Source: Candidatus Methanocorpusculum faecipullorum
Lineage (GTDB): Archaea; Halobacteriota; Methanomicrobia; Methanomicrobiales; Methanocorpusculaceae
Assembly: GCA_018883755.1 (NCBI GenBank)
Contig: JAHLFR010000032.1
Coordinates: 1-34,529 of the forward strand
Direction: 5' to 3'
DNA: 34,529 nucleotides
Shown: positions 1 to 34,529 of the stretch, piece by piece
Numbering within the stretch: the stretch's first letter is position 1
Layout of the letters: each line of letters begins with the position of its first letter
Translations under genes and position numbers: made by a program
The notes under the pieces: model-generated
Seen by the model: only the letters and a program-made list of their open reading frames with translations
Databases searched by the model: none
Told to the model about the DNA's origin: nothing

Positions 1-213
1 TTCGGGTTCGAGATGATGTTGGCAACGATCTTTTCGATACCGAGGTTTTCCGTCTTACAGGATCCTGCGAGGGCAGCTCCTGCGGCACAGATTGCCGTCT
101 CGTCAAGGTGGGAACCCATGGTGATAACAGCAACAGGGCTGTTGGCGTCACCGGTGTGGTAGTCACCCTGGATGATTGGCCATCCGCTTGCTGGTGATTT
201 CTTATCTGCCATG
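1..213 (-). CDS. mtrA: Tetrahydromethanopterin S-methyltransferase subunit A (partial, N-terminal 71 residues)
   Basis: This is the beginning of MtrA, the corrinoid-carrying subunit of the Mtr complex, which accepts the methyl group from methyl-H4MPT and passes it to coenzyme M on the cytoplasmic side of the membrane. The visible N-terminus reads [18 protein letters not shown] and continues with a [13 protein letters not shown] stretch, both typical of the family. The gene is cut by the window edge, so the corrinoid-binding histidine and the C-terminal membrane anchor cannot be checked. It starts 4 bases after the mtrB stop and is the last visible gene of mtrEDCBA; mtrF, G and H would be expected beyond the edge. 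Confidence 0.95.
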
Positions 214-217
214 TAGC

Positions 218-508
218 TCACATCCCAAGTAATGCAAATGCAATCAAGCTGGCAATGAACAGTCCGACAGCAAGACCATACCAGAGCGAGGTAACGGAAC
301 CTGCATAAAGCAGGGTCTTCTCACGTCCGGGGTAGCTGTTGAGGAAGTTTCCTTCTCCGGAGAGCATTCCAACAAGATCATCTGCAATCTTTTCAAGTTC
401 AGCAACCTGATCAATGACCGGCTGGTAGGATACACCGGCGGTCGTGACAATGCCTGCAATAGGGTCAGCTACGAGGCCAAACTCAGGTAATACTAATACA
501 TATCCCAT
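218..508 (-). CDS. mtrB: Tetrahydromethanopterin S-methyltransferase subunit B
   Basis: This 96-residue protein is the small MtrB subunit of the sodium-pumping methyltransferase. The middle contains the [18 protein letters not shown] segment characteristic of MtrB, and the last 25 or so residues form one hydrophobic membrane helix ([18 protein letters not shown]). Length matches the family (about 100). It lies between mtrC and mtrA in the canonical order with gaps of about 20 and 4 bases, so it is certainly co-transcribed. A GGAGG-like ribosome binding site lies just upstream of the ATG. Confidence 0.95.
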
Positions 509-528
509 TTTTGATTCCTCCGATTAGC

Positions 529-1386
529 TTATTCCTCCGCATCGCTGAACGGCTTTGCATTGAGCCATGCTGCTGCATCGCGCTTGGATAAGGCGAAGTA
601 TTTCTTGTAGGACCAGTACCATCCGATGAGTGCAATGATCAGAGAGATCCATGCTGCAACCATGCTAACGAATGCAAAGGAAATGACTGCCATAACAATC
701 ATGGAAAGGAATCCACACTCAATGGTGAGCATGTTGGTTCTGTCCTGTTTCTCTCCCGGACCAAGGCAGGCATTGAACGGGTGCTGGAGTGCAATTGCAC
801 CAAGCATGAAGGAAACTGCAATGATACCTGCACCGATGTAGGATGCATCATACATGTTTACTGTAATGCCAAGGATATCGAGAGTGAAAGAGGTGATTTG
901 TGTAAAGGTAATGTGGCCGGTTGCAACGATCGTCAGACCCATCAGTGCAAGACTGCCAACAGCGGCAAGTTCTGCGATACTGCGGGTCATGACCGGGATC
1001 TTCATGTTCAGGACAGAGTTTGAGATCCATCCGAGAATGAGACCAACAATCAGTGCAATGATTAATCCTGCAATTGGGACAAGGAACGGGCTAATTACAG
1101 CCAGTTTTGCGGCAAACAGCATGGCAATTACACCAGATCCGAATGCAAGCATACCTGCGGACGGAACACCAGTTCCGATACCATAGCTGCAAAGCCGCTT
1201 AATTGTGCTGTTACCCCAGATCAGGGCACCGACAGCTGCAATACCACCGAAGAATGCAAGGTAGTCATAACCTGCATAGGATCCGGCAACAGCGATGTAA
1301 AGGGAAACCAGTGCAAGGACAAGGCCCATAGCCATGACCTTTTCATGTGGAATGCCATCGTGGGATGCTTCAACTTTTACTGACAT
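529..1386 (-). CDS. mtrC: Tetrahydromethanopterin S-methyltransferase subunit C
   Basis: This 285-residue polytopic membrane protein is MtrC, part of the membrane sector that couples methyl transfer to Na+ export. It begins MSVKVEASHDGIPHEKVMAM, like other MtrC proteins, and has about seven or eight strongly hydrophobic segments. It is slightly longer than the roughly 267 residues of the Methanothermobacter protein. The gene sits between mtrD and mtrB with a gap of only 10 bases to mtrD. Family identification rests on position in the operon, hydrophobic profile and N-terminus. Confidence 0.94.
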   Translation of the reverse strand: MSVKVEASHDGIPHEKVMAMGLVLALVSLYIAVAGSYAGYDYLAFFGGIAAVGALIWGNSTIKRLCSYGIGTGVPSAGMLAFGSGVIAMLFAAKLAVISPFLVPIAGLIIALIVGLILGWISNSVLNMKIPVMTRSIAELAAVGSLALMGLTIVATGHITFTQITSFTLDILGITVNMYDASYIGAGIIAVSFMLGAIALQHPFNACLGPGEKQDRTNMLTIECGFLSMIVMAVISFAFVSMVAAWISLIIALIGWYWSYKKYFALSKRDAAAWLNAKPFSDAEE

Positions 1387-1396
1387 TTTTTACACC

Positions 1397-2257
1397 TCAG
1401 AGAATTGCCACCGCCAGCAGTGCAACAAGACCGCAAATACCGCTTGCGCAGATTGCTGCAATGATTGCACGGGGGAAACGCTTGAACTTCGGGTCGTGCG
1501 GACCTTCAATAGTACCAGTAATGTTGTATGCAGAAAGTACTGCAATGACAAGGAACATACCGATTGCAAAGATACCAGCAAGTCCAACTGCAAGTGCAGA
1601 TGCACCTTCACCAACGATGTTTAATGCCGGGAAGCTTGCAGTGTAGAAGTCGAGAAGTTCAATGTAGATGAGTGTTCCGCCAAGACCACCGAACAGACCA
1701 CCGACAACACCGCCAACATAGGAGATAAACGGAAGTCCGTGACCTTCGGTTCCCTGGGATTTGTACTCAGCCTGAGAGTCACCGGTGATTGGGTCTTTTT
1801 CGACTTTACCGGATGCTGCGGGAATACCCATGCCGTAGACATAGGAGATGTTCACCATGAGACAGGTGATTGCCATCATTAATCCGCCGCCGATTGCGCC
1901 ACCGGCGAGAGCGACTCCAAAGCCTAAACTTGCTGCCCATGCTCCTCCGAACAGTCCTGCGAGACCTGCACCGGTCGCAAGCATTGCGACACCGGTTGCG
2001 ATACCCGGCGACTGTCCCATTGCTGCCGGCGCACCGCCGACCGGGACGAAGTGGACACCAAATGCAATCAGGGCTGCACCGACAATAATGCCGACAAGCG
2101 TAGTAACCGGGAGCATTGCGCCACCGGAAAGAATACCGGAGCTACCAAGGAAGTAGGCTGCACCAATAAAGATGATTGCAAGGATGATTGCGATAACGGA
2201 TGCAACTGGCTGGAATGCTCCGGCGTTGCCCGCTGGTTTTGCTGCAATTGCGCTCAT
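1397..2257 (-). CDS. mtrD: Tetrahydromethanopterin S-methyltransferase subunit D
   Basis: This 286-residue membrane protein is MtrD, a core subunit of the Mtr membrane sector. The start chosen is the ATG giving MSAIAAKPAG, because a GGAGG ribosome binding site lies directly upstream; a longer reading from 2302 would run into the mtrE coding region. The protein is rich in Gly and Ala with several membrane spans and includes a loop KVEKDPITGDSQAEYKSQGT around residues 160-185. It is about 50 residues longer than the Methanothermobacter subunit. It starts 2 bases after the mtrE stop, indicating translational coupling. Confidence 0.94.
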   Translation of the reverse strand: MSAIAAKPAGNAGAFQPVASVIAIILAIIFIGAAYFLGSSGILSGGAMLPVTTLVGIIVGAALIAFGVHFVPVGGAPAAMGQSPGIATGVAMLATGAGLAGLFGGAWAASLGFGVALAGGAIGGGLMMAITCLMVNISYVYGMGIPAASGKVEKDPITGDSQAEYKSQGTEGHGLPFISYVGGVVGGLFGGLGGTLIYIELLDFYTASFPALNIVGEGASALAVGLAGIFAIGMFLVIAVLSAYNITGTIEGPHDPKFKRFPRAIIAAICASGICGLVALLAVAIL

Positions 2258-2259
2258 AA

Positions 2260-3147
2260 TTAGGCCTCCGCAGTGTAGGGTCCGTAGTTCTTGCGTGCCC
2301 ACTTCTCAACATAACGGTCAAGGATCGCGAAGAGAAGGATGATAACAACACCAACAACAACTGCTCCCCATCCATTCCAGGTGTGCTCAAAGAGGACGGT
2401 ACGCCACAGTTCAAAGAACACGATCAGACCGAAACAGAGACCAGATGCTGGTCCACCAAGTTTTGCGGTGAAGAAACCGTTGTCGATCGAACTTCTCTGA
2501 CCAGCCTCTGCATAACGGACAATGTTACCGGATGCAGAAATCGGGACACCAGCACCAAACTTCTGGTTCTGGTACTGACGCTCCTTACCATAGTACGGGT
2601 TTCCGGTTGCGGAACCTGCTGCACCAAGAGCAAGACCCCATACAATACCAAGAAGTGGAAGTGAGAACGGGTGGTTGAGTACAGTTGCCATCAGGTAACA
2701 TGCGGTTACCGTGGTGAAGATTGCAACAAATGCATGACCCATGGTTACAGTCGTTACTGACTTTAACACATCAATAAAGACCGGCTGTCCGAACTTGGAG
2801 AGACTTGCAGTTCTTCCAAGGTATGCAGTGGTAGCATAGATACCCTGCACAAAGGTTGCGAGAACTGTACCAAAGATGATTGCCAGTACTGCGTTGACAT
2901 GCAACATCATGAATGCCCATGCAATACCGCAAGCAAGGGTTACCCACAGGGTATATGCTGGGGGCTCACCGGATACTGCTTTGTTGTAGATACGGTGAGT
3001 ATAGCCCATCTGAGGTGCGAGCTGGACCTGAGAGTTCGGGTCACCCTGTGATCCGATGTTGGACTCAGTATCCTCGGCTGCACCTGCAACCGCTGCGAGA
3101 GCTCCCGCAAGGGCAGTTACTCCAATGCCGATAATAATTTCTTGCAT
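2260..3147 (-). CDS. mtrE: Tetrahydromethanopterin S-methyltransferase subunit E
   Basis: This is MtrE, 295 residues, the first gene of the mtr operon and an integral membrane subunit of the Na+-pumping methyltransferase. The segment NSQVQLAPQMGYTHRIYNKA near residues 40-57 followed by SGEPPAY is a family signature, and RYAEAGQRSSIDNGFF near residue 215 matches the conserved NIVRYGE region. About six membrane helices are evident. The start is the ATG at 3147 preceded by GGGAG; a longer frame from 3213 would start inside the hairpin-rich leader and has no family support. Expression is probably set by the unusual leader upstream. Confidence 0.95.
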   Translation of the reverse strand: MQEIIIGIGVTALAGALAAVAGAAEDTESNIGSQGDPNSQVQLAPQMGYTHRIYNKAVSGEPPAYTLWVTLACGIAWAFMMLHVNAVLAIIFGTVLATFVQGIYATTAYLGRTASLSKFGQPVFIDVLKSVTTVTMGHAFVAIFTTVTACYLMATVLNHPFSLPLLGIVWGLALGAAGSATGNPYYGKERQYQNQKFGAGVPISASGNIVRYAEAGQRSSIDNGFFTAKLGGPASGLCFGLIVFFELWRTVLFEHTWNGWGAVVVGVVIILLFAILDRYVEKWARKNYGPYTAEA

Positions 3148-3475
3148 GTAAGATTCTCCCTTGAGTTTGCGTGCACGAGTTTTACAACTCGTACTGCACC
3201 TGATCACCTTCACGGTGTCAGGGCTAACGTTTCCTTATCGGAAACGAAAGTATTGTTCCAGTGAAAGCCACCCAAATAGGGCCGCCACAGACTGAAACGA
3301 AGGATGCGTCTCAAGTAGCTGCACGATTTAATGTCGTGCAGACGTCTCGGGAGTCGTAATGACTCATGGATAATTCACAGTCATTCACACGTGAAATGAC
3401 GTGAACGTTCGAATAACGTTACCACTCTAAAGAATGGAGTACAAAGTGTGGACAGTAAATTGTTTGCAGGGAGTG
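3148..3475 (-). promoter_or_regulatory. Hairpin-dense leader of the mtr operon
   Basis: No gene is seen here. The stretch carries a chain of short inverted repeats that would fold as consecutive stem-loops in the mtr transcript. Clear ones are 3171-3199 (5+6 bp, GUAA tetraloop on the minus strand), 3199-3222 (5+4 bp with one bulged base), 3228-3246 (7 bp), 3255-3298 (8 positions, one mismatch), 3319-3341 (8 bp), 3351-3365 (5 bp), 3388-3403 (5 bp), 3404-3420 (6 bp) and 3424-3440 (4 bp). The chain ends about 10 bases before the mtrE ribosome binding site. Transcription as a leader is inferred from orientation. Confidence 0.6.
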
Positions 3476-3491
3476 GTATATTAATGTATAC
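3476..3491 (-). promoter_or_regulatory. Candidate mtr promoter element (palindromic TATA-like site)
   Basis: The sequence GTATA-6 nt-TATAC is a perfect inverted repeat in an AT-rich stretch and would serve as a TATA-like element on the minus strand, placing a transcript start near 3450, exactly where the hairpin chain begins. Other AT-rich candidates lie upstream near 3608-3622, 3645-3652 and 3708-3718, so the assignment is tentative. The symmetry could equally reflect a regulator site. Confidence 0.35.
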
Positions 3492-3775
3492 GAAAAATCG
3501 TCGAAGAGGTGTTCTTTGATCGATGATTTTATCCGAATTTTCAACCGATTACACTAAATTATTTGAGTTATCAATAAACCCCTTTCCAAACACAAGTAAA
3601 TTTTACCACACATAAATATTATTTTGTTAAAAATACATCTATAAGACCTTTGTTGTCAGATAAAAATCAATTTCTGTTGGACAATCTGGCCAGAAAAAGG
3701 ATGATTCTTTATATAGCTAACTACCCTCCGCTGAAAAAGAACAAACATTCGCGCGGTTAGAATAACGACAGATGT
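3492..3775. other. AT-rich intergenic region between mcrA and the mtr promoter
   Basis: No credible gene is present. The region is very AT-rich and holds several TATA-like strings, including a perfect TTTATATA at 3708-3715 reading on the plus strand. The mcr transcript probably ends at its upper edge and the mtr transcript probably starts at or near its lower edge. Confidence 0.5.
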
Positions 3776-3787
3776 AAAAAAAGAAAA
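3776..3787 (-). terminator. Poly-T terminator after mcrA
   Basis: On the minus strand a run of T broken by a single C (TTTTCTTTTTTT) begins about 24 bases after the mcrA stop. Archaeal transcription commonly ends at such T tracts without a strong hairpin. It separates the mcr and mtr transcripts. Confidence 0.55.
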
Positions 3788-3810
3788 TGGGCTTATCACC
3801 CTGGACAGAT

Positions 3811-5517
3811 TTACTGTGCCGGGATGATAAGTGAGCGTTCGCCTGCTGGCATGAACTCGCGGATAGCTCCCTTTGCGAACTCCTTTCTCGGGTTTGCAAA
3901 GTCGAACTTGAGTGCGGGGTCTGCGAAGCAGATCTTGATAAGCGGGGACAGTGCCCATGCGTCACCACGACCAATGTGAGCAGATGCAACGATTGCTGCG
4001 TACTCACCCTGGTGACCGACGTTCATTGCGTAGTTCGGGTAGTTCGGTCCACGGAACTCACCAATACAACCCTCATCAGGTCTGATGGAGAGCGAGTTTG
4101 CGGAACCGCACTGGTCCTGCAGGTCGTAGCCGAAGAATCCAAGTCTGGACCATCCATCTTTGTGCATAAGCATGGAGAGGTACCAGGCGTTGAGACCAGC
4201 GTTGGAGTTACCGGTTGCGATGGAGGTGGTAGTACCACATGCTGCTGCAAGAACTGCTGCACGCTGGGAACCGCCGAAGTGGTCTTCCATCATAGTCGGG
4301 AACTGCTCGTACTGCTCCATACCATAGAGGTTGACTTCAGTACCGATGTCGTTGACAACTTCCTGGGTCGGCTTGACTTTGTCGTTCGGGTTCGGGTTGG
4401 TAACATCGACCTTGTATTTGTCGTGGATGTAGTCCATACCGTGGTAGACAAAGTCATCAAGGACGTTATCGGTGTATGCTGCGGTTGCATACTGGGTAAA
4501 TCCGACACCACCAGACATGTAGGAACCAAGCCAGATCTGGTCGAACAGAACTGCTCCTGCACCGACAACTTCAAGGGTTGCCTTTGCCGGGTCGTTCGGG
4601 TTGACACGGTCTGCCTGAATCATATCGGCAAAGTTGCCGAAGAGAATTCCTCCTGGCTCATTCGGACCACGTGCACGGCGTGCCGGCAGGTGGGATGCCA
4701 TGTTGATGACACCAGCGTGCTTTGCTGCGAAGGACAGGTCAGCGACTGCTGCTTCACCAGCGCACATGCGGTATGCTGCAATGAAGGACATACCGATCTG
4801 CATTGCAGACCAGCGGGAGGTCGTTCCACCATCACAGGTACGGCCAACGATGGTCGGCATGTGGACACACTGCCACAGGGACTTGCCAACAGCTGCCTGG
4901 AGGGCCTCTGCCTGCTTCTTGGGGAAGAGCTTCTCAATGTCGATGACGTACTGGGACTCGATAGAGTCTGCGAGTTCCTGGTCACCAGTAAAGACACGGA
5001 CGTAACAGTCGTCGGTTAAAGCCGGGTGGGTCTCAACCATGTGTTCCTGAACGACTGCTCCTCCGGGCATTGCATGGTTGACAATGTGGAGATACTCAGA
5101 AATGGTTTCCGGGGTAACTTCCTTGCCAAGACGCTTCTGCAGGGTGGAGTGGGCCATGTCCATGGACACGATTACAGTTCTGCGGATATCATCCCAGAAC
5201 TGCTGCATTGCTGCATTGTTAACGAAGTGCAGATCATCACCCTCAACGAAGGTTCCGGTTCCGGAGACTTCGTAGGTCATGAGCTGACGCTGACCCATCG
5301 GGACACCTGCAAGGTGGCAGTGGTCTGGGTCGTACATGGAGATTCCTCTCTTTGCAACGATTGCCTCGTTCTCTTTGAGGAATTCGGTCTTACGTGCAGA
5401 CTGGTGAATACCGTTGAACTTGTAGAATTCAGTGGTGGTGGACTCAACATCCTGCTTGGGGAACTTCTGCTTGAGTGCTTCAAGGAAAAGTTTCTGGGTC
5501 TTTTCTACTTTTGCCAT
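3811..5517 (-). CDS. mcrA: Methyl-coenzyme M reductase alpha subunit
   Basis: McrA is the large catalytic subunit of MCR, which converts methyl-CoM and CoB to methane and the heterodisulfide using nickel cofactor F430. At 568 residues it is full length. Key sites are visible: Gln157 in AVVQEHM (axial F430 nickel ligand), His267 in AAKHAG and Arg281 or Arg283 in [12 protein letters not shown] (modified residues in known MCRs), Tyr343 in [12 protein letters not shown] (substrate pocket), Gln418 in FGGSQRA, and Gly463, Asp468 and Cys470 in [11 protein letters not shown], the thioglycine region. It is the last gene of mcrBDCGA, 5 bases after mcrG. FFGY rather than FYGY before the thioglycine is not a defect. 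Confidence 0.99.
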
Positions 5518-5522
5518 TGTAT

Positions 5523-6287
5523 TCAGGCCTCCTTGGGCATAAATCCGTACTTGGTACGAAGTGCGTGGATACGCTGGACGTACTTCACATACTCCTCATC
5601 ACTGCGGAATGCAGTTCCGACAAGGGAGTGGAACATGGTGGTGTTGTCCTTGAGCCAGGCTGCATCCATCGGTTTACCAACTGCAACCTTACGATCGAGT
5701 GGGTTTCCGACCTGGTCTTTCACGTACTTGACAATACCATCAGTGTCAAGGATACAGCGCTGCACTGCATCGAACATCATGCCGTTCTCTGCAAGACGCA
5801 GGGAGTGACCGTGCACAGTTGCACCGCGAATACCACAGGTAGCTGGGTCAAAGAGGTTGGTCTCGACAAGCTCACGTGCGTATCCCTCAAGGTCACGCTC
5901 ACGGCACTCGATGATCTGACGACCGGACAGAGTTCCTGGGTCAATGCCGCGGAAGCGGTACATCTCAAGGTAGGTTCTCTGGTACGGCTGACAGGGTGCG
6001 TTCAGCATTGAGTCTGCGAACTGGATGTAACGGACACGGTCACCAGCTTTTGCTCCCTCAGTCGGTTTGACAATCTTTCTGATTGGGCAGTCGGGTTCTC
6101 CCTGCTCTGCAAGTGGCGGGTGTGCGGACGGGTATGCCTGTCCTGGTGCACGGTGTCCCATAATAAGGATGAGGTCCTCATCGGTGACGCTGCGAATCTT
6201 TTCGAGCTTCACGTTCGGGTTCATCTGGTTGCGGCGGTTTTCTGCAACCTTGGACGTTCCCGGTCCATACTGTGGTGTATATGCCAT
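5523..6287 (-). CDS. mcrG: Methyl-coenzyme M reductase gamma subunit
   Basis: McrG, 254 residues, is the small structural subunit of the (alpha beta gamma)2 MCR hexamer and contributes to the F430 pocket. It starts [19 protein letters not shown] and contains [20 protein letters not shown] (about residues 40-60), both hallmark McrG segments, plus [17 protein letters not shown] near residue 150. Length agrees with the family (about 250). It lies 12 bases after mcrC and 5 before mcrA. Confidence 0.98.
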
Positions 6288-6299
6288 AGTTTGTTCACC

Positions 6300-6971
6300 T
6301 TAGTGTGTAATTCCTGATACAGGAGATTCATGAGTTTCATGTAATCCCATTTCAGGATTTTTGATTATTCGTAGTACTTCATGAATGACATCAGCCATCG
6401 CAACACGGCTAGGAGTCTGACCTCGGGTGATTCCGGTGACAATCCCCATGACTGTTCCTTTCGTTCTGATTTTATCAGGTTTTGGCATGACGTATGCGGT
6501 TTTGACGCCTTCCCGTGCGAAATCCTCAAAATCAACTGGTGCCTGACAGACAACAACAGCGTTGACGCTGCATTCCTGCAGGATCTTCCGGGATTTGTGG
6601 ATTACGTGGGATCGGATGTTTCCGTGGTGAAGAACGGCAACTTTATGACGTTCTATCTGTTCAATTTCGCGATCTAATATGCCAAAGTTGGAACCGAGTG
6701 CAACACCACCGATTTCTGCGTCCGGCGGAACTCCGCTGCCTGCGTTCAGCACCAAGGTACTTACGCTGTATTCGATCCCCTGCTGCCGCAGTGCCGACGT
6801 GATATCGCAGACAGGTTTTGTTATATGCCTTCTGCCGGGTGACATACCGACGATGATGACATCAGGATTTTTACATTCAGAGATGGTTCCCCTCTGAGCA
6901 AGAGAGCCTCCCTTACCCATACCCATACTCTGTCTGCAGTCGACCAGTTGTGTTACACGTCCAAGAGGCAT
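6300..6971 (-). CDS. mcrC: MCR operon protein C (MCR activation component)
   Basis: McrC is not part of the MCR hexamer; family work links it to the ATP-dependent system that reduces and activates the nickel of F430. This 223-residue version has the family features QSMGMGKGGSLAQRGT (about 14-29), VIIVGMSPGRRHITKPVCDIT (about 39-58), LNAGSGVPPDA and GSNFGILDREIEQI, and a C-terminal GIVTGITRGQTPSRVAMADVI. The start codon overlaps the mcrD stop by one base, so the two are translationally coupled. The role is known from the family, not from this sequence. Confidence 0.95.
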   Translation of the reverse strand: MPLGRVTQLVDCRQSMGMGKGGSLAQRGTISECKNPDVIIVGMSPGRRHITKPVCDITSALRQQGIEYSVSTLVLNAGSGVPPDAEIGGVALGSNFGILDREIEQIERHKVAVLHHGNIRSHVIHKSRKILQECSVNAVVVCQAPVDFEDFAREGVKTAYVMPKPDKIRTKGTVMGIVTGITRGQTPSRVAMADVIHEVLRIIKNPEMGLHETHESPVSGITH

Positions 6972-7444
6972 TATCTGTTCCCCTGAAGGATGATCGGGCG
7001 TTGTTTGCTCTTTGGATCGGTCATACCGAGTATACGAACATCATCGACGATCCCATATTTTGCATAATCGGTCGTCGTCATATTAGAACGCATATAGATA
7101 CCCTCGGTAATCCCATACGGGAACTTATCGGCAAAGACCTCATCACATGCTGCTTTGATATCAGGAATCAGAGACGAGTCTTCCAGTTCAAGGAGAATTG
7201 TTCCCACCTGAACACCGAGCAGATACTCTTCTCCGCATACTTGGATGGTTCTGCGGTACGTGGTCGGGTTAGCAGTACCGCGAGCCGGACCATATGGTAC
7301 GGTTGCGGGAATACTCGGACCGTTTAAGACTAAACGGCGGATACCTCCCACGCGGAAGAGCCGGTCAAGAAGAATCTCGACGGTCTCGGGATTCAGAAAT
7401 CGCATTGGGACGATTCTCAGCTGTGGATATGTTGGTTCTGTCAT
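6971..7444 (-). CDS. mcrD: MCR operon protein D (MCR assembly factor)
   Basis: McrD is a 157-residue accessory protein thought to bind MCR during assembly or cofactor loading. The N-terminal half carries a ferredoxin-like fold pattern (PQLRIVPMRFLNPETVEILLDR), followed by GIRRLVLNGPSIPATVPYGP, a typical McrD segment, and then VQVGTILLELED. It sits between mcrB (41-base gap) and mcrC (1-base overlap), the standard position in mcrBDCGA. Confidence 0.94.
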   Translation of the reverse strand: MTEPTYPQLRIVPMRFLNPETVEILLDRLFRVGGIRRLVLNGPSIPATVPYGPARGTANPTTYRRTIQVCGEEYLLGVQVGTILLELEDSSLIPDIKAACDEVFADKFPYGITEGIYMRSNMTTTDYAKYGIVDDVRILGMTDPKSKQRPIILQGNR

Positions 7445-7485
7445 TCTTTTGACCTATCCGTCGTGACGGAAATTGTTACAGAGGC

Positions 7486-8793
7486 TTAGACTGCCTTTGC
7501 AATTGCCTGGATTGGGCGAGCGAACTCTTCGATCTGACCGAAGGTATCACCGTAGATTTTTGCGGTTCCCTCCGGGGAGAACATCTGAGTACCTGCATCA
7601 AGTGCACATGCTGCAACGATACAGGGCATACCGTTTCCTGCTGCGTGACGGGTTACGACGTGGTTGCCGTTGAAGATACCCGGTCCGCCTCCACCATAGA
7701 TAGAGTGGCTGAAGAAGGAGAAACCGACTGCAACACCCATCGTTCTTCCGAAGTCTGCACCCGGAAGTCCGGTCTCGTGCTCAAGAAGGTCGTTGAAGTA
7801 CAGGAGAGTGGAAGAAACTGCCTGTGCGAAACGTCCAGCACCACAGTTGACCATGGTTGCTGCGAGGGTTCCTGCGGATGCGTATGCGTTCCACATCATC
7901 GGGTCCTTGGTCTCGTACGGCTTGAAAGTTGCACTGCCTGCACCCTGGACAATGACTTTGTCCTCAATTGCACGCTCAACGAGAGACTGGACAACAGTAC
8001 CGACGGTTCCGGTCTGGCCGTTTGCCTTAACAAGGTCGTAGACGATGTTGTTTGCGTTCAGACCCTGGTAGGCGTAGAGCAGAAGCTGTGCACGCTCGAA
8101 CGGACCGATTGCGTTACCCATCTCAAACTGACCTGCCTGCTCGAAGGTTGCGGCGAGTGCTGCACCCTGCATTGCGTTGCGGTGGGTCATCATTACAGAC
8201 TGGTTTGCCGGAATGTTACGAAGTGCATATCCGAGAGACTCGTTGTTCTGCGGGATGGACATGATCATGGAACATGCTCCACCTGCCATATCCATGGTAA
8301 CCGGGTAGGAACCAAAGACTGCTGCCTTGACAGTGTTTGCGTTGAACATGTCAACGTTGAACTGCTCAACAACTGCGTAGGTGGTTGCTGCTGCAACAGA
8401 GGTAAGTGCTGCATCGTAGGTTGCTGCACTTGCAATACGTGCAGACGGAACCTTGACTAAGAGGAGTTTTCCACCATTGAAGCGCTTGATCTCTGCCTGG
8501 TTGTCTGCATCAACAGAAACGTACTCTTTGATCTTTGCTTCGATTGCATCAATGTTGCCGACAATGTCAAGGTCGAGTTCGCGGCCGAGGATCTGCTGGT
8601 GTTTGCCGATCTTTCCGGTCTTGAGTCCTTCCTGCACACCGCCGATGTTGACTGCGACGGTTCTCTTGGTGTCGTCGATGATCTTCTTAACAGCCGGGTT
8701 GACCAGCGGGCTAATCTTCTCGAGTGCTACGTTGCTCTTGAGGAGCTTGCCGTTGTCGTCATAAAGATCAATGACATCCTGGTATTTTGCCAT
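7486..8793 (-). CDS. mcrB: Methyl-coenzyme M reductase beta subunit
   Basis: McrB, 435 residues, is the beta subunit of MCR and lines the substrate channel where CoB enters. The signature GFSFFSHSIYGGGGPGIF spans about residues 357-374; Phe361 and Tyr366 match the conserved aromatic residues next to the active site. NGNHVVTRHAAGNGMP follows. It opens the operon; the ATG at 8793 is followed by AKYQDVIDLYDD as in other McrB proteins. A 200-base leader with a strong hairpin lies upstream, ahead of a good TATA box. Confidence 0.98.
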   Translation of the reverse strand: MAKYQDVIDLYDDNGKLLKSNVALEKISPLVNPAVKKIIDDTKRTVAVNIGGVQEGLKTGKIGKHQQILGRELDLDIVGNIDAIEAKIKEYVSVDADNQAEIKRFNGGKLLLVKVPSARIASAATYDAALTSVAAATTYAVVEQFNVDMFNANTVKAAVFGSYPVTMDMAGGACSMIMSIPQNNESLGYALRNIPANQSVMMTHRNAMQGAALAATFEQAGQFEMGNAIGPFERAQLLLYAYQGLNANNIVYDLVKANGQTGTVGTVVQSLVERAIEDKVIVQGAGSATFKPYETKDPMMWNAYASAGTLAATMVNCGAGRFAQAVSSTLLYFNDLLEHETGLPGADFGRTMGVAVGFSFFSHSIYGGGGPGIFNGNHVVTRHAAGNGMPCIVAACALDAGTQMFSPEGTAKIYGDTFGQIEEFARPIQAIAKAV

Positions 8794-9020
8794 AATTTTT
8801 TCCTCTGAATAATGATTTCATTGGCTTTGCGCCGCATGGTTACCATGCGCCGCGTAATTTTCCGTTACTTTCACTGAATAACACTGGAAACTGCTAATAG
8901 AGAATTGTTGGTTTTGTCAGTGACGGTTGTTTTGGCACAATTGCGCAAACAGTTCTAAGGGTTACCCAAAGAATGTTCACACGTCCCCCTCTCGGGACAT
9001 TGAAATGTATCTTTGTGTCG
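8794..9020 (-). promoter_or_regulatory. Leader of the mcr operon with stem-loops
   Basis: No gene is seen. If the TATA box at 9021-9030 is used, transcripts start near 8998 and carry a leader of about 205 bases. It includes a strong hairpin at 8829-8853, a palindrome GGGTTACCC at 8959-8967, a 5-bp stem GTCCC/GGGAC at 8983-8998 and a longer-range pair TCACTG (8871-8876) with CAGTGA (8918-8923). Long leaders of methanogenesis genes are known from other methanogens; the leader here is inferred from the TATA box. Confidence 0.5.
8829..8853 (-). promoter_or_regulatory. Stem-loop upstream of mcrB
   Basis: Left arm 8829-8839 pairs with right arm 8843-8853 (ten pairs, one mismatch at 8832/8850) around a 3-base loop. 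On the transcript it reads GCGGCGCATGG-TAA-CCATGCGGCGC. It ends about 35 bases before the mcrB start codon. A closely similar sequence occurs before rpl3 (30439-30470). Confidence 0.6.
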
Positions 9021-9030
9021 GGATATAAGT
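9021..9030 (-). promoter_or_regulatory. Probable mcr promoter TATA box
   Basis: On the minus strand ACTTATATCC forms a TATA box preceded by AGAAT, which may be the BRE. It is the best box in the gap before mcrB and would place the transcript start near 8998. Confidence 0.5.
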
Positions 9031-9261
9031 ATTCTCTTTAATGGGAGAGAAGGGAGATATCTGCGTTGTTTGCGACATCAAGGCAGAAAATGCGAAATTG
9101 GTAAATACTTTCTGGAATTTTTCGGGAAAGTTTCGGCCAAGTGTGACGAGACATCAAAGCAGGTAATACTTTGTGCGTTCGATAAAAGGGACAGTGATAA
9201 CACACCATGCGCCCCAATAAATCACGGTTTCTTTGACCGCGCACGGGAAAAAGGAGGTTTT
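9031..9261. other. Intergenic region between the mcr promoter and the surface protein gene
   Basis: I see no gene or clear signal here. A plus-strand open frame from 9013 reads across it but has no recognisable composition or homology and starts on top of the mcr promoter, so it is not annotated. Confidence 0.4.
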
Positions 9262-10176
9262 TTATCTCCGGAACAGAACAAGTGCTCCAAGGAGAGACAA
9301 AGTAACCAGGTAAACAGGGAGAGATGACTCTGTTGGAGAAGGTGTAGGTATCTCTGTAGTCGGTTCTGATGTTGTTTCTACGGGTGTTGGAGTGGTCGCT
9401 ACCGTAGTTGGAGGAATGGTCGTTACGGTAACAGAAGGAGTTGCTGTAGTTGGAGTTGATGTCGGGTTAGTGGTGATGCTCACACCAGGATCAGTTACAT
9501 CATTATACTCCATGGTGATGGAGTTGGATGTTGCCGCATAGTTGTGGAAGGAAGTCGGAGAACTCCACTCAGCATAAATCGTGGTGGTCTTACCCAGATC
9601 CTTTGGACGGAAGGATGCATTTGTCAGAACCTGAACACTGTCCACACGTATGTCAGCAAAACTATTGCCCGAGACATATGTGGTTTCAGAACCGTCTGCC
9701 CCTTTGAAGATGACATTTACCTCGGCATCAAGGTCAATGCCGCTCGGACCCACATGCGGTGAACTAATCTTGATCAGATACGCCTCAGTATCAAGGAATC
9801 CCCACTCCTGCACTGAAGAAACACCGTCTTTTGCAAGAACGATGTCAATGGAGAGATCAGGATAATAGATCAGAACTGTACCAAGCTTTGTCCCCGAACT
9901 GTTAATAACATCCCATGAACCGGTGTAATCACCAACAGAAGATGCGAGCAGGTTGAAATTATCAGGATCCTGAACAGAAATCATGTTGAGGACATTATTG
10001 TTTGACTTGTACTGCAGTTGTGCAGCACCAGAAAGATCACCGGTGAAATTTAGCTCATCCTCGTAAACAAAGATAGTACTCCCGGGGGAGACATCACGGG
10101 CAGCAGCCGGAGCTGCGGAAATACCTGCAGCAAGAAGGCAGATTACGAGGATCATAAGAATGTATTTTTTCTGCAT
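9262..10176 (-). CDS. Cell-surface protein, DUF3821-like, with Thr/Pro-rich stalk and C-terminal anchor
   Basis: This 304-residue protein looks secreted and membrane-anchored. Residues 1-26 are a signal peptide (MQKKYILMILVICLLAAG, ending near AAPAAA). The N-terminal domain (about 28-215), starting RDVSPGSTIFVYEDELNFTG, resembles the DUF3821 domain of Methanomicrobiales surface proteins. Residues about 230-280 are a Thr/Pro/Ser-rich spacer, probably heavily glycosylated, and the end is a membrane helix with a charged tail (LPVYLVTLSLLGALVLFRR), a common surface anchor in this order. It stands alone; GAGGAG precedes the ATG. The precise function is unknown; the domain name is from memory. Confidence 0.75.
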   Translation of the reverse strand: MQKKYILMILVICLLAAGISAAPAAARDVSPGSTIFVYEDELNFTGDLSGAAQLQYKSNNNVLNMISVQDPDNFNLLASSVGDYTGSWDVINSSGTKLGTVLIYYPDLSIDIVLAKDGVSSVQEWGFLDTEAYLIKISSPHVGPSGIDLDAEVNVIFKGADGSETTYVSGNSFADIRVDSVQVLTNASFRPKDLGKTTTIYAEWSSPTSFHNYAATSNSITMEYNDVTDPGVSITTNPTSTPTTATPSVTVTTIPPTTVATTPTPVETTSEPTTEIPTPSPTESSLPVYLVTLSLLGALVLFRR

Positions 10177-10219
10177 AAAATACTCCTCAAACGTATAAGG
10201 TGTATGTGGGCTCTCACGC

Positions 10220-10230
10220 TATAGATTATT
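10220..10230 (-). promoter_or_regulatory. Candidate promoter of the DUF3821-like gene
   Basis: On the minus strand AATAATCTATAG lies about 45-55 bases ahead of the start codon, predicting a leader of about 20 bases that just includes the GAGGAG ribosome binding site (10184-10189). No good leaderless-style box was found for the divergent trmY. Confidence 0.35.
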
Positions 10231-10368
10231 TGTGGAGAAAAAGAGCAACAGAAAGTACCTCTCTACAGCAATCACATCACTAACCCTGCAAATACACCAA
10301 AAAAGAATTCGGAACAAACCTACCGGGCGAACGTCTTATGCCGGTTAACAGCCAATATATATTCTCAC

Positions 10369-10938
10369 ATGCTCCGGTTTGCAATACTCGGCCACAAGGC
10401 TACAACATCCCCGGACTTCTCCTTAAACGACATGCCGGGAGGTGCCGGACGAATGGACGTTCTCTGTCGCTGCATCAACAGTTCATTCTTCCTCAGTCAC
10501 GATCTCCGCCGCAATACAGAGTGTTATCTAATCCTTGAAGGAGGCGAGCCGCACAAGACACTCCGGTTCTCCGGAGAGACGATCCGCTCACTGAACCCTG
10601 ACGAGCGAAGTGCCGGTGCACTGATCAAAAAAGGATTGAGTACTCCTGCAGAACCAGAGTTCAAGAAAGCCGCGGACGGAATTGCAATTCGATCAGCAGG
10701 CCTTGCAGAACTTTTACAGGAATTTTCCTTTGCGGTCCTTGATGAAAACGGTGAGGATATCCGGGAAGTAGAAACATTGCCGGAAAATTTCATCTTAAGC
10801 GATCACATGAACTTCACTGAAGAGGAGGAAGAACTATTGAAAGATCTTCCGCGGTACTCGGTCGGTCCCCGGGTACTGCATGCTGATCACACAATTACAG
10901 TGATCTTAAATGAGTTTGACCGGAGGGAGATATCATGA
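10369..10938 (+). CDS. trmY: tRNA (pseudouridine(54)-N(1))-methyltransferase
   Basis: TrmY is a SPOUT-class methyltransferase that adds a methyl group to N1 of pseudouridine 54 in the T-arm of tRNA, giving m1-psi54. The 189-residue product begins MLRFAILGHKATTSPDFSL and continues MPGGAGRMDVLCRCINSSFFLSHD (about 22-45), then SLNPDERSAGALIKKGL (about 73-90), all standard TrmY segments. Its stop overlaps the pus10 start by four bases (ATGA), and Pus10 makes the very pseudouridine that TrmY methylates. A TATATAT string lies only about 7-13 bases upstream, too close for a normal promoter to this ATG. Confidence 0.92.
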   Translation: MLRFAILGHKATTSPDFSLNDMPGGAGRMDVLCRCINSSFFLSHDLRRNTECYLILEGGEPHKTLRFSGETIRSLNPDERSAGALIKKGLSTPAEPEFKKAADGIAIRSAGLAELLQEFSFAVLDENGEDIREVETLPENFILSDHMNFTEEEEELLKDLPRYSVGPRVLHADHTITVILNEFDRREIS

Positions 10939-12176
10939 CAGATATTCTGGAGAAAGTACATCAGATTCTGGAGTACGGTGATATCTGTGATCACTGTTTG
11001 GGAAGGCTGTTTGCAAAACGATCGTTTGGCCTAACGAATGAACAGCGCGGACATGCACTGCGGGTTGCCCATGCCCTTGCATATAATATCCCATTTGTTC
11101 CCTATGAGAAAGGTACCTGCTGGATCTGTAACGATCTCTTCGACACTGTACCTGCATGGGCAGAAAAAGTGGCAACCGCCATGCAGGACATTGAGTACAG
11201 TACCTTTGTGATCGGTACACGCGTCCCGCCAATGATGAGCGAATCAGAAGAGATGATCTGGTCGGATCTTTCTCTGGAACAGCCCGAACCGATCAAATCG
11301 GAAATGAATCGTGAGGTGGGGAAAGCAGTATCCGCTCTGACCGGAAAACGAGGAGACCCAAAGAACCCTGAGATAACGGCGGTCCTGAACATCGCTGATG
11401 ACTGTGTGGAGCTGCAGATTGCATCCATCTACTTCTACGGCAGATACCTCAAGTATGAAAGAGGAATCCCACAGACGCACTGGGACTGCCGCGCATGCCG
11501 GGGAAAGGGATGTGAAAAGTGTAATTTCACCGGCAAACAGTATCCAACTTCCGTTGAAGAACTGATCGCAGAGGTTCCAAAACAGATGTTTGCTGCGGAA
11601 AACGGGGTATTACACGGATCCGGCAGAGAAGACATTGATGCACTGATGATAGGTACCGGCAGACCGTTTGTGATGGAGATGCAGAATCCAAAAATCCGAA
11701 ATGTAAATCTCCAGGAACTGGAATCAGCGATAAATACATTCGCCGCACCCCGCGTCCAGGTAAAGCTGGAACGGTGGTCCGATAAAAAGACGGTGGAAAT
11801 GCTTAAATCACACAAAGGGCATAAAACATACAGGATTCTGGTCGATATAGACGACAGTATCTCTCTTGAAACGGTTCAAAATGCGGTATCAAAGCTAAAA
11901 GGAGCTTTGATTCACCAGCGCACGCCTGAACGCGTAGCACATCGCAGAGCGGATCTTGTCAGAGAGAGAAGGGTCGTTGATATCGAGTGTCTCGGAATAG
12001 AGGATTCCCTCTTCCGCATCGAGGTTGTAGGAGAAGGAGGACTCTATATCAAAGAACTCGTATCAGGAGACGGAGGTAGAACAACTCCAAGTCTCGCTGA
12101 AATCCTCGCCGTCCCCGCCAAAGTTGTCGCGTTAGACGTGGTGCAGGTCGACGGAATTAATAATGGAGATGAGTAA
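10935..12176 (+). CDS. pus10: tRNA pseudouridine synthase Pus10 (positions 54 and 55)
   Basis: Pus10 converts uridine 54 and 55 of archaeal tRNAs to pseudouridine. The 413-residue protein has the N-terminal zinc-binding region with C18xxC21 and C62xxC65, a central domain, and the catalytic region [19 protein letters not shown] (about 230-248), where the GRED-x-D motif holds the catalytic aspartate. A further cysteine cluster, C185, C188, C193 and C196, lies in the middle. The C-terminus [20 protein letters not shown] is also characteristic. It overlaps trmY and is followed 2 bases later by rpl21e. Confidence 0.95.
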
Positions 12177-12178
12177 AA

Positions 12179-12472
12179 ATGGCAAAACATAATGGTATTA
12201 AGAAACGGACACGGTATAAGCTTCAGAAGGGTCTTCGTGAGCGGGGAATGCCGAACGTAACTTCGGTTATCCAGCACTTCGAAGAGGGTCAGAAGGTTCA
12301 CATCGTCATTGAGCCGAGCGTGCAGAAAGGCATGCCGCACCCGCGTTTCCACGGCAAGACCGGTACGGTCCTTGGCCAGCGCGGCCGTGCCTGGCTTCTT
12401 GAGATCAAAGACGGCAATGCAACCAAAGTGGTCATCTCCCGTCCACAGCACCTCAAGGCGCAGAAATATTAA
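12179..12472 (+). CDS. rpl21e: 50S ribosomal protein L21e
   Basis: This 97-residue basic protein is the archaeal/eukaryotic large-subunit protein eL21. It contains [19 protein letters not shown] at the start, then [23 protein letters not shown] (about 41-63), the hallmark region. GGAGATGAG within the end of pus10 serves as ribosome binding site. It lies between pus10 and rpoF, an arrangement seen in other Euryarchaeota. Confidence 0.97.
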
Positions 12473-12514
12473 CCCCCAAATACTAATTTTACATTTATTT
12501 CAGGAGTCACAGGC

Positions 12515-12886
12515 ATGAAAGTGAAAAAAGTTATCAGCGAAGAAATGATGTCGCTGCCGGAACTTCGTGAGGTACTGATCTCGATTCGTGATCAGCGTGC
12601 CGGCGGAGACAGCGAGACGGAAACGTCTGCACGGACGATGTCGTACGAGCTGCGCAAGAGTATCGATCATGCCGACAGTCTCGGAAAGTGTGATCCCGCA
12701 ACCGCAAAAGTCCTTGTTGATGAGTTGAACGGTCTTGAAAAGATAAGACCGGAGATTGCCTACCGGATTGTCAATATCATGCCGGAGAGCCGTGACGAAC
12801 TTCGCGCAATCTACGCAAAGGAGCGATACACACTTCTTCCGGAGGATCTGGATCAGATCCTTGACATTCTCCGTCAGCATGCGTGA
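12515..12886 (+). CDS. rpoF: DNA-directed RNA polymerase subunit Rpo4 (RpoF)
   Basis: This 123-residue protein is the archaeal Rpb4 homologue, which forms the stalk of RNA polymerase together with Rpo7. It begins MKVKKVISEEMMSLPELREVL, and the C-terminal half has an HRDC-like helical pattern ending YTLLPEDLDQILDILRQH, as in the family. CAGGAG precedes the start. It is followed without gap by the DUF655 gene, its usual neighbour in Euryarchaeota. Confidence 0.95.
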   Translation: MKVKKVISEEMMSLPELREVLISIRDQRAGGDSETETSARTMSYELRKSIDHADSLGKCDPATAKVLVDELNGLEKIRPEIAYRIVNIMPESRDELRAIYAKERYTLLPEDLDQILDILRQHA

Positions 12887-12900
12887 GTGAGGTAGAGATA

Positions 12901-13479
12901 ATGCCTCCAAAAACCGAGAGAGCCGACAAAAAGGAAGTCGAAGCTATCGTATTGGATTTCCTTCAGTGGGGATATGCTGATGACAAACGCCCGTTAAACC
13001 AGCGTGAGCCGGTGATCCTTGCGGTCGGTACCGACCAGTTTAAACTACTGGAGCTGATTCCTAAACGGAACTACGCCATCAATCTGCACGACAAAGTGTA
13101 CATCGGAGATGGTGAACGGAAGGTTGTTGAACGGGTAAAGCGCCGGATCTCCTATGATGAACTGACCAATACCGCAAAAGGTGAACTTGAGCCGGTGATC
13201 TCAATGATCATCGCAGAGACCGAACCGCGGTTCGTAAAGTTCTATAACGAGGCGGTGCCCATCAGTCTGAAACTGCACATGTTAAATCTCCTTCCGGGTT
13301 TTGGAAAGAAGACTCTGACTGATACACTTACCGAGCGGCAGAAAAAACCGTTCGAGAGCTTTGAGGATATCCGCTCCCGGGTAAAAACGCTTGCGAAGCC
13401 GGAGAAGTTTATTCTTGAACGGATTATGCTGGAGCTGGAAAATCCGGACGAGAAGTATCATCTCTTCACGTCAAAATGA
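12901..13479 (+). CDS. DUF655 family protein (putative RNA- or DNA-binding, helix-hairpin-helix)
   Basis: This is a conserved archaeal DUF655 protein. It has VEAIVLDFLQWGYADDKRP near the start, an OB-like middle (KRNYAINLHDKVYIGDGER), and a C-terminal helix-hairpin-helix stretch (LNLLPGFGKKTLTDTLTERQ) suited to nucleic-acid binding. The ATG at 12901 was chosen because GAGGT lies 7 bases upstream; an in-frame GTG at 12883, overlapping the rpoF stop as GTGA, would add six residues and is a real alternative. It overlaps ksgA by four bases. The order rpoF-DUF655-ksgA is conserved, suggesting a role in ribosome or RNA biogenesis; the biochemical function is unknown. Confidence 0.88.
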   Translation: MPPKTERADKKEVEAIVLDFLQWGYADDKRPLNQREPVILAVGTDQFKLLELIPKRNYAINLHDKVYIGDGERKVVERVKRRISYDELTNTAKGELEPVISMIIAETEPRFVKFYNEAVPISLKLHMLNLLPGFGKKTLTDTLTERQKKPFESFEDIRSRVKTLAKPEKFILERIMLELENPDEKYHLFTSK

Positions 13480-14255
13480 AGGCTCCCAAAGATCAACATT
13501 TTTTGGTAGATGCAGATGCTGTTGCGCTGATTGCAGACACCGTTCCGGTATCCGACAGAAAGGTCCTTGAGATCGGACCCGGTGGCGGCGTACTGACAGA
13601 TGCTCTGTTACAGCGTGGTGCACTTGTCCGGGCGGTTGAGCTGGACGGAACCCTGATACCAAACCTTAACCGACGTTTTTCCGAGCAGATAAAATCAGGC
13701 CAGCTGGAAATAATTCGCGGGGATGCATCAAAAGTACCTCTGCCGGAATTTGAATTGGTTGTCGCAAACCTGCCGTACTCAATCTCCTCAAAAATCACCT
13801 TCCGGCTGCTGGAGATCGGATTTGAATCAGCAGTACTGATGTACCAGCTGGAGTTCGGGAAACGAATGATTGCGCCTCCGGGTAACAGTGAGTATGGAAG
13901 ACTCTCGGTGATGGCGCAGACATATGCGGAGGTGGAGATGGTTCTGGAACTCCCTCCTGAGGCATTCTCCCCGCCACCGGAGGTGTGGTCAATTGTGGTG
14001 AAGATCACACCACATGAACCACCGATACCAATTTGTGATCGGAAGGTTCACGCAACACTCGTCAGAGAACTGTTCTCCCACCGGAGAAAAACAATCAGAA
14101 ACGGACTGCGCGGAATGAGGAGCATCTACGGAGAACAACCGGTGACAAATCTTATTGCGACCCTCCCAGACGAGCTGCTTGAGATGCGCCCCGAGATGTT
14201 ATCGATCACAGATTTCATTGATCTTGCAAACAGACTCTCAGAACTGATTCCATGA
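13476..14255 (+). CDS. ksgA: 16S rRNA (adenine dimethyl)transferase KsgA/Dim1
   Basis: KsgA dimethylates two adjacent adenines in the 3'-terminal hairpin of 16S rRNA during small-subunit maturation. The 259-residue protein has the opening QHFLVDADA, SAM-binding motif LEIGPGGGVLT (31-41), the acidic ribose-binding residue Glu55, and the catalytic NLPYSIS (98-104). The C-terminus has the usual helical domain (LFSHRRKTIRNGLR). Start and stop overlap both neighbours by four bases (ATGA), so translation is coupled. Confidence 0.97.
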   Translation: MKAPKDQHFLVDADAVALIADTVPVSDRKVLEIGPGGGVLTDALLQRGALVRAVELDGTLIPNLNRRFSEQIKSGQLEIIRGDASKVPLPEFELVVANLPYSISSKITFRLLEIGFESAVLMYQLEFGKRMIAPPGNSEYGRLSVMAQTYAEVEMVLELPPEAFSPPPEVWSIVVKITPHEPPIPICDRKVHATLVRELFSHRRKTIRNGLRGMRSIYGEQPVTNLIATLPDELLEMRPEMLSITDFIDLANRLSELIP

Positions 14256-14827
14256 TACCGGATACCTCGCAGATCTATTTCCCGGCAGAGGATACACACC
14301 TGCTGATCCGCGCTGCCCTTGCAGAAGTCAAAGAGTCTGACCGGGTTTTGGAGGTCGGAACCGGTTCCGGCGCTGTTGCCAAGGCAGTAATGACCATTGC
14401 CAAGAAAACAGCAGCAACGGAGATCAATCCGCATGCCGCAGCATATGCCGCTGCCGAAGGTGTAGCTGTTGTCCGGGGAAACCTCCTGGATCCTATCCGC
14501 GGCGAGTTTGATCTGATTCTGTTTAATGCACCGTACCTCCCGACAACGCCGGAAGAGAGAATGAATGACTGGCTGGAGTTCGCGTTGGACGGAGGAGAGA
14601 CAGGACGCAAGGTAATTGAATGGTTTCTGCCTGCAGCAATCGATCATCTCTCGCTGTTTGGCAGAATTCTGCTGCTGGTTTCCTCGGAAACAGGGGTTCC
14701 GGAACTTCTTTCGCTGTGCAAACAGTACCGGATGATAGGAATTGTGGCAGATGCAGAGCGGATGGAGGACGGCGAGATGTTGTATGTTCTGCGGATCTCA
14801 CGGGACCTCTGCTGCATAGAGAGATGA
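14252..14827 (+). CDS. HemK2/Mtq2-like protein N5-glutamine methyltransferase
   Basis: This 191-residue class I methyltransferase has PAEDTHLLI (11-19), motif I LEVGTGSGAVA (33-43), and the catalytic NAPYLP (92-97), a variant of the NPPY motif of glutamine-side-chain methylases. PAEDT and the short length match the archaeal/eukaryotic HemK2 (Mtq2) group, which methylates the GGQ glutamine of class I release factor aRF1. Action on aRF1 is inferred from the family; other targets are possible. It overlaps ksgA by four bases and touches the next gene in the same way. Confidence 0.88.
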   Translation: MIPDTSQIYFPAEDTHLLIRAALAEVKESDRVLEVGTGSGAVAKAVMTIAKKTAATEINPHAAAYAAAEGVAVVRGNLLDPIRGEFDLILFNAPYLPTTPEERMNDWLEFALDGGETGRKVIEWFLPAAIDHLSLFGRILLLVSSETGVPELLSLCKQYRMIGIVADAERMEDGEMLYVLRISRDLCCIER

Positions 14828-15111
14828 CGGCAACCCTAACAGAAGAGATAAGTTATCAGGGACACCATTCTGTTGGTATGACAATCCAGAAGATTGAGTT
14901 TGGTGTCTCCGGCATGCACTGCGGAGGGTGTTCCGGCCATCTGACAACGATGCTTTCGGAACTGCCGGGTGTTGGCGACGTAAAGGTCGATCACGTTGCA
15001 GGTACTGCATCACTTACCGTTGACTCTGATCAGACAACATTTGACGATATCACAGACTGTGTTCTGGATGCAGGGTTTGATGTTGTACCTGACTCACTGA
15101 AAACTCTCTAA
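14824..15111 (+). CDS. Stand-alone heavy-metal-associated (HMA) domain protein
   Basis: The product is a single HMA domain with the metal-binding loop GMHCGGC (Cys33 and Cys36 in this numbering), the beta-alpha-beta-beta-alpha-beta pattern and the ending VLDAGFDVVPD. Such proteins carry Cu(I) or similar soft metals, usually to a P-type ATPase. I chose the ATG that overlaps the methylase stop as ATGA, in line with its neighbours, giving 95 residues; an internal ATG at 14878 gives a 77-residue protein that begins right at the domain (MTIQKIEFGVSG) and may be the true start. No ATPase or regulator lies nearby, so the metal is unknown. Confidence 0.8.
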   Translation: MTATLTEEISYQGHHSVGMTIQKIEFGVSGMHCGGCSGHLTTMLSELPGVGDVKVDHVAGTASLTVDSDQTTFDDITDCVLDAGFDVVPDSLKTL

Positions 15112-15135
15112 CCATTTTTCTTTTTCAGTTTTGTA
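15112..15135 (+). terminator. T-rich terminator after the HMA gene
   Basis: Directly after the stop, CCATTTTTCTTTTTCAGTTTTG provides three T tracts, a typical archaeal terminator. It probably ends the trmY-to-HMA transcript and separates the next gene. Confidence 0.5.
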
Positions 15136-15175
15136 TCCGACAAGTAATTACGCGAGTATCGTAATAATGGTAATT

Positions 15176-15520
15176 ATGGCAAGAACACTCTCCGAGCATG
15201 ACATTGCACTGCTCCTAAAACTGGCACCCGAGTGTGATACCCTGATCTGCAAAGGATCAGAGAACGCCTACCGTTCAATTCTTCCTCCGGTTGCAAACCA
15301 TTACGCAAAGGATGCCGATGACTTCGCAATACGGCTGAATCGTTTGACAGACGAGGAGTTTGTTGCTCTTGTTGATCTGATCCGGGAAGGAAAAGAGGGA
15401 ATTAGTTGCATCCCGGAAGAGTGTGTTGGTGTTTTAATCGAGCAGACACTTCGCCGTGTGGGACAGGATGCAGGAAACGAACTGTATGCCCTCTATGAGG
15501 CAGGAGCCCAGTGTCTGTAA
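15176..15520 (+). CDS. Hypothetical protein
   Basis: I do not recognise this 114-residue protein. It starts MARTLSEHDIALLLKLAPEC, is mostly helical by composition, acidic, lacks signal peptide or membrane spans, and has several cysteines (C20, C25, two near residues 78 and 83, and one near the C-terminus). Earlier in-frame starts (TTG 15131, ATG 15167) exist, but residues before MARTL look random. It is separated from the preceding genes by T tracts, converges with cmk, and may be a lineage-specific gene. Confidence 0.6.
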   Translation: MARTLSEHDIALLLKLAPECDTLICKGSENAYRSILPPVANHYAKDADDFAIRLNRLTDEEFVALVDLIREGKEGISCIPEECVGVLIEQTLRRVGQDAGNELYALYEAGAQCL

Positions 15521-15550
15521 AAATGATTGGAGAAAAGGTCTCTGAACAAC

Positions 15551-16087
15551 TCAGTTTTTCTTTGCAGAAATAATTGCCATCACTGACTCGGCAATGGCAA
15601 CGACCTCTTCCTGATTAAACGTCTCAGAGTTAATTACGAGATCATAGGGGGAGGGATCAGCGATGTCAATCTCGTAGTACTCCATGTACCGTGCTGCTTC
15701 ACAGGCTTCACGCTCAATGGTTGCGGAACATGCCTCCTCAGGAGTCAGATTTTCACGCTCGGCGATCCGCTCGGCACGGCAGTCCGGCGATGCATACAGC
15801 AGGATTTTCAGATCAGCATTTTCCACCATCCATCCGGCAAGACGCCCTTCCAGGATGATGTCGTCACTGGCTTCCCCAATCTCTTTCTGCCGGGCATCAA
15901 TCTTGAGATCAATCTCAGGGTTTTCTTCAGCAAGCTTTCCAAATGCTGCAAGATCCATCCCGTGTTCTTTAGCGAGACCACGGAAGACCTCACCAGCGGA
16001 GAGATAGCGGAGATTGTATTTCTCGGCAAGGGCTTTCCCAAGAGAGGTAGTCCCTGAGCCCGGGGATCCGCTGATCGTAATCCGCAT
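15551..16087 (-). CDS. cmk: Cytidylate kinase (archaeal type)
   Basis: Cmk phosphorylates CMP and dCMP. The 178-residue protein has the P-loop GSPGSGTTS (7-15), LSAGEVFRGLAKEHGMDL (about 30-47), typical of the short archaeal enzymes, and ILEGRLAGWM (about 78-87). It is the last gene of a three-gene unit adkA, EMC3-like, cmk, 3 bases after its neighbour. In many Euryarchaeota rpl34e lies before cmk and rpl14e after it; neither is present here. Confidence 0.95.
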   Translation of the reverse strand: MRITISGSPGSGTTSLGKALAEKYNLRYLSAGEVFRGLAKEHGMDLAAFGKLAEENPEIDLKIDARQKEIGEASDDIILEGRLAGWMVENADLKILLYASPDCRAERIAERENLTPEEACSATIEREACEAARYMEYYEIDIADPSPYDLVINSETFNQEEVVAIAESVMAIISAKKN

Positions 16088-16090
16088 CGA

Positions 16091-16720
16091 TTACATGCCT
16101 CCAATATTGAGGGCTTTTCTGATGACCTGACTGACCGTAATGGAACAGAGCATATACCAGAGAATCCAAAGCGGGAAGAATCCAAGGTACATATCTAAAT
16201 AACTGGAGAGTCCTGCAAACGGAAGGATAATGGCATTGCTCAGATCCGCGTGTGCCATGGTCAGATCAACATTATGCGGGATGTGTTCGATCAGCCAGAA
16301 GAAGATCGGAACCGTCAGAACGAGGATGTAAGCCATGGGTTTGAACTGCTGCTGACTCATCTCCATCTGTTCAGCCATCATTGCCTGCTGGCGCGCCTGC
16401 ATCTTCTTGATGGCTTTCTCATCACCGGAACGCTGTGCTTCACGGAACAGGACGTTGAACTCCTTGAATTTTTCCTGATTCTCACGCATCTTTTCATAGT
16501 CGATGGTGTACTTCTGAATCAGCGAGGAGTACAAACCTGTAAGTGTTGCAAGGATCAGGACAAGTGCAAAGAACGGAAGACCAAGAGCGGCAAAGGGACC
16601 AATTACAATATCAACAATGCCGGAGATGAAAGTACGTGCTTCCTGCCAGCTGTAGAGAGGTATCATACCTAATACTACAGCAAGGGCGATGTACATTCCG
16701 TACTTTTTGCCGAATTCCAT
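16091..16720 (-). CDS. EMC3/DUF106-like archaeal YidC/Oxa1-superfamily membrane insertase
   Basis: This 209-residue protein belongs to the archaeal DUF106 family, related to YidC, Get1, EMC3 and TMCO1, which helps insert membrane proteins. It has an N-terminal membrane helix (about 8-25), a second near 45-65, a long cytoplasmic charged helical region rich in Gln and Met (MQARQQAMMAEQMEMSQQQF, about 106-125), and at least two further hydrophobic spans (about 128-145 and 180-195). Its place beside adk and secY in archaeal genomes fits co-operation with the Sec translocon. Confidence 0.9.
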   Translation of the reverse strand: MEFGKKYGMYIALAVVLGMIPLYSWQEARTFISGIVDIVIGPFAALGLPFFALVLILATLTGLYSSLIQKYTIDYEKMRENQEKFKEFNVLFREAQRSGDEKAIKKMQARQQAMMAEQMEMSQQQFKPMAYILVLTVPIFFWLIEHIPHNVDLTMAHADLSNAIILPFAGLSSYLDMYLGFFPLWILWYMLCSITVSQVIRKALNIGGM

Positions 16721-16726
16721 GAAAGG

Positions 16727-17305
<579 letters not shown>

Positions 17306-17350
17306 TCACTTTTCCTATGTGAGAATCGTTTAAACGTTGGTGAGACAGGA

Positions 17351-17357
17351 TAATAAA
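17351..17357 (-). promoter_or_regulatory. Candidate promoter for adkA-EMC3-cmk
   Basis: On the minus strand AGATTTATTATCC contains a TATA box about 52 bases ahead of the adkA start, predicting a leader of about 29 bases. Together with the T tract after secY it suggests that these three genes are not simply the tail of the ribosomal operon. Confidence 0.45.
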
Positions 17358-17397
17358 TCTATTTTTTGGAAGGAGAGGAAGTGTATTTGCATGCATA

Positions 17398-17444
17398 GAA
17401 AAGAAAAATCCAAACCTAAGATAGAGTAAAAGATTCAGAAAAAA
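17398..17444 (-). terminator. T-rich terminator after secY
   Basis: On the minus strand a run of six T begins about 5 bases after the secY stop, and a second tract (ATTTTTCTTTTC) follows 30 bases later. Such tracts commonly end archaeal transcripts. Confidence 0.45.
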
Positions 17445-17449
17445 TGGGG

Positions 17450-18892
17450 TTATTCTTTGCCGCCGAAGAAGCCCCGCATAAACGGATACATCTCCATGAT
17501 CTGCTCGTTTGCAATCTGTTCATACAGACGGTAAACGATCGAGACCGTAAGCAGCAAACCAGTACCTCCCACAAAGCCAATGATACCCAGCATGTTTGCA
17601 AGAATACTTAAGACTCCAATAAACACACCGCCAATCACTGTGACACGCGGGATGTATCTGTCCAGATACCGCTCCAGCACAGCGGGGCTACGGCGGTAAC
17701 CGGGAATCTGCATACCAGAGTTCTGGATCTGGCGGGCAACATGCTTTGAATCAAGACCTGCCGTCTTAACCCAGAAGATTGCGAACAGAGCACCTCCGAC
17801 AATCATGACGACTGCATCAATACCCACACGGATAGCAACCTCCCATGCTGCATGGCCGACACCCGTAAACTGCGGATGCCACCACATCCAGTCCTGCGGC
17901 TGGTTAATCGGTGCAAGATACCACATCAGACCATTGATCGGCGTGGAACCGTTAAACTCTCCAAAGATGTTGATACCAACACTGGAAAGGAACATACCAA
18001 TCATCTGAACGTTTGCCTGCAGAACACGCACCAAGATCATCGGCAGAACACTTGCATACACAAGTTTTACCGGGAACCGGGCACGGGCACCACGCACATT
18101 TGCGTGAGCAAGCGGAATCTCGACACGGGTCGCCTCAACATAGACGATAAGGAAGAACAATCCTACAGTCGTGAACAGTGCGAGCAGCTCAAGACCAAAG
18201 TACTCAACGAAGTTCGCACCGGAGCTTATCACTTCAAACAGACGGGGGAAGAAACCCACCGCAAACTGATCCGTCGTAGCCTCCCAGTTGAAGAAACCGT
18301 TCACGAGACCCTGGGCAACTCCTGCAACGATGAAGAGACCAACACCAGAACCAATACCCCACTTCGACACAACTTCGTCCATGAACACAACCAGCAGACC
18401 GCCTAAACAGATCTGCAGGAAGATCAGGAACATCACAGCTGCGGTATTGCCGCCGAACATTGCAGCAACCGTCATGTCAGGGCTCATCCATCCGCCCAGA
18501 ACGTTCGGCAGGGCTTCCAGGATAATCATTACAAAGATCAGCAGCTTCTGCAGACCCATGTAGATAACCTGACCGCGCTCATCGGAAGTATTGATCTTGA
18601 TCAGGTCAGCACCACGAAGCAACTGCAGTACGATAGATGCGGTCACAATCGGTCCGATACCAAGGTGAAGAATCGTTCCGGATGCACCAGCGAGTAACGC
18701 ACGGTAATATTGGAAAACATCCAGAGAAGTTTCACTCAGACCAAAAACCGGAATGTTCGTCAGTATAAAATACAACAGCAGCACCGCGGCGGTCCACATC
18801 AGCTTGTTTTTGAAGTGAACATGACCCTCCGGTGGCCGAACAGCTGGCATCTTTGCCAGCAGTGGTTCCATTCGATCCAGCAGTTCTCCCAT
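17450..18892 (-). CDS. secY: Preprotein translocase subunit SecY
   Basis: SecY is the pore subunit of the Sec translocon. The 480-residue protein has about ten membrane helices, the conserved LGIGPIVTASIVLQLL region in the second (about 97-112), and long loops including VEATRVEIPLAHANVRGARARFPVKL (about 255-280) that contact the ribosome. It starts MGELLDRMEPLLAKMPAV, as in other methanogens. It closes the ribosomal protein operon, 24 bases after rpl15. Confidence 0.97.
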   Translation of the reverse strand: MGELLDRMEPLLAKMPAVRPPEGHVHFKNKLMWTAAVLLLYFILTNIPVFGLSETSLDVFQYYRALLAGASGTILHLGIGPIVTASIVLQLLRGADLIKINTSDERGQVIYMGLQKLLIFVMIILEALPNVLGGWMSPDMTVAAMFGGNTAAVMFLIFLQICLGGLLVVFMDEVVSKWGIGSGVGLFIVAGVAQGLVNGFFNWEATTDQFAVGFFPRLFEVISSGANFVEYFGLELLALFTTVGLFFLIVYVEATRVEIPLAHANVRGARARFPVKLVYASVLPMILVRVLQANVQMIGMFLSSVGINIFGEFNGSTPINGLMWYLAPINQPQDWMWWHPQFTGVGHAAWEVAIRVGIDAVVMIVGGALFAIFWVKTAGLDSKHVARQIQNSGMQIPGYRRSPAVLERYLDRYIPRVTVIGGVFIGVLSILANMLGIIGFVGGTGLLLTVSIVYRLYEQIANEQIMEMYPFMRGFFGGKE

Positions 18893-18916
18893 GAGTGATA
18901 CACCAAAAATTTAAAT

Positions 18917-19339
18917 TTAGGGGGTCAGTGCCTGACCGCCCTGTTCCTGAACTTTTGCGACAGCACGCTCGGAGAAGCTCTCTGCAGTGATCTCAAGCTT
19001 GTGGGTTACACGACCACCGCCGAGAACCTTCTCAACACCAATCTGTGCGGCGTCAAGAATAATAACATCTCCGTTTTGTGTAGCAATACCGCGGGCAAGA
19101 AGATCCGGAACCATCTGGTCGATATCACCGATATCGAGAACTTCGTAGGTAACAGAGGTCTTACAGACAAATCCGTGTTTACCTTCTGTCTTTCCGAGCA
19201 GATAGAACCGGGTGAAATTGTGGTCACGCCATCCTGCCTGTCCACGACCTCCGCGGTTACCTGCACCACGGCGGTTCTTGTGGGTTCCCCCGCCACAGGT
19301 GCGGGTTCCCCGGAACTTTGAACGCTTGTTGACTGGCAT
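18917..19339 (-). CDS. rpl15: 50S ribosomal protein L15
   Basis: This is uL15, 140 residues. The glycine- and arginine-rich N-terminal extension (RTCGGGTHKNRRGAGNRGG) threads into 23S rRNA, and the globular C-terminal part ends with SERAVAKVQEQGG. It follows rpl30 with 5 bases between. The order rpl30-rpl15-secY is conserved in archaea. Confidence 0.97.
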   Translation of the reverse strand: MPVNKRSKFRGTRTCGGGTHKNRRGAGNRGGRGQAGWRDHNFTRFYLLGKTEGKHGFVCKTSVTYEVLDIGDIDQMVPDLLARGIATQNGDVIILDAAQIGVEKVLGGGRVTHKLEITAESFSERAVAKVQEQGGQALTP

Positions 19340-19344
19340 ACTTT

Positions 19345-19806
19345 TTACCTCATCTTGATCAGAAGGTCGTTAATCTCCTTCCCGTAGTATCCCAGGGCAC
19401 CGCCCTGATTGAACGTACGCTTCGTGGTCTTGTATCCCTTTCTTGGCGGGTGCATACGAAGCACCGGCTTGAGTTCAGGAACATCCTTCATCCGGATCTG
19501 ACCTGCTGCAAGAGCAGCGGCAAGCTCGGCAATGCTTCCAAAGGAAGTTGCTTCTTTGACGTACTCATCAGTCAGGGGCTTGTTTCCGGTAAGTCTTCCA
19601 CGGGTAGTAAGAATCGTCTCAAGCGTTGCTGCATCGACTTCACCGAACGCGATGTAGTCCTTTGCTTTCCGGATCATACCAAGGTACTCCGGAGTCTCCG
19701 GCACAAGGACACAGTGGTTGATGTGGTGGAGGCGCAGCATCTTTAAGGTCTCTTTAATGTCACGGCGGGTGTTCACCACTCCGCGAACCTGCACTACAGC
19801 GTACAT
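19345..19806 (-). CDS. rpl30: 50S ribosomal protein L30
   Basis: uL30 of the long archaeal/eukaryotic type, 153 residues. The start [26 protein letters not shown] is the conserved L30 domain, followed by an archaeal C-terminal extension ending RTFNQGGALGYYGKEINDLL. Its ATG overlaps the rps5 stop by one base. Confidence 0.97.
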   Translation of the reverse strand: MYAVVQVRGVVNTRRDIKETLKMLRLHHINHCVLVPETPEYLGMIRKAKDYIAFGEVDAATLETILTTRGRLTGNKPLTDEYVKEATSFGSIAELAAALAAGQIRMKDVPELKPVLRMHPPRKGYKTTKRTFNQGGALGYYGKEINDLLIKMR

Positions 19807-20423
19807 TACTTCCGACCTCCGATACGAATCAGATTCGTTTCACGAAGTGCATTGTAGGTTGCCTTTGCGAAGTTCAGTGTCGTTCTGGTGTTACCGCTCG
19901 TGTTTACCCACACATCACGGATACCTGCGAGTGCTAATACCTTCTTACCGACATCACCGGTTACGAGACCGATTCCCTTCGGGGCGGGCTTGAGGGTCAC
20001 GCTGACGGAACCTGCCTTACCGGTAACCTCCATCGGAACAGAGTGTTTCTGACCGCAGCCGCATTCCCAAGAACCGCATCCACGGCGAACCTTCACAATG
20101 TTCAGCTTCGCGTTTACGATTGCCTTCTTGATCGCAGTTCCCACCTGGACATCTCTGCCCTGGCCGAAACCGATGTAACCATCCTTGTTGCCGACAACAA
20201 CGACCGCTCTGAACTTAATACGGCGACCGGAGTCAGTCATACGCTGCATCATGTCAATGCAGAGGACTTCGTCAACAAGGTCAGGAAGCATAGCATCGAC
20301 AATACCTGCTTCCTTGATGGGGTAACCACTTGCAAGAATCTCATCGAAGCTTGCAAAGTCCCCGGCCATGACTTTCTTGCCAAGACCGGTGATGGGAACC
20401 CACTCTTCCTGTTCGTACGCCAT
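19806..20423 (-). CDS. rps5: 30S ribosomal protein S5
   Basis: uS5, 205 residues, in the decoding-site region of the small subunit. It has the double-stranded RNA-binding-like N-terminal domain with [20 protein letters not shown], the cysteine cluster [12 protein letters not shown] near residues 116-127 seen in archaeal S5, and the C-terminal [23 protein letters not shown] stretch. It lies 1 base from rpl18. Confidence 0.97.
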
Positions 20424-20424
20424 A

Positions 20425-20949
20425 TTACTCCAGCTCCTTCATAATTGCGTCCTTTGCAGCCTCGACCTGAGAGACAAGATCTGCATAACGCTCATCATAT
20501 TCTGCAATGTGGGCACCGTTGCAGCGGTCATCGTCCGGGAGAATGGACTCTCCGACCGGAACGTCGAAACCTGCATCGACTGCTCCCTTCACTGCGGCAA
20601 ACACACGGGCACCCGTGGATGCAACCTGCAGACCAATATCTGCAATTGCTCCCTCATATCCGGCTTTCTGAGCGCGGACTGCAAACAGCATACCGGTCAG
20701 ATATGCTGCGGGGGTGTTGCCAAGGTAACCCTTGTATCCATAATTTACCAGCTCTTTGCTGTTCACATGAACGAGCGTGTAGTCGCCGTCCATCTGTGCA
20801 GCAACAAGCTGAATAATGATGTGGCGGTTCGTCTTCCGGATAACCATACGGTTTCTGCCGGAAACAATCAGCCGCTGGCGCTGGTAGTAATCAGTCTTTC
20901 CTTCGCGGCGTCTGCGGAACTGAACAAAGTATCTTCCATTCGTAGCCAT
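20425..20949 (-). CDS. rpl18: 50S ribosomal protein L18
   Basis: uL18 (L5e-like), 174 residues, which binds 5S rRNA. It starts [25 protein letters not shown], as in archaeal homologues, and contains [28 protein letters not shown] (about 100-127), conserved in this group. It lies between rpl19e (3-base gap) and rps5. Confidence 0.97.
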
Positions 20950-20952
20950 TGC

Positions 20953-21405
20953 TTAGTCCCTCCGGGAAGTAACGATCTCAATCTGAGCCTTCAGGTGAGC
21001 GACGTTACGGAACTGACCACCGGCTGCACGGCGGTAGAGTCTGCGGTATTCGGATCTCGTGATGGAACCTGCATCACGCTGTGCACGAAGCTCTTTGCGC
21101 TGTGCACGGATCTTCTTGATCCACTGGGTCTTTGACGGAGTGCGTGCACCCTTTGCACCACTGCGGCGTCCCGGACCTTTACAGTGTCCGTAGGCACGCT
21201 TGGCGATCCGGGCCCGTGCACGTCCGCGAGAAATACCCTTCTTCTGGTGAGAGGAAATTGCACCCTCCTCGATCAGGTTGCGGATATCCTCACGGGACAT
21301 TGCACTCTGAACCTCGGAAAGTTTCTCAGGGTTGATCCAGACACGGTTTACACCGCAGCCGAGAACAGCGGCTGCAATACGGCGCTGAGAAGCAAGATCA
21401 CTCAT
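20953..21405 (-). CDS. rpl19e: 50S ribosomal protein L19e
   Basis: eL19, 150 residues. The N-terminal part [28 protein letters not shown] and the very basic middle [26 protein letters not shown] (about 55-80) are typical. Its start codon lies inside the end of rpl32e, an overlap of 8 bases, so the two are translationally coupled. Confidence 0.97.
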
Positions 21406-21823
21406 TGGTCTTCGCCTCCTCAGTCACAGGTGCAGCAACAGCTGCCTTTGTCTCTTTCAGGTTCAGAACCTTAATGCCAAGGGATGCTGCTTTCGTCTGG
21501 ATTGCCGCACGTTTCTGTCCGCCAACGGATGCACCAATACGGACAGCAGTCGTAGCTGCATCGATCTCTTCAAGATCAGCCGGTCTGAACACAAGAACTT
21601 CACGGTATCCGCTCGGGTGGAATCCGCGGATTGCTGCCGGGGCTCCGAATCCTGCTTCTGGGTGTGCACCCTTTGCACGGAAATCCTTGCGCTGTTTGCT
21701 GTGCAGACCGCGCGGTCTGCGCCAGGTGTCAGCCAGCTTAACCTTTGCACAGAGGCACTGGCGGGAGAATCTGGCCTTCTTTGCAACACGTGCACGAATC
21801 AGTTTCTTAATTTCACTCGCCAT
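21398..21823 (-). CDS. rpl32e: 50S ribosomal protein L32e
   Basis: eL32, 141 residues from the ATG giving [22 protein letters not shown]; the frame extends upstream to 21940 only through the end of rpl6. Conserved parts are [15 protein letters not shown] (about 31-45) and [19 protein letters not shown] (about 60-78). The C-terminus has an Ala/Glu/Lys-rich tail. It starts 2 bases after the rpl6 stop. Confidence 0.96.
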
Positions 21824-21824
21824 G

Positions 21825-22349
21825 TTAGTTACCTCTGCTGGTAATGTAGATACCGTCCTGGAACACACGCGGGTCACGGTTGCGAACCTTGCAGGCCTGC
21901 TCAACGTTTGCCGCAGTGTTTCCGATCTTTTCACGGTCAATACCGTTTAAGATCAGCTCATCGCCCTGGACTTTTACCTTCACGCCTTCGACAATCTTTG
22001 CGTAGCGTGCCTGTTTTTCGCCAAGGAAGTTGGCGATCTCAACACGGTCACCTGCAACCTTCACCTGAATTGGGAAGTGGTTGTAGACAACCTTCATGTG
22101 GTACTCGTACCCCTCGGTAACTCCCCGTGCCATAACATGGAGGTGAGCATTGTAGGTACCGAGCAGTGCATACACACGGCGTCTGGTGGACTCGGTGGAG
22201 ATCCTCACTGCACCCTCTTCCACAACAATCTCAACTGCCGGGTGGTGCATGATACGGGAAAGAGAACCCTTGGAACCCTTCACCGTCATGAGGTCTCCCT
22301 CTTTTGTAACGGTTACACCTTCCGGGATGTGGAAAATTACTTCATGCAT
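21825..22349 (-). CDS. rpl6: 50S ribosomal protein L6
   Basis: uL6, 174 residues, near the sarcin-ricin loop. Two repeated L6 domains are visible: MHEVIFHIPEGVTVTKEGDLMTVKGSKG in the first and YNHFPIQVKVAGDRVEIANFLGEK in the second. The ATG is preceded by GAGAGGATCATT, a good ribosome binding site. Confidence 0.97.
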   Translation of the reverse strand: MHEVIFHIPEGVTVTKEGDLMTVKGSKGSLSRIMHHPAVEIVVEEGAVRISTESTRRRVYALLGTYNAHLHVMARGVTEGYEYHMKVVYNHFPIQVKVAGDRVEIANFLGEKQARYAKIVEGVKVKVQGDELILNGIDREKIGNTAANVEQACKVRNRDPRVFQDGIYITSRGN

Positions 22350-22362
22350 AATGATCCTCTCC

Positions 22363-22755
22363 TTAGAAGACGTATCCTAACAGCTCGCCACCAATACCGA
22401 GCTTACGTGCCTGTTCATGGGACATGACACCCTTGGAAGTGGTCAGAATAATAATTCCGAAACCCTTTCCTGGAAGGTATCTGGTTTCCCAGGACTCGAG
22501 GTCCTCGACCTTTACCGAGAAACGGGGGGTGATAACACCACACTTGTTGATACCTCCGGTAAGGGAAATCTCATACTGACCTCCTCTGCCGTCCTCAACC
22601 TTCTCGAAACCGCTGATATATCCGTATTCCTGCATGACTTTAAGCATGTCACCAAAGAGGCGGGTGGCCGGCTCAACGGTCACTGCAAGCTTACCGGTGT
22701 CACCGGCATTCTTGATAGCGCTCATTGCGTCTGCAATCGGATTCTGTTTTGTCAT
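22363..22755 (-). CDS. rps8: 30S ribosomal protein S8
   Basis: uS8, 130 residues, a primary 16S rRNA binder. It starts MTKQNPIADAMSAIKNAG and ends GFGIIILTTSKGVMSHEQARKLGIGGELLGYVF, the archaeal/eukaryotic pattern. AGGTG lies upstream of the start. Neighbours are rps14 (14-base gap) and rpl6 (13-base gap). Confidence 0.97.
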   Translation of the reverse strand: MTKQNPIADAMSAIKNAGDTGKLAVTVEPATRLFGDMLKVMQEYGYISGFEKVEDGRGGQYEISLTGGINKCGVITPRFSVKVEDLESWETRYLPGKGFGIIILTTSKGVMSHEQARKLGIGGELLGYVF

Positions 22756-22769
22756 TCTCCGTTCACCTC

Positions 22770-22940
22770 TTAGTTCATCTTCTTAAAGCCCATCGTGGGT
22801 GCCCACTCACGGAAGCACTGACGGCAGAAGTAAATGTTATATCTGCGCACAAGTCCCTGTTTGCGTCCGCAAAGCTGGCACTGGTTTGCACCACGACCAT
22901 ACTTTTTCTGCTGGACTTTGCCGTTGTCCTTTGCTGCCAT
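22770..22940 (-). CDS. rps14: 30S ribosomal protein S14 (zinc-binding type)
   Basis: uS14 of the short zinc-containing type, 56 residues, starting [19 protein letters not shown]. The zinc site is CQLC (about 21-24) and CRQC (about 39-42) around [15 protein letters not shown] longer frame from 22955 adds five residues without support and overlaps rpl5. It sits between rpl5 and rps8 as in other archaea. Confidence 0.96.
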
Positions 22941-22941
22941 A

Positions 22942-23457
22942 TTACTCCACCTCAATGCCGAAGGTCTCAGTCACAAATGCCATAGACTCCTCACGGGTCA
23001 CATGCAGCTTGCTGTTGAGCTTCTTCTGCTGGATCTTTCTGCGTGCCGTTCTCGTACCTTTCTTCTCGATAACTGCGATAATATCCATACCGTAGATACC
23101 GATCTTCGGGTCATATGCCTGACCCGGGAAGTCCGTGTGTTCCTCAATACCAAAACCGAAGTTTCCGGTTGCATCAAACTGGCGTGCGTGAAGAACATTC
23201 TCCACTGCATAGGTCTTTAATGCGGTTGCAAGGAACGTCATTGCCTTCTCGCCGCGAAGGGTAACTTTACAGCCAATCGGCTGACCACGGCGAACACCGA
23301 AAGCCGGAAGCGTGTTCTTTGCATAAGAACGAATCGGCTTGGAACCCTGAGTAAGATCGGACATGATGTTTTCAGCGTTGACAAGCCGCTCGCCTGCCTC
23401 GCCCACACCCATGTGGACAACAACCTTTGCCACGTACGGTTTCTGCATATCGCTCAT
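22942..23457 (-). CDS. rpl5: 50S ribosomal protein L5
   Basis: uL5, 171 residues, which binds 5S rRNA and contacts P-site tRNA. It carries [17 protein letters not shown] (about 9-25) and the [18 protein letters not shown] segment (about 55-73). Its start overlaps the rps4e stop by four bases (ATGA), and its stop is one base before rps14. Confidence 0.97.
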
Positions 23458-24173
23458 GCGTCAACACCCCAGGTGGAAAGGAAGGACTCAGAGGTTCCAA
23501 TCATATAGACATAGTCCTCAATGGTCTCGAACTTCTCACCGTTTGCATCCTCAAGGATGACACGGTTCGGAAGAGAAGACTGCTGAATCTGGATCTCAAC
23601 GATCTTTCCGGTCTTCATCGTGTGCTGACCGCCAATGATGACAGCCATGTTTCCAACTGCGAACGGGAAGTGCTGCTGGACAACAAATCTCTCATCGCCA
23701 ACAAGACCAATCACAAGGGAGTCCTTGCCTTTGTAAGAGTTGTCGCCGATAAAGTTTGCACCGGACGTCAGGTTGATCTGTGTCTTGCCGCCGACAAGGG
23801 TGGTCTTGTTTGCAACCTTGACCAGCTGAATCTTTGCTGCTTCCGGAGAGATCTCATACTCGGTGTGGCGTCCCTTTGCATCAACAAGGATCATATAGTG
23901 CTTGTTAATCTTCGGGAAGCTGATAATGTCAAAGACATCAATACCGATGTGCTCATCAGTTACCACGTTGCCGTTGAGAACAACATTACGGTCGTGAAGG
24001 ATCTTCTTGACCTCTTTAGTGTTCTGGGCGAGGTTCATGTGGTCACGAATCCAGATGCCGATCGGGAGAGCAGATCCATTGTGCGGACCGTGAGCAGTGC
24101 TTACGACATACTTGCTTTCCTTGCGGGAGATCTGCCACGCATCCGGTGCGGTCATACGCTTTGTACGAGTCAT
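23454..24173 (-). CDS. rps4e: 30S ribosomal protein S4e
   Basis: eS4, 239 residues. It has an N-terminal basic region (MTRTKRMTAPDAWQISRKE), an S4 RNA-binding domain around LAQNTKEVKKILHDRNVVLNGNVV (about 49-72), and a C-terminal KOW-like part (HTMKTGKIVEIQ). Its ATG shares one base with the rpl24 stop. Confidence 0.97.
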   Translation of the reverse strand: MTRTKRMTAPDAWQISRKESKYVVSTAHGPHNGSALPIGIWIRDHMNLAQNTKEVKKILHDRNVVLNGNVVTDEHIGIDVFDIISFPKINKHYMILVDAKGRHTEYEISPEAAKIQLVKVANKTTLVGGKTQINLTSGANFIGDNSYKGKDSLVIGLVGDERFVVQQHFPFAVGNMAVIIGGQHTMKTGKIVEIQIQQSSLPNRVILEDANGEKFETIEDYVYMIGTSESFLSTWGVDA

Positions 24174-24538
24174 TATGCCTTCACCTCAAGACGTGCAACG
24201 CGTTTTGCGTCCTTCAGGTTCAGTTTGGTGATCATCACTTTGGAAGGGTCAATCGGTCTTGGGACATCTTCACCGTTTGCTTTCTTCACAACAACACCGT
24301 GAACAAGAACCTTTGTGTTCTTCACATCGACCTTGTCAACAACAGCTTCAGTGCCTGCGAACTCACCGCGGAGCACTTTAACGGTGTCACCGGTGACAAC
24401 ACGGAAACTGCGCTTGCCATATTTCTTACGGAGATCATCAGCGAGAGTTGCGTGTAAAAATGCACCGCGAACATGGATTGGTGCGTTGTACCGGAACTTT
24501 CTCTGTTTTCTCGGCTGAATGCTTGCAATACGTGCCAT
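24173..24538 (-). CDS. rpl24: 50S ribosomal protein L24
   Basis: uL24, 121 residues, an early assembly protein near the exit tunnel. The archaeal N-terminal extension QPRKQRKFRYNAPIHVRGAFLH is followed by a KOW motif (VVTGDTVKVLRGEFAGTEAVV, about 47-67). It overlaps rps4e by one base and follows rpl14 by 11 bases. Confidence 0.97.
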   Translation of the reverse strand: MARIASIQPRKQRKFRYNAPIHVRGAFLHATLADDLRKKYGKRSFRVVTGDTVKVLRGEFAGTEAVVDKVDVKNTKVLVHGVVVKKANGEDVPRPIDPSKVMITKLNLKDAKRVARLEVKA

Positions 24539-24549
24539 GTTTCTTCACC

Positions 24550-24948
24550 TTAGATAATGATCGTTGCCATGGATCCGACCTTCGGGAACCGCTCTGCAAC
24601 TTCACGTGCAACCGGGCCCTTGATATCAGTACCGCGCGGGTCACCGTTATCGTTCAGGAGGATCATTGCGTTCTCTTCAAAGGAAACACGCAGACCATTC
24701 GGGCGGCGGAATTCCTTCTTCTGACGGACAACAACTGCTTTCACAAGCTTTCTCTTCATATCAGGAGTTCCTTTCTTCACAGATACTGTGGCAAGGTCCC
24801 CGATACCCAGTTTCGGCTGCCGGTTCTTGACACCGTGGTAACCGAAAACGGAAACAATCTGAACAACACGGGCACCCGTGTTGTCTGCACAAACCATCTT
24901 TGAGCCGGTCTGAAGTGCGCGCGGGATTTTGGACGTTAAGCCTCTCAT
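24550..24948 (-). CDS. rpl14: 50S ribosomal protein L14
   Basis: uL14, 132 residues, at the subunit interface. It contains [21 protein letters not shown] (about 19-39), the family signature, and ends [16 protein letters not shown]. Its start overlaps the rps17 stop by four bases. Confidence 0.97.
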
Positions 24949-25271
24949 GCCCGGGTCACCTCAACAACAACGTAGGAGGTTGTCTTGTTCAATGGTCTGC
25001 ACTCTGCAATTTTAACCTCGTCGCCAATTCTTGCGTCGAGGCACGGGGCCATGTGTGCGTGGATTCTGGAACTGCGCTTCTCATATCTGTCGTATTTTCT
25101 GACAAAGTGAAGGTAGTTCCGCTCGACAACAACGGTCCCCTGCATGCGCTCACTCACGACCTTACCGGTAATCACCTGGCCGCGTACCGGTAAGCTGCCG
25201 TGGAATGGGCAGTTTACGTCGTCACAGTCCTTCTCTGGAGCTGCAACATTTAAGCCGATATTTTTTGCCAT
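24945..25271 (-). CDS. rps17: 30S ribosomal protein S17
   Basis: uS17 of archaeal length, 108 residues. It begins [25 protein letters not shown], the archaeal extension with a Cys pair, followed by the OB-fold part [31 protein letters not shown] lies upstream as ribosome binding site. A 77-base gap, unusually long for this operon, separates it from rnp1. Confidence 0.96.
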
Positions 25272-25348
25272 ATTTAACCCTCATCTTATGCGCATAGCTC
25301 GCACGTCACGCACCCCTAAACGGGACATAACGCCTCGCTGCCCTGGGC
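25272..25348 (-). other. Short gap between rnp1 and rps17
   Basis: This is the longest gap within the ribosomal operon and is more GC-rich than other gaps. On the transcript AGCGAGGGCGT at the end of rnp1 is followed by AGCGAGGCGT, an imperfect direct repeat. No promoter is obvious. Confidence 0.3.
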
Positions 25349-25618
25349 TCACGCCCTCGCTTTTACACGCCGCGCTGGAGAAATAGACAAGCCTGAGCAG
25401 TCTATTACAACTTCAACACTATCCGGGAGGGTTACCCGGAGTAACATATATTGTTTCTCCAAGCACTTAATCCCATTCCCTGATCGGAGGGAAAGAGTAT
25501 TTTTGGTCTCATCCACGATGAAACCACAGATTCCCTCCTGTGTTTTGTTGCGTGATCGAACCACAACCGCATATAATCCGATCAGCTCATGCTGCAGGAT
25601 CGATTGTGGTGTGATCAT
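25349..25618 (-). CDS. rnp1: Ribonuclease P protein component 1 (Rpp29/Pop4 homologue)
   Basis: Rnp1 is a protein subunit of archaeal RNase P, which matures tRNA 5' ends. The 89-residue product reads MITPQSILQHELIGLYAVVVRSRNK and contains GICGFIVDETKNTLSLRSGN (about 30-49), the Sm-like barrel of the family. A GTG at 25624, directly after the rpl29 stop, would add two residues and is an alternative start. The position between rpl29 and rps17 is conserved in archaea; the small SUI1 gene found here in some relatives is absent. Confidence 0.93.
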   Translation of the reverse strand: MITPQSILQHELIGLYAVVVRSRNKTQEGICGFIVDETKNTLSLRSGNGIKCLEKQYMLLRVTLPDSVEVVIDCSGLSISPARRVKARA

Positions 25619-25624
25619 AGACAC

Positions 25625-25825
25625 TTATGCCTGACGCTTGGTCTGTTCAGTCTTAATGCGTGCGATAGTTCTGCGAATTTCCCGGATCTTTCCGGGGTTC
25701 TCCGGTGCACCACCGGCGCTGACTTTTCCGTACTGCTGGATTAACTCGTTCCTGAGTTTCTGCTCGTTCTCTACAAGCTCAGCATCGGAAAACTGAGCGA
25801 CTTCCTTTGCTCTGAAGATTGCCAT
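25625..25825 (-). CDS. rpl29: 50S ribosomal protein L29
   Basis: uL29, 66 residues, a two-helix protein at the exit of the peptide tunnel. It begins MAIFRAKEVAQFSDAELVENEQKL and contains NPGKIREIRRTIARIKTE, the standard C-terminal helix. It begins 5 bases after the rps3 stop. Confidence 0.96.
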   Translation of the reverse strand: MAIFRAKEVAQFSDAELVENEQKLRNELIQQYGKVSAGGAPENPGKIREIRRTIARIKTEQTKRQA

Positions 25826-25830
25826 GTTGC

Positions 25831-26532
25831 TCAGGCCTCCTCAGGGAACTCAGACTCAAGCTCCGGCTCGTTTGCAAGTTCTGCATCGAACTCATCAAAC
25901 ACATCAGCCTCGGCAACCTGTGCGGGAGCCGGGTTTGCATCCGGGCGGATCTCAAAGTGATCCGGCAGAACTGCTCCTGGCGGAACAATCTTTACCTGGA
26001 CACCAATGATACCGAGCTTCTTGACTGCGGTTGCATATCCCGTCTCAACAACGGACTCAGCCGGTTCACCGGAGTGTTTGATGTAGCCTTCCACAAACTT
26101 CTGTACACGGGCACGGGCACCGGTCAGCTTACCTGCAATGATAACCTCACAACCGAGTGCTCCAGAGTCCATGACACGACGGATAACAGAAGTTCCTGCC
26201 TTCCGGAAGTACCATCCGCGCTCAAGTGCATTTGCAAGGCGCTCTGCCATAATCTGTGCGTTCAGGTTCGGGTTTGCAACCTGCTGAACCTCAACCTGCG
26301 GAGAATCGATACCATAGACGGAGGTCAGATCAGTCGTGATCTGGCGAACCAGTCTGCCACCCTTGCCGATAACAATACCCGGTTTTTCTGCAAAGATGGT
26401 AACCTGCGTACCTACCGGGGTGCGGACAATGTCCATACCGCCGTATCCGGCGCGCTTGAGTTCTTTGTTGAGGTACTGCTCGACACGGACCTTGCGGACA
26501 CCATCGGCAACGAACTTCTTCTCGATAGTCAT
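25831..26532 (-). CDS. rps3: 30S ribosomal protein S3
   Basis: uS3, 233 residues, at the mRNA entry site. It starts MTIEKKFVADGVRKVRVEQYLNKEL, contains a type-2 KH domain with VIGKGGRLVRQI (about 55-66), and a second domain with SGALGCEVIIAGKLTGARAR (about 127-146). The C-terminus is an acidic tail (about 195-233), common in archaeal S3 proteins. Confidence 0.97.
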   Translation of the reverse strand: MTIEKKFVADGVRKVRVEQYLNKELKRAGYGGMDIVRTPVGTQVTIFAEKPGIVIGKGGRLVRQITTDLTSVYGIDSPQVEVQQVANPNLNAQIMAERLANALERGWYFRKAGTSVIRRVMDSGALGCEVIIAGKLTGARARVQKFVEGYIKHSGEPAESVVETGYATAVKKLGIIGVQVKIVPPGAVLPDHFEIRPDANPAPAQVAEADVFDEFDAELANEPELESEFPEEA

Positions 26533-26534
26533 AC

Positions 26535-27008
26535 TTACTGCACCTCACGAAGGATTAACTCAATGTTCACGGTATCTCTGTGTTTGGGAGTTGCTCTGCC
26601 CATTGCACGGGGGAAGATGGCTTTCATGCAGCGTCCTTTGTTTGCTGCGGCGTGGACAATAACCATCTTTTCCGGAGCAAGACCTGCATACTCAGCGTTC
26701 TTCTGTGCGGAGCGGATTAACCGGATGTACTCTGCGGCTGCCTTGACCGGATATCTTCCGGCGGCGGTGCCGAAGGTCTTACCGTTTAAGCTCTTCTGGT
26801 GACCAACGTTTCTTGCATAGCGGTGGAACGGTACAGCTCTCTTCAGAGCGATAACCTGTTCAAGGTATGCAACAGCGTCGTCTGCCATCATGTTGCGGAC
26901 GAGGTGGGCAATCTCCACTGCGTGCTTCGGAGAGCATCCAAGCTCGTTAGCCTTTGCACGGGCGATGTTGTCGCCGGTAAGTTTGTTACTGTATTCTGTT
27001 CTTGCCAT
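26535..27008 (-). CDS. rpl22: 50S ribosomal protein L22
   Basis: uL22, 157 residues from the ATG giving MARTEYSNKLTGDNIARAKANEL; a GTG nine bases earlier adds only MIV and overlaps the rps19 stop. Conserved regions are VPFHRYARNVGHQKSL and the tunnel-lining loop region MVIVHAAANKGRCMKAIFPRAMGRA (about 110-134). It is 2 bases from rps3. Confidence 0.96.
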   Translation of the reverse strand: MARTEYSNKLTGDNIARAKANELGCSPKHAVEIAHLVRNMMADDAVAYLEQVIALKRAVPFHRYARNVGHQKSLNGKTFGTAAGRYPVKAAAEYIRLIRSAQKNAEYAGLAPEKMVIVHAAANKGRCMKAIFPRAMGRATPKHRDTVNIELILREVQ

Positions 27009-27013
27009 GACAA

Positions 27014-27424
27014 TCACTTCAGCGGGACATACTTACTCGACCGGGTTGCACCAATACCGGCGCTACCGTGGCTGACCTTCTTGCGGGTAAGAGCGAACTC
27101 ACCAAAGTAGTGGAACACGCCCTCAACCGGAATCTCAACGTTCACGAACTCTTTACCGGAGTAGATGGCAACAGTCTTGCCGACCATTTCCGGAAGGATG
27201 ATCATCGAGCGGATGTGGGTTCTTACACCGTCACCGGCTGCGATCTTCGCACGAACATCCTCTTCATCGCGGGTGAAGCCGCGAAGAACCTTGCGGCGTG
27301 CTCCCGACGGCATGATCGGAAGAAGCTCATCCATGGACATGGCTTTGAGCTGCTCAATGGTGTAGCCGTGGTAGGTATACTCCTCTCGCCGCTTTGGCAT
27401 TCTCTTAGTAGTTTTCTTTGCCAT
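27014..27424 (-). CDS. rps19: 30S ribosomal protein S19
   Basis: uS19, 136 residues, of the archaeal/eukaryotic type with an N-terminal extension (MAKKTTKRMPKRREEYTYHG). The core VRTHIRSMIILPEMVGKTVAIYSGKEFVNV (about 67-96) and the ending GEFALTRKKVSHGSAGIGATRSSKY are family features. It follows rpl2 by 6 bases. Confidence 0.97.
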   Translation of the reverse strand: MAKKTTKRMPKRREEYTYHGYTIEQLKAMSMDELLPIMPSGARRKVLRGFTRDEEDVRAKIAAGDGVRTHIRSMIILPEMVGKTVAIYSGKEFVNVEIPVEGVFHYFGEFALTRKKVSHGSAGIGATRSSKYVPLK

Positions 27425-27430
27425 TTACGT

Positions 27431-28141
27431 TCACCTCCGGCATCCGGTTCTCCGTGCTGCAACATGTCCGACTTTCTTACCGGCCGGAGTTCCACGTGCA
27501 ACGGTCTTTGGCTTACCTGGGTGCTGGTGTCCTCCACCACCGAACGGGTGGTCGATAACGTTCATAGCAACACCACGGACACGCGGCCAACGGGTTGCCG
27601 AGGTCTTCATCTTGTGATACTGTTTACCTGCTTTCAGAACCGGTTTGTCACCGCGTCCTCCACCGGCCACAAGACCAATGGTTGCAAGACAGTGCTCGTG
27701 GAACCACTTTGGTTTGCCGGACGGCATGCGGACACCGACCTTGCCCTCGGATTTACCGATGACAACTGCCTGGACACCGCTTGCACGGACAAACTTTCCA
27801 CCGTCACCGGGACGTGCCTCAATGTTGCAGACAGCCATACCGGTTGGGATTAATGCGAGCGGAAGAGTGTTTCCGTTCTCGATCTTTGCCTCAGGTCCCC
27901 AGGCGATTTCTTTGCCGACGCCAACACCTTCGGTGATAAGCACGTACTCTTTCTTGCCGTCGATCTTTACAACTGCAATCGGGGTGTGGCGTGCTGGGTC
28001 GTGCTCAATGTCAACAACGGTTGCAGTGACAGTCTCGGTAAAAGAACCGAAGTGTTTCAGTTCTGCCTTATACTGGTGTGACGGGGCGCGGTAGGTTGAA
28101 CCTCCCTTTCCACGTGCCTGTGTACTAATTCTGTGTCCCAT
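27431..28141 (-). CDS. rpl2: 50S ribosomal protein L2
   Basis: uL2, 236 residues, close to the peptidyl transferase centre. It starts MGHRISTQARGKGGSTYRAPSHQ and has the conserved C-terminal MNVIDHPFGGGGHQHPGKP (about 199-217). The usual histidine-rich loop is intact. Confidence 0.97.
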   Translation of the reverse strand: MGHRISTQARGKGGSTYRAPSHQYKAELKHFGSFTETVTATVVDIEHDPARHTPIAVVKIDGKKEYVLITEGVGVGKEIAWGPEAKIENGNTLPLALIPTGMAVCNIEARPGDGGKFVRASGVQAVVIGKSEGKVGVRMPSGKPKWFHEHCLATIGLVAGGGRGDKPVLKAGKQYHKMKTSATRWPRVRGVAMNVIDHPFGGGGHQHPGKPKTVARGTPAGKKVGHVAARRTGCRR

Positions 28142-28152
28142 GTTGACTCACC

Positions 28153-28401
28153 TTACACGATTCCCAGCTGAGAGAGAATCTCTTCAGCAGCGTTATTCTC
28201 TTCGAAGGTAATGATTGCCTTCTTGGTACCCTTGGAAGTCATCATGGTGTTGATGGATGCGACCTTCTTACCGAAGTTCTTTTCCAGTGCTGCCTTGATG
28301 GACTCCTTGGTTGCTTCCTTTCTGACGATGAAGGAGAGCTGATTGGAGTTTTCCAGGAGAACCATTGCTTTTTCAGTTACAAGCGGGTGTGCGAGTGCCA
28401 T
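28153..28401 (-). CDS. rpl23: 50S ribosomal protein L23
   Basis: uL23, 82 residues, which with L29 forms the docking site for SRP and SecY at the tunnel exit. It has HPLVTEKAMVLLENSNQLSFIVRKEATK (5-32), the family pattern. It lies 2 bases after rpl4. Confidence 0.97.
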   Translation of the reverse strand: MALAHPLVTEKAMVLLENSNQLSFIVRKEATKESIKAALEKNFGKKVASINTMMTSKGTKKAIITFEENNAAEEILSQLGIV

Positions 28402-28403
28402 GA

Positions 28404-29150
28404 TTATGCCTCCCCGAGCTTCTTGACAGCGGCCTCAGTCCAGACAGTCAGTCTGCCTGCGTGGGTTCCGGGTGCCAGAACATTTGCGTTCAGAGAAGTG
28501 ACCGGCATGACATCAACACCTGCAATGTTTGCACCTGCGGTGAAACCGGGGGCTGCGGTGACGATTAAGACGGACTTTGCCTGCTTGTACTTGCGTCCGC
28601 GTGTCTTTCCGCGTCCTGCACGGATTGCACGGGAGTTCTTTGCACGCTCGAGGTCTGCACCGACGCCAAGGGCGATTAATGCTTTCTTGACTTCTGCGGT
28701 CTTTGCGAGTGCTTCAAATGCATCCTCTACAATAATTGCTGCATCACCTTCGAACTTGTGACCGCGGGCGGTGACGAGTTCGGTGTTAACGGTTGCTGCA
28801 ATTGCAGACCGGATTGCCTTTGCCTTCTCTTTCTTGTTGATCTTCTCAACAAGGATCTTCTCGACTTTTGGTGCGTGTGCCGGGTGACCGCCTTTGGTCT
28901 GCGGGACTTTTGCACCGCGGGATCCGTTCTTGATACGCGGGATCTTCGATTCACCGCGCTTGGAACCCCAGCCTTCTGCAGAGGTTCTCATACCTGCATA
29001 CGGGTTTGCACCGTACGGCTGATACTGCTCGCTCTGGTATGCGAGGACAGCTCTCTTGATGAGGTCCGGGCGGAATTCTTCGTTGAAGACTGCCGGAAGC
29101 TCGATCTCGTGGAGAACAGAACCGTTAATTGCTTTTACATTTGCTTTCAT
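28404..29150 (-). CDS. rpl4: 50S ribosomal protein L4
   Basis: uL4, archaeal L4/L1e type, 248 residues. It has GSVLHEIELPAVFNEEFRPDLIKRAVLA (about 10-37), the tunnel loop TSAEGWGSKRGESKIPRIKNGSRGAKVPQ (about 56-84) and the C-terminal TAAPGFTAGANIAGVDVMPV segment. It follows rpl3 by 8 bases. Confidence 0.97.
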   Translation of the reverse strand: MKANVKAINGSVLHEIELPAVFNEEFRPDLIKRAVLAYQSEQYQPYGANPYAGMRTSAEGWGSKRGESKIPRIKNGSRGAKVPQTKGGHPAHAPKVEKILVEKINKKEKAKAIRSAIAATVNTELVTARGHKFEGDAAIIVEDAFEALAKTAEVKKALIALGVGADLERAKNSRAIRAGRGKTRGRKYKQAKSVLIVTAAPGFTAGANIAGVDVMPVTSLNANVLAPGTHAGRLTVWTEAAVKKLGEA

Positions 29151-29158
29151 CGGTCAGA

Positions 29159-30160
29159 TCACCCCTGCTTGCTCTGGAGACTTACAAACTCAACAACAGG
29201 AGTCTGAATGGTCTGTTCACCCATACGGGTTGCGGGACGGATACGAATCAGGCGTTTTGCCGGACCCGGGATGGAACCTTTAATCAGGACATAGTTGCCG
29301 CGGACAAGACCGTAGTGGAGGAAACCTCCTGCCGGGTTGATTTCGTCCGGGTTGTCACCGAGTTTAATGATTCTCTTGTTGAACTCCGTACGCTGCTGGA
29401 ATCCCATCTGACCGGGCATCGGGACCTGCCAGCGAACGTGGTGCGGAGTCCACGGACCAAGAGTACCGATGTGACGGGTTTTCTTGGTTCTTGCGTGCTT
29501 TCTCTTTCTGAGCGTGATGCCGAATCTCTTGACAGCTCCCTGGAATCCCTTTCCTTTGGTGATTCCGGTGATGTCAGCGAACTGACCCTCGGAGAGAATG
29601 GAACTCATCTCAACGCTGGTGCCAAGAAGAGAAAGTGCGTAGTCAAAGCGTTCCTGTGCACTGCCGCCAGCTACACGGATTTCCATTAAGTCTGGAACTT
29701 TCTTCGGGACACCGGTAAGTGTCTCCGGCTGGGTGTACATCAGAACCATAACCTCGACGACATCTGCCATTGCGGCATTGATCTTCTCGGTTGCAGCAGC
29801 AGCATTGTGTGCCTTTGCTTTGGTGATTCTGCCGGAAAGTGCAGCAACATCCTCAGACCAGACTTCGGTAAGCGGGTGTTTGCCATAGGTGTCTTTGACA
29901 TAGACGCGGATTGCGGCAACTTTCATTGCCGGGATTTCAATAACGGTCACGGGGACCATAATTTCCTTGCCTTCTGTCGGGCTCTTTTTGTGATCGTCAA
30001 TCATAATGACGTGGGTCATGCCGGCTTTGTAGCCTGCAAAGCCCTGAAGCGTGGGCTGCCCGTTATACTCTGGCCAGGATTGGTACTTAGGTACAATGCT
30101 CTTGGCCCTCTTGCGAGGATAGTATGCGAGGGAACCGGCACGCGGTCTCACAGATCTCAT
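29159..30160 (-). CDS. rpl3: 50S ribosomal protein L3
   Basis: uL3 of archaeal length, 333 residues, and first gene of the large ribosomal operon. It begins [24 protein letters not shown] and has [20 protein letters not shown] (about 194-213), the finger that reaches the peptidyl transferase centre, then [26 protein letters not shown] lies about 14-18 bases upstream as a weak ribosome binding site. The 0.6-kb gap upstream is full of stem-loops. Confidence 0.97.
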
Positions 30161-30736
30161 GTGTTAATCAGTCCTTAATACTGTGGTCTCTTCGTTCCTT
30201 TGGGAAGGAGAGACGTCTGCTGTGGTTGTCAATTATTAAACAACCGTTCTTTCACCATCAGCCTGCGATATTGCAAATCGCCTTCGACCATGGGACGTAC
30301 ATTCTAGTGTCGGTCTCCGCTCTCTGTGCAGATGCACAGATGCTTAGAAGACGGAAAGACGGGTAGCAATTGATCCATTAGGATATCCGCATGAACGACA
30401 ACGTCTTGTCTGTTCTTGTGGTTTTTATGCCCGAATGACGCATGTTACATGCGCGCCGCACAGTTGCGGCTTTCCAAGTCTCACGTAAGAGAACCTGACA
30501 GTTCACGCGCTCTTTGGTTTTCACAAAGAATGGGCTCGTCCTGCTGACGTTCGCCCTGCGCGCTTCATCAGACCTATTGAGGTCTTAATCCTTTGCGGGA
30601 TTTCCCACAAAAGGGTTACACGATAATGAAAACATCGACAGAATCTGCGTGTTTTCAAACCAACTGGATATCCACGATACACAGCAGCTATGCTGATATC
30701 AGCCTATGAAGGCTTCACTATTATTGGAAGAGTGAG
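30161..30736 (-). promoter_or_regulatory. Hairpin-dense region upstream of rpl3
   Basis: No gene is seen in this gap. It contains a chain of short inverted repeats: 30186-30214 (GTCTC/GAGAC outer, TTCC/GGAA inner), 30224-30245 (6 bp), 30265-30281 (5 bp), 30323-30340 (7 bp, 4-base loop), 30397-30410 (5 bp), 30439-30453 (6 bp), 30455-30470 (6 bp), 30479-30492 (4 bp), 30511-30529 (6 bp), 30570-30585 (6 bp), 30590-30614 (5 bp plus GGGA/TCCC core), 30628-30656 (7 bp plus inner stem) and one near 30701-30715 (AGCCT/AGGCT). It may be one long rpl3 leader or a leader plus a separate small RNA. Transcription is not proven by the sequence. Confidence 0.55.
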
Positions 30737-30744
30737 ATAATAAA
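30737..30744 (-). promoter_or_regulatory. Candidate promoter for the hairpin region and ribosomal operon
   Basis: On the minus strand ATTACCTTTATTATCTC gives a TATA box (TTTATTAT) that predicts a start near 30716, immediately ahead of the first stem-loop. A weaker AT-rich box GCATAAAAACC lies at 30419-30430, closer to rpl3, and could instead drive the operon with a leader of about 240 bases. Confidence 0.4.
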
Positions 30745-30783
30745 GGTAATGGAGGGAAAAAGATGAGCGAGAGTGCGCAAAGG

Positions 30784-31188
30784 TTATCCAAAGTAGAGAT
30801 CGCCGTCGGTGTTGAGATATACACGGATGTCTTCTCTGACATGCCGGCCTTTGATCTTTTCAGGCATGTAGGAACTGATGCGGTTGATTAAGGAGATACT
30901 GTCATATCGGATTTTTATGTTCAGAGGGGCTGCTGCCTGGTAGATGAGATGCGGGGCTTCCATAAGATCAGTGCCCGCAGCAAGGACACAGAGGTCTGCT
31001 GCATCAAGAGTGTAGAGAAATTCGAGAGTCTCTTTTGCACGCCGAATGTTTTCGTTCGCAGATTTTTCAATTGTACAGATGTTTGCTTTTGATGTCCCGA
31101 GACGATCGGCGATCTGCTGCTGGGTCATTCCTTGCTTGCGATATCTGATAACTTCCTTCTGGCGATCGGTAAGGAGAGTATCTTTCAT
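30784..31188 (-). CDS. Tfx family DNA-binding transcriptional regulator
   Basis: This 134-residue protein resembles Tfx, first described in Methanothermobacter as a factor that binds downstream of the fmdECB (molybdenum formylmethanofuran dehydrogenase) promoter. The N-terminus carries a helix-turn-helix: LLTDRQKEVIRYRKQGMTQQQIADRLGTSKANICTIEK is residues 5-42, a sigma-70 region 4/LuxR-like pattern. The C-terminal half (MEAPHLIYQ through RVYLNTDGDLYFG) is Tfx-specific. The start at 31188 fits a TATA box 27 bases upstream, so the mRNA is probably leaderless; a longer frame begins at 31221. It is divergent from mtd, a plausible but untested target. Confidence 0.85.
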   Translation of the reverse strand: MKDTLLTDRQKEVIRYRKQGMTQQQIADRLGTSKANICTIEKSANENIRRAKETLEFLYTLDAADLCVLAAGTDLMEAPHLIYQAAAPLNIKIRYDSISLINRISSYMPEKIKGRHVREDIRVYLNTDGDLYFG

Positions 31189-31498
31189 GGTTATTAATAT
31201 AAGTCTGTTAACTATAAACATATTTGGTTAAAGTACTGTACTTTTCCAGTACCCGACTGTGTAATCAGAATCTCGCCAATGAATTAGTTTCGGAGATTAC
31301 GCGCACAAATTTACAGGTATTTTGATAACTCCTAAAGAGAGAATAGCAGCGACTGATGATGAATGGGTTCTTGTGCGTAAGAGATTGAAGTGTGTCTTCA
31401 TGTGGTGCTATTGTAAGATGCCAAGATTTGGGGAGGTTTTTTCTTTAATACCAAATATTTCACCGTATTTTGTGAAGATGCATTATCAATTCACAAAC
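31189..31498. other. Divergent intergenic region between the Tfx-like gene and mtd
   Basis: No gene is assigned. The frame of mtd stays open upstream to 31322, but the residues look random and no ribosome binding site precedes the upstream start. An inverted repeat GTAATC (31261-31266) with GATTAC lies about 30 bases apart and could be a regulator site; AT-rich promoters lie at both ends. Confidence 0.4.
31212..31218 (-). promoter_or_regulatory. Promoter TATA box of the Tfx-like gene
   Basis: On the minus strand TGTTTATAG centres 27 bases before the ATG at 31188, the spacing that makes transcription start at or next to the start codon. This supports both the chosen start and a leaderless mRNA. 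Confidence 0.55.
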
Positions 31499-31506
31499 CT
31501 TATATT
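31499..31506 (+). promoter_or_regulatory. Promoter TATA box of mtd
   Basis: CTTATATT on the plus strand predicts a transcript start near 31528, giving a leader of about 31 bases made up of a hairpin and the ribosome binding site. Confidence 0.55.
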
Positions 31507-31530
31507 TGTTCTCGTCAATAATTTCATGTT

Positions 31531-31545
31531 CTCATTGAAAATGAG
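31531..31545 (+). promoter_or_regulatory. Stem-loop directly before the mtd ribosome binding site
   Basis: CTCATT-GAA-AATGAG is a perfect 6-bp stem with a 3-base loop, followed at once by AGGTG (31546-31550), which lies 8 bases before the ATG. The stem would occupy the predicted 5' end of the mRNA, so it may stabilise the message or tune translation. Confidence 0.45.
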
Positions 31546-31558
31546 AGGTGTAATAAAT

Positions 31559-32401
31559 ATGGTAGTTAAGGTAGGAGTTGCAAAACTCGGTAACATCGCA
31601 TCCGGTGTTATGGCAGAGCTTCTTTTAGATGAGCGTGCAGACCGTGAAGACATGATGACCTTCATGGCAACCTCCGGAACGAAACTGCAGAAGGAGGATG
31701 TTGACCGTGTTGTGTCCAACCTGAAAGCATGGCAGCCGGACTTCGCAATTGTTGTTTCCCCGAACGGTGTTCTTGAGGGACCGACCGGTGCACGTGAGGA
31801 CCTTGCAGCAGCAGGCATCCCGACGATCGTTATCACCGATGATGTGACGACCAAGAAGGAACAGTTTGCAGCACTCAAGGAGTCCAAGTTCGGATACATC
31901 ATCGTGAAGGCAGACGCCATGATCGGTGCACGCCGTGAGTTCCTTGATCCAATTGAGATGGCTGACTACAACGGCAACCTTGTTAAGGTTCTTGCAGTAA
32001 CCGGTGCATTCCGCAAGCTCCAGCTTGAGCTTGACAAAGTCATTGACCAGGTAAAGGCAGGCAAGAAGGGCGACGAGCTTGTTCTCCCGAAGGTTGTCCT
32101 TAACTCTGACAACTCCACCAAGGGCGAGTTCAACAACCCGTACGCACTTGCAAAGGCACGTGCAGCATACGAGATTGCACAGTCCGTTGCAGGCGTCAAC
32201 GTCAAGGGCTGTTTCATGACCAAAGAGTGGACCGACTACGTCCCAATCGTTGCATCTGCACACGAAATGATGCGTGTTGCAGCAGTTCTGTGCGATGAGG
32301 CACGTGAGCTTGAGAAGGCAGGCGACTCTGTTATCCGCAAGCCGCACAAGAAGACTGGTGAGATCGTCTCCAAGGTCGCTCTTATCAGCAAGCCTGAGTA
32401 A
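31559..32401 (+). CDS. mtd: F420-dependent methylenetetrahydromethanopterin dehydrogenase
   Basis: Mtd reversibly reduces methenyl-H4MPT to methylene-H4MPT with reduced F420, a middle step of methanogenesis from CO2. The 280-residue protein begins [31 protein letters not shown] and contains [21 protein letters not shown] (about 56-76), both diagnostic, and ends with the typical [23 protein letters not shown] region. The start has GAGAGGTG at good distance. Codon use (many GCA and CGT/CGC) fits a highly expressed gene. It stands alone with its own promoter and terminator. Confidence 0.98.
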
Positions 32402-32415
32402 GTATATTCAAAAAT

Positions 32416-32431
32416 ATTTTTTTCTTTTTTT
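32416..32431 (+). terminator. Poly-T terminator after mtd
   Basis: About 15 bases after the stop a tract of 14 T broken by a single C (TTTTTTTCTTTTTTT) follows an AT-rich stretch, typical of archaeal termination. Confidence 0.6.
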
Positions 32432-32512
32432 GCTGTAGTGTGTTGGACAAAATCCGATTGTGCAGAGATCATCATCGAGATGTTTGATAACGAGTTGTAC
32501 TTCTGTTTGGAT

Positions 32513-32525
32513 AGTAGGATTCAAT
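32513..32525 (+). repeat. Direct repeat copy 1 upstream of the S-layer-like gene
   Basis: AGTAGGATTCAAT occurs here and again, base for base, at 32537-32549, a period of 24 bases. Confidence 0.7.
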
Positions 32526-32536
32526 GATAAACGAAA

Positions 32537-32549
32537 AGTAGGATTCAAT
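32537..32549 (+). repeat. Direct repeat copy 2 upstream of the S-layer-like gene
   Basis: This is the second identical copy of AGTAGGATTCAAT, directly followed by the hairpin at 32551-32565. Confidence 0.7.
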
Positions 32550-32792
32550 CTAACAGCAACTGTTATGTAGCACATCATATGCACTGCATTCAAAGTTGTT
32601 GCTACTTAGCTCAGTATATTTCGTTGATCGATGAAATGTTCAGAATACAATAGTTACAAGGATTTGGTGTGTTTTTGAGGTAGATTTTTGTGTGATCATA
32701 TTATGACAGTATCTTTTTCTGAATTCTCGTCGATCTTTTTGTATCTATTATTTTTTGATATTTGCCATATTTTCCGGTAGTTTACCTATTGT

Positions 32793-32803
32793 GATTGAAT
32801 CCT
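32793..32803 (-). repeat. Inverted copy of the repeat core next to the ribosome binding site
   Basis: GATTGAATCCT is the exact reverse complement of AGGATTCAATC from repeat copy 2 (32540-32550). It ends 5 bases before the AGGAGGA ribosome binding site. Confidence 0.6.
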
Positions 32804-32822
32804 CATTTAGGAGGAATTACAC

Positions 32823-34529
32823 TTGAAAAACACGAAAATCATGGCCGCATTGGTGATTTTCCTGGCAGCAGCACTGTTTATTGGTGCAGCATCTGCCGCA
32901 ACGGCTATTACTGTTTCTGATGATCAGTTAAATCCTACCTCAATCACCACTGCCGGTAACTATACCTTAGCATATGATAATGCCACAATTCCGGGTCATT
33001 ATCTTCCAGCAGGTAAGACGGCATTCACTACATTTGATGACCTTACGCCTGTAAGCGGTAACTACACCTTTGCAGCAGCAAACAATGGTGATTACCAGCA
33101 GACTGTCACTACCACTGCAGTTACCTATCAGCTGAACTATGTCCAGAATTCAGCCCAAGAAACCCAGAACTTTGTAAAGGTTCGTGACATATATCAGAGA
33201 AACATCACTGCAAACACAGTAGCAACGTTACGTTTCCCTGATACAACATTCATTCCAATGGGAACTGCCTTCACAGATGGTAACATCACTCAGGCTGTAA
33301 CTGACAACGCAGGTAGTTTCCCTGGTTATGAAGCAGGAACTGTCCTGAAATATACCATTCCAGCAAGCTCAGTTACCTACTACCTCAGCATCGACATTGG
33401 TTCAACACCCGTACCAACCGGTGCTGACAGAAATGTAGCCACTGGTAACGATGCATTTGTCTTTGAACACATTACCGTTAATAATACGGACGGTCCTGGA
33501 CTGAAACTGACGAAATTCACGGACGGTTCATCCCCATCAGTTGTGAACCAGATTTCTGCAGATGCAAATGGTGTTTTCTACCTGACGGAAGAGGTCGTTG
33601 GTAACAACTATGGTACTTACTACCTTACACCAACATGGGATCCAAATGCAGCATATGTCAACATCTGGTATCCGGAACTCTCTCTTAAGGCAGAACTGAC
33701 GACCAACGATGCAACTGGAGCAACTGCTGGTGACTCCATTGACGGCAAGACCGTTAACAAGGACACCGTGGTTTCCTTCCTGATCAGTGCACCGAAAGTT
33801 GGTCCGGCATACTACAACTCAACTACTGTCACTGGTGCAACCGCAAAGATCGTGTTTACCACGCCGGTTTCCGGTAAGACCACTGCATTCGGTACTGCGA
33901 ACTTCAACGGCGTTCTCCTTACCGGATCTCAGACCACCGCAGGCTGGACTGCCGCAGGTGAGGATGCAGCAGCTGGAGCTTACACTGCACAGGCAGAATA
34001 TGTCCTGCCAGATTACTTCGCAGACTATGCAGCGAAATCCAACACGATTTCCTTCACTCTGCAGAGCAGCACCCTGACCATCACGGCAGCAAAGGACTCT
34101 GTCATCCGCAGCAACCCGTTCACGGTTACCATCAGCGGTAAGGCACAGACCGACTATGCAGTCTACCTTGAGGGCGCAGTTGCCACCGATGTGAACCCGA
34201 CCCTCCAGCAGGATCAGACTGGATTCCAGGGATACTTCACGACTGACGCAACCAACGGAGTTAACTCCGCAGTGATTGGCGGAGCATTCTTCAAGACTGA
34301 TGCAAGCGGTAAGCGTACCATCCAGTACAACACCGCAGAAGACACCGAAGACAAGACCTACACTATCAGAGTTAGTGGTATCGTAAGCATCGACGGCCCC
34401 TCTGCAGTCCTCGACACCTCTGACTACGACAAAGTCAAAGTCAAGGTTGAGAAGGGAGCAGTTACCATGTCAGCATCCGGTGACGGTTCCTACTACATCG
34501 GTGACGAAATTACGCTCTCCGGTACCAAT
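32823..34529 (+). CDS. S-layer-like surface glycoprotein (partial, N-terminal 569 codons)
   Basis: The frame is open from a TTG start to the window end, so the C-terminus is missing. The TTG is chosen because AGGAGGA lies 7 bases upstream and it supplies the basic start (KNTK) of a signal peptide, hydrophobic to residue 25 (IGAASA); an in-frame ATG at 32841 would remove that. The mature part is rich in Thr, Ala, Gly, Asp and Asn, with at least seven N-x-T/S glycosylation sites (NYT twice, NAT, NIT twice, NNT, NST), low in Cys, and shows beta-rich Ig-like repeats such as KDSVIRSNPFTVTISGKAQT near residues 417-436. It resembles the large S-layer glycoproteins of Methanomicrobiales. Identity as the main S-layer protein is inference. 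Confidence 0.8.
   Translation, partial: MKNTKIMAALVIFLAAALFIGAASAATAITVSDDQLNPTSITTAGNYTLAYDNATIPGHYLPAGKTAFTTFDDLTPVSGNYTFAAANNGDYQQTVTTTAVTYQLNYVQNSAQETQNFVKVRDIYQRNITANTVATLRFPDTTFIPMGTAFTDGNITQAVTDNAGSFPGYEAGTVLKYTIPASSVTYYLSIDIGSTPVPTGADRNVATGNDAFVFEHITVNNTDGPGLKLTKFTDGSSPSVVNQISADANGVFYLTEEVVGNNYGTYYLTPTWDPNAAYVNIWYPELSLKAELTTNDATGATAGDSIDGKTVNKDTVVSFLISAPKVGPAYYNSTTVTGATAKIVFTTPVSGKTTAFGTANFNGVLLTGSQTTAGWTAAGEDAAAGAYTAQAEYVLPDYFADYAAKSNTISFTLQSSTLTITAAKDSVIRSNPFTVTISGKAQTDYAVYLEGAVATDVNPTLQQDQTGFQGYFTTDATNGVNSAVIGGAFFKTDASGKRTIQYNTAEDTEDKTYTIRVSGIVSIDGPSAVLDTSDYDKVKVKVEKGAVTMSASGDGSYYIGDEITLSGTN

Follow-up and report, generated by a model that had tools for sequence, protein, structure and literature searches.

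On the minus strand of the 34,529-nucleotide stretch of DNA analyzed here (the window, to whose first letter all positions refer), mcrA ends at position 3811 and mtrE starts at position 3147, and the region between them, on the mtr message, is structured. What is this region, and what does it do for the genes that follow? The coupling of methyl transfer with a sodium gradient by Mtr is a key step at which methanogenesis conserves energy. A conserved RNA heading the mtr message throughout an order would offer a testable way into the post-transcriptional setting of that step, about which, to our knowledge, little is known in archaea. The original prediction, made from the letters of the window, read positions 3171-3440 as a chain of nine or so stem-loops that controls or stabilizes the mtr message or yields a small RNA.

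A hairpin chain upstream of mtrE

The window belongs to a 1.25-Mb genome of the Methanocorpusculum kind, about 80% complete. The MtrE encoded there shares 98% identity with its M. petauri counterpart, and Pfam searches confirmed McrA, McrB, MtrE, MtrD, MtrC, and MtrB. The mtr transcript is predicted to start at position 3453, downstream of a TATA-like box (Table 1); passages of PMC11409679 place Methanosarcina transcript starts about 23 bp downstream of the TATA box. The interval originally given is slightly too short for the feature, which extends from position 3453 to position 3148. Just upstream of the TATA-like box is an 11-bp inverted repeat (positions 3494-3530, 91% complementary, 15 nt between the arms), which could serve a regulator or mark where the mcr transcript ends.

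Table 1. Features of the mtr leader and its surroundings, in window coordinates, from the promoter to the gene
Feature	Positions	Strand	Evidence
TATA-like box TTAATATA, predicted mtr promoter	3477..3484	-	sequence read directly; 23 nt separate the box from position 3453
mtr leader RNA, 306 nt, spanning predicted start (GUCCACAC...) through the base preceding the mtrE AUG	3148..3453	-	fold z score, clade-A alignment
S1 hairpin CCAUUC/GAGUGG, in near-invariant 5' domain (about 3419-3453)	3422..3437	-	RNAalifold, clade A and compact group separately
S1b hairpin AACGUU...AACGUU	3404..3420	-	perfect stem; RNAalifold keeps 3 pairs in clade A
90-nt clade-A-specific insertion carrying S2, S3, and S4	3317..3406	-	BLAST gap, mtrE tree
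S2 hairpin UUCAC...GUGAA	3374..3405	-	94.4% of cells paired in counted part
S3 hairpin GAGUC/GACUC	3351..3365	-	6/6 clade-A leaders; stem invariant, loop free
S4 hairpin CUGCACGA/UCGUGCAG	3319..3341	-	6/6 clade-A leaders
ACUUGAG, predicted 5' arm of long-range helix closing the 3' domain	3310..3316	-	RNAalifold, clade A and compact group
Conserved joiner ending CAUCCUUC	3299..3309	-	CATCCTTCGTTTC in 18/18 genus leaders
S5 hairpin GUUUCAGU...ACUGGAAC	3255..3298	-	18/18 genus leaders; outer five pairs kept in all
S6 hairpin CGUUUCC/GGAAACG	3228..3246	-	6/6 clade-A leaders
S7 hairpin CCUGACACC/GGUGAUCAGG	3199..3222	-	pair 7 varies across 6 clade-A leaders
S8 hairpin adjoining the gene, loop GUAA here	3173..3194	-	counted positions all paired in 6 clade-A leaders
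CUCAAG (3160-3165, 3' arm of closing helix) running into ribosome-binding site GGAG (3156-3159)	3156..3165	-	AACTCAAGGGAGA in 18/18 leaders
mtrE, first gene of the mtr operon	2260..3147	-	PF04206, E = 6.8e-128

When positions 3144-3455 were folded as RNA at 37°C, the mtr strand had a z score of -6.13 and the opposite strand one of -5.94, and none of 100 shuffles is as low on either strand. When both strands of the window were scanned in 300-nt tiles with 25 shuffles each, the three lowest z scores among 458 tiles fell in the leader stretch, whose fourth tile ranked sixth. Perfect stems of at least 6 bp closing loops of 4 to 7 nt gave 6 matches here (two of the four stems being counted twice) against a mean of 0.32 in 2,000 dinucleotide shuffles, two of which also reached 6, and only the tile at 3151 reached that number among 381 tiles of 270 nt in the window. 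A chance origin is rejected by these shuffles and tile scans. All four perfect stems of the original prediction are present above chance: those of S1b (6 bp, loop of 5), S4 (8 bp, loop of 7), and S6 (7 bp, loop GAUAA), together with the one nearest the gene, which has 7 bp and the loop GUAA as described and occupies positions 3175-3192 instead of 3176-3191. Nine hairpins could be placed (S1, S1b, and S2 to S8), matching the number foreseen, and the pentaloops GUGAA and GAUAA are found in S7 and S6, as had been stated.

Conservation and growth of the leader within Methanocorpusculum

The genus comparison comprised 18 leaders including that of the window (a nineteenth genome with an mtrE match, G008, is split over contigs and was left out). 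They measure 147 to 381 nt and were treated as clade A (n = 6, 284 to 381 nt), which the mtrE tree recovers as a single supported branch (96/92), and a compact group (n = 12, 147 to 197 nt), which forms two branches of that tree and need not be a single clade. Most hairpins are conserved in structure. Counterparts of all nine occur in every clade-A leader, and S3, S4, S6, S7, and S8 are paired at all counted positions in all six despite differing loops. Pair 7 of S7 is A-U, G-U, or G-C among these leaders, pair 4 of S8 changes from C-G to U-A in G015, the seven counted pairs of S4 vary solely between Watson-Crick and G-U, and the sequence of S1 hardly varies. The inner pairs of S5 change on both sides between species (A-U, U-G, G-C), with at least one unpaired inner position in 7 of 18 rows. 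At the place of S6, the compact group has a hairpin of its own (S6B, UUCC.GA/UC.GGAA) with G-C, U-G, or U-A at pair 5, and at the counterpart of S1b RNAalifold finds a 3-pair CGU/ACG hairpin after GGUAA.

Compensatory changes between relatives are accordingly found in S5, S6B, S7, and S8, which bears out the proposal of a conserved, structured RNA in the mtr leader. The same proposal had pointed to a GNRA tetraloop nearest the gene, and the comparison does not support this loop as a meaningful feature: the S8 loop is of the GNRA class in only three of the six clade-A leaders (GUAA, GCAA, GAGA) and is GUAC or A-rich in the other three, and for the same reason we rejected the loop as a docking element.

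Statistical support differs between the two alignments of the genus, both counted with RNAalifold's short UCC/GGA helix omitted. In A3 (compact group, nine distinct rows; a CCU/AGG helix was also omitted), none of 500 shuffles reaches the percentage of cells paired, the number of cells changed on both sides, or the covariation score; for pairs changed on both sides the observed number is reached by 225 of them, and for further pair types by 66. Covariation evidence is weak in A2 (six rows, with S7 misaligned by MAFFT in two), as 65 of 500 shuffles reach its covariation score and 261 its number of pairs changed on both sides.

The arms also indicate which strand is under selection. Counted over distinct arm pairs in the mtr sense, with only the five outer pairs of S5 taken in, the tally is 148 Watson-Crick, 16 G·U, and 0 A·C cells; the search expressions fixed part of each arm, and all leaders of the respective group matched them (6, 6, 6, 6, 6, 18, and 12 rows). 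Since G·U in the mtr sense would be A·C on the opposite strand, the selected molecule is, on this evidence from the arms, an RNA of the mtr sense.

Other parts scarcely change. The first ~36 bases (GUCCACACUUUGUACUCCAUUCUUWAGAGUGGUAACGUU) have single-position differences only in the 18 genus leaders, and CUUGAGA, CAUCCUUCGUUUC, AACUCAAGGGAGA, and UCUUACAUG each occur in all 18. Around the 3' hairpins, RNAalifold predicts, independently in the two groups, a closing pairing of ACUUGAG (positions 3310-3316) with CUCAAG (positions 3160-3165), and, again in clade A and the compact group separately, pairing between the ribosome-site GGA and the first UCC of the leader. Because neither pairing ever varies, both remain predictions beyond the reach of covariation.

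The chain has grown by insertion. BLAST pieces from the compact group stop at position 3407 and resume at position 3316 (e.g., G003, G011, G014, and G016), and the block between (3317-3406) is absent from the four Methanocalculus-genus leaders read; judged from the BLAST gap and the mtrE tree, it is a clade-A insertion. G015 (Candidatus Methanorbis basalitermitum) carries about 100 extra bases inside S2, and at the same place G024, on a different branch, bears a hairpin insertion of its own. Set against the kept core, these three additions indicate that much of the chain is an enlargement of a smaller leader. The insert of G015 (leader L042) is GC-rich and hairpin-like, with GCCTGCC repeats. 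Because the leader has gained hairpins while its core was kept, comparison allows core and dispensable parts to be separated. By analogy, rRNA expansion segments, in which lineage-specific hairpins are inserted at a few places in a kept core, follow the same core-plus-insertions pattern, although the mtr case concerns an mRNA leader and is much smaller.

The compact leader across Methanomicrobiales

mtrE was detected in 171 of the 232 genomes of the order. The 99 leaders read from outside the genus, carrying all six family labels (f1 to f6), are 54 to 92 nt long and, by eye, start with GAACC or a variant of it, roughly as far from the TATA box as a transcript start is expected to be. Leaders of f2, f3, and f5 mostly have a 5' hairpin of the AACC/GGUU type (AACCG/CGGUU, AACCA/UGGUU, or AAUCC/GGGUU), and most leaders of f4 and f6 have CCAC/GUGG around GAGU/ACUC or GGGU/ACUC. 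An arm CUCU or CUCC ahead of the ribosome site is kept in 91 of the 99 and missing from 8. RNAalifold recovers a ribosome-site hairpin and a start-codon hairpin from f3 and f5 together (22 leaders) and again from f2 (21 of 22). In these three families, the mtrE start codon sits inside a hairpin of upstream GAUGC(C) with GGCAUC in the mtrE codons, so that the hairpin extends into coding sequence (leaders L050-L054, L074-L080, L087-L096, and L098-L112).

In alignment A4, 97.2% of cells are paired and one pair is changed on both sides; 2 of 500 shuffles reach its covariation score and 427 its number of pairs changed on both sides. Among the f2 leaders, no pair is changed on both sides. RNAalifold yields no structure from the order-wide alignment A1, in our view because spacing differs between families; with a structure set by hand, 0 of 500 shuffles attain the percentage paired, 3 the covariation score, and 154 the count of pairs that change on both sides.

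A covariance model (R1) was built from 68 of the 99 leaders, its structure being set by eye, and searched with stricter filters that lose weak matches. At an E value of ≤0.05, it matches 155 of the 232 order genomes, namely, 153 of 207 outside the genus and 2 of 25 inside it (weak matches in G002 and G023); these figures count genomes with a match, and the leaders read were cut from upstream of mtrE. Matches occur in 150 of the 152 non-genus order genomes with a detected mtrE (none in G145 and G149), and in G181, G182, and G224, each without a detected mtrE, the match lies at a contig end. There is essentially one site per genome, the exceptions being G184, which has two mtrE copies, and G023.

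A search of the phylum under the same filters (392 genomes, E ≤ 0.01) matched 72 genomes, 69 of them in the order. The three outside it (G444, G355, and G327) are weak and none lies at mtrE (G355 has no detected mtrE), so we take them as chance and do not extend the leader beyond the order on their account. The match in G444 (C1:1974744-1974829, L167; E = 4.4e-4) is on the minus strand and directly precedes a gene on the plus strand, which we take from its sequence to be mer-like. The 20 mtrE upstream regions read outside the order differ in sequence from the leader, and some of them have inverted repeats close to where the message is predicted to start. By eye, these repeats (GCCAAAT...ATTTGGC and TAATTATGGAT...ATCCATAATTA; L173, L174, and L186 and L176 and L181) are unrelated in sequence.

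In all, 117 leaders were read ahead of mtrE (18 in the genus and 99 outside). That of the window is an enlarged form of the compact mtrE leader of Methanomicrobiales, and several hairpins of its chain are genus-specific additions to this order-wide leader.

Identity and possible functions

The leader matches no known RNA family: Rfam 15 gave no match to it at the gathering score and none at E ≤ 5 in positions 3100-3850, and none at E ≤ 1 in the upstream regions of 17 relatives outside the genus. The original prediction knew of no described element of this kind for mtr. Consistent with that statement, an open-literature search returned no paper on a structured mtr leader among the matches listed, and the main text of a 2010 survey of 104 candidate RNAs contains neither "methano" nor "mtr" (PMC2864571). 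Methanosarcina mtrE promoter-RBS parts are used in PMC11409679, where the passages on them make no statement on mtrE leader structure. Several familiar classes were rejected. A consensus scan of the mtr strand found no terminator-like site in positions 3000-3900, which speaks against a terminator or attenuator. Leader-peptide control was set aside in view of AUG starts, as 7 of the 18 genus leaders have no upstream AUG and the rest share no common AUG position. A mobile hairpin repeat was likewise rejected, a DNA search at E ≤ 0.001 having found no second copy in the leader's own, ~80% complete genome.

Structured 5' leaders as such are already known; this one stands out by its unusual gene and its unusual history of growth. 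Ribosomal protein leaders and their kin in Rfam (e.g., L4-Archaeoglobi) are structured 5' leaders of one operon ending at a ribosome-binding site and resemble the mtr leader in this respect, with a different gene and sequence.

We are confident that this is a conserved structured leader with some function. In the reading that we prefer, which we judge about evenly balanced between right and wrong, it would act in cis, setting and probably regulating the starts of mtrE translation and perhaps also protecting the message. The region is the 5' leader of the mtr operon mRNA, a structured RNA conserved in Methanomicrobiales. The compact version opens with a small terminal hairpin or stem, located at the predicted transcript start. 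Its last hairpin would pair the mtrE ribosome-binding site with an anti-Shine-Dalgarno arm, usually CUCU, and in three families a third hairpin would enclose the start codon as well. In Methanocorpusculum, the last hairpin would have turned into the long-range helix ACUUGAG/CUCAAG, touching the ribosome-binding site, around two to four hairpins, with more hairpins inserted upstream in some lineages. The leader would set, and probably regulate, how often ribosomes start on mtrE, and so probably tunes the amount of enzyme made; its 5' structure may shield the message too.

Of the readings considered, masking of the ribosome site, which belongs to the one that we prefer, draws on the largest share of the conserved parts. 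Folding energies bear on it unevenly. Relative to the shuffle mean, the ribosome site shows greater closure in 4/4 f3, 10/10 f4, and 17/18 f5 leaders, and its closure is not above that mean in 11/22 f2, 16/41 f6, 3/4 Methanocalculus-genus, and 16/18 Methanocorpusculum leaders, so that masking is least supported in the window's own genus. Given this pattern, in which f3, f4, and f5 show clear closure of GGAG and the remaining groups just named an unclear or opposite result, we put translational tuning at about even odds and regard message stabilization as a lesser prospect.

The leader might, as that lesser prospect has it, mainly stabilize the message, its terminal hairpin blocking 5'-to-3' decay and the chain shielding it from cleavage without any switch. 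The structure indeed begins at the predicted first bases, where f2, f3, and f5 mostly place their AACC/GGUU-type hairpins; inverted repeats near the predicted start recur in some of the 20 upstream regions outside the order; and hairpins have multiplied around a kept core, as expected if the extras are harmless or protective. The ompA-type 5' UTR of Escherichia coli, with its stabilizing hairpin at the extreme 5' end, is comparable in having further structure after that hairpin and in heading a highly used message, but in several families of mtr leaders the ribosome site and start codon join the structure. It is these elements, the anti-ribosome-site arm and the start-codon hairpin, that stabilization leaves unexplained, along with the invariant sequences of the 5' domain and joiner. 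Closer to hand, parts of PMC5378194 say that long 5' UTRs stabilize the mtaA and mtaC transcripts of a cold-adapted methanogen, a point in favor of stabilization, and predict a stem-loop masking the ribosome site of an Hsp20 gene in Methanolobus. These leaders are alike in being long and structured, with predicted masking of the ribosome site, and differ in the genes that they head and in the order to which their hosts belong; the main text of that paper has no occurrence of "mtr".

A more specific form of translational control would be an RNA switch common to the whole order, in which a conserved 5' segment and the ribosome-binding site compete for the ACUC(U) arm and a signal from the pathway sets the balance. 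We consider this unlikely, yet worth stating: if true, an archaeal regulatory RNA would govern a core energy-conserving operon, and Methanocorpusculum would have enlarged the switch by repeated insertion of hairpins around its kept core. Less likely again is a riboswitch proper, whose conserved 5' domain binds an Mtr-related ligand (for instance, a corrinoid, coenzyme M, a tetrahydromethanopterin compound, or sodium) and thereby moves the anti-ribosome-site arm. In f4 and f6, GAGU or GGGU can pair with the local ACUC or with that of the anti-ribosome-site arm, both being possible in 29 of 34 aligned leaders, and the 5' domain is near invariant in the 18 Methanocorpusculum leaders; a conserved 5' domain with a candidate alternative pairing is the likeness to translational riboswitches. 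Both copies of ACUC are conserved sequences, however, so such double complementarity comes cheap. The distal pairing is absent from 4/4 f1, 4/4 f3, 10/11 f5, and 8/15 f2 leaders of A1 and hence is not order-wide, the 5' domain differs between families beyond a short stem, and the single R1 site per genome, at one operon, is a further difference from translational riboswitches.

That single site would fit self-regulation of one operon, in which binding to the leader by a soluble Mtr subunit, or by some other protein, shuts or frees the ribosome site in the manner of ribosomal protein leaders; we consider such autogenous control improbable, as no kink-turn consensus (L7Ae) is kept in the leaders on inspection by eye, and no protein-binding motif was identified. 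A stable, conserved fold would also suit the precursor of a small RNA with targets elsewhere, which the original prediction had entertained and which we consider very improbable, given that the leader adjoins or contains the mtrE ribosome-binding site, stays with mtrE in all 117 leaders read, and had no second copy in the DNA search of its own genome. Hardly credible at all is that the palindromes act in DNA, as protein sites, a mobile repeat, or a terminator, with RNA irrelevant: the reverse strand folds almost equally well, but the counted stems hold G·U and no A·C cells in the mtr sense, and neither a further genomic copy (E ≤ 0.001) nor a terminator-like site on the mtr strand (positions 3000-3900) was found.

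Two observations elsewhere in the window concern other leaders. Its minus strand matches the L4-Archaeoglobi ribosomal protein leader (RF03135) at positions 30495-30571 (42.6 bits, gathering score 34.5), the host being a methanogen outside the group named in the title of that family. On the same strand, a GC-rich palindrome (GCGCATGGTAACCATGCGGCGC) at positions 8829-8850 lies 35 bases before the start of mcrB, and the mcr message may therefore likewise carry a structured leader.
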